In this document: positions 1 through 64,000 of the stretch, in pieces
How the letters are laid out: every line of letters starts with the position of its first letter
Numbering within the stretch: the first letter of the stretch is position 1
Source of the DNA: Sporocytophaga myxococcoides DSM 11118
Lineage (GTDB): Bacteria > Bacteroidota > Bacteroidia > Cytophagales > Cytophagaceae
Assembly (NCBI RefSeq): GCF_000426725.1
Contig: NZ_KE384560.1
Coordinates: 890,960 to 954,959 of the forward strand
Direction: 5' to 3'
DNA length: 64,000 bases
Notes under the pieces: generated by a model
What the model saw: only the letters and a program-made list of their open reading frames with translations
Databases searched by the model: none
Told to the model about the DNA's origin: nothing
Program-made: the position numbers and the translations under genes

Positions 1-2734
1 AATTTCCAGAATTGCTTATTGTAGCTTTGAAATATACTGTTTGCTCTACTGTAGCCTTTGAACTTACAGATGCACTCTTCACAAACAGCTCTCTAGTTGC
101 AGCTTCAATAGAAATTTTCTTAGAAACAATATTATTGTTTTCATTCATCTCAGGCTGATTCTTGCTACCATCAGCGACAAATATTATGTAATAATCTCCA
201 GCAGCAAGATATTCAGGAAGGTAAAGTGATTGATTAAACGGAATAGATGTTTCTGGAGATACACTGCTAGAATAATAAAAACCTAAATAGGTAGCAGAGT
301 CGGTCAAATTTTCAGATTTAGAGATGTAGAAATCTAAACCAGTAGAATATGAACTTTCCGTGCCATGGTTGTACAAGTAACCTGAAACATTAATATTGCT
401 TCCTGCAACTGCTTTTGTAGGGTTTACCCTTTGAGTATTTACAGATAGATCAACATTTGGAGTAATGATTCTTATTCTGGTAAATGAAGAATTATTATAT
501 TCATTAGTCTCCTTGAATTGGTTGTATGAATCCGTTTTTGCAATCAGATAATAATTTCCCGCAGGAACATGGGATGGTATGAATAGATACTGGTTGTAAT
601 AGTTTGTATTTCCAGGATACAGGTCATATCCATAATAGTTGCCAACGTTAAAGTCGGTGGAATCATTATAGATGGTGTCGGTAGATAATACAAATCCTGA
701 ATAGTGGTAAGGGAATGCTACATCACCAAGGTTAGTTTCACTAAATGAAACATAGATGCCCGATCCTACAGTTGCTATTTCAGCAGATTTGGTTAGATTA
801 CTGATAGCGATATCATAAGATGGAGCTTTTACCTGCACTTTAATGAAGGCTTCATTATTGGACTCATTGGTCTCAATTACGTAATTATAAACATCTCCTT
901 TAGCAATCAAAAAGTATTCTCCTTCGGAAACTGAAGGTGATATGTAAAATCCTGCAGAGTTATAATTTGAGCCGCCAGGTGCGAGAGAGTTTTCGTAGTT
1001 TTGGCCCAAGAAATAATCACTATCATCCGCAATAGAATCTTTAGAAAGATAATAATTAGTATAACTTGATCCTGCATAAGATGTACCGCTGTTGAATATA
1101 GAGTAAGATAAATAATTATAATCACCAGTTCTTAATACTGAATTATTAGAATACAGATTTGTAATAGATAAATCAATACTTGGTTCAACTATATTTACTC
1201 GTAAAACCGCGATATTATTCTCTTCATTAGATTCAGAAACATAATTCAGGTAATCAGCTTTTGCTATAAGATAGTACTGACCAGCTCCTGTTCCTCCTGT
1301 ATAGATAGGCGTATAAAAATAACTTAAGTTATTCGGATACAGATAATCAAAATATTGGTACTGTACTAAAGCGTCGTTGTCGTCAAGTTGAGTGTCTTTT
1401 GATAAATAAAAGCCTACATAACTTGAAGACGCAAAGCCAGTTCCTATATTGCTCAAATATCCATTTACATAAAAGTATTCACCCTGATTAATAGTAATAG
1501 TACTATCAAATAATACAGTAGTTAAATCTGCATTGGAAGAACCAATTGTAAGAGGTAGAATCAATGTATTATTTTTTTCATTACTTTCTGATACATAGTT
1601 ATAAATGTCCGATTGACCTAGTAAAAAATAATCTCCCGCTGCAACGTTTGGAGGAATGGTAGCAGTTTCGTATCTGTAAGTTCCCTCATTAGGGTTAATT
1701 TCATATACATAGCTTGAGCTTAAGACAATATCACCACCATCCAGATAATTATCTTTAGAAAGATATAAATTAGTATAGTGTTGACCAGCCACAGTGGTTC
1801 CTATGTTTCTTTCTGTAAAGCTTAGGTATATTTCTCCTCCTGGTATAACTCCATTCTTAGTTGAGTAAGAGATACTGTCGAGAACGAGATCAGCACTACC
1901 ACCACCTGAAGAAATATAAAAAGGTTTAGCAATGGTGTTATTATATTCCTGAGTTTCTGATACTGTATTGTACACATCCAGGGCAGCTATCATGTAGTAC
2001 CAGCCCTGTAAATCCGAAGGGACTGTAAGACCGAAGTCTGAATAAGTTGAGCTATTACCAGTCAGACCATCAGATTTTCTGGTTCCAAGAAGGTAGTCAA
2101 AACTATCCAGAGTGGAATCTTTTGAAATGTAATATCCCACTTCATAACCTCCTGAAAAATCAGTTCCTAAATTATTTTCTTTAAGGATTACAACAGCCTT
2201 TGAATTAGTTGTGCTGTCAGAAACTGAAATGTAACTAGGGTAAAGGTCAACTGAAGATGATTGGCCAACATTTAATGATGATACAAATTTGTTGTTGAAT
2301 TCATTAGTTTCATAAACTTCGTTGCCTGCATCTGTAAAAGAAACGAGAAAATAATTGCCAGCGATTATATCTTTCGGAATCGAAAGATAGGTACTGTCTA
2401 ATACTGAATATTGAGGTTGAAGAGAAGGCAGGTAAGAAGAGCCCAAAAAATATGCTTCCCCTTTATTCGGAAAAGACCATGAGGTATCTGCCGTTAGGTA
2501 ATAGTCAGTCCTGCTGGAACCGGCTGTACCAAATCCTGCATTTAATACTTTACTAAAAACTGTGATTCCTGATCCCGGCTCAACAGTCTGAGGATATATG
2601 TCCTGACCTGCCCGGTAAAGGTCGGCTTGGGGAAAATCAATGGTATCCACCTGGGCCGCCGATTGAAGCGAATTCCCGCCCTGGAAAAGAGCCAGCAGCA
2701 GAAATTTTAAGATAAAAATCTTGTTTTTTTTCAT
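1..2734 (-). CDS. Secreted CARDB-repeat protein, 3' end outside the window
   Basis: The minus-strand frame is open from the ATG at 2734 to the left edge, giving 911 visible residues and no stop, so the C-terminus is missing. It starts with a signal peptide (MKKNKIFILKFLLLALF..., likely cleaved after SAAQ). The rest is about seven and a half tandem repeats of roughly 115-125 residues, each ending in a motif such as ETNEFNNKF, ESNEKNNT, ESNEENN or ETNESNN, with a preceding G-x-Y-(F/Y)-L-I-A-(K/L)-x-D strand. This is the signature of CARDB-type (cell adhesion related, bacterial) beta-sandwich domains. The repeats are rich in Tyr, Asn and Ser. It is very likely an exported surface or extracellular adhesin; a T9SS sorting domain may lie in the missing C-terminus. 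No catalytic domain is visible. It is divergent from the glycoside hydrolase gene across 199 bp. Confidence 0.85.
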   Translation of the reverse strand, partial: MKKNKIFILKFLLLALFQGGNSLQSAAQVDTIDFPQADLYRAGQDIYPQTVEPGSGITVFSKVLNAGFGTAGSSRTDYYLTADTSWSFPNKGEAYFLGSSYLPSLQPQYSVLDSTYLSIPKDIIAGNYFLVSFTDAGNEVYETNEFNNKFVSSLNVGQSSSVDLYPSYISVSDSTTNSKAVVILKENNLGTDFSGGYEVGYYISKDSTLDSFDYLLGTRKSDGLTGNSSTYSDFGLTVPSDLQGWYYMIAALDVYNTVSETQEYNNTIAKPFYISSGGGSADLVLDSISYSTKNGVIPGGEIYLSFTERNIGTTVAGQHYTNLYLSKDNYLDGGDIVLSSSYVYEINPNEGTYRYETATIPPNVAAGDYFLLGQSDIYNYVSESNEKNNTLILPLTIGSSNADLTTVLFDSTITINQGEYFYVNGYLSNIGTGFASSSYVGFYLSKDTQLDDNDALVQYQYFDYLYPNNLSYFYTPIYTGGTGAGQYYLIAKADYLNYVSESNEENNIAVLRVNIVEPSIDLSITNLYSNNSVLRTGDYNYLSYSIFNSGTSYAGSSYTNYYLSKDSIADDSDYFLGQNYENSLAPGGSNYNSAGFYISPSVSEGEYFLIAKGDVYNYVIETNESNNEAFIKVQVKAPSYDIAISNLTKSAEIATVGSGIYVSFSETNLGDVAFPYHYSGFVLSTDTIYNDSTDFNVGNYYGYDLYPGNTNYYNQYLFIPSHVPAGNYYLIAKTDSYNQFKETNEYNNSSFTRIRIITPNVDLSVNTQRVNPTKAVAGSNINVSGYLYNHGTESSYSTGLDFYISKSENLTDSATYLGFYYSSSVSPETSIPFNQSLYLPEYLAAGDYYIIFVADGSKNQPEMNENNNIVSKKISIEAATRELFVKSASVSSKATVEQTVYFKATISNSGN

Positions 2735-2877
2735 GTGTTTAAATGATTTTAAAAATTGGTTTTAAAATTATCTTGTCTACAACTAATTGAATGACAAGTA
2801 ACCCTTACTTTCTGGTAAATTGATGGATTTTATAAAGAATAAGTTGGAGAAAATTAATTCCCTCTCAGGTTCTTTGT

Positions 2878-2908
2878 TTTGTTGCTTTACCTAATTCTCA
2901 TATCTTTA
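2878..2908 (+). promoter_or_regulatory. Putative Bacteroidota-type promoter for the glycoside hydrolase gene
   Basis: A TTTG (2878-2881) is followed after 19 bases by TATCTTTA (2901-2908). This is close to the Bacteroidota sigma consensus TTTG-N17-20-TANNTTTG, with the last G replaced by A. The start codon lies at 2934, so the 5' leader would be about 20 nt. It was found by eye and is not tested. Confidence 0.4.
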
Positions 2909-2933
2909 ACTTCTTAATCATACTCATATCGCA

Positions 2934-5186
2934 ATGCGTTACATTTTAGCAGGAACTTTAGTCTGCATAGCTTTATTTGCCATATTTTCATTTAATTCAT
3001 CGGTACCTTCTGAAAGGAAAAATACTGATCCTCGTGTAGAAGAATTGTTGGCCAGAATGTCTCTGGAAGAAAAAATTGGTCAGATGACCCAGATTAATAT
3101 TACCAAAATTATTACTGATTCACTTGCTGCAGCTTATGATTCAGCTACCACTCTGGTCATAGATACCAATAAAGTCATACATTATGTTACAAAATATCAT
3201 GTTGGTTCTTTCCTAAATGGAAGGGCAATGACACCTGATGTCTGGTACAGGTTTACCAATCAGCTTCAACGTGTCAATATGCGGTATTCAAAGAATAAAA
3301 TTCCAATCATATATGGCGTAGATCATGTTCATGGTAGCAGTTATTTAAGTAATGGCACCATATTTCCTCACAATATTAATATTGCCTGTTCCTTTGATAC
3401 AACCTTTGCTTATGAAGAAGGATGGATCACAGCTACAGAAACTGCCGACTTATACCATCGCTGGGTATTCGCTCCTGTATTCGATCTTGGAAAAAATAAA
3501 TATTGGGGAAGGTACTATGAAACTTTTGGAGAAGATCCTTATCTGATCTCTAAAATGGGGGCTGCATACGTGCGAGGACTACAGGGAAACACTGAAATTG
3601 CACCATACAAAGCAGCTGCATGTGCAAAACATTTCCTTGGATATTCAGATCCAAAATCCGGTTGGGATAGGTCACCTGCTGAAATTCCCGATCAGGCACT
3701 AAGAGAGTTTTACCTTCCTCCATTCAAAGCCGCTGTGGAGGCTGGTGTTAAGACAGTCATGATCAACAGTGGTGAAATCAATGGAATACCTGTGCATGCA
3801 AACTATGACATTCTTACTAAGCTTCTGAGAAATGAACTCGGCTTTGAAGGCATTGCAGTAACCGACTGGATGGACATTATCGCATTGCAGAAAATGCACT
3901 ATGTGGCAGAAAACGAAAAGGAAGCTACCTTCCTTGCCATAAGTGCTGGGGTTGATATGGCAATGGTTCCGTTAAATACGGACTTTTGTGATCATCTGCT
4001 TGCATTGGTAAAGGAGGGAAGAATCAGTGAAGAAAGAATCAATCAGTCGGTACGTCGTATTCTTAAAGTAAAGTTTGATATAGGTCTCTTTGATCAGCCT
4101 TACCCGAGAAATGACAGGTTTTATAAAATTGGTTCTAAAGAGCACAGAGCAAAAGCTCTGAAAGCAGCAAAAGAATCTTTGGTGCTGATGAAAAACGATC
4201 AGAACTTGCTACCAATTAAACCTAGCCCAAAGACAATACTGGTAATAGGCGAAACTGCAGATAAAAAGATTCCTCTTTGTGGTGGATGGACATACAGGTT
4301 CATGGCTAAAAGTGAATACTGGTTTCCTAAAGACATGAAGACAATTTATGGGGCTCTTAAAGAAGAGTTTGCTGATTCAAAGGTCATATTTGCAAAAGAG
4401 AATGAAATAAAAAAACTAGCTCCTTCTGCAGATATAATTATAGCAGCAGCTGGCGAAGAAAGCGCATATGCAGAAACAGATGGCAGTATTAATGATCTGG
4501 AACTTTCCGAATCTCAGGTCTCATTGATAAAGACTGCAATAGCTACAGGAAAACCTGTTGTATTAGTACTTACAGAAGGTAGGCCAAGGATTATTAGTAA
4601 GATTTATGATCAGTGTAAAGCTGTTCTGTTTGCAGGCCTTCCCGGAGTGGAGGGAGCCCAAGCCATAGCAGAAGTTCTTAGCGGAAAGACCAATCCGAGT
4701 GGAAAGCTTTCTTTTACTTATCCGTACAAGCAGGGGCATATTATCCCATACAATCACAAACAAAGTGAATATTCAATATTAAGACCGGTAGGAGAGGAAT
4801 TAAAAAGATTTGCTATATGTGAATTCGGTCAGGGATTAAGTTATACAAGGTTTTCATATACTAAAATAAATCTTAGCGATACAGTGATTAGTTCTTCGGG
4901 AAAAATAACGGCAAAAGTAACTGTTTCAAATGTTGGTAAAATAGCAGGTAAAGAATCAGTACTTTGGTTTCTCACTGATGAATATGGATCAATAACCAGA
5001 CCTGTCAAAGAACTTAAGTATTTTGAGAAAAGGGAATTGCAGCCAGGACAATCCATGGAATTTAGTTTTAACATTGAACCTGGAAAGCATTTGGGGTTTC
5101 CAGACAAAGAGGGTAAAAAACTTTTGGAACCTGGATATTTTACTCTTACTGTAGGAGATCACAAAGCAAGATTCAGATTGAAATAA
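2934..5186 (+). CDS. Glycoside hydrolase family 3 beta-glucosidase-like enzyme
   Basis: A 750-residue exported enzyme that should hydrolyse beta-glucosides or beta-glucan oligosaccharides by a retaining mechanism. The N-terminus (MRYILAGTLVCIALFAIFSF) is a signal peptide or membrane anchor. The (beta/alpha)8 domain carries the family pattern CAKHFLGY and the nucleophile motif GIAVTDWMDI, with Asp311 as the expected nucleophile. The alpha/beta sandwich domain contains GEESAYAETDG; Glu514 aligns with the acid/base Glu of barley exoglucanase-type members (YTETKGD). A fibronectin III-like domain forms the C-terminus from about residue 645. No T9SS sorting domain is seen, so it is probably periplasmic or a membrane-bound enzyme that finishes oligosaccharides made outside the cell. 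Substrate specificity cannot be read from sequence. The next gene starts 29 bp downstream. Confidence 0.93.
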   Translation: MRYILAGTLVCIALFAIFSFNSSVPSERKNTDPRVEELLARMSLEEKIGQMTQINITKIITDSLAAAYDSATTLVIDTNKVIHYVTKYHVGSFLNGRAMTPDVWYRFTNQLQRVNMRYSKNKIPIIYGVDHVHGSSYLSNGTIFPHNINIACSFDTTFAYEEGWITATETADLYHRWVFAPVFDLGKNKYWGRYYETFGEDPYLISKMGAAYVRGLQGNTEIAPYKAAACAKHFLGYSDPKSGWDRSPAEIPDQALREFYLPPFKAAVEAGVKTVMINSGEINGIPVHANYDILTKLLRNELGFEGIAVTDWMDIIALQKMHYVAENEKEATFLAISAGVDMAMVPLNTDFCDHLLALVKEGRISEERINQSVRRILKVKFDIGLFDQPYPRNDRFYKIGSKEHRAKALKAAKESLVLMKNDQNLLPIKPSPKTILVIGETADKKIPLCGGWTYRFMAKSEYWFPKDMKTIYGALKEEFADSKVIFAKENEIKKLAPSADIIIAAAGEESAYAETDGSINDLELSESQVSLIKTAIATGKPVVLVLTEGRPRIISKIYDQCKAVLFAGLPGVEGAQAIAEVLSGKTNPSGKLSFTYPYKQGHIIPYNHKQSEYSILRPVGEELKRFAICEFGQGLSYTRFSYTKINLSDTVISSSGKITAKVTVSNVGKIAGKESVLWFLTDEYGSITRPVKELKYFEKRELQPGQSMEFSFNIEPGKHLGFPDKEGKKLLEPGYFTLTVGDHKARFRLK

Positions 5187-5215
5187 ATAGTAATAAACCT
5201 TAATAATTAACTTCT

Positions 5216-5641
5216 ATGAATGTTAAGATACTTTTAAGAATTGCTTCCGGGCTACTGATCTTTCATTTGGTTGCTCACACCTTAGGTCATTCGGGATGGA
5301 AACGCGCTGAAGAACCCTTGAAGCAGGAAATAATAAACAAAATGGTCGGTCATGAATTCCCATTTATGGGAGTAAACAGAAGTATGGGCGATTATTACGA
5401 AGGCTATGGCTATGCATCAACAGTGGCTCTGGCTTTTATGGCTGCTGTTTTGTGGTTAATTTCCGGCGCTGTAAATTCCAATAAAGAATTAAGCCATAAA
5501 ATTCTCTTATCATTGTCTCTTGCACTTCTATTCTGGGGAGGAATAGAGTTTATATATTTTTTCCCCTTTGCAGCATCTATTACTTTGCTTGCCTGCCTTC
5601 TCACTCTTGCATCTGCTATCCAGCTAAGAGGAAATAAATAA
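5216..5641 (+). CDS. Small four-helix membrane protein (LIC_13387-like)
   Basis: A 141-residue protein with an N-terminal hydrophobic segment (ILLRIASGLLIFHLVAHTLG), a polar loop containing HEFPFMGVNRSMGDYYEGYG, and three more hydrophobic segments. The pattern of an N-terminal helix with HxxxH residues, then a loop with a conserved F-x-F-M-G and Y-x-G-Y-G, resembles the LIC_13387-type family of unknown function. It follows the glycoside hydrolase by 29 bp and may be cotranscribed, with a terminator just after it. No biochemical role can be assigned. Confidence 0.75.
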   Translation: MNVKILLRIASGLLIFHLVAHTLGHSGWKRAEEPLKQEIINKMVGHEFPFMGVNRSMGDYYEGYGYASTVALAFMAAVLWLISGAVNSNKELSHKILLSLSLALLFWGGIEFIYFFPFAASITLLACLLTLASAIQLRGNK

Positions 5642-5667
5642 TTACAATAAAGTCCGATTCTATTAAA

Positions 5668-5709
5668 ACATAGATCTTTTCAACAGATGAAAGGATCTAT
5701 GTTTTTTTT
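5668..5709 (+). terminator. Intrinsic terminator after the membrane protein gene
   Basis: Arms 5668-5681 and 5689-5702 pair over 14 bp (ACATAGATCTTTTC with GAAAGGATCTATGT, one G-U pair) around a 7-nt loop. A run of T follows to 5709. Confidence 0.85.
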
Positions 5710-5800
5710 ATACTTTTATGTTGTGGTTCGAAAGCCAAACAATAATGATTTTTGAAAGTTCTTAAAAGTAAGAATACCTCACTGAGAATATCGAATTCAG

Positions 5801-6910
5801 ATGTTTAATGAATTGACCAGCCTGAAAATACAGGCTGCTGAGCTTACGGCTATTATTGAATGCATTCCTGATGCAGTTTATATTGGCGGTCCTAACGGAA
5901 TCCTGAGAGCAAACAGGAAAGCTTTGGATATGCTTGGTTTTGATACATTGGAGGAACTCAATCAAGAAATAGAGGTGCTAGCAGATAAGATCAAAACCAG
6001 AGATCTATATACTGGAAGGAGACTGACTACAGAAGAAGAACCTTTTTATAAAGCTTTTTTCGGTGAATCTAATGAAAGAGATGTTTTGATAACGCATATA
6101 AAATCTGGGAAAGAAATAATTGTAAGATGTTCTGCAGCCCCTGTAATTGCTGATGGTCAAATTATTGCTGCAATAGCTATCAATACTGATATTACCGAAA
6201 AGATCCAATATAAACGCGAGCTTGAAAGTGCTATCAAAAAATTGAAAAAGCAGAATGAAGAGCTGGACAAGTTTGTTTATACCACTTCTCATGATCTCAA
6301 AGCTCCACTTAACACTATTGACCCCATACTCCAGATTGTAAAGGATGAGAATAAAAGTGTGCTTAAAAAAGATTCTGTACATTTGCTTGATATGGCAATA
6401 AAGAAGGTGCGCGACATGAGCGATTTTATCCATTCATTGCTCAAATCTGCAACTACCTTAGAAAAAGTAAAAGAGCTCGTTGATCTTAACAAAATTCTCA
6501 ATAAGGTTATAGCCTCGCTTAACGTACCTTCACACATAAATATTTTTGTGAGACATAATCTTCCTGCTGTATATTTTCATAAATATTCACTTATGCAAAT
6601 TTTTCAAAACCTCTTATCCAATGCCATCAAGTTTATGGATAAGGAAAGTGGTGTGATAAAAATTGACTGCAGAGAATCAGACGGAAAGTATATAATATCT
6701 GTGAGTGATAATGGCCCAGGCATTGCCAAACATGAATTAGAAAAAATTTTTGAAAGGTTTGGTCAGGCGAATAAAGATCCTTCAAAGGACAGTTCTGGCC
6801 TCGGGTTATCTATTGTCAAAGATATTCTGAAAGAAAATAATAGTTCGGTTTGGGCCGAATCTGAAATTAACGAAGGCACTACTTTTTATTTTATGATTTC
6901 CAAATCGTAA
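5801..6910 (+). CDS. PAS-domain sensor histidine kinase, cytoplasmic
   Basis: A 369-residue kinase without a membrane segment. Residues about 10-135 form a PAS domain ending in a PAC-like AIAINTDITEKIQYKRE. A short coiled coil (IKKLKKQNEELDKF) leads to the dimerisation/phosphoacceptor motif TTSHDLKAPL, with His164 as the expected phosphorylation site. The ATPase domain shows the N box (QIFQNLLSNAIKFM), G1 (DNGPGIA), F box (FERFGQ) and G2 (GLGLSIV). It should autophosphorylate in response to an intracellular signal and pass the phosphate to a response regulator, but no receiver gene is nearby. It belongs to the Bacteroidota group of soluble PAS kinases with the SHDL(K/R)xPL motif. The signal is unknown. 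Confidence 0.93.
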   Translation: MFNELTSLKIQAAELTAIIECIPDAVYIGGPNGILRANRKALDMLGFDTLEELNQEIEVLADKIKTRDLYTGRRLTTEEEPFYKAFFGESNERDVLITHIKSGKEIIVRCSAAPVIADGQIIAAIAINTDITEKIQYKRELESAIKKLKKQNEELDKFVYTTSHDLKAPLNTIDPILQIVKDENKSVLKKDSVHLLDMAIKKVRDMSDFIHSLLKSATTLEKVKELVDLNKILNKVIASLNVPSHINIFVRHNLPAVYFHKYSLMQIFQNLLSNAIKFMDKESGVIKIDCRESDGKYIISVSDNGPGIAKHELEKIFERFGQANKDPSKDSSGLGLSIVKDILKENNSSVWAESEINEGTTFYFMISKS

Positions 6911-6984
6911 GTTTTTCTTGATTTGACTTTTTGATTAAACAAATAACTAATTCCCTTGTTGACTTTGCTGTTCAAGCTTAAAGT

Positions 6985-7665
6985 ATGACTATAGTCAAAA
7001 AGAAACACCCTCTGGCAATAAGATGGTTTCACTGGATAAACTTTCCGATACTTGCGCTAATGCTTTGGAGTGGCCTTTGGATCTACTGGGCCAATGATGA
7101 ATATCGTATTGAAGCAGGAGGTAAAGTGATTTTTAAATTTTTTCCTGAAGGTTTTTATCAAGTCTTCGATATACCATTTAATCTTGCTGAAGGCATGGCA
7201 TGGCACTTTGTATTCATGTGGGTATTTATGTTGAACGGATTTGCTTATGTATGTTATACACTCTTCTCTGGTGAATGGAAATATCTGGTTCCGGGCAAAG
7301 ACTCTTTTAAGAATGCAATAAAAGTGACACTTCATGACATCGGCCTTAGAAAAGAACTTCCGGCAGCAACAAAATTTAACGGTGCGCAACAGATAGCCTA
7401 CACAAGTATTATAATATTCGGAGCTGGTTCAATTATCACAGGTATGGCTATTTACAAGCCTGTGCAGCTGTCTTGGATTACTTCTTTTCTTGGAGGCTAT
7501 AAAACTGCAAGGCTAATTCATTTCTGCCTCGCTCTAAGTTATGTTTTCTTTTTTGTTATTCATGTAGTGCAGGTAATCAGGGCAGGATGGAACAATTTCA
7601 GAGCAATGGTTACAGGTTTTGAAGTGGTGGCTGTAAATAAAAATGCTAAAGAAAATGAAGCCTAA
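6985..7665 (+). CDS. Membrane cytochrome b (b561/NiFe-hydrogenase type)
   Basis: A 226-residue protein with four hydrophobic segments and His residues placed as di-heme ligands: His8/His16 (HPLAIRWFHW) in helix 1, one in AWHFVFMW, one in RLIHFCLAL and one in FFVIHVVQV. This matches the cytochrome b/b6 and Ni-hydrogenase cytochrome b family, which passes electrons between the quinone pool and a periplasmic partner. It overlaps the next gene, a molybdopterin oxidoreductase, by 23 bp, so the two very likely form one complex. The partner and electron direction are inferred from context. Confidence 0.88.
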   Translation: MTIVKKKHPLAIRWFHWINFPILALMLWSGLWIYWANDEYRIEAGGKVIFKFFPEGFYQVFDIPFNLAEGMAWHFVFMWVFMLNGFAYVCYTLFSGEWKYLVPGKDSFKNAIKVTLHDIGLRKELPAATKFNGAQQIAYTSIIIFGAGSIITGMAIYKPVQLSWITSFLGGYKTARLIHFCLALSYVFFFVIHVVQVIRAGWNNFRAMVTGFEVVAVNKNAKENEA

Positions 7666-8458
7666 CGTTGATGACAATCTTAAAGATATTTCTAATCAAG
7701 AGATGCGCAGAGCAACCATCAAGTCTCTTGCTGGATTTGCCTTTGGCGCTTTGGGCTTGTTGGGTAGTATCAAATGGCTTGTTGCAGGTACAGACGCAGA
7801 TGGCTTGTCACGACCGTTGAGAAAGATCCTCGAAGCTAATAGAAAAGTTGCCGGTATAATTTTTAGCAATAAAAATCTTGCACCGGTTTTCCCAAAGGAG
7901 AGGGCCGCTTCAGAGCCTAGGCTTAACGGTAACATTGGCCTCGAAAGTTCAATAGACGTTGATGATTGGATATTGAACGTTCAGAACAATACATTGATTC
8001 GTGGCATGAATAAATCATCCATGAAATTGACTCTGGATGAAATTAAAAAACTTCCTAAAACTGAAATTACTTTTGAGTTTAAATGCATTGAAGGGTGGAG
8101 TGAAATCTCAAATTGGGGCGGTACTAAATTCTCCGACTTTATGCTTGCTTATGGCTTGGGAGGGTTTACAGATCACGGACATGATAATTTGCTTACTGAG
8201 CATGTAAGTCTTGAGACTCCAGACGGAGGTTATTATGTAGGGCTTGATATGGAAAGTGCTTTACACCCTCAGACTTTACTTTGTTATGAGATGAATGGTA
8301 AACCTCTCCTTGCTGAGCATGGAGCACCGCTGCGACTGATGGTACCTTGTAAATATGGAATCAAAAGTATCAAGCGAATAGGGAAAATAGCCTTTGTAGG
8401 TAATCGGCCAGCTGATTATTGGGCTGAAAGAGGGTATGATTATTATGCTGGGTTATAA
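7643..8458 (+). CDS. Molybdopterin-dependent oxidoreductase (sulfite oxidase/MsrP-like fold)
   Basis: A 271-residue protein of the oxidoreductase molybdopterin-binding family. FEFKCIEGWSEI matches the Moco-ligand region of MsrP/YedY and sulfite oxidase, with Cys148 as the expected molybdenum ligand. ETPDGGYYVGLDMESALHPQ and the C-terminal PCKYGIKSIKRI are also typical. The N-terminus has EMRRATIKSLAGFAFGALG, which looks like a twin-arginine signal followed by a hydrophobic helix, so export by Tat and an anchored periplasmic location are likely. The reading frame starts at 7643 inside the cytochrome gene; an ATG at 7655 is an alternative start. Unlike the MsrP-MsrQ pair, the partner here is a b561-type cytochrome. 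The physiological substrate (sulfoxide, sulfite or other) cannot be told. Confidence 0.88.
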   Translation: MLKKMKPNVDDNLKDISNQEMRRATIKSLAGFAFGALGLLGSIKWLVAGTDADGLSRPLRKILEANRKVAGIIFSNKNLAPVFPKERAASEPRLNGNIGLESSIDVDDWILNVQNNTLIRGMNKSSMKLTLDEIKKLPKTEITFEFKCIEGWSEISNWGGTKFSDFMLAYGLGGFTDHGHDNLLTEHVSLETPDGGYYVGLDMESALHPQTLLCYEMNGKPLLAEHGAPLRLMVPCKYGIKSIKRIGKIAFVGNRPADYWAERGYDYYAGL

Positions 8459-8459
8459 T

Positions 8460-8936
8460 TTAATCTATAACTTCAAGCAGATCTTTTTCCAGACTGTTGT
8501 GCGGGCTTTCTACAATTCTTCCGGCTTCTTTGCCATTCACAAAAATAATAAAGGTTGGTATAGAATGTATTTTATGTTTTTTTTCCAGCTTTTCCGGTGA
8601 TTTCTTATCGTGGTTGAGTAAATACAATGCTATCTTTTCTCTTTTGATATTGGCCTGATCTGTGATTTTATAAAATCTTGGAAGCTCTCTTTTTGTATCT
8701 CCGCACCATGTGCCTCCGAAGACAATAAAGGTAAGTTTACTTCCATTGTTTGATAATGATTTTATAACTGTGCTGTCGGGTTTATAAAGATTATAACCTT
8801 CTGAAAACCATGGGAAATTTGCATCAACATCTTTAATATCTGTTTTACCCGTCAGATCTTTTTGTCCGGAGCTTTGTGCTATGCAGGAATAAATTGCAAT
8901 GGCACTTAGTAATAAAATAAGACCAGATATACGCAT
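8460..8936 (-). CDS. Thioredoxin-fold protein with single active-site Cys, exported
   Basis: A 158-residue protein with an N-terminal signal (MRISGLILLLSAIAIYSC); Cys18 could be lipidated but the lipobox is weak. The thioredoxin fold is shown by FIVFGGTWCGDTKRELPRF and the cis-proline segment SIPTFIIFVNGKEAGRIV. The active site reads Trp-Cys78-Gly-Asp-Thr, so the second Cys of CxxC is replaced by Thr81. Such proteins cannot do a normal dithiol exchange alone and may act through mixed disulfides or need another thiol. The gene converges on the molybdopterin oxidoreductase, ending 1 bp from it. WCGD(S/T) variants are common in Bacteroidota. Confidence 0.85.
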   Translation of the reverse strand: MRISGLILLLSAIAIYSCIAQSSGQKDLTGKTDIKDVDANFPWFSEGYNLYKPDSTVIKSLSNNGSKLTFIVFGGTWCGDTKRELPRFYKITDQANIKREKIALYLLNHDKKSPEKLEKKHKIHSIPTFIIFVNGKEAGRIVESPHNSLEKDLLEVID

Positions 8937-9000
8937 ATTAATTTAACCTCATTAATGTATTTGTGTTTTGATTACCAATTTAAAGTGGTAAGATAAATCA

Positions 9001-9945
9001 TCATTTTAAATAATGAGAAGATAAGTTTTCCACGAGCTTTAGAGTTTTATCTCGGAGTTCCGAAGGTGATATTATTTCCACTCTATCTCCCATCATCAAT
9101 ATCCACCTTGAGAAATAGTCTAGACTATAGGTAGCAAACCGCATTTGTGCTCCATCTTCTTCCACGTTTTCTTCGATCAAGCCAAAGTTATATTTGCTTT
9201 CCTGAAGGTGGGGGAGAATATCTTTGCTGACTTTAATTTCTACAGAAAAAAGTTCTTCTTCATGCAGCATTTTATCAAAGTATTCTTTGAGGGTAGGATG
9301 TTTGATTCTCAGAAAGGTTTCTGAGGAAACATTTATTTTGTTGATTCTGTCAAGGCGAAAATCTCTGTAGCCCTTTCTTAACCTGCAGTATGCAATCAGG
9401 TGCCAGTTTGTGCGATAAAAACAGATACCTAATGGCTCTACATGACGCTCTGTAGTTTCTCTGGCAGTGGAATAATCCAGTTTTAAAATCTTATTATTAA
9501 TCAAAGCGCCCTTTATGAGCGTCAGATTTAAATCCTCAACCGTTGGTTTGGAGTTTGGGTATGGTTGAATAAGAATTTTTTGATTCAAGCTGTCCAGCTC
9601 ATCTTTTTTGTCGTTGTCAATGACTGCCCTGACTTTTGTGAGTGCATCATTAAAACTTTTAGCTGTTCCCTGATCTGTTTGCTGTTCAATGAGTTTTCCT
9701 GCAAGCAGCAATGCTCTGGCTTCTTCGTGGGTAAACATAACTGGAGGTAGGTGAAAACCGTCTGTTAGAAAATATCCGACTCCTGCTTCTGCCCCTATAG
9801 GAATCCCGCCTTCTTCAAGTGCTCTTATATCTCTGTATACGGTACGAATGCTGAGATTAAAGTGGGTGGCAAGCTCTTCAGCCTTTACCACCCTCTTGCT
9901 TTGCAGTATTGTAAGTATCGCATGAAGACGATCTACTCTGTTCAT
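9001..9945 (-). CDS. HTH/WYL-domain transcriptional regulator (YafY-like)
   Basis: A 314-residue regulator. Residues 1-60 form a DeoR-like winged helix (RLHAILTILQSKRVVKAEELATHFNLSIRTVYRDIRALEEGGIPI, shown here in part: LSIRTVYRDIRALEEGG). Residues about 135-225 form a WYL domain with YRTNWHLIAYCRLRKGYRDF and the downstream Arg-rich strand RLDRINKI. A C-terminal extension follows. The gene lies 4 bp after the GyrI-like gene in the same operon, and a near-perfect palindrome overlaps the operon promoter (10417-10443), which suggests autoregulation. WYL domains bind small ligands or nucleic acids; the ligand is unknown. Confidence 0.92.
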   Translation of the reverse strand: MNRVDRLHAILTILQSKRVVKAEELATHFNLSIRTVYRDIRALEEGGIPIGAEAGVGYFLTDGFHLPPVMFTHEEARALLLAGKLIEQQTDQGTAKSFNDALTKVRAVIDNDKKDELDSLNQKILIQPYPNSKPTVEDLNLTLIKGALINNKILKLDYSTARETTERHVEPLGICFYRTNWHLIAYCRLRKGYRDFRLDRINKINVSSETFLRIKHPTLKEYFDKMLHEEELFSVEIKVSKDILPHLQESKYNFGLIEENVEEDGAQMRFATYSLDYFSRWILMMGDRVEIISPSELRDKTLKLVENLSSHYLK

Positions 9946-9949
9946 AGTA

Positions 9950-10405
9950 TTAATTTATTCCGATCTGAATTTCGGTAATATTATCATTAGATTCCATACC
10001 TGAAAAACTTTTATAAACTTCTCTTACCTGGTTTGTAGGCTTGATTCCGCTTTTATATACTTTTTCAAAGAGTTGCTGATAAATGCCTGGAAGGTTCAAT
10101 AAATCCCCGTTGTGGGTATGAGACAAGCATTTAAAGTTTTCAATTTTTTTAATTTTGTGAATTTCGCTTTTAAATTCCATACCGGTCTCTACTGGTAACG
10201 CAATTTCCAGCGTAAATTCTTTGTCTCTGTCGTTCGAACAATCGAAGTAGATGAATTCCATCGGGCCGACAGCTTTTAACCCGCCTTTTGCGACTGCTTC
10301 ATATACCCCATCGACAGCTTGATCTGCAAATTCATGTAATTTGTTTAATGTTGTTTGGGTAGTATAACAAAGATAATTTTTGGATGGGATGAGTTTGGTT
10401 TCCAT
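9950..10405 (-). CDS. GyrI-like small-molecule-binding domain protein
   Basis: A 151-residue protein with the pattern of the GyrI-like/AraC effector-binding fold: two beta-alpha-beta repeats, with GGLKAVGPMEFIYFDC in the first half, LEIALPVET in the middle and a C-terminal EVYKSFSG...ITEIQIGIN. It has no DNA-binding domain. It sits 4 bp upstream of the WYL regulator gene, so it could bind the same class of hydrophobic or cationic ligand or act as a companion sensor. The coupling is inferred from operon structure. Confidence 0.82.
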   Translation of the reverse strand: METKLIPSKNYLCYTTQTTLNKLHEFADQAVDGVYEAVAKGGLKAVGPMEFIYFDCSNDRDKEFTLEIALPVETGMEFKSEIHKIKKIENFKCLSHTHNGDLLNLPGIYQQLFEKVYKSGIKPTNQVREVYKSFSGMESNDNITEIQIGIN

Positions 10406-10416
10406 TGTTGCTATTA

Positions 10417-10443
10417 GTTTATGTTAATATTAACACAAACCTA
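10417..10443 (-). promoter_or_regulatory. Palindromic operator over the promoter of the GyrI-like/WYL operon
   Basis: The 14 bp at 10422-10435 (TGTTAATATTAACA) are a perfect palindrome. With flanks it extends to 24 bp (10417-10440) with a single mismatched pair. On the minus strand TAGGTTTG (10443-10436) fits the Bacteroidota -7 element TANNTTTG and overlaps one end of the palindrome. A bound dimer would block transcription of the operon starting at 10405. No good -33 element at the usual spacing was found. Confidence 0.6.
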
Positions 10444-10498
10444 AAGCCGGGTTATGACAACCTTATGTCAGTAGGAATTTAAATCCGAAAAATTATGG

Positions 10499-12109
10499 TT
10501 AATAGAGAACGCTGATCCGGATATAGTTAGCTCCATTATTAATATTTGCAATGTAGTAGCCTATAGGTACAACATTACCTTTATCTGATGTGCCGTTCCA
10601 TTCTGAAGGAATTGACAGCTCTTTAATTTTATTTCCGCTTTTATCATAGATTACAGCCTTCCCGGTTTCAGAAAAGTAGAATGCGTCTTTATCTCCATCA
10701 CTGTTGGGGGTGATAAAGGTTTCATCACAGGGTTCAAGTGGGATTTTTATGACTTCCGGAAAATCCCTTTGGCAGTTGGCATCCAGAGTTACCTTAAGGT
10801 TATAAGATTCATCAGAAAGACCTGTAAATGATCCAAAGCTCGATTGGTAGGTATTGGCAGTGCTTTGGGATTTCAATTCGTATACAAGTGTTGCCGGATT
10901 TTCACCTTCCAGTTTAATCAAAACAGATCCTGAGCCCAGACAATTGACTCCGGATATGCTGAATGTAAGCTTACTAAAATCAAGACAAGGAGATACTGAG
11001 ACTAAAAAAGTATCGGTTCGGAGTGTCATACCTGGGAATGATGAGTTGGTAATTTGGACAGTATATTTACCTTCATTAGCAGCTGTAAAATTTGGTATAG
11101 TAAGGATGTCCTCATTTGTAGTTGCTATTTTATTTCCCTTAAAATACCATTCATAAATGTTATTTGTCAGAGATGAATCAATACCTGTATGAATGGTAAA
11201 ATCTGAAAATTCTTTGCCATTCTGATTATTGACATATAAGTCTTTCTGTGGCGAAATTATAAATACATTTTGGAAATTTGGATATCCTTTAAGAGGAATG
11301 AAATCTTCAAATGAAAAATGATTTAGATGAAACTCAACTATCTTTAGTTTTGTAAGGTTACTAATATCAGGAATTGTGGTTAAAAGATTTCTGTCAAGTG
11401 AAAGCTCTTGAAGATTGACATTTTTACTTACATCAGGTGTTGATACTAGATTATTAGTACCTGCATTGATCTTAATAAGGTTCAGATTGTATTGCAGATC
11501 GGGGAGAGCCTGCAGTTGGTTTTTCCAGACAGTTAGTTCTTCCAGCAAAGTGAGCTTTTCAATAGATGGCAATGATGTTATTTGATTGTTTCCTACATCT
11601 ATTTTTTTAAGACTTACCAGACTATTCAATTCAGGAAGGGTGATTAAAAAATTGTTTGATGCAATAAGTTGGCTAAGTGCCGTATTTCCTTTTAAATCAG
11701 GTAAAGTTGTAAGACTGTTGTTGTAAAGAAACAGGGTTTTAAGATTTGGCAGACTACTTAAGTTAGGAATAGAAACAAGACTATTAGAAGTGAGTTCTAT
11801 TCTGGTTAATTCTTTCAGCTCTGAAATATCCGGAATTGTAGTAAGCAGGTTACCATTAGCTTTCAAGACTTCAAGGCCGGTGAAATACTGTATACCTTCT
11901 AATGACTGTATATTCTTTTCCGAGCAGTCCAGAGTTCCATCGATATCTTTTGCCAAGTCAGGAACCAGGCTATCATTTTCAATGACATTAGAGAATTTTT
12001 TTTTCAGAAAGGCAAGAAAGTTTTTGTCAGGAATTGCAATATTCTGTGCATTTAGAATACCTTGAATTCCCAGAAAGAGAATAATAAATATGGAGGCCTT
12101 TTTTGTCAT
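10499..12109 (-). CDS. Leucine-rich-repeat protein with gliding-type C-terminal domain
   Basis: A 536-residue exported protein. A signal peptide (MTKKASIFIILFLGIQGILNAQ) is followed by an EF-hand-free lead-in and about nine 22-residue leucine-rich repeats of the form LxxLxxLxLxxNxLxxIPDL (residues about 60-260). An Ig-like domain (WYFKGNKIA...GKYTVQITNSS) and a Cys-containing module follow. The C-terminal ~75 residues (ITPNSDGDKDAF...YDKSGNKIKEL...WNGTSDKGNVVPIGYYIANI) match the gliding-motility-associated domain used as a T9SS sorting signal. It is therefore probably displayed on the surface or secreted. It overlaps the upstream anti-sigma gene by 4 bp, so the three genes 13757-10499 form one operon. 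Confidence 0.88.
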   Translation of the reverse strand: MTKKASIFIILFLGIQGILNAQNIAIPDKNFLAFLKKKFSNVIENDSLVPDLAKDIDGTLDCSEKNIQSLEGIQYFTGLEVLKANGNLLTTIPDISELKELTRIELTSNSLVSIPNLSSLPNLKTLFLYNNSLTTLPDLKGNTALSQLIASNNFLITLPELNSLVSLKKIDVGNNQITSLPSIEKLTLLEELTVWKNQLQALPDLQYNLNLIKINAGTNNLVSTPDVSKNVNLQELSLDRNLLTTIPDISNLTKLKIVEFHLNHFSFEDFIPLKGYPNFQNVFIISPQKDLYVNNQNGKEFSDFTIHTGIDSSLTNNIYEWYFKGNKIATTNEDILTIPNFTAANEGKYTVQITNSSFPGMTLRTDTFLVSVSPCLDFSKLTFSISGVNCLGSGSVLIKLEGENPATLVYELKSQSTANTYQSSFGSFTGLSDESYNLKVTLDANCQRDFPEVIKIPLEPCDETFITPNSDGDKDAFYFSETGKAVIYDKSGNKIKELSIPSEWNGTSDKGNVVPIGYYIANINNGANYIRISVLY

Positions 12110-13182
12110 TTTACTATCGTTACACTGCCCTGTATCAAACTTCCCTTACCTCTGTCAATAACAAAGATATAATATCCCGGCTTAATTTCCCCGGTTTTTC
12201 CTTCTCCGGACCAATGTTCTTTTTCACCTTCAGCAACTTGTTTTTCAAAATATATATTTCCTGAGGCATCATATATCGAGAGCTTGCCTGCTTTGCCATG
12301 TGATGGTATCTCCCAGTTTTCATCTATATACGGGTTAAAGGAGTAATCTTTAGGGCAGTTTTTATTTTTCACCGAAAGATGATCATAAGTTTTTCTACAT
12401 CCATTTCCATCTGAGATTACGAGTTTATAGATCCCTGATGGTAAATGAGCTGCATCTTTTATTTCTTCTCCATCAAATACTGAATATGTATATGGCTCAG
12501 TTCCTCCTTTGATTTGCTGTACCCTGATTGCGCCTTGGTCTTCCCCTTCGCAGGTTTCAATCGTCTTTACGGATGCTGTGAGCTCTGTCTTCTCACAAGG
12601 GGTCAGACTTATTTTTTCAGAAGTTATATTTTTTTCGGAAGTATTTGAAATGATATTTTTATTTTCTTGTTGTACAGGTGCTTCCATTTTGACTGTCTGA
12701 CTGTCGATTATAATGGAGGGAGCAACTCCCATTAAAACCACTTCCTGCTGTTTTTTCGTATTTCCTGAATTTTTTTGAGCAGGAACGGGGCCACTTTTAT
12801 GCGAAGACTCTGATGAATAATCTTGTTTGCTTTCGGGAATAATCTCCTGGTTTGCCTGCTGTAATACTTGTTCTGATTTTTCAGAGTTATATTGAATCCA
12901 GAGCCATCCGCCTAAGCTAAGAATAGCTGCAGCAAAGATTGAGATAGCTGTATATTTAATCTTGCCGGAAGAAGAATTGCCAGGCTGATTTTTTATAAGT
13001 GCACTTACTTCAAGTAATCTGTTTTCTATTACAAGATCATCAGCCAGCTCATGAAGTTTTACTTGTCTGGCAAGAGCAGGATCATTTGACAGCTTCGCTT
13101 CGAATGCCAATAGCTCCTCAGTTGTAAGCCTTCCATGGAGATAATCCTCAACCTTACTGTAAGTAGAATCTTCGCGCATCAT
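12106..13182 (-). CDS. Membrane anti-sigma factor fused to SprB-like and gliding-type C-terminal domains
   Basis: A 358-residue protein. Residues 1-70 (KVEDYLHGRLTTEELLAFEA...) look like the cytoplasmic anti-sigma region of Bacteroidota ECF systems, without a zinc motif. One membrane helix follows (about residues 76-98, AISIFAAAILSLGGWLWIQ). The periplasmic part has a low-complexity linker, then a SprB-type repeat (GTEPYTYSVFDGEEI...GIYKLVISDGNGC), then a C-terminal domain like the gliding-motility-associated type (GKLSIYDASGNIYFEK...WSGEGKTGEIKPGYYIFVI). Overlap of 4 bp with the sigma gene supports a cognate pair. The presence of a T9SS-type domain on an inner-membrane regulator is unusual and suggests sensing of secretion or cargo. 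Confidence 0.82.
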   Translation of the reverse strand: MMREDSTYSKVEDYLHGRLTTEELLAFEAKLSNDPALARQVKLHELADDLVIENRLLEVSALIKNQPGNSSSGKIKYTAISIFAAAILSLGGWLWIQYNSEKSEQVLQQANQEIIPESKQDYSSESSHKSGPVPAQKNSGNTKKQQEVVLMGVAPSIIIDSQTVKMEAPVQQENKNIISNTSEKNITSEKISLTPCEKTELTASVKTIETCEGEDQGAIRVQQIKGGTEPYTYSVFDGEEIKDAAHLPSGIYKLVISDGNGCRKTYDHLSVKNKNCPKDYSFNPYIDENWEIPSHGKAGKLSIYDASGNIYFEKQVAEGEKEHWSGEGKTGEIKPGYYIFVIDRGKGSLIQGSVTIVK

Positions 13183-13757
13183 ATTCCTTTTAGCTTATCT
13201 GCAAGAGCAGGGTTATTTTCTATCTCTTTAATCAATTTTTGTTTACATCGTTGCTGTTGCATTTTAACAGCATCGACAGAGCTGAAGCCCATTCTGATCA
13301 TTATGTCTTCCATCAGAAGATTATAATAAACAGTATTGGTAAGCAGCTCCACACATTTTTCTCCTATTCCGGAGAATAATGATTTAATGACATTCTCATC
13401 TGTACGTTCTGGCGGTCGGTCCCATGGAGAGGGCTCTTCTTCAAAGGCCTCATCACCCACCGCTTCAAGGTATTGGATTCTTTGTTCCTTCTTAATTTTA
13501 TTAATCCAGAGATTAATACTTATTCTGTAAAGATAGCCGTATACCTTGTACTTAGGATCAAATGTATTCTTTATCACTTGCTTATAGAAAAGCAGAAGGC
13601 AGTCCTGAAATACATCAGAAGCATCTTCTTTTCTCCCCGAATTTTTTCGGATATAATTTTCAACAAGAGGAAATACTTTTTTATAAAGATGAGGAATAAC
13701 TTCCTTATCTTTACCATTGCGTATTAATTCCGGTATTTGATCTTCTGAAATTTTCAC
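13179..13757 (-). CDS. ECF RNA polymerase sigma factor
   Basis: A 192-residue sigma-70 family protein of the extracytoplasmic-function group. Region 2 is seen in GRKEDASDVFQDCLLLFYKQV and YKVYGYLYRISINLWINKIKK (partial: YLYRISINLWINKIKK). Region 4 lies near the C-terminus (VYYNLLMEDIMIRMGFSSVDAVKMQQQRCKQKL, in part MGFSSVDAVKMQQQRCKQKL). It should direct RNA polymerase to a set of envelope-related genes and be held by the anti-sigma factor whose gene overlaps by 4 bp. The PorP/SprF gene 86 bp away on the other strand is a likely target or partner. Confidence 0.9.
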   Translation of the reverse strand: MKISEDQIPELIRNGKDKEVIPHLYKKVFPLVENYIRKNSGRKEDASDVFQDCLLLFYKQVIKNTFDPKYKVYGYLYRISINLWINKIKKEQRIQYLEAVGDEAFEEEPSPWDRPPERTDENVIKSLFSGIGEKCVELLTNTVYYNLLMEDIMIRMGFSSVDAVKMQQQRCKQKLIKEIENNPALADKLKGI

Positions 13758-13843
13758 AAGTTATTTTTAATACATTTCAGGAAACGACAGGTAACGAAGT
13801 TGGGTAAATAATTTAAAATGTTCACTTTTGAATTTTAAACCGG

Positions 13844-14710
13844 ATGCGCATTTATCTTTTAAATATTTTCTTTTTTTTATATCTAACTGTATCTGCGCAG
13901 GTTACAGACATATTTCCTGAAAACTATACAACCTACTTTAATAATACGGCAATTGTAAATCCCGGATTTGTTCCGGAAGATTCCAAAGCAGAATTTTTTT
14001 CCATGTACAGACAAAGGACCGGAGCATTTCAGAAAATAGCCAGCTATTCAGTGACTTGCAGTAAAGTTTTCAGAAAGGAAAACAAAGCAGCGCATCTTGC
14101 CAGGGTATTTTTTTTCAATGAAAAAGAAGGTCCCTATATCGATAAGCCCAGAGCTTATTTTAATTACGCTTATGCCATTCCTATTTCGGAGGAAACTTCC
14201 CTGTCTGCAGGTTTATCTGCAGGGTTTACCCAAGTTTATTTTTCTGCGCCCTCAGCGACAGCATCTGGTAATTCAACGATGCCAGACGGCGCTTTCGGTA
14301 TTACCTTCAGTAGAAAAAAGTTTTTTACAGGAATTTCTTCTCAGCAGGTTTTCAATGCGGAGTCTAATCCTATAAAGGCAAACGTAAAACTTAGAAGGTA
14401 CTACAATTTTTTACTAAGACAGGAAAAAGACTTAAGTCCTTCTCTAAAAATAAGAGGTAATTTTATGTATCAGCTTTTGCCATCAAATTCAGATCTCTTA
14501 AACTTTGCCCTGGAAGGGAATTATAATGACATCCTTGGTATCGGCGGAGCTTATAAAAGCAGGGAAGGTTTGTCTTTACTGGGCACTGTAGAAACTAATC
14601 TGGGGGATGATAAAATTTTTATTTGTTTTGCCTACAACACAGGTGTTTTGAGTAAATTGAAATATGGCTTTAACTCGATAGAGATAAATTTCGCCTATAA
14701 ATTTAACTAA
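13844..14710 (+). CDS. PorP/SprF family outer-membrane protein
   Basis: A 288-residue protein with a signal peptide (MRIYLLNIFFFLYLTVSAQ) and a predicted beta-barrel of alternating amphipathic strands. The N-terminal YFNNTAIVNPGFVPEDSKAEF followed by SMYRQR resembles the PorP/SprF opening (YxxNxxxxNPAxAG...). Members help T9SS deliver or anchor specific cargo, often encoded next to it. Here the gene is divergent from the sigma/anti-sigma/LRR operon, which suggests a dedicated partner for that LRR cargo. It is shorter than the other PorP/SprF protein in this window (352 residues). The family call is moderate because the N-terminal motif is degenerate. Confidence 0.75.
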   Translation: MRIYLLNIFFFLYLTVSAQVTDIFPENYTTYFNNTAIVNPGFVPEDSKAEFFSMYRQRTGAFQKIASYSVTCSKVFRKENKAAHLARVFFFNEKEGPYIDKPRAYFNYAYAIPISEETSLSAGLSAGFTQVYFSAPSATASGNSTMPDGAFGITFSRKKFFTGISSQQVFNAESNPIKANVKLRRYYNFLLRQEKDLSPSLKIRGNFMYQLLPSNSDLLNFALEGNYNDILGIGGAYKSREGLSLLGTVETNLGDDKIFICFAYNTGVLSKLKYGFNSIEINFAYKFN

Positions 14711-14936
14711 CAAGAAATAAGTACTTATTTTCGGTGAATTGTTAAACTATTTATTGAAATAGTTAAAAAACAATAGAAGGGCTTTTGAGTTATGAGTTTC
14801 TAAAATACTTAATTTTAGGTATTGTTTAAGTGTTTAATTATTAATAAGTTGGCTTCTGTAAGGTCGAAGAGTTTTTTTTACTTTTATCTTTAAAGTCTTT
14901 TAAATTCAATTAAACAAATCTTTTAAAGATTCAATT

Positions 14937-17900
14937 ATGTTGAACCCTTCCGAAATAATGATAGATGAATCAGTTTTGTGGAAGGAGACCTTCATCAAAA
15001 CACTGAAAAGGTCTTCCGATGGAATATTCGCTTTTGATGAATTCGGGAAGATATTTTTCTGGAATAAATCTCTTGAATTATTGACTGACTATTCGCCGCG
15101 ACTGGCGGTGAAACTTAGTTACAATGATGTTTTTTGGCCCGATTCTTTTGCTGTCTTATATAATAAAGTTAAGGATGGAGAAATTGTAGAAATTCCCCTA
15201 ACTAGATATTCATTTAAACCAGGTAAAAAAGTTTATTTCAAAGGAAATCTATTTCCTGTTTTAGATAATGAAGGAAAATTCTTCGGAGGTATAGGATGCC
15301 TCACTCAACTGACGGGCCCTGGTTTTGTAGAAGCGGAAGTCCTAAGTGAAGACGATCTTATTGAAGAGGTGGAATCGCTCGCCAGAGTGGGTCGCTGGGA
15401 GATGGATATAATGACAGGCTATACTTTTTGTTCTAACCAGATTTATGAGATATTCGAAATTACTCCTGAGGGCCCAGTGCGTCTGGAAGATCTTTTTTGC
15501 TATGTTCATTCCGAAGATATTTCAAAAGTTATTCAGGTTATTGATTGTGCCCGTGAAGAAAAGAGATCTATTGATTTTAACTACAGAATTATAACTCCTA
15601 ATGAGAATCTGAAATATATACTGGGAAAGGCCAAGCCCGTACTTAACGAAGCCGGCAACCTTGTCCGCCTCCTTGGATATTTTCAGGATATCACCTATAG
15701 AAAACGCACAGACAGCCTTTTGTCAGGTATTGTGCATTCTTCAGGAATGGGCTTTATGATGCTAAAGCCTGTAAGAAATGAAGATAAAGATGTTATAGAT
15801 TTTCAACCTGTGTTTTTTAACCATTTTACCGAGAAGTTCCTTAATAAAAAGTTTAGGGAATTGCGTGGGAAATGGTTTTTTGCAGAATATCCGGGTCTCG
15901 TAAAACTGGGCATTCTGAATCAGTTCAGAGATGTAATGACAACGGGAGAGGCGAGTACTAACGAGGTCTATTATGGAGAAGATGGATTTTCAAACTGGTT
16001 AAGAATTTCAGCAGTGAGAAATGAAGATTCCTGTATTATAAGTTTTGAAGATTATACCGAGAGGGTTGATGCCCTTGAAGAACTTAGGAAAAACCAAATA
16101 TTTCTTTACCAATCTCAGGAAGCCGCAAATATTTGTTCTTTTGAATGGGAATTAAAATCTGATAATTTCAAAGTCACTCCGGAATTGCGAAAGATGTTTG
16201 ACTATCCTTCCAAAGGAACTATTACTTTTAAGGATATTCAGAATTGTGTTGAAGAATATGACAGGTCAAACATTATGACCTTTGTTGAAACGATCATTGA
16301 GACTAACGAACCATGGGAGCTTGAATGTAAAGTGAAGACGATCATGGGCAGGGAAATTTACTGCTGGATGAAGGCAACTATATTCATTGATAATGCCGGT
16401 GAGAAAAAACTTGTTGGAAGTATCATGGATATTACCAAAAGAAAGAAAGCTGAATTGGACCTGGAAAAGTCAAAGCTTCAGCTGGAGAGGATTTCCAAAG
16501 CGCTTAAAGAATTGAATGAGGAACTTGAGATAAAGGTGAAAGAAAGAACTCTTGATTTGTCCGTAAGCAATGAAAGGTTCAGGCTGATATCCAATGCTAC
16601 GAATGACTCAATGTGGGACTGGGATTTTATTACCAATGAATTCTGGTTTAACGATGCTTATAAAGTACATTTTGGTTTTGAAAATCTTGAAGGTAAAGCC
16701 GGGCTTGACTACTGGAAAACCAGAATACATCCAGATGATCGAACACGTATCCTTGATAGCTTTGAATCAATATTCTTTTCTCAAGAATCAAACTGGAGAA
16801 ATGAATATAAGTTTTGTAAGAATAATGGAACCTATGGTTATGTGATAGACAGAGGCTTTGTTATAAGAGATGATAAGGGGAAGGTGATAAGAATTGTAGG
16901 ATGTCTTACTGAAATCACGGAAATCAAGGCCATAGAATCAAGACTTCTGGAAAGTGAAGAAACATACAGAACACTTGCCGAATCAATGCCGCAACTCGTC
17001 TGGATTACAAATGAAACGGGAGAGATTATTTTTACTAACAGAAAATCGGAAGAATATTTAGGTAAGCCTTTTGATGACCTCAAGGGTAATGGTTGGTTCA
17101 ATTTTATTCATCAGAATGACATTAGTAAAGCCCTTTACAAATGGAATCAAAGTCTTGCAACTGGTGCTGAGTACAGCGTAGAGTACAGGCTTAAAAATTG
17201 CCTGAACGATTACAGATGGTTTCTATCAAGAGCAGTGCCTATTAAAGGTGAAAATGGAAAGAATGTAAAATGGGTTGGGACGTCCACTGATATACACGAT
17301 CAAAGAATGATGCTGAATAATTTTGCATCTGCTCAGGTAAAATTGAGTGATATCAATAACCAACTCAATACAAAAAATGAAGAGCTTAAGAAAATAAATA
17401 AAGAGCTCGACAACTTTGTATACATGGCATCTCACGACCTTACCTCACCTGTAAGAAATCTTGAATCATTAATGGAACTACTCCTGAATGAGTTAAACCC
17501 TGATCCTAATAATGTAAAACTGAATTTTCTCATTAACCTTGTAACAAGGTCTATCAGCATTCTTAAGAAAACAATAAGCGATCTTTCCGAAGTAGCCAAA
17601 ACAGAAGAAGATCCTTTTCTTATCCAGGAAGTAAATCTGGATGAGGTACTTGAAGAGGTGAAAGATAGTATTAAAGATCTGATTGAAGGAAGCGAAGCTA
17701 TAATCCTGGAAGACTTTAAGGTTAAATCACTTAAGTTCAGAAAGAAGAATATGAGAAGTATCTTATTCAATCTGCTCTCCAATGCAATAAAATATAAGTC
17801 GATAGAGCGAAAGCCTGTCGTGGGGATCAGGACGGAGTTAGTATCAGAAGATATTATTCTTCTTACAATTCAGGATAATGGAAAAGGGATAAGAAAAGAA

Positions 17901-18068
17901 GATTATCCAAAAGTGTTTGCCCCATTTAAAAGAATAGACTATGGTGTGGAGGGTACTGGAATCGGAATGTCAATAGTTAAAAGAATTGTAGATAATAATG
18001 GTGGTAAAATTGAAGTAAACTCCAATCCGGGAGAGGGAACCGTTTTTAATATCTTCCTGAAAATTTAA
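14937..18068 (+). CDS. Multi-PAS sensor histidine kinase, cytoplasmic
   Basis: A 1043-residue soluble hybrid-free kinase. About six PAS domains in tandem can be outlined at residues ~15-125, 140-255, 260-385, 390-505, 540-665 and 675-790; several end in PAC motifs such as GYFQDITYRKR, GSIMDITKRKKAE, GCLTEITEIKAIE and GTSTDIHDQR. Coiled coils lie at ~500-540 and ~795-825. The phosphoacceptor motif is VYMASHDLTSPV with His833. The ATPase domain has NLLSNAIKYKS, DNGKGIRKEDY, FAPFKR and GTGIGMSIV. No receiver domain or membrane helix is seen. It probably integrates several redox or ligand signals. The partner response regulator is not in the window. Confidence 0.93.
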   Translation: MLNPSEIMIDESVLWKETFIKTLKRSSDGIFAFDEFGKIFFWNKSLELLTDYSPRLAVKLSYNDVFWPDSFAVLYNKVKDGEIVEIPLTRYSFKPGKKVYFKGNLFPVLDNEGKFFGGIGCLTQLTGPGFVEAEVLSEDDLIEEVESLARVGRWEMDIMTGYTFCSNQIYEIFEITPEGPVRLEDLFCYVHSEDISKVIQVIDCAREEKRSIDFNYRIITPNENLKYILGKAKPVLNEAGNLVRLLGYFQDITYRKRTDSLLSGIVHSSGMGFMMLKPVRNEDKDVIDFQPVFFNHFTEKFLNKKFRELRGKWFFAEYPGLVKLGILNQFRDVMTTGEASTNEVYYGEDGFSNWLRISAVRNEDSCIISFEDYTERVDALEELRKNQIFLYQSQEAANICSFEWELKSDNFKVTPELRKMFDYPSKGTITFKDIQNCVEEYDRSNIMTFVETIIETNEPWELECKVKTIMGREIYCWMKATIFIDNAGEKKLVGSIMDITKRKKAELDLEKSKLQLERISKALKELNEELEIKVKERTLDLSVSNERFRLISNATNDSMWDWDFITNEFWFNDAYKVHFGFENLEGKAGLDYWKTRIHPDDRTRILDSFESIFFSQESNWRNEYKFCKNNGTYGYVIDRGFVIRDDKGKVIRIVGCLTEITEIKAIESRLLESEETYRTLAESMPQLVWITNETGEIIFTNRKSEEYLGKPFDDLKGNGWFNFIHQNDISKALYKWNQSLATGAEYSVEYRLKNCLNDYRWFLSRAVPIKGENGKNVKWVGTSTDIHDQRMMLNNFASAQVKLSDINNQLNTKNEELKKINKELDNFVYMASHDLTSPVRNLESLMELLLNELNPDPNNVKLNFLINLVTRSISILKKTISDLSEVAKTEEDPFLIQEVNLDEVLEEVKDSIKDLIEGSEAIILEDFKVKSLKFRKKNMRSILFNLLSNAIKYKSIERKPVVGIRTELVSEDIILLTIQDNGKGIRKEDYPKVFAPFKRIDYGVEGTGIGMSIVKRIVDNNGGKIEVNSNPGEGTVFNIFLKI

Positions 18069-18090
18069 TCCGGTCTTTAATAACAATTGA

Positions 18091-18137
18091 ATCCTGAGAT
18101 TAGTCTTTATTCTATAATGACTTCTCAGGATTTTTTT
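18091..18137 (+). terminator. Intrinsic terminator after the multi-PAS kinase
   Basis: Arms ATCCTGAG (18091-18098) and CTCAGGAT (18124-18131) pair perfectly, with an inner AGTC/GAC pairing, and a run of seven T follows. Confidence 0.8.
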
Positions 18138-18198
18138 ATTTTCTTTTAGGGAAGTATTTCTTTTAATGGCAGTGTTGTATAATTAATAAGTGGATCGA

Positions 18199-18390
18199 AT
18201 GAAAAAGAATAAGAAAAGCAGAATCTCGGGAAAAGACACGGAATTAAGCAGTCTGAAAGAAAAAAAGAACAAATCAGCAAGTGCAAATGAACAATCTCTC
18301 GGAGGTAATTCCACTACATTCAAGATAGATCTTAACTATACATCAAGTGTAGAATTTTCATTTGACGATCTGCAGGAGGATGATGATTAA
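18199..18390 (+). CDS. Small charged protein of unknown function
   Basis: A 63-residue protein if started at the ATG at 18199; a GTG at 18190 is in frame. The N-terminal half is very basic (MKKNKKSRISGKDTEL), the middle is Ser/Asn rich and the C-terminus is very acidic (FSFDDLQEDDD). No domain is recognised and no signal peptide or membrane segment is seen. It ends 24 bp before the metal-binding-domain gene and may be cotranscribed. The charge layout (basic leader, acidic tail) resembles small precursor or regulatory peptides, but no processing enzyme is near. Confidence 0.5.
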   Translation: MKKNKKSRISGKDTELSSLKEKKNKSASANEQSLGGNSTTFKIDLNYTSSVEFSFDDLQEDDD

Positions 18391-18414
18391 AATCAACAAA
18401 AGGAGAGAAGTAAT

Positions 18415-18636
18415 ATGGAGGGAAGATCAAGAACTTTTAAGTTTAAAACCAATATCGATTGTGTTCCATGTATTCAGCAAATCAGATCTGTTTTTGATGA
18501 CAGTCCAGATATTGATTACTGGTATGTAGAACCATTTGGGGAAGAGCCTGAACTAACTGTGACAAGTCAGGAGCTGGACGCACAGTCAATCATAGAACTC
18601 GTTCACCATGCTGGTTATGAGGCACGAAGGATTTGA
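18415..18636 (+). CDS. Heavy-metal-associated (HMA-like) domain protein
   Basis: A 73-residue protein with the ferredoxin-like layout of HMA metal chaperones. FKTNIDCVPCIQQIRSVF carries a CxxC motif (Cys16, Cys19) at the usual place between strand 1 and helix 1, and the C-terminal AQSIIELVHHAGYEARRI matches helix 2 and the last strand. The canonical GMTCxxC is changed to IDCVPC, so metal binding is plausible but unproven. A good Shine-Dalgarno (AGGAG at 18401-18405, 9 nt before the ATG) supports this start; most genes here lack one. Confidence 0.7.
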   Translation: MEGRSRTFKFKTNIDCVPCIQQIRSVFDDSPDIDYWYVEPFGEEPELTVTSQELDAQSIIELVHHAGYEARRI

Positions 18637-18786
18637 TATCAGGTATTTAGATTGAACTGAAATCTAAACGTTCAATTTGTTCTCAATGATGGATATTTTT
18701 CTATAAAAGATGTCAGGACCGGAAATAACTATTTAAATGTTTGATGTGATTTCAAACTAATTTCCGGTTGCCTGATGTTCCTTAAT

Positions 18787-18794
18787 AAAGGAGG
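18787..18794 (+). promoter_or_regulatory. Unusually strong Shine-Dalgarno sequence
   Basis: AAAGGAGG, close to fully complementary to the 16S anti-SD sequence, sits 9 nt before the ATG at 18804. Most starts in this window have no such motif, as expected in Bacteroidota, so it fixes the start and suggests high or specially controlled translation. Confidence 0.7.
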
Positions 18795-18803
18795 ATATAC
18801 TAT

Positions 18804-19247
18804 ATGAAAAATATAGCAGTAAGTTCTGTAAATGCACTTAATGAGATACTTTCATCCAGACAGGAAGCTTATAGAAAAGCTTTCTCGCTCACGCTGGCAA
18901 GACCGGTTCATGACCTTATGCATAACCATTTCAGAAAATCTCTGATATTAAAAGAAGAATTGAATAAAATGCAAGGTAGCACGAACATTGATGATCGCCT
19001 TGAAATATCATTTTCTAAGAATATTTGGACCGACCTTGGCAGTGCTATAGAAAATGGTGGTATCAATAAAGAACAAACTGTGCTTGATGCATTTGTTCAG
19101 GCCGAGGAAGGAACTATAGAAGAAATTACTGAAATCATTGAAAATTCTCCGAATGCTGATGATGACTCTAAAGCTGTGTTGTTTAGAATAAAAAAAGAAG
19201 TTTCAGCTGATTATAAAGAAATTAAAAGTTTGTGGATTTCTGATTAG
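18804..19247 (+). CDS. Four-helix-bundle protein, DUF2383-like
   Basis: A 147-residue all-helical protein. NALNEILSSRQEAYRKAFSL and the later ISFSKNIWTDLGSAIENGG...VLDAFVQAEEGTIEEI resemble the PA2169/DUF2383 ferritin-like family, whose members have a first helix with repeated Glu and a G-x-(I/L)-x-(R/K)-x-W-x-D-L segment. Metal ligands of ferritin cannot be confirmed. Members are often stress-linked in other bacteria, which is family knowledge and not seen here. The strong Shine-Dalgarno at 18787-18794 sets the start. It converges on the efflux outer-membrane gene with a 2-bp gap. Confidence 0.6.
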   Translation: MKNIAVSSVNALNEILSSRQEAYRKAFSLTLARPVHDLMHNHFRKSLILKEELNKMQGSTNIDDRLEISFSKNIWTDLGSAIENGGINKEQTVLDAFVQAEEGTIEEITEIIENSPNADDDSKAVLFRIKKEVSADYKEIKSLWISD

Positions 19248-19249
19248 CA

Positions 19250-20713
19250 TTATTGCCAGCTGCCTCCTAAAGCTTTTATCAGGTATATCGTATATGTAAA
19301 CTGATCGCCCCGAATCTGTATTGCAATACTTTGTGTATTCAGTGCTGTTCTTTCATTGTTCACTACTTCATAATATGTTACCAAACCTTTTGAATATCTT
19401 TCTCTTGAAAGCATTGCGGTTAGCTCAGCAGTTTTAATGATTGAGTCCTGAAGAATGGACTGTTCTTTTCTTTGAGCTAGCGTGTTCAATGCATCTTCTA
19501 CTTCTCTGAAAGATGATAAGATAACTCTTTCATATTGAGCAGTGGTCTGAAGATATCTTGCTTTGGCCATTTGAATCAAGGCTGTATTTCTTCCTCCCAA
19601 AAAAATAGGTAAAGAAAGAGTAGCTCCAAGTTGCCATGTCTTACTATCAGAAGAAAGAAGGGTATTCACCTCTCTGCTTAATGTGCCAGCAGAACCAGTA
19701 AGGATAAGAGATGGAAATTTGTATGCTTTATAAACTCCAATAACTGCATTGGCTGCTTCTGCACGTTGTTCCTGACTTTGTATATCAGGTCTTCTTTTTA
19801 AAAGGTCAGAAGGAATTCCTTCAGGTATTTGTGGAAGTTGAATGTTCCAGTCTTTTTTTGGTAAGGAAAAGCTAAAAGCAGGAAGTCCACATAGCATAGC
19901 AAGGGCGTGCTCTGCAGCGTTTCTGTAGTTCTGAAGGTCATAAAACTGCGACTGTATAGTTTGGTAATCACTCTGGGCCTGGCTTAAGTCAAGTAAAGTT
20001 ATTAACCCTACTCTGTATCGCTCTTCAGTGAGTATAAGGTTATCTTTTCTGGTTTGAAGAGCTTTGGTATATATGTTAATCTTAAGATCAGTAACCCTTA
20101 CCTGCATGTAATAATATGCTACATCAGTTGTTATGGATAATAAAACACCGTTCATATCTGCAGTGTAAGAGGCATAATTATGTTTTGCTGCCTGTACATT
20201 ATTTCTGTATTTGCCCCATAAGTCAATCTCATAATCAAAGTCCAAAGGAAGTTGAAAGGTATTAATAATCACCCCAGGAAGCTGATTTCCTGTGGTCTGG
20301 AATGGGTTGGGTCTGTTTTGGGAAAACTGATTTCTTGTTGCTGATGGATTAAAACGTATTGCAGGAAACAAATCTGAAGCTGATAGTTTTACATTGGCTC
20401 TTGCTTCGTCGAGCCTTGCAATCGCAGTTATGATATCAGGATTTGCTTTTACAGCAAGCTCTTCAAGGGAATCAAGTGTTGGATCATTGAATATAGTCCA
20501 CCAGGCTTGAATGTTATTACTGTTAGTGTTTCTTATAGTGTCAGAAAGTCTTTGAGATGAATAGGTTTTCCATTTTCCACTCTCATAATTTTCTCTGATC
20601 TCTTTTAATCTTTTATTATTCGGTCGGAAGGAGCAGGATAGTAAAAGATAAATGCTCAGTACAAGCAGATTCGAGTAAGGACAATGACGAATAATATGTA
20701 CACAGGCTTTCAT
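19250..20713 (-). CDS. RND efflux outer-membrane lipoprotein (TolC/NodT family)
   Basis: A 487-residue outer-membrane factor. The signal ends in a lipobox (YLLLSC), so the protein should be lipidated at about Cys27. WWTIFNDPTLDSLEELAVKANPDI, the PLDFDYEIDLWGKYRN segment, and the repeat of the same pattern in the second half (LGATLSLPIFLGGRNTALI) are characteristic of the NodT/CmeC group with two duplicated outer-membrane-efflux domains. It forms the trimeric exit duct for the adaptor and pump encoded upstream. The gene starts 6 bp after the adaptor gene and is last in the operon. Confidence 0.94.
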   Translation of the reverse strand: MKACVHIIRHCPYSNLLVLSIYLLLSCSFRPNNKRLKEIRENYESGKWKTYSSQRLSDTIRNTNSNNIQAWWTIFNDPTLDSLEELAVKANPDIITAIARLDEARANVKLSASDLFPAIRFNPSATRNQFSQNRPNPFQTTGNQLPGVIINTFQLPLDFDYEIDLWGKYRNNVQAAKHNYASYTADMNGVLLSITTDVAYYYMQVRVTDLKINIYTKALQTRKDNLILTEERYRVGLITLLDLSQAQSDYQTIQSQFYDLQNYRNAAEHALAMLCGLPAFSFSLPKKDWNIQLPQIPEGIPSDLLKRRPDIQSQEQRAEAANAVIGVYKAYKFPSLILTGSAGTLSREVNTLLSSDSKTWQLGATLSLPIFLGGRNTALIQMAKARYLQTTAQYERVILSSFREVEDALNTLAQRKEQSILQDSIIKTAELTAMLSRERYSKGLVTYYEVVNNERTALNTQSIAIQIRGDQFTYTIYLIKALGGSWQ

Positions 20714-20719
20714 TTGTCT

Positions 20720-21844
20720 TTATTTTTGATTACCTGTATCTTGAGTGAAAGATGCTTGTTGTTTTCCAACTACATTTACTTTGGTCCCATTTGTCAACTT
20801 ATCAGTAGGGTTTGTAACAAGCCATTCATCACCATTGATTCCGCTATAGATTGCAAGAAACTTTCCATAATCCCTGGCTATCTTAATTTCTTTTAGTTTT
20901 ATTGAGTTATCCTTATTCAGAGTGGCGACTTCTGTGCCTTCCGCTCTTACGATAAGTGTATTCGCAGGTATCAATACGACTTCTCCTTCTCGTGAAGGTT
21001 TAAACCTGACTTGCACATACATGCCTGGCCTTAATTTAAGATCAGAATTCCTGACATGAATTTCTGTAAGCAAAGTTCTGCTGGTAGGGTCCAGAGCTTC
21101 AGCTGTTCTTGCAACATTTCCCCTGATAGAATATTCAGGAAATTTTTCAAGAATAATTTCTGCAGGAATGCCTGATGTGATATTGGCTGAGTATACCTGT
21201 GGAACATTTACATAAGTTCTTAATATGTCAATCTGTTCTACTTTAAACATCGGTATAGTATTCGAGGGACTAATGAGGCTTCCGAAGTCAACATTTCTAG
21301 CAGTGACAATTCCTGCAAAAGGAGCTCTGATTATTTTAAAGGAAAGCATGGCTTCTGTTTGTCTTACAATAGCCAGATTAGCCTCATAGCTCGTTCTAGC
21401 CTGATCTATCTCTTGTTTGGAAACAGCGCCGGGAATCTGAACACTGGAAATTCTGTCATAGTTTGCTTTTGCAAGGGATAATGAGGCTTTGGCCTGAGCG
21501 AGCTGCTGATCTATTTCGGGTGTTTCAATCTCGGCAAGCAATTGATTATTATTAACAGAGGTGCCAATATCTGTGTACCATTTTTTAATGTATCCGTTTA
21601 CACGAGCAAAAATCTGGGTCTCTTTAAAGGCTCTTACCTCACCTGGAAGTTCTATTGTGGTAGTATCTTTGGTTCTTATAGCTTTTACCAGAATTACAGG
21701 TTGTGTTGAATTGATTTTTTCATTTGCTTCTTCATTTAGCATTTTTTTATTTCTCAGCTTTGGTAGAAGGCCGATAAGGAAAAGACCGGCGAGTATTATT
21801 ATCAATATGAGTATTGGTAATAATTTTATTTTACGCTTCTTCAT
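20720..21844 (-). CDS. RND efflux periplasmic adaptor (HlyD/AcrA family)
   Basis: A 374-residue membrane-fusion protein. One N-terminal membrane segment (LLPILILIIILAGLFLIGLL) anchors it. The barrel-sandwich (lipoyl-like) half motifs are ETQIFARVNGYIKKWYTDIG and IIRAPFAGIVTARNVDFGSL, with a helical hairpin between them (LAQAKASLSLAKANYDRISS). Beta-barrel and membrane-proximal domains follow. It bridges the inner-membrane pump and the outer-membrane duct. It overlaps the pump gene by 14 bp, so translation is likely coupled. Confidence 0.94.
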   Translation of the reverse strand: MKKRKIKLLPILILIIILAGLFLIGLLPKLRNKKMLNEEANEKINSTQPVILVKAIRTKDTTTIELPGEVRAFKETQIFARVNGYIKKWYTDIGTSVNNNQLLAEIETPEIDQQLAQAKASLSLAKANYDRISSVQIPGAVSKQEIDQARTSYEANLAIVRQTEAMLSFKIIRAPFAGIVTARNVDFGSLISPSNTIPMFKVEQIDILRTYVNVPQVYSANITSGIPAEIILEKFPEYSIRGNVARTAEALDPTSRTLLTEIHVRNSDLKLRPGMYVQVRFKPSREGEVVLIPANTLIVRAEGTEVATLNKDNSIKLKEIKIARDYGKFLAIYSGINGDEWLVTNPTDKLTNGTKVNVVGKQQASFTQDTGNQK

Positions 21845-24800
21845 TCAATACTTTCTTTTTTCCTTTGAATACATTATAAAATACCGGAACTATAAAAAGC
21901 GTAGTAAAAGTAGCAACAATAAGTCCTCCGATTACTGCTCTTCCAAGTGGAGCGTTTTGTTCTCCTCCTTCTCCAACTCCTAATGACATGGGAAGCATTC
22001 CTATGATCATTGCCAAAGCGGTCATAACGACCGGTCTTAACCTGGTGTAGCCCGCAGACAAAGCTGATTCGTATGCATTTTTACCCGTAAGCATTTCATC
22101 ATTTGCAAATGTTACAAGCAGGATACTATTAGAGGTCGCCACTCCCATGCACATGATAGCGCCCATAAGCGCTGGCACACTTATCGGTGTTTGTGTACAG
22201 AATAACATCCAGGCTATTCCGGATAATGCTCCTGGAAGTCCAAGCAATATGATAAAAGGATCAAGCCACGATTGAAAGTTGATGACCATAAGCAGATATA
22301 CCAATAGTATAGCAAAGATCAGGCCCAGGGCCAAACCCTTAAAGGAGGAGTTCATACTTTGGACTTGTCCCTTAACTTCAATAGAAGTGCCTCTGGGCAG
22401 CTTTGATTGTATTCCGTTTATGATTTCATTGATCTTGTCTGATACACTTCCAAGGTCGGTATCCTGAACGCTGGTAAATATATCAATTACAGGTTGCACG
22501 TTGTAATGTGAGACAAGACCTGCAGTAACAGATCTGTCAAATTCAGAAAGGTTAGTAAGCAACTGTGGCTGTTTTAACTGACTTGATGTTATCGTTGTTT
22601 TACCCAGATCTTCTATAGAATTTATTTTGTACTGAGGTGTCTGTACTGCAACAAAATAACTTATCCCGTTTTTAGGATCTAACCAGAAGTTAGGAGCTGT
22701 TTGACCGCTGGAGGAGAGGGATATTAATACACTATTGGCAACATCTCTTTGGGTTAAACCTATTTGTTGTGCTTTGGTGCGGTCTACATTTACTTTAACC
22801 TGAGGAATATTAAAAACCTGAGGAATATAAACATCTGTAGCTCCTGGAATTTTTGAAATCTTATTAGCAATGTCAAGTGCTATTTTGTAATTGGATTGTT
22901 GATCCCTACCTGTTACTTGTATGTCTATTGGGGCAGAGATTCCAAAATTAAGGATCTGAGTTACGATGTCAGAAGGAGGGTAGCTAATCTCCAATCCAGG
23001 TATCCTGTCGTTAACAACCTTTCTGATTTTTTTCATGTAAACTTCAGAAGGAACACTTTGGTCCTTTAATGAAACCTGTATTTCGCCCTCAAAGGATCCT
23101 ATTGATGAATAGCCTCCCCAGGCAAGGTTAATTCCGCTATTGGGCAATCCCATATTATCGAGCATCAGATCCAGCTCTTCAGGAGGTATGACTTCTTTAA
23201 TAATGTCTTCAACTTTACCGAAAATTATTTCTGTTTGTTCAATCCTTGTTCCACTGGGAACTCTTATGTGAAGCCTGAATTGTCCGGCATCAACTTTTGG
23301 GAAAAAATCTTTTCCAAGAAATGGAAACAACAAGGCGCTGATTATGCAAAATAAAATAAAGAGAATAATTGCAAAAGTTTTACCTGTAAGAGCACTGTCT
23401 AAAATTCTTCTATAGCGCTCTCTCATTTGCTCAAATCTTTTGTCAAATCGTTTATGTATTTTCCATACAGGAGAATTTATTTTTTTATCCGGATATCGAT
23501 GTGGCTGATAAAGGTGTAACTCTTTTCCCATAAGGTATTGAATGGCGACAGGTACAAATGTTCTTGAGAGAAAATAAGACGCCATCATTGCAAAGATTAC
23601 TGAAATAGCGAGAGGAGAGAATAATGATTGAGCAACTCCTGAAAGGAAAAAGATAGGAAGAAATACTATGCAGATTGAAAAGGTACTTACAAGGGCAGGC
23701 AAGGCTATTTCTTCGGCACTATCGAGAATGCCCTGTTTCAAGGGTTTCTCAAGTATCAGATTCCTTGTAGTATTTTCTATCTCTACTGTAGCATCGTCTA
23801 CGAGTATGCCCACAGCCAGAGCCAATCCTCCAAGGGTCATGATGTTCAATGTTTGTCCAAGTGCATATAATACAATTATGGAAGTTAGAATACTTAGAGG
23901 AATAGAAAGTACAACTACTAAAGTGCTTCTCCAGCTTCCTAAAAACAGAAGAATCATTAGTCCTGTGAGACAAGCAGCAATCGCAGCTTCTTTTACAACA
24001 TTGTTTATGGAAGCTCTCACAAAAAGAGACTGATCAAAAAGCAATTTTAATTCAAGCTCCTTAGTTACTGTTGACAGGACTTTCGGAAGGGCTTTTTTTA
24101 CCCGATCAATAATGTCAATTGTTGATGCGGAACCTGCCTTTAATATGGTAAGAAAACTCCCTCTTTTCCCGTTAAACCTGACAATGTTGGTTTGAATAGA
24201 ATAACCCTCATGTACATATGCTACATCTTTTACATAAATCACTGCTCCATTGACTTCCTTTATGGGCATGAAATTGAGAGCATCGATGACATCTGTACTG
24301 GAGTTAAGTTTTACATCATATTCTTTTTCACCCATTTTTACGGTTCCGGCTGGCAAAATCAGGTTTTGTGAGACCAGGGCATTTGAGACATCCGTTGGAG
24401 AGAGATTTTTAGCATTAAGAGCTTCAATGTCCAGATCGACCATTACATTCCTTTGTTTCCCTCCATAAGGCAGTGGTATTTGTGCACCTTGTACCGTTGC
24501 CAATCCTGTACGGATAAAATTTGTTGCAATGTCATTAATGGCTTGCTCTGGTAATGTTTTACTGCTAAGTGCGATCTGCAAAATAGGCACATTGGAAGCA
24601 TTGTACCTTAATATCAAAGGTGCTGTAGTTCCAGGTGGAAGAATACGCAATAAGCTCAGGGAGCTGGATGCAAGCTGAGCAACGGCCGCTTCTACTTCTG
24701 CACCCGGTTGAAAATAGATTTTGATCACTGAAACTCCCCGGTAGGATTGAGATTCTATGTGTTCAATGTCATTTACAGTTGTTGTATAAGCCCTTTCACA

Positions 24801-24998
24801 TACTGTTACAATTCTTTGCTCCATCTCTTTAGGAGAAATGCCATTATAACTCCATATAACACTTACTACCGGAATGTTTATGTTTGGAAATATATCAACA
24901 GCCATTCTGCTGATAGCCACGAGTCCAAGTATCAGAATCAGCAGAGAAACTACTACAAAAGTATAAGGCCTGTCTAATGCTAATCTTACAATCCACAT
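21831..24998 (-). CDS. RND efflux pump permease (AcrB-like)
   Basis: A 1055-residue pump with the two-fold repeat of six membrane helices plus a large periplasmic loop. Proton-relay acidic residues are present in helix 4 (GILVDDATVEIENT, Asp401 and Asp402). The position aligned with AcrB Lys940 is Ser956 (MGVATSNSILLV), a variant seen in one branch of RND pumps. The motif FPNINIPVVSV near the N-terminus is typical of the family. It should export hydrophobic compounds in exchange for protons; the substrates are unknown. It is the first gene of the operon, followed by the adaptor and the outer-membrane factor. No regulator gene is next to it. Confidence 0.95.
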   Translation of the reverse strand: MWIVRLALDRPYTFVVVSLLILILGLVAISRMAVDIFPNINIPVVSVIWSYNGISPKEMEQRIVTVCERAYTTTVNDIEHIESQSYRGVSVIKIYFQPGAEVEAAVAQLASSSLSLLRILPPGTTAPLILRYNASNVPILQIALSSKTLPEQAINDIATNFIRTGLATVQGAQIPLPYGGKQRNVMVDLDIEALNAKNLSPTDVSNALVSQNLILPAGTVKMGEKEYDVKLNSSTDVIDALNFMPIKEVNGAVIYVKDVAYVHEGYSIQTNIVRFNGKRGSFLTILKAGSASTIDIIDRVKKALPKVLSTVTKELELKLLFDQSLFVRASINNVVKEAAIAACLTGLMILLFLGSWRSTLVVVLSIPLSILTSIIVLYALGQTLNIMTLGGLALAVGILVDDATVEIENTTRNLILEKPLKQGILDSAEEIALPALVSTFSICIVFLPIFFLSGVAQSLFSPLAISVIFAMMASYFLSRTFVPVAIQYLMGKELHLYQPHRYPDKKINSPVWKIHKRFDKRFEQMRERYRRILDSALTGKTFAIILFILFCIISALLFPFLGKDFFPKVDAGQFRLHIRVPSGTRIEQTEIIFGKVEDIIKEVIPPEELDLMLDNMGLPNSGINLAWGGYSSIGSFEGEIQVSLKDQSVPSEVYMKKIRKVVNDRIPGLEISYPPSDIVTQILNFGISAPIDIQVTGRDQQSNYKIALDIANKISKIPGATDVYIPQVFNIPQVKVNVDRTKAQQIGLTQRDVANSVLISLSSSGQTAPNFWLDPKNGISYFVAVQTPQYKINSIEDLGKTTITSSQLKQPQLLTNLSEFDRSVTAGLVSHYNVQPVIDIFTSVQDTDLGSVSDKINEIINGIQSKLPRGTSIEVKGQVQSMNSSFKGLALGLIFAILLVYLLMVINFQSWLDPFIILLGLPGALSGIAWMLFCTQTPISVPALMGAIMCMGVATSNSILLVTFANDEMLTGKNAYESALSAGYTRLRPVVMTALAMIIGMLPMSLGVGEGGEQNAPLGRAVIGGLIVATFTTLFIVPVFYNVFKGKKKVLNEEA

Positions 24999-25838
24999 TT
25001 GGGAGTGAGTTTAATTTTCTGCATTAGAAGTAACTTGGGAAAAATGTAAAGGTTTACCGAGGTTAGAAGATGAAAGATTTTAATGCACCATTTTTAAATT
25101 ATTTTCTTTAAAAAAATGAAGTTTCAAATAAAATTGAATACTAAAATTAATATTCAGGCAAAACTATAATTTCTCTGTTTATGCTTATGATCTTTAGTTG
25201 GCTGCAAAATCAATTCATTCACTAAGATTGAGGCAGATGTATAACACCCCGGGAAGCAAAAGAAATTTATGGGACCAACAATACATCATTCGTCGTAAAA
25301 CTTAACTACAAATTCAGACTGTTATAATAAACAACAAGATAACAAGGTGGAAAGCTTAAAAGGTATGATTTGCTAAGTGAAAATGCAAAGACCTGAAAAA
25401 AGGCATTTTGCGCCTATTGTTTTAAAATTTTTTAGAACAAGTTTTGCGTAAATGATTGAAAAACTGAAGGTAAATTTTTTATAAAATGCAGAAATCCTTA
25501 ATAAAAACGAAAAAATACTGACGACAAGTTGAAATAATTATCTCTTGTATTTAATGTATTGGTTTTTAGGGTATTGTCTTATTTTGTGGAGAAATAGTAT
25601 TATTTTTTATTGTTTTTTTACCCAACCTTTTCTTTGGCCTTTCAGATTTGGAGTCTGTATAGACCAACTGGTATTTTTTGAAGACTATTTTGGAATTTTT
25701 GAGCTTTATTTGTTTGCATATTTTCAATTTTTCTTACATGGTATTTTTGTGGCTGTTTAACCCATATTTAACCATTGCCAGAGGTGAGCGTAAAAACCGA
25801 CCACGAACAAGTATCAGAAAATTAACCAGATAGCAAAT
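24999..25838. other. Long gene-free region between the efflux operon and the TonB receptor
   Basis: These 840 bp are AT-rich. They hold a decayed TonB-receptor 3' end (25118-25330, listed separately) and a weak hairpin (AGGC ... GCCT near 25401-25415) followed by T-rich sequence. From 25416 to 25838 nothing convincing is seen apart from the presumed promoter region of the intact receptor. A 71-codon frame at 25545-25760 is rich in Phe, Tyr and Trp and looks like chance translation of AT-rich DNA. Confidence 0.6.
25118..25330 (+). pseudogene. Remnant of the 3' end of a TonB-dependent receptor gene
   Basis: Translated in pieces, this stretch matches the last ~65 residues of the intact receptor encoded at 25839-28424. 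Remnant FSVYAYDL, then AAKSIHSLR, then YGTNNTSFVVKLNYKF correspond to FSVYAYDI, AGARSINSLR and YGVDRTSFAVKLNYKF (12 of 16 identical in the last piece). It is broken by a frameshifting deletion near 25162, an in-frame TAG at 25195-25197 and a 2-nt loss near 25268-25270. It ends at TAA 25328-25330, also matching the intact gene. It is best explained as the leftover of a duplicated upstream receptor or of a past recombination. Confidence 0.85.
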
Positions 25839-28424
25839 ATGAGTAAGAAACGAATTGTTGGGATGGCTATAGCAATAGCGTCTCTGACAAGTTTAGAACC
25901 TACAAAGGTTTTCGGTCAAAACCCGGCCGAAAGCACAGAAACAGCGCAGGGAGACCTACTCGAACTCTCGTTAGAAGAATTGTTGAACATGAAAGTGACT
26001 TCCGGGTCATTCTTGGACCTTGATCTTAAAAACTCAGCCTTGAGTTTGACAGTGATTAATCAGGAGCAAATCCATCTTTCAGGAGCAAGACATCTTTCCG
26101 AGTTGCTTGAAATTTATGTACCTGGCTTTCAATACATGTACAATAAATGGAATGGTGTTATCTGGGGTATGCGTGGTGTTGCTGCCGATAGAAATACTAA
26201 ATTCATTTTCCTTGTAAATGGTCACAAAATGAATACCGAAGCAAGAGACGGAGCCAACATGGAGCTGGATCTTGGTATGCTTGGTGATATAGAAAGAGTT
26301 GAAATTATCCGTGGTCCATCTGGTCTTATTTATGGTTCCGGAGCTATCGGAGGTGTGGTTAACATTGTTACAGAGCGTTATAAGAAAGATGAGATCAAAG
26401 CTTCTACAACTCAGGGAAGCTGGAATGGTGAGAACTTTAGCCATCAATATGAAGCTTCTGTTGCTCAGAAAATTAATGAGCATTCTAATTTATTGGTTAC
26501 AGGAGGTTTCAGAAAATCAGATGGTATCGGTATGGAGAGAGGTCGTCTTTTGGGAAGACCATCATGGCCTTATCCTCAGTGGCTTGAAAATCCTCCCGCA
26601 GACGGAGTACCAACTTCCGGAAGTGCATGGTCAACACCAGGTAACTATAGATTTGGGGTAGATTTTAACTATAAAAATTTCAGATACTATAGCCGTTATA
26701 CACACCAGGTAACCAATGCTTCAGGTTATTTCCCAGTAGATCCATGGCCTGATTATGCGCAAGGAGACACTTTGGCACCTGATAGAATGGTTGATGGAAA
26801 AATGCAGAGTCCAAAAGGTTTTTACGGACAAATTGAACCATATGCTACAAACAGAAGACAATATGTAATAAACAACTTTACTAATCAATTTTCTTACGAA
26901 CTTCCTGTTAAAGATAACAGCGTAATGCTGAATGCGGGATTTGATATGAATACAAACCGTATTCAGATTGAAGATATTAAAAGTGGCGTGGTCGCAAACG
27001 CCAACAGTTACTCTTCAGACAGAACTGTTCACAGAGTTGAAACATTTGGGGAGCGCAGGTATAACGCTTCAGCAATGTATGTATTAAAGACTGTTCCGAA
27101 ACTTCAACTTGCTGTAGGTTATCAATTCAGATTATTTGATATCGGTAAAGACATGGCGGGGTACAACTCTCAGGATGAGAAAGCTACGCACCCAATCGTA
27201 TCAGACGTAATTTACACTAACCATGCGTTGTTTGCAGAAGGTATCTATAAGCTGACAGACAAACTAAATGCTCAATTTGGTCTGAGATATGACAGACATA
27301 CTCGTACTGCACAATTCGGCGGCGTTGTAACTCCTAAGATTGCTCTTGTAGCAAAAGCTAATGAGAATAATATCTTCAAATTGATTTATCAGACATCAGC
27401 AAACAACGGTAACGCAGATAACTATGAGTTTAACAGAAACACTATCGGTGATAATGGACAACCATTTGCAGGAAATGATTACCATTATGAAAAACCATTT
27501 GAGAGACCAGGAGCAAACTCTAAACCAATCCCTCCGGTAACCAATGACATTCTTCATAAGCTAAGACCAGAAAAGTCAAGCTCGATAGAGTTAACAACAA
27601 TGCACTCTTTACTTGATAATCGCTTAAGTGTATTGCCCTCACTTTCCTATACTACAATCAAGGACTTGTTTACATGGAATCAGGACCTTTTCAGAGTGGT
27701 AAATTCAGGTTCTTATAGCTTCGCAAATGCAGAACTTGATGTTCGTTATAACGGTTCGAAAGTTTCTCTTGGTATCAACCACGTATTGTCAAAACTTGCT
27801 AATACTAAAGTTGCTGACCATTATGAATCATATGAGGTGCTGGCATTTAAACCAGGAGTATATGATTCGACACTGGTAGGAGGTGTCTATAAATACACAC
27901 CGAAGCCACTTAAGAGTAATGTAGATCCAACTAAAGATTCTGTAACTACAGTTAGGACAAATTCTATCCGTGATCAAATCACAGTAGATGGTAAAAACTT
28001 CCTGAACCTAGCATCTAACATTACTAAAATTTACCTTGATTACAAACCAACAAGCTGGTTGACTTTACACTCTGATGCAAGACTATTCTGGGGATTAACA
28101 GGTCGTCGCGATATCTATAACTATAGCGCAGCAAATCCGACAAACCCGATTTTGCAAGCAGATTATGGTGCAGCTTATGCATGGAACAATCAGTATCCTA
28201 CTTATGGAATCCAAAGCCATCTGATGGTAAAATGGAACCTAAGTGTTAACATCCAGGCAAATGAAAAACTTTCATTCTCTGTATATGCTTATGATATCTT
28301 AGCAGGAGCTAGATCGATCAATTCACTTAGATGGCAGCAATTAGGTAGCTCAGATCAAACAGACTTGTATGGTGTTGACAGAACTTCATTCGCTGTAAAG
28401 CTTAACTACAAATTCGGATTATAA
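25839..28424 (+). CDS. TonB-dependent outer-membrane receptor
   Basis: An 861-residue receptor. The signal peptide (MSKKRIVGMAIAIASLTSLEPTKVFGQ, cut here in part) is followed by LLELSLEELLNMKVTSGS, a plug domain with SGARHLSELLEIYVPGF and IERVEIIRGPSGLIYGSGAI, GGVVNIVT, and a beta-barrel that ends in Phe-Gly-Leu (KLNYKFGL). It lacks the N-terminal carboxypeptidase-like domain of SusC proteins, so it resembles siderophore/vitamin-type receptors more than polysaccharide importers. It takes up its ligand using energy from TonB. No SusD or periplasmic partner is adjacent, so the ligand is unknown. A degenerate copy of its 3' end lies upstream. Confidence 0.93.
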   Translation: MSKKRIVGMAIAIASLTSLEPTKVFGQNPAESTETAQGDLLELSLEELLNMKVTSGSFLDLDLKNSALSLTVINQEQIHLSGARHLSELLEIYVPGFQYMYNKWNGVIWGMRGVAADRNTKFIFLVNGHKMNTEARDGANMELDLGMLGDIERVEIIRGPSGLIYGSGAIGGVVNIVTERYKKDEIKASTTQGSWNGENFSHQYEASVAQKINEHSNLLVTGGFRKSDGIGMERGRLLGRPSWPYPQWLENPPADGVPTSGSAWSTPGNYRFGVDFNYKNFRYYSRYTHQVTNASGYFPVDPWPDYAQGDTLAPDRMVDGKMQSPKGFYGQIEPYATNRRQYVINNFTNQFSYELPVKDNSVMLNAGFDMNTNRIQIEDIKSGVVANANSYSSDRTVHRVETFGERRYNASAMYVLKTVPKLQLAVGYQFRLFDIGKDMAGYNSQDEKATHPIVSDVIYTNHALFAEGIYKLTDKLNAQFGLRYDRHTRTAQFGGVVTPKIALVAKANENNIFKLIYQTSANNGNADNYEFNRNTIGDNGQPFAGNDYHYEKPFERPGANSKPIPPVTNDILHKLRPEKSSSIELTTMHSLLDNRLSVLPSLSYTTIKDLFTWNQDLFRVVNSGSYSFANAELDVRYNGSKVSLGINHVLSKLANTKVADHYESYEVLAFKPGVYDSTLVGGVYKYTPKPLKSNVDPTKDSVTTVRTNSIRDQITVDGKNFLNLASNITKIYLDYKPTSWLTLHSDARLFWGLTGRRDIYNYSAANPTNPILQADYGAAYAWNNQYPTYGIQSHLMVKWNLSVNIQANEKLSFSVYAYDILAGARSINSLRWQQLGSSDQTDLYGVDRTSFAVKLNYKFGL

Positions 28425-28449
28425 TAAATATAAACTACTTAAAAATAAG

Positions 28450-28478
28450 AGAGTGACTTTAACCGGTCGCTCTTTTTT
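28450..28478 (+). terminator. Intrinsic terminator after the TonB-dependent receptor
   Basis: Arms AGAGTGAC (28450-28457) and GTCGCTCT (28466-28473) pair with one G-U, followed by TTTTTT. Confidence 0.8.
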
Positions 28479-28554
28479 GTTTTATAAACAATGTTCTGGA
28501 AATAAAGCCTAAGTATAGGCAAATGAAATAGAACAAGCCCAGGAAGATTTTCGG

Positions 28555-28827
28555 GTGTGCCACGAATCTTCCGCAGGGTGTTATATAGCCCCGTGGAGGA
28601 AATCCGATCTTCCGAGGTATCTCATAAAACTTTTGTGGGTAGCCACTGAATCTCCGTGGGATACCACTGAATCTGGGTGGGATACCACGAATCTCCGTGG
28701 GGACTACCAAACTTCCGTGGGTTTCTCCACCGAACCTCTGTGGGTTCCCACGGAAGTTCCGTGGGACCTCACGAACCTCCGTGGGTTCCCACCAAACCTC
28801 CGTGGGTGTTCACCGAACCTGCGTGGG
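28555..28827. repeat. Tandem array of palindromic ~21-bp repeats
   Basis: About twelve imperfect copies of a ~21-bp unit lie head to tail; spacing is 19-23 bp with most units exactly 21. The unit ends in (T/C)TCCGTGGG and starts with (T/A)NCCAC(C/T)GAA. Its two ends are complementary: the clearest copy, CCCACGGAAGTTCCGTGGG (28747-28765), is a perfect palindrome around one base. Copies are best conserved from about 28635 and decay toward 28555. The array is GC-rich against an AT-rich background. It has open frames on both strands because 21 is a multiple of three, but no start, composition or homology supports a protein. Confidence 0.88.
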
Positions 28828-28984
28828 AATGATAATAACATCTATGAGAACCCATGGACAACTAACTTTAAATACTTTCCCTCTGGAAGGGGGCGATATT
28901 TTTTTATTAAGACTGATCAGGAGATGACTTTACCATATAAATCCAAACTTTAAACTTTTATACTTTCAACTTTATGCTTTCAAC

Positions 28985-30361
28985 TCACAAAAGCGTTCCT
29001 TTCAGAAATAAAAACGCCATAGAAAAATAGATAATAATACCTGTTACATCTACTATTGTTGCTACAAAAGGAGCGGATGATACAGCAGGGTCAAAGCCAA
29101 GACTTTTCAAAAAGATCGGAAGCATAGATCCGGAAAGCGTTCCCCATAGTACGACACCTATTAGGGAAAAACCAACTGTGGACGCAATTTTTACGGAATG
29201 CTCTCCATAGGCATCAAACAGAGTACTCCAGATGATAACCCTTAAAAAACCAATTATGCCGAGAATAAGCCCAAGCATAACACCGGAAATGATTTCTCTC
29301 CTGAAAACTTTCAACCAGTCTGCTTTGCTGACTTCTCCCAATGCCAGAGCCCTGGTAATAATAGTTGCAGCCTGAGAGCCTGAGTTTCCTCCGCTTGATA
29401 TAATTAATGGAATAAATAATGCAAGCACTACTGCGCTTGCTATTTCATTTTCAAAGAAACTCATTGCTGAAGCAGTTAGCATTTCACCAATAAATAATAT
29501 GATAAGCCAGCCAGCCCTTTTCTTCACAAGGCTTGGAAGATTTATATCAAGATACGGCTCATCCAAAGCCTCACTACCTCCAAGCTTTTGTATGTCTTCA
29601 GTATCTTCACGTTCAATTACATCTAAAACATCATCTGCTGTTACTATTCCTAGTAACTTGCCATTGAAGTCCGTGACAGGCAGGGCAAATCTGTCTGTTT
29701 CCATAAACGTGCTTATTGTTTTTTCCTGATCAGAAGTTGCTTCCAGACTTACAAACCTGTTATCTACAAGATCTCCAATCGTTGCTTCGGGCTTTGCAAG
29801 CAGTATCTCCCTTATTTTTAAATCATCGATCAGCTTATTGTCCTTGTCTACAACATAAATAAAATTTATAGTTTCGCTATTGAGCCCGAAGTCTCTTATA
29901 AATTTTATGGTTTTCTCGCATGACCATTCGGGCCTCACGGCAATGTAGTCCGTGGTCATAAGTCTGCCAATACTTTCAGGCGGATATTCCAATAGCTTAA
30001 GAGCATCTTTCCTTTCCTGTACAGAGAGCATGCTCAGCCATTTCGCCAGAGATTCTTTTGGCATTTCACTGAACAGTTTAGTCCTGTCATCAGGTGAAAG
30101 TTCGTTGAGCAGCGAAGAGGTAAGGTTTAATGGAGCTATTTCAAGTATTTTATTTTGCAGGTTAAAATCGAGGTGCTCGAAAGTCCTGGCATTTTTAGGA
30201 AATGGAATAGCAGAGAAAAGTATCTTTAACTTTTCTTCTTCCTGAAAAAAATCCTTCTGAAGTTCATTAAATAATTTACCGATTTCTTCAGGAGGGGCTT
30301 CTTCGGCAAATGCAAGAAATGCTTCTCCTGTCTCATTCTGCAATAATTCTGATTTCTCCAT
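28985..30361 (-). CDS. mgtE: Magnesium transporter MgtE
   Basis: A 458-residue Mg2+ channel/transporter. Residues about 10-135 form the MgtE N domain (LNELSPDDRTKLFSEMP, LSVQERKDALKLLEYP). Two CBS domains cover about 135-255 (TTDYIAVRPEWSCEKTI; RFALPVTDFNGKLLGIVTADD). The C-terminal half has five membrane helices with the conserved PLIISSGGNSGSQAATI that lines the pore. Mg2+ binding to the cytoplasmic domains normally closes the channel. Length and domain order match the family. It is separated from gatC by a terminator, so it probably has its own promoter in 30362-30615. Confidence 0.96.
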   Translation of the reverse strand: MEKSELLQNETGEAFLAFAEEAPPEEIGKLFNELQKDFFQEEEKLKILFSAIPFPKNARTFEHLDFNLQNKILEIAPLNLTSSLLNELSPDDRTKLFSEMPKESLAKWLSMLSVQERKDALKLLEYPPESIGRLMTTDYIAVRPEWSCEKTIKFIRDFGLNSETINFIYVVDKDNKLIDDLKIREILLAKPEATIGDLVDNRFVSLEATSDQEKTISTFMETDRFALPVTDFNGKLLGIVTADDVLDVIEREDTEDIQKLGGSEALDEPYLDINLPSLVKKRAGWLIILFIGEMLTASAMSFFENEIASAVVLALFIPLIISSGGNSGSQAATIITRALALGEVSKADWLKVFRREIISGVMLGLILGIIGFLRVIIWSTLFDAYGEHSVKIASTVGFSLIGVVLWGTLSGSMLPIFLKSLGFDPAVSSAPFVATIVDVTGIIIYFSMAFLFLKGTLL

Positions 30362-30668
30362 TCTTGAAAAAATGATGGCTTCATAGCTATAACCTTTCAG
30401 GGAAGGAAAAGATTAGAAATTATGGAGGATAAGGCTTTTTTCAGAAATATAATTGTAGCAGAAAATGGAATCATAAATGAACAAGTCATTTATGGGATAT
30501 CTATCTAAACGGTGTATGTTCAAATTTTCTGCGCTTACTAAATTCTGTATGATTTTTCGCTAAGTCACCGCCTTTTTTGAAAGAGGAGGATTTATGATAA
30601 GTCCTTTTAGAATTCAAAAAAAAAGCTGCCCCAAAAGAGCAGCTTCTTTAAATATGTATGAATATTTT
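30362..30668. other. Intergenic region between gatC and mgtE
   Basis: These 307 bp contain the gatC terminator (30616-30645) and presumably the mgtE promoter. No Mg2+ riboswitch (M-box-like) structure, RNA gene or open frame was recognised by eye. Confidence 0.5.
30616..30645 (-). terminator. Intrinsic terminator of gatC
   Basis: Arms AAGCTGC (30623-30629) and GCAGCTT (30639-30645) are perfectly paired. Read on the minus strand, the hairpin is followed by a run of at least seven U. Confidence 0.85.
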
Positions 30669-30956
30669 CTATCCAAGGAATTTTGGAACCCTGAAATAAT
30701 CTGAATCCTTTTTTGGAGCATTATACAAAGCTTCTTCATGTTTCAAAGTCACTTTAACTTCATCTTCTCTAAGTACATTTACTTCGGAAGACATATGTAT
30801 AAGCGGTGCAACATTAGAAGTATCAAGCTCATTGAGTTTATCCATCCAGTCAAGAATTTTATTAAAATCTTTCAAAATTTGCTCTTCATTTTTCTCTTCA
30901 AATTCCAGTCTGCCCAAGTGAGCAATTTTTCTGATGGTTTCTTTATCTATATGCAT
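30669..30956 (-). CDS. gatC: Asp/Glu-tRNA amidotransferase subunit C
   Basis: A 95-residue subunit of the GatCAB complex that converts Glu-tRNA(Gln) or Asp-tRNA(Asn) to the amide form. The conserved opening IDKETIRKIAHLGRLEF, the middle FNKILDWMDKLNELDTSNVAPLIH (in part ILDWMDKLNELDTSNVAPL) and the end APKKDSDYFRVPKFL are all typical. gatA and gatB are not nearby, which is common in Bacteroidota. It lies 81 bp downstream of the acyltransferase gene and ends at a good terminator. Confidence 0.95.
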   Translation of the reverse strand: MHIDKETIRKIAHLGRLEFEEKNEEQILKDFNKILDWMDKLNELDTSNVAPLIHMSSEVNVLREDEVKVTLKHEEALYNAPKKDSDYFRVPKFLG

Positions 30957-31037
30957 ATAATAAGTAATGTCAATTTTGTCAAAAGTACTAAAATTCTGAA
31001 TTCCAATAAAGTTTTTAAAACCGGAGATGATAAGTTT

Positions 31038-31784
31038 TTAAACCAATACTACTTCTTTATTTTGCAGGATCAATTCTCTTTGAATGATATCAAAAGTCTT
31101 ATCTTTTAGTTCGTCCACATCATCAAGTGTCATTCCTTTTGTTTCAATTGGCTCGTGTACAATTACTTTCATAAGGCGACGATTGGGCACATATTTACCG
31201 TCATCAGGGAGAATCAGCCAGTTATAAGGAATCGTAACAGGCACAATCGGTACCTGTTTTTCAATTGCTATTCTAAATGCACCATCTTTGAATGGAATCA
31301 TTTGATAACCTGCATTTTTTGGAATCGTCCCCTCCGGGAAAAACGCAAGGCTGCGTTTTTTATCTATTGCTTCCATGGATTTCTGCATTGTATCATACCT
31401 GCTTAATTTACTGTGGCGATCAACAGCTATGTAGTAGTTGCGGAACATGTAGCCAAACAAAGGTACTTTAGCAAGTGAAGCTTTACCTATGAAAAGGTAA
31501 TATCCTGATAATGAATAACACAAAGTCGGGATGTCTAGATAAGAAGAGTGGTTGGCACAGTAAACATAGGCTTGCTTTTTATTCCGTTTAAAACGAAATT
31601 CTACGTTGGTTCGCAGCAAGCAACTGCCAAAGACAGTATAAGCCCACACTTTATTAAAGAAATGACCATATTTTTTCCAGCTGTCTCTTAAAGAGAATAA
31701 AACGAAAAATGGATAAATCAGCAGAAATACAACAATGAAACAAAACCAAACCCAGATTTGGTATAATCTTTTTCCGATACTCAT
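31038..31784 (-). CDS. 1-acyl-glycerol-3-phosphate acyltransferase family protein
   Basis: A 248-residue PlsC-family enzyme. It should transfer an acyl chain to lysophosphatidate or a related lipid at the inner membrane. Hydrophobic segments occur near residues 10-32. The catalytic HX4D motif is NHSSYLD (His79, Asp84), and the acceptor-binding motif is FPEGTIPKN, followed by PIVPVTIPYNW. Other members acylate aminolipids or hopanoid/ornithine lipids, so the exact substrate is open; the symbol plsC would be a guess. It is followed by gatC on the same strand. Confidence 0.9.
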   Translation of the reverse strand: MSIGKRLYQIWVWFCFIVVFLLIYPFFVLFSLRDSWKKYGHFFNKVWAYTVFGSCLLRTNVEFRFKRNKKQAYVYCANHSSYLDIPTLCYSLSGYYLFIGKASLAKVPLFGYMFRNYYIAVDRHSKLSRYDTMQKSMEAIDKKRSLAFFPEGTIPKNAGYQMIPFKDGAFRIAIEKQVPIVPVTIPYNWLILPDDGKYVPNRRLMKVIVHEPIETKGMTLDDVDELKDKTFDIIQRELILQNKEVVLV

Positions 31785-31971
31785 AGAGCAAAATTAAATT
31801 AAAAAAACAAGTAAGAAGAACCAGCCATTAATTTTTACGTAAAATTTATTTGATAAATACTGTTTATACGGGATTTAAATAAATGAATTTGATTAAAACA
31901 GCTTACTTTACAGGTTCATTTTGGATTCATCTTTAGTGAATTTCAATTTACTTAATTCTTCAGATTGCGTT

Positions 31972-34900
31972 ATGAAACCAAATTTGAAAATATTTTTATA
32001 TTCACTTGCTCTGGTAATCAGTGTATTGTGTTTGTCTGCTCAGTCAACTTCGGCACAGACAAAAAACAGTTATTGGTGGTGGTGGTATTTAAATTCTAAT
32101 GACTGTATTTCTTATCGGAAGTCACCGGATACTTCGGTATGTGCACCAACAAGGATAACAGTGTCTTTAGAAGATATAAAATTTAAAAAAGGAACTTCTA
32201 ATTTTAGTATCTTTTGGAGCTTGACCCCTTTTACAAGCACTCCTACAAGTACTTCAATGGGTAAGGAGTATATTGTAAGTGTTACTCAACCTACTACTGT
32301 TTATTTTCTTATTACAAATAACAATTGCACTGAAAAGGGTTCAATCCAGATTTATGCCACAACTGCTGCAGCCAATGGAAAGGCGACTATCACAGATCTT
32401 AAATCATCCTACTGTATTTCAGGGATGAAGTCGAGAATATATGGTACACCAGCAGGTGGAATATTTACTGGTCCGGGGGTCGTTTCAGGTGGAAAAGACA
32501 TCTGGTATTTTGATCCGGCCCTTTCTGGCCCTGGTAAACATGTTATAAAATATTCAGCTGGTTGTATTGTTCCGGCGCAGCAAACAGTTACAATAGACCC
32601 TGCCCCTTGTTCTTCTGTATTGGTAGGAAATGGATCAGGATCTGTAGGTTTGATAGAAAGTCCTCAGGGTATTACGACTACCTGTCAGGGGAAAATTTAT
32701 TTCAGTGACAGTAATAATAACAGAATCTGGGTAATTGATGAAAATGGAGCTCGTACGATTATTAATACTGGAGGGACCAAAGGAAACACAGTAGGTACCG
32801 ATCCTACAACGGTAAAGTTAAATCTTCCTACTGGTCTTGTTTCATTTGGTAATACAGTTTATTTCTGCGATCAGGTGAACCACAATATAAAAGCTTATAA
32901 TCCCACGACTGGTGTGCAAATTATTGCTGGTGAAAATGCAGCAACACCTGTTGGTGGAGACCTGGATGGTATCGGAACTGCTGCAAGATTCAGAAATCCT
33001 TATGGAATTGCAATTGATGATTTGGGAAAAACCTTATTTGTTAGCGATTCCAGAAATTTTAAAATTAAAAAAATTGATATTGCTACAAAGCTGGTAACTA
33101 CTATCTCCGGATCAACTACCGGTGATGTACCTGATGGTACTACAGTTCCAGGACCTGTAGCAGCTTCTGCAGCTCAGTTTGGTTTGCTGGGACACTTAAG
33201 CTTTGCTGAAGGTAATTTATATATTGCGGATCCTTCAAGGTCAACAATTAAGAAGCTAAATCTGGCGACCAATATGGTTTCTATTGCTGTAAACAGGAAA
33301 GGAAGTGATGAAAGGGTTTCTGGTCTTGCAATTGACTGCGATGGAAATGTTTATTATTCGGACGTTAACGGAAATAAGATTTTTAAGGTATCCGCTTCAG
33401 GAGGTATTACAGATTTAGGGGTATCTGCCTTAGATGTTCCTTCTTCGATTTCTCTTTACAATAGAGGATATATTGATATTGCAAACTTTACAGGTAATTC
33501 CGTAGTGCGCGCTACCATAAAAGGCTGGAAGGAATCAGCTTTTGCAGGTCTTAAGAATTTTTATTGTAATACAGAAACAACACCTTCTGCATTAACATCT
33601 ACCATTTGTACTAAAAATCTTGGAGCAGGAAGTTATTCGCAACCTGCAGAATATATAAGTGGTAAATGGCAATTCAATCCTGCAGGAAAGACACCAGGGA
33701 TTTATTCTGTTAAATATTATTTTACCTCAGGAATGTCTTGTGCCGATTCTTTAAGTAAGGATGTATATGTCTTTGCGACTCCAGAGATGGAGCCTTTGCA
33801 AATACTTTCAGACCTTGCCTGCGGAAATTATGCTATTGTAGCTAAAATAAAAGATGCTGTAGCATCTCCAATGGATACCATTATCTGGAAAAATTCAAAA
33901 GGAGAAGTTATAAAGATTTCTGCAGGAAGCAGTGATACCTTATATTTAAGCAGCGTTGCTGCATCTGCTTATTATACTGCATTTGCCAAAAACCCTGCCT
34001 GTTCTTTTAGTCTCAATAGCGATCCAACAACATTCAAAGGGATGAGAATTAAAAAACTTCCTGAAGATACTGCAATTTGTGCGGGAAGTGCGTTTGGGTT
34101 AAGAGTAGAACCAATAGTTTTTAAAACATCTACTGTTTCCTGGACCCCTGCTAATCTGGTAGGAGATCCGTCGAGTCTCTTAACAAGTACAGCAAAGCTT
34201 TATGCAACTACCCTTTTTAAAATTACTATTGAAGCTGGAGGGTGTATTACAACGGATTCTATTAAAATAATTGTCAATCCTGTTCCTGATACATTGAACG
34301 TAAGTCCGTATTTTTTATGTCCCGGTGCCGATACTCTTATTGGAGTTCCTGAAGCTGAGACGAATGGAATAACTTATAAGTGGCAATACAATTCTCCGGA
34401 TTATCCAAAATATATTAATATTACAGAGACTACTCCTGCAGTTGTAATTAATCCGCCATTTAATCTAGTAATTCCTGCCGGAAAGCCGTTTTTGCAAAAT
34501 TATTATCAACTGGTGGCGACCAATGAATTTGGCTGCATAACGAAAAGTGATGTCCGCATTGCAGTCTTTCCTATTCCTCAGGTCAATATGGGAAATGATA
34601 CAACAATTTGTAAAGGTCAGTCTGTTCAGATTGGTATACCTCCGGATGGAAACACGTATCTGTGGAATGCAGATCCTACTATTTCAAATGTAAATGTCTC
34701 GAATCCCTTCGTAACACCTGTTGCCTCAACAGATTATATTGTTAAAGTAGCGGGAGTAAGGTGTGCTAATTACGATACCATAAAGGTAAATTTAAAGTCA
34801 CTGCCTCCGAAAGCTGCTATGGACAGAATAGTTGGAATGTGCGATGGTGACCCTGCAATTCTTGGTCCTCAGAATCCTTCTTCTAATTACCAATACGAAT

Positions 34901-36876
34901 GGTCTCCTGCTGCAGGACTGGATAATTATCTGAGCCCTAATCCTAAAGCCACCCCTTCTGTTTCAGGTATTGTTTATACACTTACAATGAAGGATGCTTC
35001 AGGAACACCTGTCTGTTCTGATACTGCAAAGGTAATAGTGAAAATTTCATCTAAACCGGCCAATGTGGTTCCAAAGACATTTCCTGCTTCCGGCATTTGT
35101 CCCGGGCAAGCAGCTGGTTTGGATGTACCATCTGCTGCTGGATATAAAGTAGCGTGGTGGCCTGCAGAAACATTGAACGACAGTACTTTATGGACTCCGA
35201 CAGCGAAGCCTACAGTTACTACAAGATATAAGGTAAAGGTAACTACAGGAGATGGTTGTTCTGATACCTCTTCAGTTGAAGTGCTTGTAGATAAAATTTC
35301 TGTGGATGCTGGTACAGATATTATATTCTGTCCAGGTGACAGTGGTAAGTTTAAGGGTACTTATCAGTCAGTAAGCGCACTTACTTTCCAGAAATGGTCA
35401 GAAGATATTGATGGGATCTCTAATGCAACCGGCGTTTCCGATATTCAGGATTTTAATGCATTTGTAAAAATTGCAGAGGGAACATCTAAAAAGTATTATT
35501 TAAAGGTGACAAACAGCAACAGCTGTTCAGTTGCTGATTCAATTATAGTTACAGCAAGTAAAAAGCCAACAGCTGATGCCGGAGAAGATACGGGAGATTG
35601 TGTTGGAAATACATTTATGTTAGGTGGTGTGGGAAATCCTTCATTACCATCCACCTATAGCTTTAGCTGGACTCCTGGTAACTATACAGATGCCAGACCA
35701 TCTGTATCTCCTCCTACTGCAGGGATCAATACTTTCATTCTGAATGTTAAAGATAATGCTACTAATTGTACTGCTGCAGATACTGTTGAATTGACAATCA
35801 GGCCAAAACCAGTGAAAGATGAAATTGTATCAAACACTCCTCAGGCATGTGACGGAACGAATGTAACACTAAGTGTTAACCCAAATTCAAGTTTAGTAAC
35901 CTGGATGGATGATGAAAATACCCTTCTGGATCAGGGAGCTACTCATAGTGTAAATACTGATGGTACTTATTATGCAATTTTTGAACAAAACGGTTGTTAT
36001 GATACCAGCAAGTACACCATAGATTTTATGGCGCCTCCCGTAATCAGTTCTATTGAATCTCCTCTAAAATCTTGTATGGCAGATGGAATACCTTTAAAAG
36101 TTATTACAGCTCAGGGAGATGGAGTACTAGTTTATGAATGGACTGTAGCTTCCTCTACAGGAGAATTTTCAACTCCGGAAAAAGATTCCACTTTCTTTAA
36201 ATCAGACAACTCTTCACTTGCATCAGGAGTGAAAACATTTACCGTAAAGGTTAGTAATCAGTGCGGAAATGTAACTTTAGATAAGGATGTTACGTTTGTT
36301 CCATCTCCGGAGGCTTCATTCAGAGCAGATGGACCATCCAAGAGCCTGGATAATACCAGTAAAGAAACGATGGATGCCATTTCAGGCGACGTAATATCAT
36401 TTGTAAATACAGTAGACACCGTGGCACAAAACATAAGTACATGGAAGTGGGATTTTAAAGATGGTAACACCAGTAACCTCTTTAACAGCAGTTATACCTA
36501 CTCTAATCCGGGTAAGTATAATGTAGAGCTTACTGTTGTTAACAAAGACGGTTGTGCTTCTGTGGCGAGTCTGGGAGTTGAAGTGCTTTCAAGCAAATAT
36601 TTATTTGTGCCGAATATATTTAATCCATATTCAAGAAATCCGGAAAATTCAGTTTGTAAGGTTTATGGTTTGAATATTTCTTCTCAAAGCTTTACTTTTA
36701 AGGTCTTCAATAAATGGGGAGAGGTGGTATTCGAAACTTCAGACTTTAACATGGCTAACAGAAAAGGCTGGGACGGACAAAATGCTCCGATGGGAGTTTA
36801 CACCTATATGGTTGTTGGTAAGTTTAACGACGGTTCGGAGTTTGAAAAATCCGGAACGGTTACACTTGTGAGATAA
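31972..36876 (+). CDS. Giant T9SS surface protein with NHL repeats, Ig/PKD modules and gliding-type C-terminal domain
   Basis: A 1634-residue exported protein if started at the ATG at 31972, where a clear signal peptide begins (MKPNLKIFLYSLALVISVLC...AQ). An upstream TTG at 31921 keeps the frame but places 17 extra residues before the signal. Residues ~213-525 form an NHL-type propeller (SPQGITT...IYFSDSNNNRIW; NPYGIAIDDLGKTLFVSDS). Several Ig-like modules follow, each opening with Cys-containing phrases such as ICAGSAFGL, ICKGQSVQIG and ICPGQAAGL. A PKD domain lies at ~1443-1541 (WKWDFKDGN...YTYSNPGKYNVELTV). Residues ~1543-1634 are the gliding-motility-associated domain (VFNKWGEVVFE...WDGQNAPMGVYTYMV). 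It is the cargo of the T9SS, probably an adhesin, and is translated just before its PorP/SprF partner. Confidence 0.93.
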   Translation: MKPNLKIFLYSLALVISVLCLSAQSTSAQTKNSYWWWWYLNSNDCISYRKSPDTSVCAPTRITVSLEDIKFKKGTSNFSIFWSLTPFTSTPTSTSMGKEYIVSVTQPTTVYFLITNNNCTEKGSIQIYATTAAANGKATITDLKSSYCISGMKSRIYGTPAGGIFTGPGVVSGGKDIWYFDPALSGPGKHVIKYSAGCIVPAQQTVTIDPAPCSSVLVGNGSGSVGLIESPQGITTTCQGKIYFSDSNNNRIWVIDENGARTIINTGGTKGNTVGTDPTTVKLNLPTGLVSFGNTVYFCDQVNHNIKAYNPTTGVQIIAGENAATPVGGDLDGIGTAARFRNPYGIAIDDLGKTLFVSDSRNFKIKKIDIATKLVTTISGSTTGDVPDGTTVPGPVAASAAQFGLLGHLSFAEGNLYIADPSRSTIKKLNLATNMVSIAVNRKGSDERVSGLAIDCDGNVYYSDVNGNKIFKVSASGGITDLGVSALDVPSSISLYNRGYIDIANFTGNSVVRATIKGWKESAFAGLKNFYCNTETTPSALTSTICTKNLGAGSYSQPAEYISGKWQFNPAGKTPGIYSVKYYFTSGMSCADSLSKDVYVFATPEMEPLQILSDLACGNYAIVAKIKDAVASPMDTIIWKNSKGEVIKISAGSSDTLYLSSVAASAYYTAFAKNPACSFSLNSDPTTFKGMRIKKLPEDTAICAGSAFGLRVEPIVFKTSTVSWTPANLVGDPSSLLTSTAKLYATTLFKITIEAGGCITTDSIKIIVNPVPDTLNVSPYFLCPGADTLIGVPEAETNGITYKWQYNSPDYPKYINITETTPAVVINPPFNLVIPAGKPFLQNYYQLVATNEFGCITKSDVRIAVFPIPQVNMGNDTTICKGQSVQIGIPPDGNTYLWNADPTISNVNVSNPFVTPVASTDYIVKVAGVRCANYDTIKVNLKSLPPKAAMDRIVGMCDGDPAILGPQNPSSNYQYEWSPAAGLDNYLSPNPKATPSVSGIVYTLTMKDASGTPVCSDTAKVIVKISSKPANVVPKTFPASGICPGQAAGLDVPSAAGYKVAWWPAETLNDSTLWTPTAKPTVTTRYKVKVTTGDGCSDTSSVEVLVDKISVDAGTDIIFCPGDSGKFKGTYQSVSALTFQKWSEDIDGISNATGVSDIQDFNAFVKIAEGTSKKYYLKVTNSNSCSVADSIIVTASKKPTADAGEDTGDCVGNTFMLGGVGNPSLPSTYSFSWTPGNYTDARPSVSPPTAGINTFILNVKDNATNCTAADTVELTIRPKPVKDEIVSNTPQACDGTNVTLSVNPNSSLVTWMDDENTLLDQGATHSVNTDGTYYAIFEQNGCYDTSKYTIDFMAPPVISSIESPLKSCMADGIPLKVITAQGDGVLVYEWTVASSTGEFSTPEKDSTFFKSDNSSLASGVKTFTVKVSNQCGNVTLDKDVTFVPSPEASFRADGPSKSLDNTSKETMDAISGDVISFVNTVDTVAQNISTWKWDFKDGNTSNLFNSSYTYSNPGKYNVELTVVNKDGCASVASLGVEVLSSKYLFVPNIFNPYSRNPENSVCKVYGLNISSQSFTFKVFNKWGEVVFETSDFNMANRKGWDGQNAPMGVYTYMVVGKFNDGSEFEKSGTVTLVR

Positions 36877-36877
36877 T

Positions 36878-37936
36878 ATGAAACTGAAGAGGATATATGT
36901 CGGCTTTTGGGCCTGTATTTTTATTGTATCCCTTTGTTTCAGAGAGGTTAAAGCTCAGGATGCGACATTTTCTCAGTATTATGCTTCCGGACTTTACCTG
37001 AATCCTGCTATGGCAGGGATTTATTCCAATCTTACTTTTAATTCCAATTATAGAAATCAATGGAGATCTGTAGCAAACATTCCTTATGTTACAAATCAGA
37101 TTTCCTTAATCAACCCAATTTATGCCAAGAAAGGAATGGAAGATTCTCACCTTGGTGGAATTGGTCTTTCCATATATAATGATAGGGCTGGCGATGGTAA
37201 TTTTAAAACCATTGGAATCAATCTTAATGCAGCTTATAACCTTTGGTTGAGTAGTAATAAAATGAACTGTCTTACTTTTGGCTTGCAGGGAGGAATTGTT
37301 CAAAAAAATATAGACTTCACTAATTTACAATGGGGATCGCAATTCAATCCATACATTGGTTATGATGTTACCGAATTCGTAAGCGAGGAAAGTGTCAATA
37401 CAGCCAAAATATATGCCGATGTTTCTGCCGGTGCAATATACTACTACAATGCAGGAAGGGATTATTCTGATAAAGGCTACAGTGCATATGCCGGGTTTGC
37501 AGCCTACCATTTGTCCTCACCCAATGAATCGATGGTAAAAGGAGTAATCAACAAAGTACCTTATCTTTTCAAATTACATGCAGGCTTTGAAGTAAAAGCC
37601 GGAGAAAGATTAAATATTTCTCCAAATGTCCTGGTTTTAAGTCAAAACCCTTTCAGACAAATAAACGCAGGAGCATATTTTACGTATGTATTCAACGACC
37701 AAAAGAAATTTTTGGCTCCACGTGACGTTATTTTCGGAGGATGGTATCGTTTGCAAGACGCATTTATAGCATCCCTGGGCCTGGGCAATGACAATTACAT
37801 GATAGGTTTCAGCTATGATTATAATGCATCAGCTCTTAAAAGTATCAGTCGCGGAAGAGGAGCTTATGAAATTTCTCTCACACTCATGAAAGTAAGGGAA
37901 GGCAGATCGAGAAGGTTTTACACACCTAGAATCTGA
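36878..37936 (+). CDS. PorP/SprF family outer-membrane protein
   Basis: A 352-residue beta-barrel with signal peptide (ending FREVKAQ). The opening DATFSQYYASGLYLNPAMAG is the family signature (FSQY...NPAxAG), followed by YRNQWR. It starts 1 bp after the stop of the giant surface protein, so translation is coupled. In Flavobacterium, SprF is needed to export or attach SprB; by analogy this protein should serve the cargo encoded just upstream. Full-length with no visible lesion. Confidence 0.95.
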   Translation: MKLKRIYVGFWACIFIVSLCFREVKAQDATFSQYYASGLYLNPAMAGIYSNLTFNSNYRNQWRSVANIPYVTNQISLINPIYAKKGMEDSHLGGIGLSIYNDRAGDGNFKTIGINLNAAYNLWLSSNKMNCLTFGLQGGIVQKNIDFTNLQWGSQFNPYIGYDVTEFVSEESVNTAKIYADVSAGAIYYYNAGRDYSDKGYSAYAGFAAYHLSSPNESMVKGVINKVPYLFKLHAGFEVKAGERLNISPNVLVLSQNPFRQINAGAYFTYVFNDQKKFLAPRDVIFGGWYRLQDAFIASLGLGNDNYMIGFSYDYNASALKSISRGRGAYEISLTLMKVREGRSRRFYTPRI

Positions 37937-38007
37937 TTTTTTTCTACTTTCGTATACAGGTTTCAAATTATTTAAATTCAATTTAGAATTATGGGAGGTT
38001 ATCAGCG

Positions 38008-40566
38008 ATGAAAAAGACGCTCACACTTCTGTTTATCCTTTTCTTTTTGTGCTTTCAGCATAATGATCTTTGGGCGCAGAAAAAAGCAAAAAAGAAAGAA
38101 GAGAAAGCTTCTGTAGAGCTTGCAGATAAGTATTTTGAAAATATGGACTATTATCTGGCTTCCCAGGAGTACGAAAAGGTGTATGCGGAAGAGCCAAGCA
38201 ATAATTATGTTGGGTACAGGCTTGCTGAAGCTTACAGGTTCCATTTTAATTATCCTTCTGCAGAAAAATATTATAAAATCTCCGTAGAAAAGGCCCTCCC
38301 TGATTTTCCGCTGGGAAGATACTGGTATGCTTTAATGCTTAAGCTTAATGGTAAATATGAGGAAGCAGAAAAGCAGTTTCAGGATTTTATCAATGAAAAC
38401 CCTAATCCGGATTCGGAAACCAAGAAATACAAAGACCAGGCTGAGATTGACAAAAATGGCTGTACACTTGCCATTGATGAAATGAAAAAGCCGGTAAGGG
38501 ATTACGAATTCTTTAATTTGAAATCTCCTGTCAACTCAGCAGAATCAGATTATTCTCCTGTTATTTACGAAAATGACAGCACCATCATAGTTACTTCCGC
38601 AAGACCAGAATCCATTGGTGAAAGTGAATATGGAATGCTTGGAGGTGAATACAGCGATAACTTCAGATTCAAAAAAGAAGGTTTGACCTGGAAGCAAATG
38701 GATGACAAGGACAAGTTCAGTGTGGTAAACTCAAAGTTCAATGAGTCTGGAGGTTCTTTCAACAAAGACAGAACAAAATTTTACTTTACAAGATGTGATG
38801 AGCCGGTAAAAACAGGAAAGATCATAGCTTATGAATGTGCTATATATATGACCAAGCAGGAAAGTGGCAAATGGACCAATCCTGTAAAACTTAATGAGAA
38901 TATCAATTATCCTAAAACATACAACGTTCAGCCTTCTGTTTCACCAAATTCAGATACATTGTTCTTTGTGTCAAAAAGAGAAGGTGGAATGGGGATGCAT
39001 GATATATATTATAGCACCTGTAGCGGTGATGATAATTGGGGAAAAGCAATCAACATGGGAGCTGAAATTAACACTCCTGGTATAGATATGTCTCCATGCT
39101 ATTTTCCTGCAGACAGAACACTGTTTTTCTCTACCAATGGCCGCGAAGGCTTTGGCGGTCTGGACATATTTATGGCGAAAGGAAAGAACTTCACTGAAGA
39201 GGTTCAGAATGTGGGTCTGCCTTTTAACTCAAGTAAAGATGATTTTTATTTTGTAGTTGGTGAGAAAAAAGGGTACCTGGCTTCAAACCGTGATGGTGGT
39301 ATAGGAAACGATGACATCTACATGTTTATGATAGAAAGTAAACAAGCTCTTATTGCTCAAGTTGACAAAGATTCGCTACAAGAGGCTCAAAGTATTTCTA
39401 TAGTAGGTACTCTGATAGATGAAGAGACACATCAGCCGGCTTCAGATGTAGGCGTTATTCTTAAAAATGAAAAGAATGAAACGCTGAAAAGGACGACTAC
39501 CAATGAAAAGGGTACTTTCAGATACGAAAATCTTAAGCCTGACAACTACAAAGTAACTCTTGAAGATAAGGATGCAAAGATTACAGCTGAGATAAAATAC
39601 CTTGTAGAAGACGTAAAAGTAAAATCTTCTGACCAGCCTGTATCAAGAGTGCTGTTTGAAAACATATATTTCGATTTTGATAAATTTGATTTAAGGCCGG
39701 AAGCTAAAAAGACATTAGATGATCTTTGTGCTTACTATAAAAAACATCCTGAAGTACAGATCGAAATGAACGCCTTTACTGACAGTTATGGCTCCGATGC
39801 TTACAATGTTACCTTGTCTGAAAAAAGAGGAACCAAAGCCCTGGATTATCTTAAATCGAAAGGTCTTGACAAAAGTGCTCTCGTTGTAAATGCTATGGGA
39901 GAAGGTAAACCTATGGTAGCAAATAAAAATGCTATAGGGAGACAATTGAACAGAAGGGTAGAGTTCCATATCATCGGAGGGCCGGGATATCAGGCTAAGG
40001 CAATGACTTATATTATTGAACCTAAGGTTACCATAGAGGAGATTGCAAAGAAATATAAGATGTCAGTAGAAGAACTGAAAAAGCTGAATAATCTTAAAGG
40101 ACAAAATCTTGAAGCATTTGCGCCATTAAGGGTAAGAAGAACAGGAGATGCAGATATAGTCGCTCCTTCTACAATGGCAGATGTAGACCGTGATGAAGAT
40201 GATGTAAATCCAAATGGTTTTGTAGCGAGTCTCAATAAAAAAACAGCGCCGCTAAATGAGGGAGAAGACTATTATATAGCAGAATCGGGCAATACATTAT
40301 TCTCCATAAGCCGTTTGTTTGGTATGACACCTGAAGAATTGATTCAGCTAAATTCTCTTAAAGACAATACCATCTTTGCTGGTCAAAAACTGAAGGTAAA
40401 AATGAACGCAAGTGCTTCCGGAGCTGGTAAGTATTCTGTTGTGGAAGGTGATTCTATAGACAGCATTGCCAAAAAATTTGGTTTAACCATCGAAGAACTC
40501 AAAGACCTCAATAAACTGGATGGATATTCTGTTAAAAAAGGAATGATCTTGAGGATTAATAAGTGA
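38008..40566 (+). CDS. PorE-like OmpA-family protein with TPR, propeller, carboxypeptidase-like, OmpA and LysM domains
   Basis: An 852-residue envelope protein. After a signal peptide (MKKTLTLLFILFFLCFQHNDLWAQ, in part) come TPR-like helices (~35-165), a PD40/WD40-like propeller (~165-440; PSVSPNSDTLFFVSKREGG, PCYFPADRTLFFSTNGREG), a carboxypeptidase regulatory-like domain (~465-545), an OmpA peptidoglycan-binding domain (~548-660; IYFDFDKFDLRPEAKKTL, RQLNRRVEFHI) and three LysM-like modules to the end. The first four domains match the order in PorE, a T9SS component that ties the outer-membrane complex to peptidoglycan. The LysM tail is an addition. A Shine-Dalgarno-like GGGAGG (37993-37998) precedes the ATG. 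It follows the PorP/SprF gene by 71 bp. Confidence 0.92.
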   Translation: MKKTLTLLFILFFLCFQHNDLWAQKKAKKKEEKASVELADKYFENMDYYLASQEYEKVYAEEPSNNYVGYRLAEAYRFHFNYPSAEKYYKISVEKALPDFPLGRYWYALMLKLNGKYEEAEKQFQDFINENPNPDSETKKYKDQAEIDKNGCTLAIDEMKKPVRDYEFFNLKSPVNSAESDYSPVIYENDSTIIVTSARPESIGESEYGMLGGEYSDNFRFKKEGLTWKQMDDKDKFSVVNSKFNESGGSFNKDRTKFYFTRCDEPVKTGKIIAYECAIYMTKQESGKWTNPVKLNENINYPKTYNVQPSVSPNSDTLFFVSKREGGMGMHDIYYSTCSGDDNWGKAINMGAEINTPGIDMSPCYFPADRTLFFSTNGREGFGGLDIFMAKGKNFTEEVQNVGLPFNSSKDDFYFVVGEKKGYLASNRDGGIGNDDIYMFMIESKQALIAQVDKDSLQEAQSISIVGTLIDEETHQPASDVGVILKNEKNETLKRTTTNEKGTFRYENLKPDNYKVTLEDKDAKITAEIKYLVEDVKVKSSDQPVSRVLFENIYFDFDKFDLRPEAKKTLDDLCAYYKKHPEVQIEMNAFTDSYGSDAYNVTLSEKRGTKALDYLKSKGLDKSALVVNAMGEGKPMVANKNAIGRQLNRRVEFHIIGGPGYQAKAMTYIIEPKVTIEEIAKKYKMSVEELKKLNNLKGQNLEAFAPLRVRRTGDADIVAPSTMADVDRDEDDVNPNGFVASLNKKTAPLNEGEDYYIAESGNTLFSISRLFGMTPEELIQLNSLKDNTIFAGQKLKVKMNASASGAGKYSVVEGDSIDSIAKKFGLTIEELKDLNKLDGYSVKKGMILRINK

Positions 40567-40592
40567 TAAGCAAATAAATTGATTGTTAATAA

Positions 40593-40624
40593 AGGCTTCC
40601 TTGAAAAAGGTAGCCTATTTTTTT
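40593..40624 (+). terminator. Intrinsic terminator after the T9SS surface module
   Basis: Arms AGGCTTCCTT (40593-40602) and AAGGTAGCCT (40607-40616) pair with one mismatch, followed by a T-rich run to 40624. Confidence 0.8.
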
Positions 40625-40857
40625 AGGTGATGAGAATTTGAACTCCATCTGGCGCATGTCTATGACTTGTATCTGCAAATGAAAGCAAGTTTTTCACTAG
40701 CAGTTTCAAAAGGGATTTGTTGAAGAAGAGAGTTTAGATGGATCATTCTAAAAAAGAAGATGAACTACAGTATTCTACAAATAAGTCCTGCCAATTTACT
40801 TTTCAATATTAAGGTCAATAGCTATATTTAGAAATAAGAGAAGAACTATTAGCGAAG

Positions 40858-41259
40858 ATGAACGACCTGACCTTAACAACTCCTGCACTTTTATTTCCGA
40901 CTATTTCCCTTTTGCTGTTGGCATATACTAACAGATATATTGCAATCAGCAATAGAATAAGAGCATTGCATAGTCAATATACTTCCGAACAGTCTGATGT
41001 CATTATTAAACAGATTAAAATCCTTAGACAAAGAATTACCCTCATCAGAAACATGCAGCTTATAGGAATAGGAGCAATGGTTTCTGCTGCTTTTACAATG
41101 TATTTGATTTATAATGGTTTTACTCATTTAGTACATACTGTTTTTGGAATCAGTTTGATTATGATGCTCATATCTCTTATGCTTTGTGCAGTGGAAGTGT
41201 ATTTATCCAATAAAGCATTACTCATTCTCCTAAAGGACATTGAGCATCTGGTAGATTAA
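40858..41259 (+). CDS. DUF2721 membrane protein
   Basis: A 133-residue protein with an N-terminal helix (TPALLFPTISLLLLAYTNRY), a cytoplasmic coiled segment (IIKQIKILRQRITLIRNMQL) and two more membrane helices. The opening PALLFPxISLLLLAYTNR is typical of the DUF2721 family, whose function is unknown. It is a stand-alone gene, 70 bp before the MarR gene and on the same strand. Confidence 0.82.
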   Translation: MNDLTLTTPALLFPTISLLLLAYTNRYIAISNRIRALHSQYTSEQSDVIIKQIKILRQRITLIRNMQLIGIGAMVSAAFTMYLIYNGFTHLVHTVFGISLIMMLISLMLCAVEVYLSNKALLILLKDIEHLVD

Positions 41260-41280
41260 TTTTTTCGGAATTTGAAAAAC

Positions 41281-41325
41281 TTTGTTTAAACAAATTTTGT
41301 TTATTTTAAAAATGCTATAAATTTG
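41281..41325 (+). promoter_or_regulatory. Palindromic operator and promoter of the marR-type gene
   Basis: TTTGTTTAAACAAA (41281-41294) is a perfect 14-bp palindrome. Directly after it lies TTTG (41296-41299), 18 bases, and TAAATTTG (41318-41325), an exact match to the Bacteroidota promoter TTTG-N17-20-TANNTTTG. The ATG at 41330 is only 4 bases past the -7 element, so the transcript would be leaderless or nearly so. The palindrome core GTTTAAAC recurs before the reductase gene at 41832-41839. Confidence 0.7.
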
Positions 41326-41329
41326 AGTT

Positions 41330-41779
41330 ATGAAAATTGAGGAGGCGATAAAGCAGAAAAAATTCAATAATAGCCAGGAAAGAGCATGGGTAAACCTTAT
41401 TTATACCTACAATCAGTTAAGTGGGCAGCTTGAAGAATTATTCAAACGCTTTGACCTTACTCACCAACAGTATAATGTATTAAGAATACTACGAGGAAGA
41501 CACCCTGAATCAGCTTGTTGTGGCGCTATTAAGGAAGTGATGATCGATAAAAATCCGGATTTGACAAGGCTTTGTGATAGGCTATTAAGTAAAGGACTTG
41601 TGGATCGCTTTGTGAACGAGGAAAACAGAAGGCAGGTCAATGTAGGGATTACAGAAAAGGGTCTGAAACTCCTCGATGAAATGGAGCCTTTTATGAAAGA
41701 AAACAACAAAATAGCAGAGAACCTCACTGAAGAAGAAGCTAATACTTTATCTGACCTGCTTGATAAATTAAGAGGTTAA
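41330..41779 (+). CDS. MarR family transcriptional regulator
   Basis: A 149-residue winged-helix repressor. The DNA-binding part is LTHQQYNVLRILRGRHPESACCGAI...DLTRLCDRLLSKGLVDRF (in part LTRLCDRLLSKGLVDRF), with the wing NEENRRQVNVGITEKGLKLL. Two adjacent Cys (residues 62-63, ACCG) might be redox-active, as in OhrR-like members, but this is a guess. It most likely controls itself and the Old Yellow Enzyme gene 82 bp downstream, since both carry a GTTTAAAC-centred site. Confidence 0.93.
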   Translation: MKIEEAIKQKKFNNSQERAWVNLIYTYNQLSGQLEELFKRFDLTHQQYNVLRILRGRHPESACCGAIKEVMIDKNPDLTRLCDRLLSKGLVDRFVNEENRRQVNVGITEKGLKLLDEMEPFMKENNKIAENLTEEEANTLSDLLDKLRG

Positions 41780-41828
41780 ACCAAATTAATTTCCCTTTTT
41801 AACAAAAGGGTATTTTTATATTTAATTA

Positions 41829-41843
41829 ATTGTTTAAACGAAT
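41829..41843 (+). promoter_or_regulatory. Second GTTTAAAC-centred operator, before the Old Yellow Enzyme gene
   Basis: ATTGTTTAAACGAAT shares TTGTTTAAAC(A/G)AA with the operator at 41281-41294. It lies just after a -7-like TATATTTA (41817-41824) and before the start codon at 41862, a position that would block transcription when occupied. Confidence 0.6.
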
Positions 41844-41861
41844 TACGTGAAAACTAAATTT

Positions 41862-42950
41862 ATGGAAACAACAGTAAAAGACATTTTATTTTCATCAGCC
41901 AAAATTGGCGGATTTGAAATTAAAAATAGAATTGTTATGGCTCCTATGACAAGGTCAAGAGCAATCAATTCCATTCCGGGAGAAAATGTAGCAACCTACT
42001 ATGCTCAAAGAGCTTCTGCAGGACTCATCATTACAGAAGGGACTGCGCCGTCTGCTAATGGCATTGGCTATGCCAGAACTCCTGGTATTTTTACAAAAGA
42101 GCAAATTGAAAGCTGGAAGAGAGTAACAAAGGCTGTTCATAATAAAGGTGGAAAAATTGTAGTGCAATTGATGCACGTTGGTAGAATCGCACATCCGGCA
42201 AACATGTTACCAGGAGCCAGAATTGTGGCTCCATCTGCTGTTGCTTCAAAAGGTGAAATGTGGACTGACACATTGGGAATGCAGCCAATGCCTCAGCCAT
42301 CAGAGCTTACTGCAGAGGAAATAAAACAGACCATCGCAGAGTTTGCTCAGGCGGCTAAAAATGCTATAGAAGCGGGATTTGACGGTGTAGAACTACATGG
42401 AGCAAATGGCTATCTGATTGAGCAGTTTATCAATCCTACAGCCAATAAGAGAACGGATGCTTATGGTGGTTCAGCTGAAAATAGAAGCCGCTTTTTAATT
42501 GAAACGACCAAAGCAGTGATTGCAGCAATAGGTAAAGATAAAGTTGGTGTCAGACTTTCTCCATACAATACATTTAACGACCTGGAGCTATATCCAGAAA
42601 CTGCTGAAACTTATAAATACCTGGCTGAAGAACTAAACAAACTGGATATACTTTATCTGCACTTAATTGATGTTCTAGCAAATGCTTCAGAAGAAGGTCG
42701 TTCGTTGGTTTCAACAATAAGAAATACTTTTAAAAATACACTGATCCTTGCTGGAGGTTATGACAAAGCCAGCGCAGAACAGGCATTAGAAGAGGGTAGA
42801 GGAGATCTTGTTTCATTCGGCAGGTTCTTTATATCTAATCCTGATTTACCAGAACGTTTCAGAAAAGATGCTCCTCTTGCAGAAGGCAATCAGCAATTGT
42901 TCTATGCCGCTGGTGATGAAGGATATACTGATTATACTTCTCTAAATTAA
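41862..42950 (+). CDS. Old Yellow Enzyme family alkene reductase (NemA-like)
   Basis: A 362-residue FMN-dependent ene-reductase from the ATG at 41862 (METTVKDILF); a GTG at 41847 is in frame but less likely. It uses NAD(P)H to reduce activated C=C bonds or nitro compounds in the cytoplasm. Typical segments are IKNRIVMAPMTRSRA, QLMHVGRIAHP, GFDGVELHGANGYLIEQFI (His and Asn of HGAN bind the substrate carbonyl), KRTDAYGGSAENRSRF and LVSFGRFFISNPDLPER. A MarR regulator encoded just upstream likely derepresses it in response to electrophiles, as NemR does for NemA; this link is inferred. Confidence 0.95.
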   Translation: METTVKDILFSSAKIGGFEIKNRIVMAPMTRSRAINSIPGENVATYYAQRASAGLIITEGTAPSANGIGYARTPGIFTKEQIESWKRVTKAVHNKGGKIVVQLMHVGRIAHPANMLPGARIVAPSAVASKGEMWTDTLGMQPMPQPSELTAEEIKQTIAEFAQAAKNAIEAGFDGVELHGANGYLIEQFINPTANKRTDAYGGSAENRSRFLIETTKAVIAAIGKDKVGVRLSPYNTFNDLELYPETAETYKYLAEELNKLDILYLHLIDVLANASEEGRSLVSTIRNTFKNTLILAGGYDKASAEQALEEGRGDLVSFGRFFISNPDLPERFRKDAPLAEGNQQLFYAAGDEGYTDYTSLN

Positions 42951-42976
42951 TATTAACGCCACGTGAAGTTGAAAAG

Positions 42977-43006
42977 ACGTGCCGGAGCAATCCGGTGCGT
43001 TTTTTT
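42977..43006 (+). terminator. Intrinsic terminator after the Old Yellow Enzyme gene
   Basis: Arms ACGTGCCGG (42977-42985) and CCGGTGCGT (42992-43000) pair over 9 positions with two G-U pairs, then T7. Confidence 0.88.
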
Positions 43007-43020
43007 ATTTTAGGGGAAAA

Positions 43021-43123
43021 AAATAGCCTCTGTAATATTATAGAATTTAATTACTCCCAGTGATTAAACCTTTTAGTCCCATGGAAATAAAAAGTGAAAT
43101 ACATTTCCGCACAGAGGCTATTT
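43021..43123. ncRNA. Candidate structured RNA or element folding as a three-way junction
   Basis: A perfect 13-bp closing helix is formed by AAATAGCCTCTGT (43021-43033) and ACAGAGGCTATTT (43111-43123). Inside it are two more hairpins: TTTAATTACT/AGTGATTAAA (43046-43055 with 43059-43068, one G-U, CCC loop) and GGAAAT/ATTTCC (43083-43088 with 43103-43108, 14-nt loop). This gives a three-way junction of 103 nt in a 540-bp gene-free gap. It matches no RNA family I can name. The pairings are equally consistent with DNA (for example a miniature inverted-repeat element), and the strand is undecided. Confidence 0.5.
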
Positions 43124-43490
43124 AGCAACGAAAGAGCTAGTATTGATGAAATTAAACCTTGAAAGAAACCTCTTTTAGCCGTCGCTAAATCTAAGTTCGC
43201 TTTTTTTTCTAAAAAAATAAAAAAAACGAAGGGCTAATTTTATGAGTTTTTATGAAAGCCATTGATTTTTAGTAATCAAATTAAAAGCATTAAAATTTTT
43301 ATAATGTCAGTTTAATTTTACTCCCGGATCAGTTTATTTAATGGTTCTTGGGAACGATTTTTAATTTTGAAGTCTAATAGTTAAACTACTTTTATTCATA
43401 TGATAAAGAAGCATATGATTTAAATTGTGAATTTAATTTAGATAAATTTTTGTACCTCAAAATTGAGGTCCATACAAGCATTGGTACAAT
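43124..43490. other. AT-rich gap before the DNRLRE lipoprotein cluster
   Basis: No gene is seen. It holds a small hairpin TTTAGC-CGTC-GCTAAA (43174-43189), a T run (43201-43209) and long A/T tracts. The last 40 bp carry nested inverted repeats that touch the next start codon (listed separately). Confidence 0.6.
43450..43489 (+). promoter_or_regulatory. Nested inverted repeats in the leader of the first DNRLRE gene
   Basis: TTGTACC (43450-43456) pairs perfectly with GGTACAA (43483-43489), which ends one base before the ATG at 43491. Within it, CCTCAA (43455-43460) pairs with TTGAGG (43463-43468). The two pairings compete for CC, so this could be a protein-binding site or a two-state RNA hairpin covering the start site. 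Confidence 0.4.
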
Positions 43491-44171
43491 ATGGGTAAAC
43501 TTCTATCAATTTATTTTTTATTTATATTATTACTTCTAAACGGATGCATGTCTGATAAATCTCAGCTTGGCAACGCAAGACCGGATGGAAGCATAGATAC
43601 TATTGTCGTTAAGCCTGGTCCGGAAGGGAAAGACGCTATAGTCAGTTCATACTTTCCGGAAGAAAATTATGGAAATGTTTTATCGTTAAATGCAATGATC
43701 TCTAATATAGACAGAATCCCATATGTAGAAAGAGCTTATATAGACTTTGATCTTTCTTTAATTCCATCAGGGACTTCTATATTATATGCAGAATTGACAC
43801 TATATGCTGATACTGTTATAAAAACAGGAGGATATACCGGACATTCCACATCTTCTGCAGGTTCATATGGCCCCAACGAATGGCTTGTAGAAACAGTAAC
43901 GTCACCATGGGAGGAAAATACTATATCCTGGTTTAATGCCCCGGCAACTGATGTTTCATCAAAAATTAACTGCGCTTCGGCCACCACATTTTCTCAGAGT
44001 TATGCAATTAATGTTACTGAGTCAATAGCCCGGCAATTTAAGTATAGAGGAAGTGCATTTGGTTTCTTAATAAGGCTGAGGGACGAAAACGGAGCTCGTA
44101 AAATAAGTTTTTGTTCTTCTGATTATACTTTTCCTAAGCTCCGGCCTGAATTAAAAGTGGTGTATAAGTAA
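43491..44171 (+). CDS. DNRLRE-type lipoprotein, copy 1
   Basis: A 226-residue lipoprotein (lipobox LLNGC, Cys19). The body is one jelly-roll-like DNRLRE domain: VVKPGPEGKDAIVSSYFPE, RAYIDFDLSLIPSG, LTLYADT, TSPWEENTISWFNAP, INVTESIA, GFLIRL and SFCSSDYTFPKLRPELKV. Such domains are found in secreted carbohydrate-active and cell-wall proteins and some bind polysaccharide. Here each protein is just a lipid anchor plus this domain. It is the first of five tandem copies. Unlike copies 2-5 it lacks a second Cys right after the lipidated one (CMSDKS). Confidence 0.85.
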   Translation: MGKLLSIYFLFILLLLNGCMSDKSQLGNARPDGSIDTIVVKPGPEGKDAIVSSYFPEENYGNVLSLNAMISNIDRIPYVERAYIDFDLSLIPSGTSILYAELTLYADTVIKTGGYTGHSTSSAGSYGPNEWLVETVTSPWEENTISWFNAPATDVSSKINCASATTFSQSYAINVTESIARQFKYRGSAFGFLIRLRDENGARKISFCSSDYTFPKLRPELKVVYK

Positions 44172-44257
44172 GGGATATAATTATAAGAAGGGGTGGAGAT
44201 TAAAAAAAAATAAACAGAGGCAGTTTCTATTTATGTTGCCAGGAAAGATGGAGGACA

Positions 44258-44941
44258 ATGTGGTTCTTCATATTTATATCTCTGATATGTTTAGTGAGTT
44301 GTTCTAATCCTGTTTGTTTATCCCCTCTTGGAGGTGTCGATACAAAAGTGACAAGCAGATTTACTCTTATTATAAAGCCAGGATCAGAAGGCAAAGATGT
44401 AGGAGTGTCAACTTATTATCTTGAAGAAAATTTTAGCAGTGTTAAAAGCCTAAATGCTTTTACCCTATACTGAAAGAGGATATATTGATTTTGATGTAAA
44501 AGAATATTTGCCACCAGGAGTAAGGATAGTTGGTGCCTATTTGAAACTTTTTGCGGATACAATTAATAAAGGTCCCAGTATTACGGGTCCGCGTATTCCT
44601 GGTCATTCCGTTCAAAGTTATCAAGGAGTAAACTGAATAATGAATGGCAGATATTCAGAATAGTGAGTCCCTGAAATGAAAATGAGATAACATGGTTTGA
44701 TCAGCCGGAAGTGTCAATGACCGACGTTTTAAATTTGCCAGGAACCTCTGTTTATTGCTCAATCTTTTACTATTGACGTTACAGAGCATATCCGACAGAA
44801 ATATAAAGGTGTCCCGGGTATAATGGATTTATGATCAAAAATAAAGTTGAAAGTCCCTATCAATGTGTCGTTTTTTGTTCTTCGGATAGTGATCAGAAAG
44901 AATTACGACCGCAGCTGTTAGTGGAATATGAGAATGAGTGA
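44258..44941 (+). pseudogene. DNRLRE-type lipoprotein, copy 2, broken
   Basis: Starts normally (MWFFIFISLICLVSCSNPVC, lipobox LVSC) and follows the family through IIKPGSEGKDVGVSTYY and SLNA. A deletion and frameshift near 44460 then give a stop at 44471-44473. The family continues in another frame (PYTERGYIDFDV, LKLFADT) to a stop at 44634-44636. More pieces follow in changing frames: EITWFDQPEV, SFTIDVTEHI, FCSSD-like sequence, and a final LVEYENE with a stop at 44939-44941. At least three lesions are present, so it is a pseudogene. Its end overlaps the start of copy 3. Confidence 0.88.
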
Positions 44942-45638
44942 ACAAATGGAGATTGTAAATGAAAAACTGACAAGGAATAGATTGGTGTTTATTAATAAAG
45001 TAATTATTTTTTGTGGAATAATTTTAATCGGATGTACTCATCCCTATTGTCCGGAAGAAGATGATGTAATCAATGAGTTTCGCATAAAGCTAAAGCCTGG
45101 GATTGAAGGAAAGGATGCCATTTCAATGCCGGAACAATTCGGAAAAAACTTTGGTGATACCAGTGTCTTAGCTTATTTGTATGAAGATGAAAGCGGTTTG
45201 AATAAAGGTAATGGATTTATTGAATTTGATCTTGAACAGCTTCCATCTGATGTTAAACTAAAAAGAGCTGTCTTAAAATTATTTATCTACACAACCGATT
45301 CCACTTTTCTCAGGATTCCGTTATCAGATATCATTAATTCCAATGGCTGGTCTTTGAGAGCAGTTATACAGCCATGGGACGAGCACATAAGCATGTACTC
45401 CAATGAGCCATTAACATCGGGAGCGGTGAAAATTCAATTTCCTCCCAATGATTCAAGCTTTTCATGCAGTATAGATGTCACGCAACTTATAGCAAAAGAG
45501 ATTGAAAGACCTGCTAATTACTTTGGGTTTATTATTGTTCCGCCTTTTGAACAGAGTAAATACCAGTTCAATTATTGTTCATCCGATCATCCTTATAGCA
45601 GGTTTCACCCTGAGTTGATCATTGATTATGAATGTTAA
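44928..45638 (+). CDS. DNRLRE-type lipoprotein, copy 3
   Basis: A 236-residue lipoprotein if started at 44928; ATGs at 44934 and 44946 are also in frame and one of them may be the true start. Lipobox LIGC, then CTHPYC with a second Cys five residues on. Family motifs: KLKPGIEGKDAIS, FIEFDLEQLPSDV, LKLFIYTTDS, IQPWDEHISM, IDVTQLIAKEI, YFGFIIV and YCSSDHPYSRFHPELIIDY. The WFN motif is replaced by MYS. It directly follows the broken copy 2. Confidence 0.82.
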   Translation: MRMSEQMEIVNEKLTRNRLVFINKVIIFCGIILIGCTHPYCPEEDDVINEFRIKLKPGIEGKDAISMPEQFGKNFGDTSVLAYLYEDESGLNKGNGFIEFDLEQLPSDVKLKRAVLKLFIYTTDSTFLRIPLSDIINSNGWSLRAVIQPWDEHISMYSNEPLTSGAVKIQFPPNDSSFSCSIDVTQLIAKEIERPANYFGFIIVPPFEQSKYQFNYCSSDHPYSRFHPELIIDYEC

Positions 45639-45682
45639 TAGTAGTATTTTGGTAGAACAGAATTATATCCAATCGTTCTTTT

Positions 45683-46429
45683 ATGTTTATATTAAAAACA
45701 TCCAAGTGTAGAATATTTAATCGCAGAACTAGAAATATTATTGGAACGCTACTTTTTATTGCAGGTATAATTTTGTCAGAAAGTTGTTCTCACCCGATTT
45801 GTGATGGAGTAAGAAACGATAGTACAGGAAGAAAACAAGTTATCTTTCAAAATTTAACACTCCGACCAGGAACAGAAGGGATTGATGCTATAGTTATTTC
45901 ATATTATCCGGAAACCAATTTTGGAAATAGTAAAACACTTAGTGCCACAATTTTGGGAAAAGAAAGAAATAGGTACTTGGAAAAAGGTTATATAGACTTT
46001 GATCTTTCTGATGTTGTTCCATCAGATGCCAAAATTAAAAAATCTACCCTTAAATTGTATGCAGACACTGTAAACCAAATTAATAAAGATAATATTCCCA
46101 AAGGACATTATATGGGCGAATATACTATATGGAATGTCAGTTTTGTTAAGAGACCCTGGGATGAAAAAAATATAACATGGTTTAATCAACTTACAATTCC
46201 AACGGAAGAATTGATGATAATTGATGTGGCAGAGCGCAATGATCAGGCTTTTCTTCTGGATGTTACAGAATACGTAAAGAAGAAGGTCAGACGGGATCCT
46301 GATGTACATGGTTTAGTACTTGATGTAAAATGGATGCCTATGGAAGGTTCCATCAGATTCTGTTCTTCAGATCATCAGAATAATGAACTTCGACCGGCGT
46401 TGTATATCGAATATGAAATTGAACGATAA
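45683..46429 (+). CDS. DNRLRE-type lipoprotein, copy 4
   Basis: A 248-residue lipoprotein with a long positively charged N-region (MFILKTSKCRIFNRRTRN) before the hydrophobic segment and lipobox SESC, then CSHPIC. Family motifs: TLRPGTEGIDAIVISYYPE, GYIDFDLSDVVPSD, LKLYADTV, KRPWDEKNITWFNQ, LDVTEYVKK, HGLVLDV and RFCSSDHQNNELRPALYIEY. Its TAA overlaps the ATG of copy 5 (TAATG), so the two are translationally coupled. Confidence 0.85.
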   Translation: MFILKTSKCRIFNRRTRNIIGTLLFIAGIILSESCSHPICDGVRNDSTGRKQVIFQNLTLRPGTEGIDAIVISYYPETNFGNSKTLSATILGKERNRYLEKGYIDFDLSDVVPSDAKIKKSTLKLYADTVNQINKDNIPKGHYMGEYTIWNVSFVKRPWDEKNITWFNQLTIPTEELMIIDVAERNDQAFLLDVTEYVKKKVRRDPDVHGLVLDVKWMPMEGSIRFCSSDHQNNELRPALYIEYEIER

Positions 46430-47115
46430 TGATTTTTTTGATGAATCTATTGAAGTTAAATAGTGTAATAGTTTTTATCATCCTTCTATTTGCAGGATGC
46501 AATCATCCATATTGTTTAATCGAACCAAAAGAAAAGATATTAAATCTCAAACCCGGTGCTGAAGGCAAAGACGCTGCAACGAGCATATTTGGTGGAATTT
46601 ATTTCGGTAATGATCCTTTCCTTACCGGTTATTATGTGAATAAGAACAGGCAGATTTATATAGATATAAGTTATATCGATTTTGATATGTCCGGAATTCC
46701 TGAAGGAGCAAAGATTAATAAAGCTATACTTACTTTATATGCAGATACAACTGCTCCGGGTTTTAACAATTTTACTTCTGAGGAAAAAAATAATCCGAAC
46801 TTATTTGCAATACAGGCTGTAACTCAATCATGGAAGGAGGATAGCCTGGATCAGGATGATCGTTTGTTATCATCGGGTGAACATCGAACTGATTTTCCAT
46901 CCAATAATCCGGATTATTCATGTAACATAGATATTACCAGGCTGGTACAAAAACAATATCAGAAACCTCAGTATTATTTTGGTTTTTTGATTTTTATGAA
47001 ACGGGATTATTTTGAAATGTTACCCGAAGAAAAAATGAAAAATATGCGGTACTGTTCCTCTGATCATCCAAATCAAGACTTACATCCTGAATTAGCAATA
47101 AGTTATGAAAAATAG
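46429..47115 (+). CDS. DNRLRE-type lipoprotein, copy 5
   Basis: A 228-residue lipoprotein (lipobox LFAGC, then CNHPYC). Family motifs: LNLKPGAEGKDAATS, SYIDFDMSGIPEGA, LTLYADTT, TQSWKEDSLDQDD in place of PWxExxIxWFN, CNIDITRLVQK, YFGFLIFMK and RYCSSDHPNQDLHPELAISY. It overlaps copy 4 by one base. It is followed by 103 bp and then the ECF sigma operon. Confidence 0.84.
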   Translation: MIFLMNLLKLNSVIVFIILLFAGCNHPYCLIEPKEKILNLKPGAEGKDAATSIFGGIYFGNDPFLTGYYVNKNRQIYIDISYIDFDMSGIPEGAKINKAILTLYADTTAPGFNNFTSEEKNNPNLFAIQAVTQSWKEDSLDQDDRLLSSGEHRTDFPSNNPDYSCNIDITRLVQKQYQKPQYYFGFLIFMKRDYFEMLPEEKMKNMRYCSSDHPNQDLHPELAISYEK

Positions 47116-47168
47116 ATGATGAAGGATATTCTTTGAGCTTTCAGATGTTTTTTATTTCAGGTAATTAA

Positions 47169-47201
47169 ATTATTTTAGTATCAATATCTTACTAAAATAA
47201 T
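47169..47201. promoter_or_regulatory. 12-bp perfect inverted repeat upstream of the ECF sigma gene
   Basis: ATTATTTTAGTA (47169-47180) and TACTAAAATAAT (47190-47201) are exact complements around a 9-nt spacer. The right arm ends 17 bp before the sigma ATG at 47219. No T run follows it, so it is more likely an operator or leader hairpin than a terminator for copy 5, although weak termination cannot be excluded. Confidence 0.5.
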
Positions 47202-47218
47202 CCGGAATCAGAAAACTG

Positions 47219-47797
47219 ATGCTGAAGGAAGCAGACATAATTAAAGGTTGTAAAGAGTATAATTCAGTTGCACAAAATGCATTATACAAAACATATGCGC
47301 CTAAAATGAAAGCTTTGTGTGTAAGATATTCATCAAATGAAGAAGAAGCAAAAGATCTGATGCAGGAAGGATTTATCAAAGTCTTTTCCAACATAAAATC
47401 ATATAACGGAAAGGGGAGCTTTGAAGGGTGGATTAAAAGAATTATGATCAACACGGCTATTTCTCATTATAAAAAGAATAAAAATAAATTTGCAGTAGAA
47501 GATATTTCTCTCATGAATTCCAAAGAGGTTGGATCGGAGCAGGAAGAAGAAGTTGAAGAAATATACTCAGAATATACTTCTGAAGATTTAATGAAAGCTC
47601 TGAACAGCTTACCGGAGCAATACAAATTGGTATTTAACCTCTTCTGTATCGAAAATCATTCTCATACAGATATAGCTCAATTGTTATCCCTGGATGAAAA
47701 GACTTCGAGAACGAGGCTTTTCAGAGCCAAAAAAATGTTAAAAGATTATCTGATCAACCTGTCTGGTAAGCGGTGGGTAAATTCTTCTGAAAGGTGA
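47219..47797 (+). CDS. ECF RNA polymerase sigma factor
   Basis: A 192-residue ECF sigma factor. Region 2: ALYKTYAPKMKALCVRYSSN, EEAKDLMQEGFIKVFSNI and FEGWIKRIMINTAISHYKK. Region 4: MKALNSLPEQYKLVFNLFCI and HTDIAQLLSLDEKTSRTRLF. This is the common Bacteroidota type found with an anti-sigma-like membrane protein and an outer-membrane protein, as here. The next gene begins 7 bp later. The adjacent DNRLRE lipoproteins are possible regulon members. Confidence 0.94.
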   Translation: MLKEADIIKGCKEYNSVAQNALYKTYAPKMKALCVRYSSNEEEAKDLMQEGFIKVFSNIKSYNGKGSFEGWIKRIMINTAISHYKKNKNKFAVEDISLMNSKEVGSEQEEEVEEIYSEYTSEDLMKALNSLPEQYKLVFNLFCIENHSHTDIAQLLSLDEKTSRTRLFRAKKMLKDYLINLSGKRWVNSSER

Positions 47798-47804
47798 TAG
47801 TGAA

Positions 47805-48443
47805 ATGGAAAAAAGCAGTATAGAAAATATCTTTAAGAAAGGGCTAGAAAATTATGAGATTCAGCCTGATGAAGACGAATGGTCTGCTGTTGACCTTGCT
47901 CTTCCCAGGGTTAATTTCTTAAGATTTTCTTTTGTTAATTTCAATATCTATTATTGCTCACTGATTGTACTGTGTTTTCTATTTTCAGCATTGTCATTGA
48001 TTTATACTCTTTCCGGAAGGAATGCTAGAACTCATGCAACTGTTGCGGGAGAAAAAGAAAGAATCGAATATCCGGCATTTGATAAATCTGGTAAAACAGA
48101 AACAGAGAAAATAAATGAAAACAGTAAATCATTAGCTACTCAAAAAGTATCAGTAGTTAAGGAAAAGCCAAAAGAAGTCCTAAAAACTGAAAGCTTGTCA
48201 AAAGATAAAAATAATCCTGAATTGAATTTACAAATTCCAAAGGCCATTAAGCAGGATAGTTTGGAAAATAAAGAAAAAACACATCCATTAAAGGTAGAAA
48301 ATACAATCATAACGGAATCAAGTCAGCCTGAGCAACAAAAGAAAAAAGATGCTAAGAAGAAAAGAATAGTCTATATTACTAAACAGGACACTATTATTGT
48401 AATTGACACATTGAGTAAAAGAAAACTCAAAAGAAAGAACTAA
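47805..48443 (+). CDS. Membrane protein, putative anti-sigma factor
   Basis: A 212-residue protein. The N-terminal ~45 residues are acidic and cytoplasmic (ENYEIQPDEDEWSAVDLALP); the DEWSAVxxAL pattern is often seen at the start of Bacteroidota anti-sigma-like proteins (xxxxWxxLxxxL). One membrane helix lies at about 50-70 (YYCSLIVLCFLFSALSLIY). The periplasmic part is Lys/Glu-rich, low-complexity and ends in ITKQDTIIVIDTLSKRKLKR. The role is inferred from position between the sigma factor and the outer-membrane protein genes. Confidence 0.7.
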   Translation: MEKSSIENIFKKGLENYEIQPDEDEWSAVDLALPRVNFLRFSFVNFNIYYCSLIVLCFLFSALSLIYTLSGRNARTHATVAGEKERIEYPAFDKSGKTETEKINENSKSLATQKVSVVKEKPKEVLKTESLSKDKNNPELNLQIPKAIKQDSLENKEKTHPLKVENTIITESSQPEQQKKKDAKKKRIVYITKQDTIIVIDTLSKRKLKRKN

Positions 48444-48452
48444 GCTATTGGC

Positions 48453-49223
48453 ATGTATATAAAACCACTTTTAATTTTTATTGTATTTTTATTTGTTGCC
48501 GGATTATCTTTTGCTCAGATCGACTCTACCAACTTATCAACAGAAGAGGAGGTTGATACTGTAATCATTAAGAAAGCAGATTATATTATCAGAAAAGAAG
48601 TATATATCGATGAGCCAAAAGCATACTCCCGGTATTTAACATTTTATGGAGCTCCGGTATACTATGCAAGTTATTATGATGTATGTGAGGACTGCAGGGA
48701 TTTTCTGACAAATCAAAAAAGAGCAATTGACCCTCTACTTAGTTATAGGGTTGGATTAAATTTTTCTTTCACAAAGAAAAAAATATACATAACCCCCGGA
48801 ATTGCATATACCTCTATCCGTGAAAAATTTATAGCTATTGACTCTTTAGAACAGTTTAATCTGTTCAATCATTATAATTATCTGGATCTTTCGCTTGCAG
48901 CGGGCTATCAGCTTGGAAGCGGAAAGCTGAGCTGTATTGTTCAGGGATATGGTGTTGTTAGCAGGTTATTGAGTGCTGATGGTAAAATTATTTCAACAGA
49001 AGATTTTAAATCTGTAAATCCTATAAAAACGGATAATTTTAAAACTTATGTATTTAGCTTAGGTCTTGGATTCCGCTTGGGATATAAGCTTTCAGAAAGG
49101 CTACAGCTTATTGTTGAGCCAGGATACAGATTTAATATTACAACTGTAACTAAAAGCAAAACACCATATGTTCAACAAAGAAACTTATTCTCAGCTGAGG
49201 TAGGAGTGTCTTATGCATTTTAA
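48453..49223 (+). CDS. Outer-membrane beta-barrel protein
   Basis: A 256-residue protein with a signal peptide (MYIKPLLIFIVFLFVAGLSFAQ, in part). Alternating strands such as YRVGLNFSFTKKKIYITPGI, YLDLSLAAGYQLGSGKLSCI, VFSLGLGFRLGYKLS and the terminal LFSAEVGVSYAF (ending in Phe) indicate an eight- to ten-strand barrel. A CEDCRDF segment near residue 75 has two Cys. It lies 9 bp after the anti-sigma gene and may be the sensor or output of that circuit. No enzymatic function is suggested. Confidence 0.82.
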   Translation: MYIKPLLIFIVFLFVAGLSFAQIDSTNLSTEEEVDTVIIKKADYIIRKEVYIDEPKAYSRYLTFYGAPVYYASYYDVCEDCRDFLTNQKRAIDPLLSYRVGLNFSFTKKKIYITPGIAYTSIREKFIAIDSLEQFNLFNHYNYLDLSLAAGYQLGSGKLSCIVQGYGVVSRLLSADGKIISTEDFKSVNPIKTDNFKTYVFSLGLGFRLGYKLSERLQLIVEPGYRFNITTVTKSKTPYVQQRNLFSAEVGVSYAF

Positions 49224-49250
49224 TAGGCTGTAATAATACTATACGAATAA

Positions 49251-49281
49251 AAAAAGCTGATGAAATTATCATCAGCTTTTT
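49251..49281. terminator. Bidirectional terminator between the ECF operon and the protease gene
   Basis: GCTGATGA (49256-49263) pairs perfectly with TCATCAGC (49269-49276), flanked by A5 on the left and T7 on the right, so it can serve both converging operons. Confidence 0.88.
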
Positions 49282-49337
49282 TTATTCCAGACTTCAATAC
49301 TTTGTTCGATTAATTTTACAGAGTTTATCCGTTCAGA

Positions 49338-50747
49338 TTAAAAGTAAAAGTTATAGTAGCTTCTTGCTCCATTTGAAGATAACCCTTCAATCATAACCCT
49401 TCCTTTTATCTTTTCTAATATTTCAATCAACTCTTCAGGAGAATTGATCGCAACCTTGTTAATAGAAGTGATGATAAAACCTTCAGGTAATCCCATTCTT
49501 GCAATAAGTCCATTTTTAATTCCTGATATTTTAACACCGTTTGCAATACCAAGCTTGTCTCTTTCAACCTTTGAAACCGTCTCAAATGAAGCTCCCAGGT
49601 TCTGGGAAATGGTAACTTGTTTTACTAACATTCCCGTAGTTCCTTCCCTGTTAGTGAGTGTCACAAATTCATCAGCCTGTTTAGATTCACTTTTAAAAGT
49701 AATCTTTATTTTATCTCCGGGATTATGGTATGCTAGCAATTCTTCAAATTCACTTCTGGTATTGACTGGAATATCATTCAGTTTTAAAATAATATCACCT
49801 TTTTTCAAACCAATTTTTTCAGCAGCACCTTCTTTTTGAAGATAAGTTACAATTACTCCTGACAAATCTTTTAAATGATACTTGTCTGCCACAGAAGTAT
49901 TTACTTCAGAAACTTCTGCACCTATAAAAGCTTTTTGGACGCATCCGTATTTTATAAGATCCTTAACTACTTTAACCACAATATCAACAGGAACTGCAAA
50001 TCCATATCCTGTATAAGAACCAGTCTTAGAAAGTATGGCTGTATTTATTCCTACCAATTCACCTTTTGAGTTTACAAGTGCTCCACCACTATTGCCAGGA
50101 TTAATAGCGGCATCAGTTTGGATAAAAGATTCCAATGGAAACTGACTGCTCACTACATTAATATTTCTTGCTTTGGCACTTACAATACCTGCTGTCACTG
50201 TAGAAGTCAGATTAAATGGATTTCCTACAGCCAGCACCCATTCCCCAATCTGTAGATTTTTAGAATTACCAATTTTAACAGCAGGAAGTCCTTCTGCTTC
50301 TACTTTAAGAATTGCTAAATCTGTACTTGGGTCTGTACCCACTACCTTTGCCTGATAAGTTTTTCGTTCATGAATTACTTCAATTTTATCAGCTTTTTCA
50401 ATGACATGATTGTTGGTAATGATATAACCATTGTCAGAAAAGATCACTCCCGAACCAGAGCTGGTAACTTGACTATTACCATTAAAATACCAGTCAAACC
50501 AGGAGCTTTGGCTACTGGTTCCCACAGTCTGAATAAATACAACAGAAGGGGTACTTTGCGCGGAAGCTGCTACAAAATCTCCGGTCATGTTTATAGATTC
50601 CTGAGATTTGTAATTGGCAAAAACATTATTTGTTGGATTGGAGGCTTGAATAATAATGGGTTCATTTTCCCGAAACAATCCGTATGTATATGAGCCCGCT
50701 AAGCCGGAAGCGAACCCAATAAAAATTATTGGTATAAACTTTTTCAT
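49338..50747 (-). CDS. DegQ/HtrA-family periplasmic serine protease
   Basis: A 469-residue Do-type protease from the ATG at 50747 (MKKFIPIIFIGFASGLAG); a longer start at 50765 adds six residues before the signal. The catalytic triad is His114 (ITNNHVIEKAD), Asp143 (STDLAILKV) and Ser221 (NPGNSGGALV) in this numbering. Two PDZ domains follow (VIVTYLQKEGAAEKIGLKKG; ISGIKNGLIARMGLPEGF). It degrades or refolds misfolded envelope proteins. Two PDZ domains put it with DegP/DegQ rather than DegS. It is divergent from the GH3-type ligase gene. Confidence 0.94.
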   Translation of the reverse strand: MKKFIPIIFIGFASGLAGSYTYGLFRENEPIIIQASNPTNNVFANYKSQESINMTGDFVAASAQSTPSVVFIQTVGTSSQSSWFDWYFNGNSQVTSSGSGVIFSDNGYIITNNHVIEKADKIEVIHERKTYQAKVVGTDPSTDLAILKVEAEGLPAVKIGNSKNLQIGEWVLAVGNPFNLTSTVTAGIVSAKARNINVVSSQFPLESFIQTDAAINPGNSGGALVNSKGELVGINTAILSKTGSYTGYGFAVPVDIVVKVVKDLIKYGCVQKAFIGAEVSEVNTSVADKYHLKDLSGVIVTYLQKEGAAEKIGLKKGDIILKLNDIPVNTRSEFEELLAYHNPGDKIKITFKSESKQADEFVTLTNREGTTGMLVKQVTISQNLGASFETVSKVERDKLGIANGVKISGIKNGLIARMGLPEGFIITSINKVAINSPEELIEILEKIKGRVMIEGLSSNGARSYYNFYF

Positions 50748-50886
50748 AATAATAAACTGACGCAACTAGGAGCGAAAAATTATAAAATTCTTACAAATTT
50801 TTGAAGAAGTTTTTTCTAAAATTGGAACAGAGGAATATTTAACAAGGATAATTGCTCTTATTTATTAAATTTGTAAAGACACGTAT

Positions 50887-52386
50887 ATGGGAATCAGAGC
50901 AATATTAAGTAAGCCATTCGCTAATTTTGTAGTATCAAAACAAAAAAAGTGGGCATCCGATCCGTCAGGAACTCAGCAAAAAGTCTTTAAATACCTCATC
51001 GATAAAGCAAAACATACCGCCTTTGGTAAAGACCATGATTTTGCCAGCATAAAGACTTATGAAGATTTTAAAAAAAGAGTACCTGTAAGAGATTATGAGG
51101 AGTTAAAGTCCTATATTAAGAAGGTTGTAGACGGACATCCTGACGTACTCTGGCCAGGCAAACCTCTATATTTCGCCAAAACTTCAGGCACTACCAGTGG
51201 TATCAAGTACATTCCAATCAGCAAAGAATCCATTCCTTACCATATCAGCGGAGCAAGAGATGCTTTGTTGAATTACGTTTACAATACAGGTAAATCACTT
51301 TTTCTTGATGGAAAATTAATTTTCCTTTCCGGAAGCCCTGAAATGGAAATGAAAAACGGCATCCATGTCGGCAGACTTTCTGGTATAGTGAATCATCATG
51401 TTCCGGGTTATTTAAGAACCAATCAAAAGCCCAGTTATGAAACTAACTGCATCGAAGATTGGGAGGAAAAGCTTGATACAATTATCGAAGAAACTATAGA
51501 TCAGAGAATGACTCTCATCTCTGGCATACCGCCATGGGTGCAAATGTATTTTGATCGTATAACTGCTAAAACAGGTAAGAAAATTAAAGACGTATTCCCC
51601 GATTTTTCTTTGTTTGTTTATGGTGGTGTTAATTTTGAACCATACAAAGCCAAATTATTCGAATCAATTGGTAAAAAGATAGATTCTGTAGAGACTTATC
51701 CTGCCTCTGAAGGCTTTATTGCATTCCAGGATCAGCAAGATAGCAATCAGCTTTTATTGTTGCTTAACAGTGGCATTTTTTATGAATTTATTCCAGCTGA
51801 TGAGTATTTTAGTGAAAATCCTACCAGATTAAATATTGAAGAAGTGCAGTTGGGCGTTAATTACGCATTGATAATGAATACAAATGCAGGTTTGTGGGGA
51901 TATTCAATTGGTGATATGATAAAATTTGTTTCCAAAGATCCTTACAGAATAATTGTCACTGGCAGGATTAAACATTTTATATCTGCATTTGGAGAACACG
52001 TGATAGGAGAGGAAGTTGAAACAGCATTAAAATTTGCTGTATCCAAACATCCGGAAACAGAGGTGATAGAGTTTACAGTAGCACCCCAAGTGACTCCAAA
52101 AGAAGGGCTTCCATATCATCAGTGGTTTATAGAATTTAATAAATATCCTAATGACATCAATGCTTTCAGAGAAGATCTCGATGCTGAGATGGTTAGGCTG
52201 AACACATATTATGACGATTTAATATCCGGAAACATTTTAAGAAAACTGGAAATCACTCCGATGAAAAAAGGAGCATTTATAGATTACATGAAATCAATAG
52301 GAAAACTTGGTGGTCAGAACAAACTTCCAAGACTGGCAAATGATCGTAAGATTGCAGACCAGATAGAACAATTTAAGCAAGGGTAA
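50887..52386 (+). CDS. GH3 auxin-responsive promoter family (acyl-adenylating ligase)
   Basis: A 499-residue member of the adenylate-forming GH3 family, related to plant acyl-acid amido synthetases. The ATP-binding P-loop-like motif is YFAKTSGTTSGIKYIPIS; further motifs are ETYPASEGFIAFQDQ and the hinge-side YSIGDMIKFVSKDPYRI...GRIKHFISAFGEHVIGEEVE (in part HFISAFGEHVIGEEVE). It should activate a carboxylic acid with ATP and couple it to an amine or thiol. The bacterial substrates are not known. A TAAATTTG (50866-50873) fits a -7 element. dxr starts 14 bp downstream, so the two are likely cotranscribed. Confidence 0.9.
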   Translation: MGIRAILSKPFANFVVSKQKKWASDPSGTQQKVFKYLIDKAKHTAFGKDHDFASIKTYEDFKKRVPVRDYEELKSYIKKVVDGHPDVLWPGKPLYFAKTSGTTSGIKYIPISKESIPYHISGARDALLNYVYNTGKSLFLDGKLIFLSGSPEMEMKNGIHVGRLSGIVNHHVPGYLRTNQKPSYETNCIEDWEEKLDTIIEETIDQRMTLISGIPPWVQMYFDRITAKTGKKIKDVFPDFSLFVYGGVNFEPYKAKLFESIGKKIDSVETYPASEGFIAFQDQQDSNQLLLLLNSGIFYEFIPADEYFSENPTRLNIEEVQLGVNYALIMNTNAGLWGYSIGDMIKFVSKDPYRIIVTGRIKHFISAFGEHVIGEEVETALKFAVSKHPETEVIEFTVAPQVTPKEGLPYHQWFIEFNKYPNDINAFREDLDAEMVRLNTYYDDLISGNILRKLEITPMKKGAFIDYMKSIGKLGGQNKLPRLANDRKIADQIEQFKQG

Positions 52387-52400
52387 ATTTTACAGATTTC

Positions 52401-53567
52401 ATGGGTATTTTAAAAAAGCATATTGCAATATTAGGATCTACAGGTTCAATTGGAACACAAGCCCTGGATGTTGTCAGAGCTCATCATGATAAATTTAAAA
52501 TAGATGTTCTTTCTGCAGAAAATAATGCAGAACTACTTATACGTCAATGTCTTGAGTTTAAGCCCGAAACGGTGGTAATTGGAAATGCGGAACATTTTCA
52601 AAAAGTTAAATCAGCCTTGGAGCCAGCTAATATTAAAGTGTATTGTGGTAAAGACGCACTTGCTGATGTGGTCCAGTCTGAAAGAATAGATTTGGTGTTA
52701 ACTGCGATGGTGGGATATTCAGGCTTATTGCCAACACTAAAGGCAATTGCTGCAGGAAAAGACATCGCATTGGCAAATAAGGAAACACTAGTGGTTGCGG
52801 GAGAGCTGGTCACCCATGCCGCCAAGATAAGTAAGGTAAATATTTATCCTGTTGATTCAGAACATTCAGCTATTTTTCAATGTCTTGCAGGAGAGGATTA
52901 TACAAAAATCGAAAAGATAATTCTAACAGCTTCAGGAGGACCATTTCGCGGAAAATCATTGGATTTTCTTAAAAATGTGACCAGGCAAGATGCTCTAAAG
53001 CATCCTAATTGGAGCATGGGAGCAAAAATAACTATAGACTCTGCCTCATTGATGAATAAAGGGTTGGAGGTGATTGAAGCCAAGTGGTTGTTTGGCCTTG
53101 AATCTTCTCAAATTGAAGTAATCGTGCATCCACAATCTATCATTCATTCTCTTGTTCAGTTTAATGACGGCTCTATGAAGGCCCAAATGGGACTGCCAGA
53201 TATGAAGCTGCCAATTCAATATGCGCTTGCTTATCCTGAACGTCTCATTTCAGATTTTCCAAGATTTAATTTTCTGGATTACCCTAATCTGACTTTTGAA
53301 AAGCCAGACATGGAAACATTCAAAAATTTAAAGCTGGCTTATGAAGCGATGGAAAAAGGCGGCAATATGGCTTGTATTTTAAACGCTGCTAATGAAATCG
53401 CAGTGCAGGAATTTTTGGCAGATAAAATAAACTTCCTGGATATTCCTGAAGTTGTAGAAGATTGTATGGCCAGTATTCCATTTATTTGCAGGCCTACCTA
53501 TGAAGATTTTGTTCAGACTGATTTTGAAACCAGACAACTTGCAAAAAGAAAGCTTCATAAAGTATAA
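52401..53567 (+). CDS. dxr: 1-deoxy-D-xylulose 5-phosphate reductoisomerase
   Basis: A 388-residue enzyme of the MEP isoprenoid pathway. It converts DXP to 2-C-methyl-D-erythritol 4-phosphate with NADPH and a divalent metal. Motifs: IAILGSTGSIGTQALDV (nucleotide binding), LANKETLVVAGEL, PVDSEHSAIFQ (Asp/Glu metal ligands), TASGGPFRG, HPNWSMGAKITIDSASLMNK (in part MGAKITIDSASLMNKGLE). Length is typical. rseP begins 58 bp later; the dxr-rseP order is common in bacteria. Confidence 0.97.
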   Translation: MGILKKHIAILGSTGSIGTQALDVVRAHHDKFKIDVLSAENNAELLIRQCLEFKPETVVIGNAEHFQKVKSALEPANIKVYCGKDALADVVQSERIDLVLTAMVGYSGLLPTLKAIAAGKDIALANKETLVVAGELVTHAAKISKVNIYPVDSEHSAIFQCLAGEDYTKIEKIILTASGGPFRGKSLDFLKNVTRQDALKHPNWSMGAKITIDSASLMNKGLEVIEAKWLFGLESSQIEVIVHPQSIIHSLVQFNDGSMKAQMGLPDMKLPIQYALAYPERLISDFPRFNFLDYPNLTFEKPDMETFKNLKLAYEAMEKGGNMACILNAANEIAVQEFLADKINFLDIPEVVEDCMASIPFICRPTYEDFVQTDFETRQLAKRKLHKV

Positions 53568-53625
53568 ATTTTACTTATATTTTTCATATTTATTGATTAC
53601 TATTGTTTAAAGGAACTTAGAGATA

Positions 53626-54948
53626 ATGGATGTATTAGGCATTTTAATTATGGCAGGTCAGCTTTTGCTGGCACTTTCTATTTTAGTGGGAGTTCATGAA
53701 GCCGGGCATATGTTTGCGGCTAAATATTTTGGAATGCGTGTCGAAAAATTTTCAATTGGTTTTCCTCCAAAAATTTTCGGATTTAAAAAAGGTGAAACAG
53801 AATATTCTTTTGGTGCAGTACCGCTAGGTGGTTTCGTAAAAATTTCCGGAATGGTCGATGAGTCGCTTGATACAAAAGAGCTTTCAGAAGAACCAAAGCC
53901 TTACGAATTCAGAGCTAAACCTGCTTGGCAAAGGCTAATTGTGATGATGGGCGGAATCATTGTCAATGTGGTTGTAGGAATAATTATTTTCATAGTGGCT
54001 ACTTATGTATATGGATCAGAATATTTTCCTGCTTCTGAAATTAACAAAAATGGCATAGTTGCTCATGAATTAGGCCGAGAGATAGGTTTACAAACAGGTG
54101 ATAAAATTATCAATGTTAATGGAAAGCCTTATGAAAAATTTCCTGAAGATGTTATCAATGCTGATGTATTTTTAACAGACAATAATTATTATACAGTAAA
54201 AAGAGGTGATTCTCTCATTACAGTAAAAATTCCTAGCAATATAGCAGGTAAACTTTCAGAGGATAAGAATAACTTCATCTCGGCAATCACTCCTTTTGGT
54301 GTGGAAGCCGTTGAAGACGGGTCTAATGCAGCAAAAGCTGGCCTTAAGCCAAATGATAAGATTATTACTATCAATGGAGATTCTATAAGATATTTTCATG
54401 AATTGACTGCAAAGCTGGAAAGTTTGAAGAACAAGAGAGCTGACTTGGTGGTGGAGAGAGAGGGGAAAAAATTGACATTAAATCCGGAAGTATCAAAAGA
54501 AGGAAAGATTGGATTTCAACCAAAAATGCTTCTGGAAACCAAAACGGATTATTATACTTTTGGGCAGGCTATTCCAAAAGGTACAACGGAGGCTTTTGCA
54601 GTAATTACTAATACTGTGAGAGGATTTGGGAAAATCTTTAAAAGAGAAGTTCCTTTGAGCAAATCTGTTAGTGGTCCGATTGGTATCGCATCAAAATTTG
54701 GAAGTCAGTGGATCTGGCAAAGATTCTGGTTTATGACTGGATTACTTTCTATGGTCCTTGCCTTTATGAATTTCCTTCCGATTCCAGCATTGGATGGAGG
54801 ACATGTGATGTTTCTTACTTATGAAATAGTTTCAGGTAGAAAGCCGTCAGATAAATTTCTCGAAGTTGCCCAGAAAGTGGGAATGGTCATTCTATTGTCT
54901 TTAATGGTATTTGCCTTTGGCAATGACATATTTAAAAAGTTTCAATAA
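53626..54948 (+). CDS. rseP: RseP family site-2 metalloprotease
   Basis: A 440-residue intramembrane zinc protease. The zinc site is GVHEAGHMFAAKYFG (His24, Glu25, His28) in the first membrane helix and the third ligand is in MNFLPIPALDGGHVMFL near the C-terminus. Two PDZ domains lie between (GLQTGDKIINVNG; AGLKPNDKIITINGDSI). It cuts membrane-bound anti-sigma factors or signal-peptide remnants inside the membrane. The two anti-sigma-like proteins in this window are possible substrates, which is inference. It follows dxr and precedes the LysM gene by 17 bp. Confidence 0.96.
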   Translation: MDVLGILIMAGQLLLALSILVGVHEAGHMFAAKYFGMRVEKFSIGFPPKIFGFKKGETEYSFGAVPLGGFVKISGMVDESLDTKELSEEPKPYEFRAKPAWQRLIVMMGGIIVNVVVGIIIFIVATYVYGSEYFPASEINKNGIVAHELGREIGLQTGDKIINVNGKPYEKFPEDVINADVFLTDNNYYTVKRGDSLITVKIPSNIAGKLSEDKNNFISAITPFGVEAVEDGSNAAKAGLKPNDKIITINGDSIRYFHELTAKLESLKNKRADLVVEREGKKLTLNPEVSKEGKIGFQPKMLLETKTDYYTFGQAIPKGTTEAFAVITNTVRGFGKIFKREVPLSKSVSGPIGIASKFGSQWIWQRFWFMTGLLSMVLAFMNFLPIPALDGGHVMFLTYEIVSGRKPSDKFLEVAQKVGMVILLSLMVFAFGNDIFKKFQ

Positions 54949-54965
54949 ATTTTATTTAGCCAAGT

Positions 54966-56405
54966 ATGACTAAAAGGTTTTTTCAGGTTTGCCTGTTGTT
55001 CTTGTTGGGAAATACTCCTGTATTTTCTTCCCCGCTAGATTCTCTTGGAGTTGTCAAAATAGACGATAAGCTCCATGTAAAATATCTGGTCTCTCCAGGC
55101 GAAACTATTTATGGTATTTCTACAAAATATGGTGTTTCTGTTAATGATCTGATGGAAATCAATCCTCAGTTGGAAAATGGTTTGAAAGTCGGTCAAATCA
55201 TTAATATTCCTTATAACCCTGAGATTGTTCAACAGATCAGAAAAAGCGAAGATGCTATTGTACATAAAGTGGCAGCTGGTGAAACGTTGTTTGGAATTTC
55301 CAAAAAGTACAACATTCCCATGAATGACCTTCTGAAGTGGAATGGCATGGAGCTTAAAGCTGGTCAGGAGGTTGTAGTTGGTTATAAGAGCCAGCAAAAT
55401 GCTTCTTCTGCGATTGCCCATAATACAGCTCCTAAGTCAGAACCTGCAAAACAAAGCATAATTACAGAGCAGCCTAAAACCACACCTGCAGTAAACACAA
55501 CTAGTGCTCAACCTGCCAAGCCTACTCCAGCAGCAGAAACGAAAGAGCCTGTAAAGCAAACTGTTGTTGCGGAAAAAACTACTCCAGCGGAAAAACCTGT
55601 TAAGCCACAGCCAGCACCTGCAAGTACAAATGAACAGTCAAATAATGCAGCTACAGCATGGCCTACCAGTGCTCCGGAACAATACAGGTATGATCCGGAA
55701 ATGAAGCAAATTCTTGTTATTCCATTTGATCCATATCTTTATTTCAGTGATGCGGATGATGAAATTGCAGCCAAATCAAATATGCCTCGAACAAAGGTAC
55801 GTCAGGTATTCAGAAGAAGATTAAATGCTTTATTAGATAAGCCGGGCTATGAAATGATATATCTGGTTGGCGGAAAAGCCAAAGATTCAATAGGTGACTT
55901 AAATAAAATTTATAGCTCAGTGAGCTACGCATATCAAGAATCTGTTACCACTGTTAATGTTCAGCAGCAGGAGGTAAAAGAAGCCAAAGCTAAATCTACT
56001 AAGAACTGGATTGAGAAACAGAAAGAAAAGCTGATTCCTCAAAATGAGAAAAAATATGATGTGCCTGAAGACTATGGAAGTTATTTCGGAGTAAAGATCA
56101 AAAACCCTCAGGATTTCTTTGATTACTTTAACTCTAAATACAGTGTAGATTATTATATATTCATCAACCAGTTTGAGGTTAAAACAGATTATGAGCATTG
56201 CCTGGACAGAGCTGCTTTAAATTTCGAGAGAAGTTTTACTACCCATTTCTCAATATATGACAGTGAAGGAAAGCAAGTTGCCGGAAATAAATTTAAAACG
56301 CACTATAACTCCAATTCCAACTACGTCTACCAAATCGTAGCGGATAATTGTCCTAAAATAGCAGAGAGAATACTATCCGAGCTTCCTGCTCCGGATCAGA
56401 AATAA
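54966..56405 (+). CDS. LysM-domain envelope protein
   Basis: A 479-residue exported protein (signal MTKRFFQVCLLFLLGNTPVFS...). Two LysM modules lie at about 38-85 (YLVSPGETIYGISTKYGVS) and 95-142 (HKVAAGETLFGISKKYNIP), which should bind peptidoglycan. A Pro/Thr/Lys/Ala-rich linker (~145-230) leads to a C-terminal domain of about 240 residues, with KQILVIPFDPYLYFSDADDE and ENCPK-like ends, of unknown function. Coiled-coil-like QQQEVKEAKAKSTKNWIEKQ sits in the middle of that domain. It is likely cotranscribed with dxr and rseP and ends at a strong terminator. Confidence 0.88.
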   Translation: MTKRFFQVCLLFLLGNTPVFSSPLDSLGVVKIDDKLHVKYLVSPGETIYGISTKYGVSVNDLMEINPQLENGLKVGQIINIPYNPEIVQQIRKSEDAIVHKVAAGETLFGISKKYNIPMNDLLKWNGMELKAGQEVVVGYKSQQNASSAIAHNTAPKSEPAKQSIITEQPKTTPAVNTTSAQPAKPTPAAETKEPVKQTVVAEKTTPAEKPVKPQPAPASTNEQSNNAATAWPTSAPEQYRYDPEMKQILVIPFDPYLYFSDADDEIAAKSNMPRTKVRQVFRRRLNALLDKPGYEMIYLVGGKAKDSIGDLNKIYSSVSYAYQESVTTVNVQQQEVKEAKAKSTKNWIEKQKEKLIPQNEKKYDVPEDYGSYFGVKIKNPQDFFDYFNSKYSVDYYIFINQFEVKTDYEHCLDRAALNFERSFTTHFSIYDSEGKQVAGNKFKTHYNSNSNYVYQIVADNCPKIAERILSELPAPDQK

Positions 56406-56431
56406 TAAAGCAATAGATAGAATGAAAAAAG

Positions 56432-56463
56432 GCTGATCCCTGTATAGGAGATCAGCTTTTTTT
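56432..56463 (+). terminator. Intrinsic terminator after the LysM protein gene
   Basis: GCTGATC (56432-56438) pairs with GATCAGC (56450-56456), with an inner CCT/AGG pairing, followed by T7. An A run on the left may let it serve the converging NUDIX gene too. Confidence 0.87.
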
Positions 56464-56538
56464 CTTTTGTTTTCTAAGGTCATTTATATAATTCTAGCGA
56501 CCCATCTTCTGTTGCAATTGCTCACACTTTTGCTCTCT

Positions 56539-57123
56539 TTAAATATTCAGAATCCTCGCAGCCTTCAAAATACCAGCAATGCTTAGACTATCAGTAATTT
56601 CATTGTTCATCACCATTTCTACAGCATCTTTCAGATGAACCCTTTTTACCTGTAATTCCTCAGTATCTTCAGGTTCACTTTCTCCATCCTTCAGACCTTC
56701 GGCAAGATATAGATATCCAACTTCAGAGGTGACGCTGTTTGAAGTATGGATTGTGCAGATATTGGTCCATTTATCAGCAGTAAAACCTGTTTCTTCTTTG
56801 AGTTCTCTCTTGGCAGAATCAAGTGGGTCAATGCCGATTGGTCCGCCACCTTCAGGAATTTCCCAAGAGTATTCGTTTAGTGTGTATCTGTATTGACCTA
56901 CTAGGTATGTATAGCCCTCATCATCTACAGGAATAATTCCGATGGCAATATTTTTAAAAGTTACTACCCCGTAAATACCGTTTCCTCCTTTTGGATTTAT
57001 TACCTGATCTTCGCGGACAGAAATCCATGGATTGTCATAAATAGGTCTGGAAGAGACTGTTTTCCATGGGTTTTGAGTTAGCTCCATATGTTCTGAATTT
57101 GTATTTGTGGATAAATTTAGCAT
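56539..57123 (-). CDS. NUDIX hydrolase (ADP-ribose pyrophosphatase-like)
   Basis: A 194-residue NUDIX enzyme. The box reads EGGGPIGIDPLDSAKRELKEETGF, listed here in part as DSAKRELKEETGF: the REUxEExGU end is intact, while the first Glu of the consensus is Ile. The upstream strand YLVGQYRYTLNEYSWEIPEG is typical of the ADP-ribose/nucleoside-diphosphate-sugar group. It hydrolyses nucleoside diphosphates linked to another group in the cytoplasm. An alternative start at 57087 (MELTQNPWKTV) would remove 12 poorly conserved residues and is plausible. It is divergent from rnhB. Confidence 0.92.
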   Translation of the reverse strand: MLNLSTNTNSEHMELTQNPWKTVSSRPIYDNPWISVREDQVINPKGGNGIYGVVTFKNIAIGIIPVDDEGYTYLVGQYRYTLNEYSWEIPEGGGPIGIDPLDSAKRELKEETGFTADKWTNICTIHTSNSVTSEVGYLYLAEGLKDGESEPEDTEELQVKRVHLKDAVEMVMNNEITDSLSIAGILKAARILNI

Positions 57124-57193
57124 AATATAATTAAAAGAAGGATTTCAGAGAGTCATTATTATTCCTTACATTTATAATAGCAATTTGTTATTG

Positions 57194-57802
57194 ATGCTGA
57201 AATCCTACCATACTGAAGACTTAGTGGAAGCAGGGGTTGATGAAGCGGGAAGAGGCTGCCTCGCCGGGCCCGTTGTTGCTGCCAGCGTAATTTTACCTAA
57301 AGATTACCATCATCCTGTACTCAATGATTCTAAACAGCTTTCAAAAAAGCAAAGAGAGCTTCTGCGCGAAGAAATAAAACGTGATGCAATTTCTTGGGCG
57401 GTAGCCGAAGTTTCTCATACTGTCATAGATGAAATCAATATTCTGAATGCTTCATTCCTGGCCATGCACAAGGCTATTGGAAAACTTAAAACCAAGCCTG
57501 AACTTCTTCTGATTGATGGCAATAGATTTAAGCCCTACAAAAAAACTAATCACCACTGCATTGTTGAAGGGGATGCAAAATATCTTAGCATTGCTGCGGC
57601 CTCCGTACTTGCTAAAACCTACCGTGATGATCTTATGGTTAAACTTGCTTCAAAATTTCCTGTTTATGATTGGGAAAATAACATGGGATACGGTACTCCA
57701 AAACATAGAGAAGCAATTTTCCTGAATGGATTATCTCCATTTCACAGACTTTCTTTTAAACTTGATAAATCAGGCTCTGATTCTCAATTAAATTTATTTT
57801 GA
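57194..57802 (+). CDS. rnhB: Ribonuclease HII
   Basis: A 202-residue enzyme from the ATG at 57194 ([21 protein letters not shown]); an in-frame TTG lies 9 bases upstream. It removes ribonucleotides from DNA and cuts RNA in hybrids. The active-site DEDD motif includes Asp16-Glu17 in [16 protein letters not shown], the Asp in LLIDGNRF and the Asp in [12 protein letters not shown]. Length and motif order are typical. gcvT follows after 69 bp on the same strand. Confidence 0.96.
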
Positions 57803-57871
57803 CCAAAGACAGGCAATATTATCAAGATTTTAAACACAAGATAAAAAATCGTATTTTTATACAATTTTTAA

Positions 57872-58975
57872 ATGGAAAACACTGAAACAATACTCAAAAA
57901 GGTCCCTTTGAATGACCTTCATTCTGCATTAGGTGCTAAAATGGTACCATTCGCAGGGTTTAATATGCCTGTTCGTTATTCATCTGATCTGGATGAGCAT
58001 AATACTGTAAGAGAAGCTGTAGGTATTTTTGATGTATCTCACATGGGCGAATTTATGGTGAGAGGTAAGGGTGCTTTGGACTTGATTCAGAAGGTTACCA
58101 GTAACGATGCATCAAAACTTTTCAATGGGAAAATTCAATATTCCTGTTTGCCTAACTCTGACGGTGGTATTGTAGACGATCTCCTTGTCTATAAAATAAA
58201 CAATGAGGAATATATGCTTGTTGTAAATGCATCAAATATTGATAAGGACTGGAACTGGATATCAAGCCACAATTCATTTGAAGCTCAGCTTGAAAATATT
58301 TCTGATCAAACGGCACTATTTGCTGTTCAGGGGCCAAAAGCCGCGGAAGCACTTCAAGGACTTACAAGACTGAATTTGTCAGCAATGGAATACTATACAT
58401 TTGAAATAGCTGATTTTGCAGGTGTTGCAAATGTAATAGTATCCGCTACAGGATATACTGGTGCCGGCGGCTTTGAAATTTACATTCCCAATGATAAAGC
58501 AGTCCTTGTCTGGAATAAAATCATGGAAGCGGGAAAGGCGTTTGGTATAAAACCAATTGGTCTGGGCGCCCGTGATACTTTAAGACTGGAAATGGGTTTC
58601 TGTCTTTATGGAAATGATATAGATGACAATACCTCTCCGATAGAAGCGAATCTTGGCTGGATTACAAAATTTACCAAGGACTTTATCAATTCTAAATCTT
58701 TGAAAGAACAAAAAGAAAAGGGTGTGTCAAAAAAACTGGTAGGATTTGTGATGCAGGAGAGAGGTATTCCCAGAAGTCATTACCCGATTGTCGATGCCAA
58801 TGGAAATAAGATAGGAGAAGTAACATCCGGAACACAATCCCCAACTCTATCTGTTGGTGTAGGAATGGGTTATGTTTCAATTCCGTATACAGAGATTGAT
58901 TCGGAAATATTTATTGATATAAGAAATAAAAAACATAAGGCTAAGGTTGTAAAGCTTCCTTTCCTGAAGAAGTAA
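57872..58975 (+). CDS. gcvT: Glycine cleavage system aminomethyltransferase (T protein)
   Basis: A 367-residue T protein that takes the aminomethyl group from lipoyl-H protein, releases ammonia and forms methylene-tetrahydrofolate. Motifs: [31 protein letters not shown] (in part), the folate-binding [34 protein letters not shown] and [12 protein letters not shown]. The family's usual length is about 360-370. comB starts 10 bp later, so both may share a transcript although no pathway link is known. Confidence 0.97.
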
Positions 58976-58985
58976 AAGGTAGAAT

Positions 58986-59708
58986 ATGAGAAAAGTGGAT
59001 GTATGCCTTACCCCTGAACTGCTTCATTTATATGAAGTGGAAAACCGGGTAGTTGTAATTGTAGACATTCTAAGGGCAACGTCGTGTATGACAGTAGCCA
59101 TTGCCAATGGGGTAGAGAAAATAATTCCCGTTGCAAAGTTGGAAGAATGTCAGTCGCTCAGGGAAAAGGGATGTGTTGGTGCTGCCGAGAGGGATGGAAA
59201 AATGCCAGAAGGTTTCGATCTTGGAAATTCTCCTCTTGCTTATCTTAACAACGCTTATGCAGGCAAAACCATTGCTATGACCACAACTAATGGTACATTA
59301 GCGATTGCAAAATCAAAAGATGCAGAAGAAGTAATTGTTGGTTCTTTTCTGAATAAAACTGCAGTGATAAATTACCTGATAACCCAGCCTAATGATGTAC
59401 TTATAGTATGCGCCGGATGGAAAGGTAAAGTAAATCTAGAAGACACACTTTTTGCAGGTGCAGTAATAGAAGGTTTGAAAGGTTATTTTGAAGTTGAGAA
59501 TGATTCTGTGATTGCTTCTGCCACTTTGTACAATCATGCTAAAAAAGATATGCTAACTTATCTTTCAGCATGCTCCCATGTGAAAAGGTTGAAAAATCTG
59601 AATATTCAAAAGGACATTGAATATTGTCTTCGCGAAGATCAGTTTAATGTAATACCGGTGCTTAAGGAAGATGCTCTGGTTGATATGGAAAAGTTGGTTC
59701 TGACATAA
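58986..59708 (+). CDS. comB: 2-phosphosulfolactate phosphatase family protein
   Basis: A 240-residue protein of the ComB family, known from coenzyme M synthesis, which removes phosphate from 2-phosphosulfolactate to give sulfolactate. Motifs: VVIVDILRATSCMTVAIANG, AAERDGKMPEGFDLGNSPL, TTTNGTLAIAKS and CAGWKGKVNLEDTLFAGAVI. Bacteroidota do not make coenzyme M. Gliding Cytophaga relatives make sulfonolipids from a sulfonated C3 unit, so a role there is possible but not shown. It follows gcvT by 10 bp and ends at a bidirectional terminator. Confidence 0.92.
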   Translation: MRKVDVCLTPELLHLYEVENRVVVIVDILRATSCMTVAIANGVEKIIPVAKLEECQSLREKGCVGAAERDGKMPEGFDLGNSPLAYLNNAYAGKTIAMTTTNGTLAIAKSKDAEEVIVGSFLNKTAVINYLITQPNDVLIVCAGWKGKVNLEDTLFAGAVIEGLKGYFEVENDSVIASATLYNHAKKDMLTYLSACSHVKRLKNLNIQKDIEYCLREDQFNVIPVLKEDALVDMEKLVLT

Positions 59709-59781
59709 TTTCACATCATTCAAGTCCTTTACGGTGAGAAGAATTTATAGTGAAGTCTTATTTTGACCACAAAGAAAAAGC

Positions 59782-59828
59782 GTCCTGAATTTGAAGTAAT
59801 CATTACTTCTCATTCAGGACTCTTTTTT
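59782..59828. terminator. Bidirectional terminator between comB and ilvE
   Basis: GTCCTGAAT (59782-59790) pairs with ATTCAGGAC (59812-59820), with an inner GAAGTAA/TTACTTC stem. T-rich sequence lies on the right, and A-rich sequence on the left acts for the minus strand. Confidence 0.87.
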
Positions 59829-59843
59829 ACTATAAATTTCAGA

Positions 59844-60911
59844 TTATTTTATTCTGTATATCCAGCCAAATTTATCTTCTGCTTTTCCAAGCTTAATATC
59901 ATTCAGCGCTTTATTCAATTTATTAGAAAGTTCTCTGGTTTCTTCACCAGGAAGAACAAGGTCTGTTCCTTTGTAATTAATAGCAGAAATATGAGTAATA
60001 GTGGCAGCGGTTCCGGTTCCGAATGCATCTTTCAGTGTTCCGTTTTCATAAGCTTTTACAACCTCATCAACAGATACTCTTCTTTCTTCTACTTTTACAC
60101 CCCAGTCTTTCGCCAACGTTAGAATGCTATCTCTGGTCACCCCTGCAAGTATCGATGAAGACAGAGGAGGAGTAACTAGGGTATCTCCGATGATGAACAT
60201 CAGGTTCATAGTTCCGGATTCTTCAAAGTATTTATGCTCTTTGCTGTCTGTCCACATTATTTGCTGATATCCTTTTTCAGCAGCAAGTTTTGCGGGAAGA
60301 AGTGATGCAGCATAGTTACCTCCTGATTTTGTAAAACCTGTACCGCCTTCGGCAGCTCTTACGTATTCAGTTTCGATAATAACTTTAACAGTTCCTTTGT
60401 AGTATCCGGCTACAGGTGATGTAAATACAATAAATTTATATGAAGAAGATGGTTTTACCCCAATAAACTCATCTGCAGCATACATAAATGGTCTCAGATA
60501 TAGAGAGCATCCCGGAAGGTTAGGTATCCATGCTCTATCCAACTTGATAAGCTCAGTGATACCATCCAGGTAAGATTTTTCATCCAGCTCAGGCATACAA
60601 AGCCTTTTCGCAGATTTGTTTAGCCTTTTATGGTGATCGAGAGGGCGGAATAGAAGAATGTCGCCATTGTCTGCTCTATATGCTTTAAGACCTTCAAATA
60701 TCGACTGCCCATAGTGTAAAACAGAGGTGGCAGGACTCATTGATATATTTTGGAAAGGCACAATTCTCAATCCACACCATTGCTTATCCTTGTAATCCAT
60801 GACAAACATATGGTCCGAGTATACTGCTCCAAACTCAAGATTTGTAAAATCCGTCTGACTTAACTTTGACTGTTTGGTCTTTTCAATCGCGATATTCTGA
60901 GTATTAATCAT
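59844..60911 (-). CDS. ilvE: Branched-chain amino acid aminotransferase
   Basis: A 355-residue class IV PLP aminotransferase, the last step in Leu, Ile and Val synthesis and the first in their breakdown. The PLP-lysine segment is GGTGFTKSGGNYAASL; other motifs are SILHYGQSIFEGLKAYR-like (SVLHYGQSIFEGLKAYR), ESGTMNLMFI and GVTRDSILTLAKDWG. It is of the longer eukaryote-like BCAT type (MMNI...AVYSDHMFVMDY...). Cytoplasmic. It is a single-gene unit with its own promoter in 60912-61060. Confidence 0.95.
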   Translation of the reverse strand: MINTQNIAIEKTKQSKLSQTDFTNLEFGAVYSDHMFVMDYKDKQWCGLRIVPFQNISMSPATSVLHYGQSIFEGLKAYRADNGDILLFRPLDHHKRLNKSAKRLCMPELDEKSYLDGITELIKLDRAWIPNLPGCSLYLRPFMYAADEFIGVKPSSSYKFIVFTSPVAGYYKGTVKVIIETEYVRAAEGGTGFTKSGGNYAASLLPAKLAAEKGYQQIMWTDSKEHKYFEESGTMNLMFIIGDTLVTPPLSSSILAGVTRDSILTLAKDWGVKVEERRVSVDEVVKAYENGTLKDAFGTGTAATITHISAINYKGTDLVLPGEETRELSNKLNKALNDIKLGKAEDKFGWIYRIK

Positions 60912-61101
60912 AAAAAGGGGAAATTCTCAATGTTAAACGGTAAAGTTATTATTTTGGTGATCCAAAATCAATCAAAACTGACTTTTTACAAGATCAACCT
61001 TAAATTTTTTTAGCAAGCCTTATGAAGGTATGCTGTTTCAATAACGAATTTTAGAAATTTTATGTTATTATTTGTCAGGTTATTTTCTTATCTCTAGGTA
61101 T

Positions 61102-61138
61102 AAACCTCAAAGGAAATATTTAATTCCCTTTGAGGTTT
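61102..61138. terminator. Hairpin downstream of lptD, possible terminator
   Basis: AAACCTCAAAGG (61102-61113) pairs perfectly with CCTTTGAGGTTT (61127-61138). T runs on either side are short (3-4), so termination may be weak. It lies between ilvE upstream sequence and the lptD stop. Confidence 0.5.
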
Positions 61139-61199
61139 TAAGTTGTTGAGATACAGATTTATATTACCAGGACTTACAAATTGTAAGTATATTTTCTGA

Positions 61200-63881
61200 T
61201 TAGCGTGGAGCTGTTCTGAGTGAGTTGTCGTACCAGTCACGTTTTCTGTTCAACTTCAGATCCTGAAGAACAGATGCTTTAACATTTATATCAAAACTAT
61301 AGGATTGTCTGTATCCAAATGGAATCCAGTTGAAACGCATCTCCCAGCAATGCAAGTCACGGTAGACATTAATCTGGGTATAGGTAATAGCTTCATTCGT
61401 TACATCATATCCGGAGTTGAAACCGATTTTCCACTTTTCGGAAATTCTCAAGTCTCCATTGAATGAAAGTGTCTGGATGATGCTGCTCTCATTAAAGCCA
61501 ACTTTTGAGTAACTCAGGTTATAACTTACATACATGCTCCATGGAATGTTAAAGTCCACGTACATTTCCGGGTTAGCATTGATTACATCAAGCTCGGCCT
61601 GAGTCGCCTTCGGGTCTTTGTAATTTTTCTTTTTAGCTACGGGATTTAGATTGGTGCTAAGCATTAAAGAGTACAACAGAGCTCTTTCACGAAAGCCACG
61701 ACTAGTCCCAAATTCATCTACTCTCCTTTGATAAACAGTAGTTCCGATTATACTATCCAATTGATAAACATAAGGATCATAAGTGTAATTAAAGTTTATG
61801 TCCAGTCTGTTAAACAATTTTGTCCTTGCAGAAAAGTTAATCAAACTGAAATTTAAAGAATCTGCTGTGAAGTCATAACTACCATTCATTGATACGTTTT
61901 CCAGAATCGGTACTTTTTTAGTAGGGTTAACGCTGTCGTTTTTTGTTTTTACTTTTGCTTCTAATGTGTTATTTAAGCTGAAAGATAAAAGATTGGATTC
62001 TCCTCTGCCGGGAGCCCCGTAAAGAAATCCATTGTATCTTGAAAGTCTTTGATCTGTAACTGTTCCATTGGTAGAAGTTCTTCCACTTATCGATTGATAG
62101 GAAGGTCCGCCGAACAGATTCGAAAAATCAGGTCGATAGGTGTAGTTCAAAGTTGGAATCAAAGTATGACGGACACCCATCAGTCTACCTTTTTTAAAAT
62201 AAACAGATCCGAAAACTCTGGTAGTTAAATCCGTACTGAAATTGAAATCATATGCATTTGAAAATCCTTTAAGAGTATCATAAGTTATGACTTGGTTACC
62301 AAAGGTTCGGTAATTCAGTCTGTTAAAATACATGTACTCATTAAAGTTCAAGGATGGGTTAAGGTTGAAATATTTCAAAGCCTTAATAGTGGTGGCGACA
62401 CTTGCCGAATGTCTCAACCCGCTTCTGGCATATGGAGGGGAGAATATCCTGCCCAAATTGTTAAAATTTAACTTTAAGGTATCCAGGTTTTCTCCTTCTG
62501 GAGATATGCCTCTCGGTACACCACTTACGTTCCTGGCCTGGATTGAACCTACCGAACTATAAGAGATGTTGATCTTTTCATACCAGCTGTTTCCATCTCC
62601 GATTTTTTTCTTGAATGGATAAATCCTGTTCATGTTAAGGGCGAAATCAGGAAAGGTAAAATCGTATACTCCTGTATTATTATTCTGAGTAGATCTTGCA
62701 GCGAGTGATAAATTGAATGGTGTGCCTCCAAAGAATTTCGAATAGGAAATACTTGAGGTCATAGTATTTGTTAAATACGCTGCCGGGTTGTAAGCGTTAT
62801 TTCTGTTAAAAGTAGTACTGGCAAAATTAACCCCTGCAGAAAGTTTACTGTTCTTCTTAGAAACAGTCTGATGGTTCCAGACTATTTTATAATCATCAAC
62901 AAAGTAAAATTCTTTGGCTCCCTCTGCTAGGCCAAAATTTGGATTGGTGCTTTTTCTGTGATTGAATGCTAAATCCACATTTCCCCGGAATTTGTACCTG
63001 CTTATATAGTCTGTCTGAGATTGTAATCCATAGCTTCCTAAAGTATAAATCTCTCCGATCAGTCTTGAGCCGATATAGTCATTTACTGCAAAATAATAAC
63101 CCCCATTTCTCAGGAAAAATCCTCTGTCGCGGGACTCTCCATACATTGGAAAAATCAACCCGGATTTGTTCTTTTTAGGTACGGGAAATATTCCAAGAAT
63201 AAAGCCCAGTGGGGTAGGGACGTCCGCAACGTAAAGGTTAAACGGTCCTGTTACAATTTTGTCCTGTGGGATTACCTTTAATTTATTAGCCCTGATATGG
63301 AAATGCGGATGAGCCAGATTACAGGTTGTATAGTTAGCGCTGTTTATAAATAATGCTTCGTCTGTCCTTTTTACTTTTTCACCATGAATATATCCTTCTC
63401 CCTGCTGAGTGATAATGCCCGAAATTACTCCTTTGCGGGTTTTGAAGTTGTATTTGATGATATCTGCAGAATATTTATCATCCTTTTCTTTAAACAGCGG
63501 GACGCCTTTTACCTTTCCAGTAGAATCGGGAACACCCACTGCGGTCAGTGTTGAGGTTGCCCAGTTTATTTCAATTTGCTCGGCTTCCAGAGTAATATCT
63601 CCGTAATTGATTTTTGCATCACCATATAAATATGCGGTTTGAGTCACTACGTCAAGACGTATGGAATCTCTTGCAGAATATTTAATAGTAGTTTCAATGT
63701 CGCCTTTGTGTTTCACATTAAGCGAATCAGAAGTGCCTGTAGTATCCTTTACTGCAGCGGCTTCCGTGCTTTCTGCCGGAGCCAGCACCTCGGTAGAATC
63801 TGACTGAGAAAAAGCAGCTCTGCTAGAAAGCAGGAAGATCGTCAGAAAAAATACCCCTAAATTTTGTACTAGTTTTTTCAG
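61200..63881 (-). CDS. lptD: LPS-assembly protein LptD, Bacteroidota type, with non-standard start
   Basis: An outer-membrane protein of about 893 residues. The N-terminal OstA-like domain has AYLYGDAKINYGDITLEAEQIEIN in part (YGDAKINYGDITLEAEQ) and KYNFKTRKGVISGIITQQGE, followed by VPTPLGFILGIFPVPKKNKSGLIFP in part and a large barrel. Bacteroidota LptD differs strongly from the proteobacterial one. There is no ATG in a usable place: the frame is stopped by TAA at 63887-63885, then reads ATT CTG AAA AAA, and the residues after CTG (MKKLVQNLGVFFLTIFLLSS...AFSQ) form a clear signal peptide. The first GTG, at 63788, lies after the signal and would leave the protein in the cytoplasm. So CTG at 63881, or ATT at 63884, is the best start. 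Confidence 0.85.
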   Translation of the reverse strand: MKKLVQNLGVFFLTIFLLSSRAAFSQSDSTEVLAPAESTEAAAVKDTTGTSDSLNVKHKGDIETTIKYSARDSIRLDVVTQTAYLYGDAKINYGDITLEAEQIEINWATSTLTAVGVPDSTGKVKGVPLFKEKDDKYSADIIKYNFKTRKGVISGIITQQGEGYIHGEKVKRTDEALFINSANYTTCNLAHPHFHIRANKLKVIPQDKIVTGPFNLYVADVPTPLGFILGIFPVPKKNKSGLIFPMYGESRDRGFFLRNGGYYFAVNDYIGSRLIGEIYTLGSYGLQSQTDYISRYKFRGNVDLAFNHRKSTNPNFGLAEGAKEFYFVDDYKIVWNHQTVSKKNSKLSAGVNFASTTFNRNNAYNPAAYLTNTMTSSISYSKFFGGTPFNLSLAARSTQNNNTGVYDFTFPDFALNMNRIYPFKKKIGDGNSWYEKINISYSSVGSIQARNVSGVPRGISPEGENLDTLKLNFNNLGRIFSPPYARSGLRHSASVATTIKALKYFNLNPSLNFNEYMYFNRLNYRTFGNQVITYDTLKGFSNAYDFNFSTDLTTRVFGSVYFKKGRLMGVRHTLIPTLNYTYRPDFSNLFGGPSYQSISGRTSTNGTVTDQRLSRYNGFLYGAPGRGESNLLSFSLNNTLEAKVKTKNDSVNPTKKVPILENVSMNGSYDFTADSLNFSLINFSARTKLFNRLDINFNYTYDPYVYQLDSIIGTTVYQRRVDEFGTSRGFRERALLYSLMLSTNLNPVAKKKNYKDPKATQAELDVINANPEMYVDFNIPWSMYVSYNLSYSKVGFNESSIIQTLSFNGDLRISEKWKIGFNSGYDVTNEAITYTQINVYRDLHCWEMRFNWIPFGYRQSYSFDINVKASVLQDLKLNRKRDWYDNSLRTAPR

Positions 63882-64000
63882 AATTTATTAAAAATTTACA
63901 ATTTTTGTGTGCAAAGTTATCGTAATAACTTTTAAAATCGAATATTTTGAACAATATTGTATTGACCATTCTCCTCTCAGCAATTATTGTGCTAACTTCC
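63882..64000. other. Upstream region of lptD at the window edge
   Basis: These 119 bp should carry the lptD promoter. No gene start is seen before the window ends. Confidence 0.4.

Follow-up and report, generated by a model that had tools for sequence, protein, structure and literature searches.

A conserved intergenic element of Sporocytophaga next to an Old Yellow Enzyme gene, predicted to form the core of a gene for a small non-coding RNA

What is the 103-nt element at 43021-43123 in the gap between two genes of Sporocytophaga myxococcoides, a member of the Cytophagaceae (Cytophagales) in the NCBI taxonomy? An initial annotation of the window, the whole 64,000-nt stretch of DNA analysed here, had drawn it as a three-way junction and proposed that it was an undescribed small RNA or riboswitch-like element, a divergent 6S RNA or a miniature inverted-repeat element. 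Upstream on the plus strand lie genes for a MarR-type regulator (PF01047) and then an Old Yellow Enzyme (OYE; PF00724). The downstream plus-strand gene, lipoprotein-like and matching CBM96, starts at 43491, and a further gene matching CBM96 starts at 44928. The element is outside both flanking genes, which bears out its placement in the gap as part of neither, and the ORF list holds no minus-strand frame of at least 80 aa between OYE and 43491. Farther downstream, 44230-44925 appears to be a decayed copy of a lipoprotein gene resembling its neighbours; no plus-strand frame of at least 80 aa was found between 44171 and 44928.

We conclude that this is a real, strongly conserved non-coding element at the level of the genus, and most likely a small RNA gene on the minus strand. 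The features discussed below are the following.

43186-43193, minus strand: TAGATTTA, candidate -7 box, invariant in four genomes, with five of the six fixed letters of TAnnTTTG
43120-43190, minus strand: possible 5' hairpin, with arms 43180-43190/43120-43130 and 43170-43175/43131-43136
43132-43139, minus strand: TAGCTCTT, weaker candidate -7 box with four of the six letters; an RNA started from it would measure about 110 nt
43021-43123, minus strand: core of the element, with closing stem, two-sided internal bubble and apical stem in the consensus fold
43110-43123/43021-43034, minus strand: closing stem of 13 Watson-Crick pairs and one G-U
43082-43090/43051-43059, minus strand: apical stem of 9 bp, the conserved inner helix of the consensus fold
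43017-43023, minus strand: U-tract continuing the closing stem, read from the sequence as the probable 3' end of the RNA, with intrinsic termination
42977-43006, plus strand: OYE terminator, placed by eye from the sequence and convergent with the proposed RNA gene

At the OYE terminator, a terminator scan listed a terminator-like site on the minus strand only (42995-42982).

The perfect 13-bp closing helix claimed by the initial annotation was confirmed, its arms (43021-43033 and 43111-43123) being fully complementary and 77 nt apart. By itself this repeat is not overwhelming evidence, and it weighs less than the fold z-scores: when the 540-nt gap was shuffled 2000 times by dinucleotide, 28 of the shuffles contained a perfect inverted repeat of at least 13 bp within 130 nt. 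The window holds one other comparable repeat, a long perfect one at 49245-49287, which lies between convergent reading frames and is probably a terminator. The bare 103 nt fold with -27 kcal/mol on the plus strand (z -5.75) and -28.1 kcal/mol on the minus strand (z -3.84), and on neither strand was any of 200 shuffles as good. The claim that such nested helices are unlikely by chance thus holds for the 103-nt folds and less so for the repeat alone. Short flanks gave minus-strand z-scores of -2.73 in S. myxococcoides and -3.32, -3.65 and -3.66 in its congeners G002, G003 and G001, respectively. With wider flanks (191 nt) the folds were much less striking, at z -1.66 on the minus strand (12 of 200 shuffles as good) and -2.20 on the plus strand (6 of 200).

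Conservation was evaluated in four Sporocytophaga genomes, namely S. myxococcoides (6.34 Mb in 21 contigs) and the three congeners. Over the 103 nt, 100 positions in G002, 100 in G003 and 98 in G001 are identical to S. myxococcoides (95-97%), and 98 of the 103 are the same in all four species. The arms are identical at 26 of 26 positions in each congener, the 77-nt interior at 74 in G002, 74 in G003 and 72 in G001. For comparison, identity at the four-fold sites of OYE (from 41995 on) is 108/151 in G002, 82/151 in G003 and 88/151 in G001 (54-72%), and over 43131-43345, most of the remaining gap, it is 159/215, 157/215 and 158/215 (73-74%). The constraint on the element is strong across stems and unpaired parts alike. 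S. myxococcoides, G002 and G003 have small frames (at least 12 codons) in common, but G001 lacks one base and its frames are shifted; with no reading frame kept, the element is judged to be non-coding.

Two other patches of the region are conserved. The first, 42951-43006, includes the OYE terminator and is identical in all four species at 52 of 56 positions; the second, 43349-43378, is so at 24 of 30. This second patch, TGGGAACGATTTTTAATTTTGAAGTCTAAT, is identical to S. myxococcoides at 28 of 30 positions in G002, 29 in G003 and 26 in G001, despite the different downstream gene of G002, and we take it to resemble a promoter of the ECF sigma-factor type (GGGAAC, 16 nt, GTC). The promoter pattern has one match in the window, and the ORF at 47219-47797 reads as an ECF sigma factor.

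The four species known to carry the element all belong to one genus. A covariance model of it (R1), run on 19 genomes of the family, found all four Sporocytophaga at E 4.8e-29 or better; in the other 15 the best match (E 0.066 over 40 nt) was taken as chance. BLAST with a 196-nt stretch against 59 genomes gave strong matches in the same four, the next best being 36 nt long at E 0.0013. Pattern scans matched two Sporocytophaga sp. records, and a scan of viral contigs gave no match to the element.

These comparisons bear on the readings that require no RNA. Inverted arms around an AT-rich interior would suit a miniature mobile element, a reading that we find hardly credible. The search for further copies that the initial annotation had proposed returned one match per genome in all four Sporocytophaga genomes, with the OYE gene adjoining it in the three congeners as in S. 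myxococcoides, and the element is more constrained than this neighbouring gene. The miniature inverted-repeat element is therefore rejected. We also think it improbable that the element acts as DNA, as a site of binding or recombination flanked by its 13-bp arms. Such a site would account for arms that are perfectly conserved and for a core lacking double covariation, but the interior varies little more than the arms do (74, 74 and 72 of 77 identical), a U-tract stands on one side only, and there is a single copy per genome.

A riboswitch or cis-acting leader is unlikely as well, since the next gene on the minus side, OYE, runs in the opposite direction, with no minus-strand frame of at least 80 aa before it, and the plus-side gene is a different one in G002. 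The element is thus independent of which gene lies beyond the gap. This leaves the undescribed small RNA as the best supported of the options first proposed, given the strong conservation, the single copies and the fold z-scores. A conserved intergenic sequence with a terminator-like 3' end, here read from the sequence, is also what is seen for independent bacterial sRNA genes. Comparison with related genomes, which had been suggested as a check, yielded homologues in the four Sporocytophaga genomes and no compensatory changes: two analyses of the four species counted 0 of 23 and 0 of 34 core pairs with changes on both sides, the core being almost invariant. Covariation is not demonstrated, as shuffles of the 23-pair core equalled the observed values on every measure.

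If the element is transcribed, which strand does it use? The initial drawing corresponds to the plus-strand fold of S. myxococcoides, in which the closing stem encloses a hairpin containing the 10 bp (43046-43055/43059-43068, with one G-U and five further pairs added below) and a 6-bp hairpin. The two internal hairpins thus exist in this species, but on neither strand does the consensus fold of the four species contain the 6-bp hairpin, or the 10-bp one in the form first drawn. T43061 is C in all three congeners and places an A-C mismatch inside the 10-bp hairpin, so that the plus-strand three-way junction is not kept, and the strand and fold first assigned are probably wrong. The consensus fold of the minus strand (-29.1 kcal/mol, versus -27.0 for the plus strand) carries in addition a small 4-bp hairpin in the bubble.

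The minus strand is favoured by its U-tract and by one inner change that keeps a pair which the plus strand breaks. The tract, whose first three U can pair in the stem, has 7 U in S. myxococcoides and 6, 6 and 5 in the congeners. A simple terminator scan, whose loop limit is 8, does not list this site. Position 43056, the sole variable pair of the 9-bp helix, is C in S. myxococcoides and T in the other three species; on the minus strand the pair is U-G in S. myxococcoides and U-A in the others, on the plus strand C-A and U-A, respectively. The RNA is thus likely to be encoded on the minus strand, on strand evidence that is thin, with one informative core position. That the plus strand, or each of the two, encodes a small RNA we regard as unlikely. 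It would fit the better plus-strand z-score of the bare 103 nt (-5.75 vs -3.84), the closing stem being present on both strands and one cell of the 5' hairpin that pairs only on the plus strand. It must contend, however, with a closing stem followed by TTT only, with the OYE terminator immediately upstream, which leaves little room for a promoter, and with the 10-bp hairpin broken in 3/3 congeners.

Upstream on the minus strand, the possible 5' hairpin is less conserved than the core and overlaps the closing stem by four bases, for which the two would compete. Its fold z-score is -2.35 in S. myxococcoides, -0.20 in G002, where it has two bulges, -1.72 in G003 and -1.18 in G001. Its inner helix shows paired length changes among the species, which are weak evidence because the alignment was made by hand in A/T-rich runs; of the cells of the hairpin, two pair only on the minus strand, one only on the plus strand and two on neither. 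The -7 box consensus of the Bacteroidota is given as TAnnTTTG in PMC9723704. TAGATTTA is one candidate promoter, from which transcription would start near 43180 and give an RNA of about 164 nt. No full-consensus promoter was found near the core in all four genomes, and the candidate boxes are imperfect.

The shape of the minus-strand fold raises the question of 6S RNA, which is about 160-200 nt long. The element might be the 6S RNA missing from Sporocytophaga, shortened and diverged, which would bind RNA polymerase through open-promoter mimicry; we judge this a doubtful but not negligible alternative. At the gathering threshold no Rfam family matched in the window or in loci L003-L005, in agreement with the initial annotation, which had recognised no known family in it. 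Loose thresholds over 42900-43500 gave 18 matches, none to a 6S family and none credible. RF00013 had no match in the S. myxococcoides genome, and RF01685 (6S-Flavo) had four, all below the cut-off; the best of them (24.9 bits), the one inspected, lies inside an apparent response-regulator gene and was dismissed as chance.

Run on 295 genomes of the class, RF01685 reached E 0.01 or better in 21, two of them over the cut-off. Twelve of these matches were taken as loci, and a wider model (R2) was built from nine. In the order, 118 genomes were searched with R2 and 14 had a match at E 1 or better. Seven of the 14 belong to a single other family, f19 (E 9.4e-4 to 0.22); these seven loci (L055-L058, L060, L062 and L063) are apparent 6S genes, individually weak and alike in motif. 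A third model (R3), built from the seven f19 loci and seven earlier ones, matched two of 19 genomes in the family to which the window belongs, namely G008 and G009, and none in Sporocytophaga. The G009 match (E 0.369) falls within a long reading frame and was discarded as a 6S candidate. In G008, which is outside the training set, the match (46.9 bits, E 7.1e-5; L092, 1501-1642) is an apparent 6S RNA gene of one genus of the family. BLAST from L092 against the 19 genomes recovered L092 and otherwise nothing but short pieces, the best of them at E 0.0135. At the element, R2 gave 0 matches, and none of the 15 matches of R3, which reached at most 10.3 bits, overlaps it.

Like the element, 6S-Flavo RNA and the wider 6S loci are intergenic, with an outer stem running into a U-tract, a bubble and an apical stem. 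By eye, the closing stem leads straight into the U-tract in ten of ten 6S-Flavo-type loci (L043-L052), where it may double as terminator, and also in L092. For the element, the resemblance to 6S is one of shape only. Also consistent with a 6S relationship are the lack of an RF01685 match over the cut-off and of any match to RF00013, R2 or R3 in the S. myxococcoides genome, and the state of the zapA-rny gap. In L043, 6S lies between genes read as zapA and rny; zapA was matched in 18 of the 19 family genomes, and in all 18 too little space is left before the next gene (29-156 nt to the first ATG in 15 loci, and also short in the other three, the congeners). That 6S has gone from this gap and shrunk beyond recognition into the element, as a minimal polymerase-binding RNA kept in shape only, strikes us as quite unlikely. 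Against a 6S identity stand the core of about 112 nt, compared by eye with roughly 165-200 nt for the 6S loci, the lack of a ACTCAACA-like core motif, the failure of RF01685, R2 and R3 to match the element, and the ordinary length and motifs of L092, from another genus of the same family. The RNA would reach about 164 nt only with the upstream box as promoter, and the extra length would be the separate 5' hairpin. Moreover, a 6S gene undetected elsewhere in the genome may be a matter of mere divergence. The proposal of a divergent 6S RNA therefore survives in the shared shape and fails against every 6S model: the element may work like 6S, and on the sequence features tested it is not a member of that family.

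We regard it as probable, though far from certain, that the minus strand encodes a small non-coding RNA here, in a gene that is convergent with OYE and has the element as its core, and that the closing stem doubles as terminator. Transcription would start in the gap upstream on the minus strand, run toward the OYE gene and end where the closing stem meets the U-tract. The transcript, about 110 to 165 nt long, would fold into a closed stem and an apical stem separated by a large internal bubble. A single helix would thereby both close the molecule and terminate its transcription. We infer that the RNA would most likely act in trans as a regulator, its unchanging unpaired stretches (the 5' side of the bubble and the apical loop) pairing with target mRNAs or binding a protein.

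By its description in PMC7366714, Bacteroides GibS/BTnc035 is alike in being intergenic, conserved within one genus and provided with a likely intrinsic terminator; GibS was shown experimentally, whereas the RNA proposed here is predicted from sequence. The portions of the open-licence literature covered, on small, non-coding or 6S RNA in Sporocytophaga and Cytophaga and on 6S RNA in the Cytophagales, describe no such RNA. In the Cytophagaceae the element would represent a small RNA gene that no Rfam family covers, and it is a concrete candidate for the 6S RNA not found in Sporocytophaga. If confirmed, it would offer one clean locus for testing RNA-based regulation in this group.
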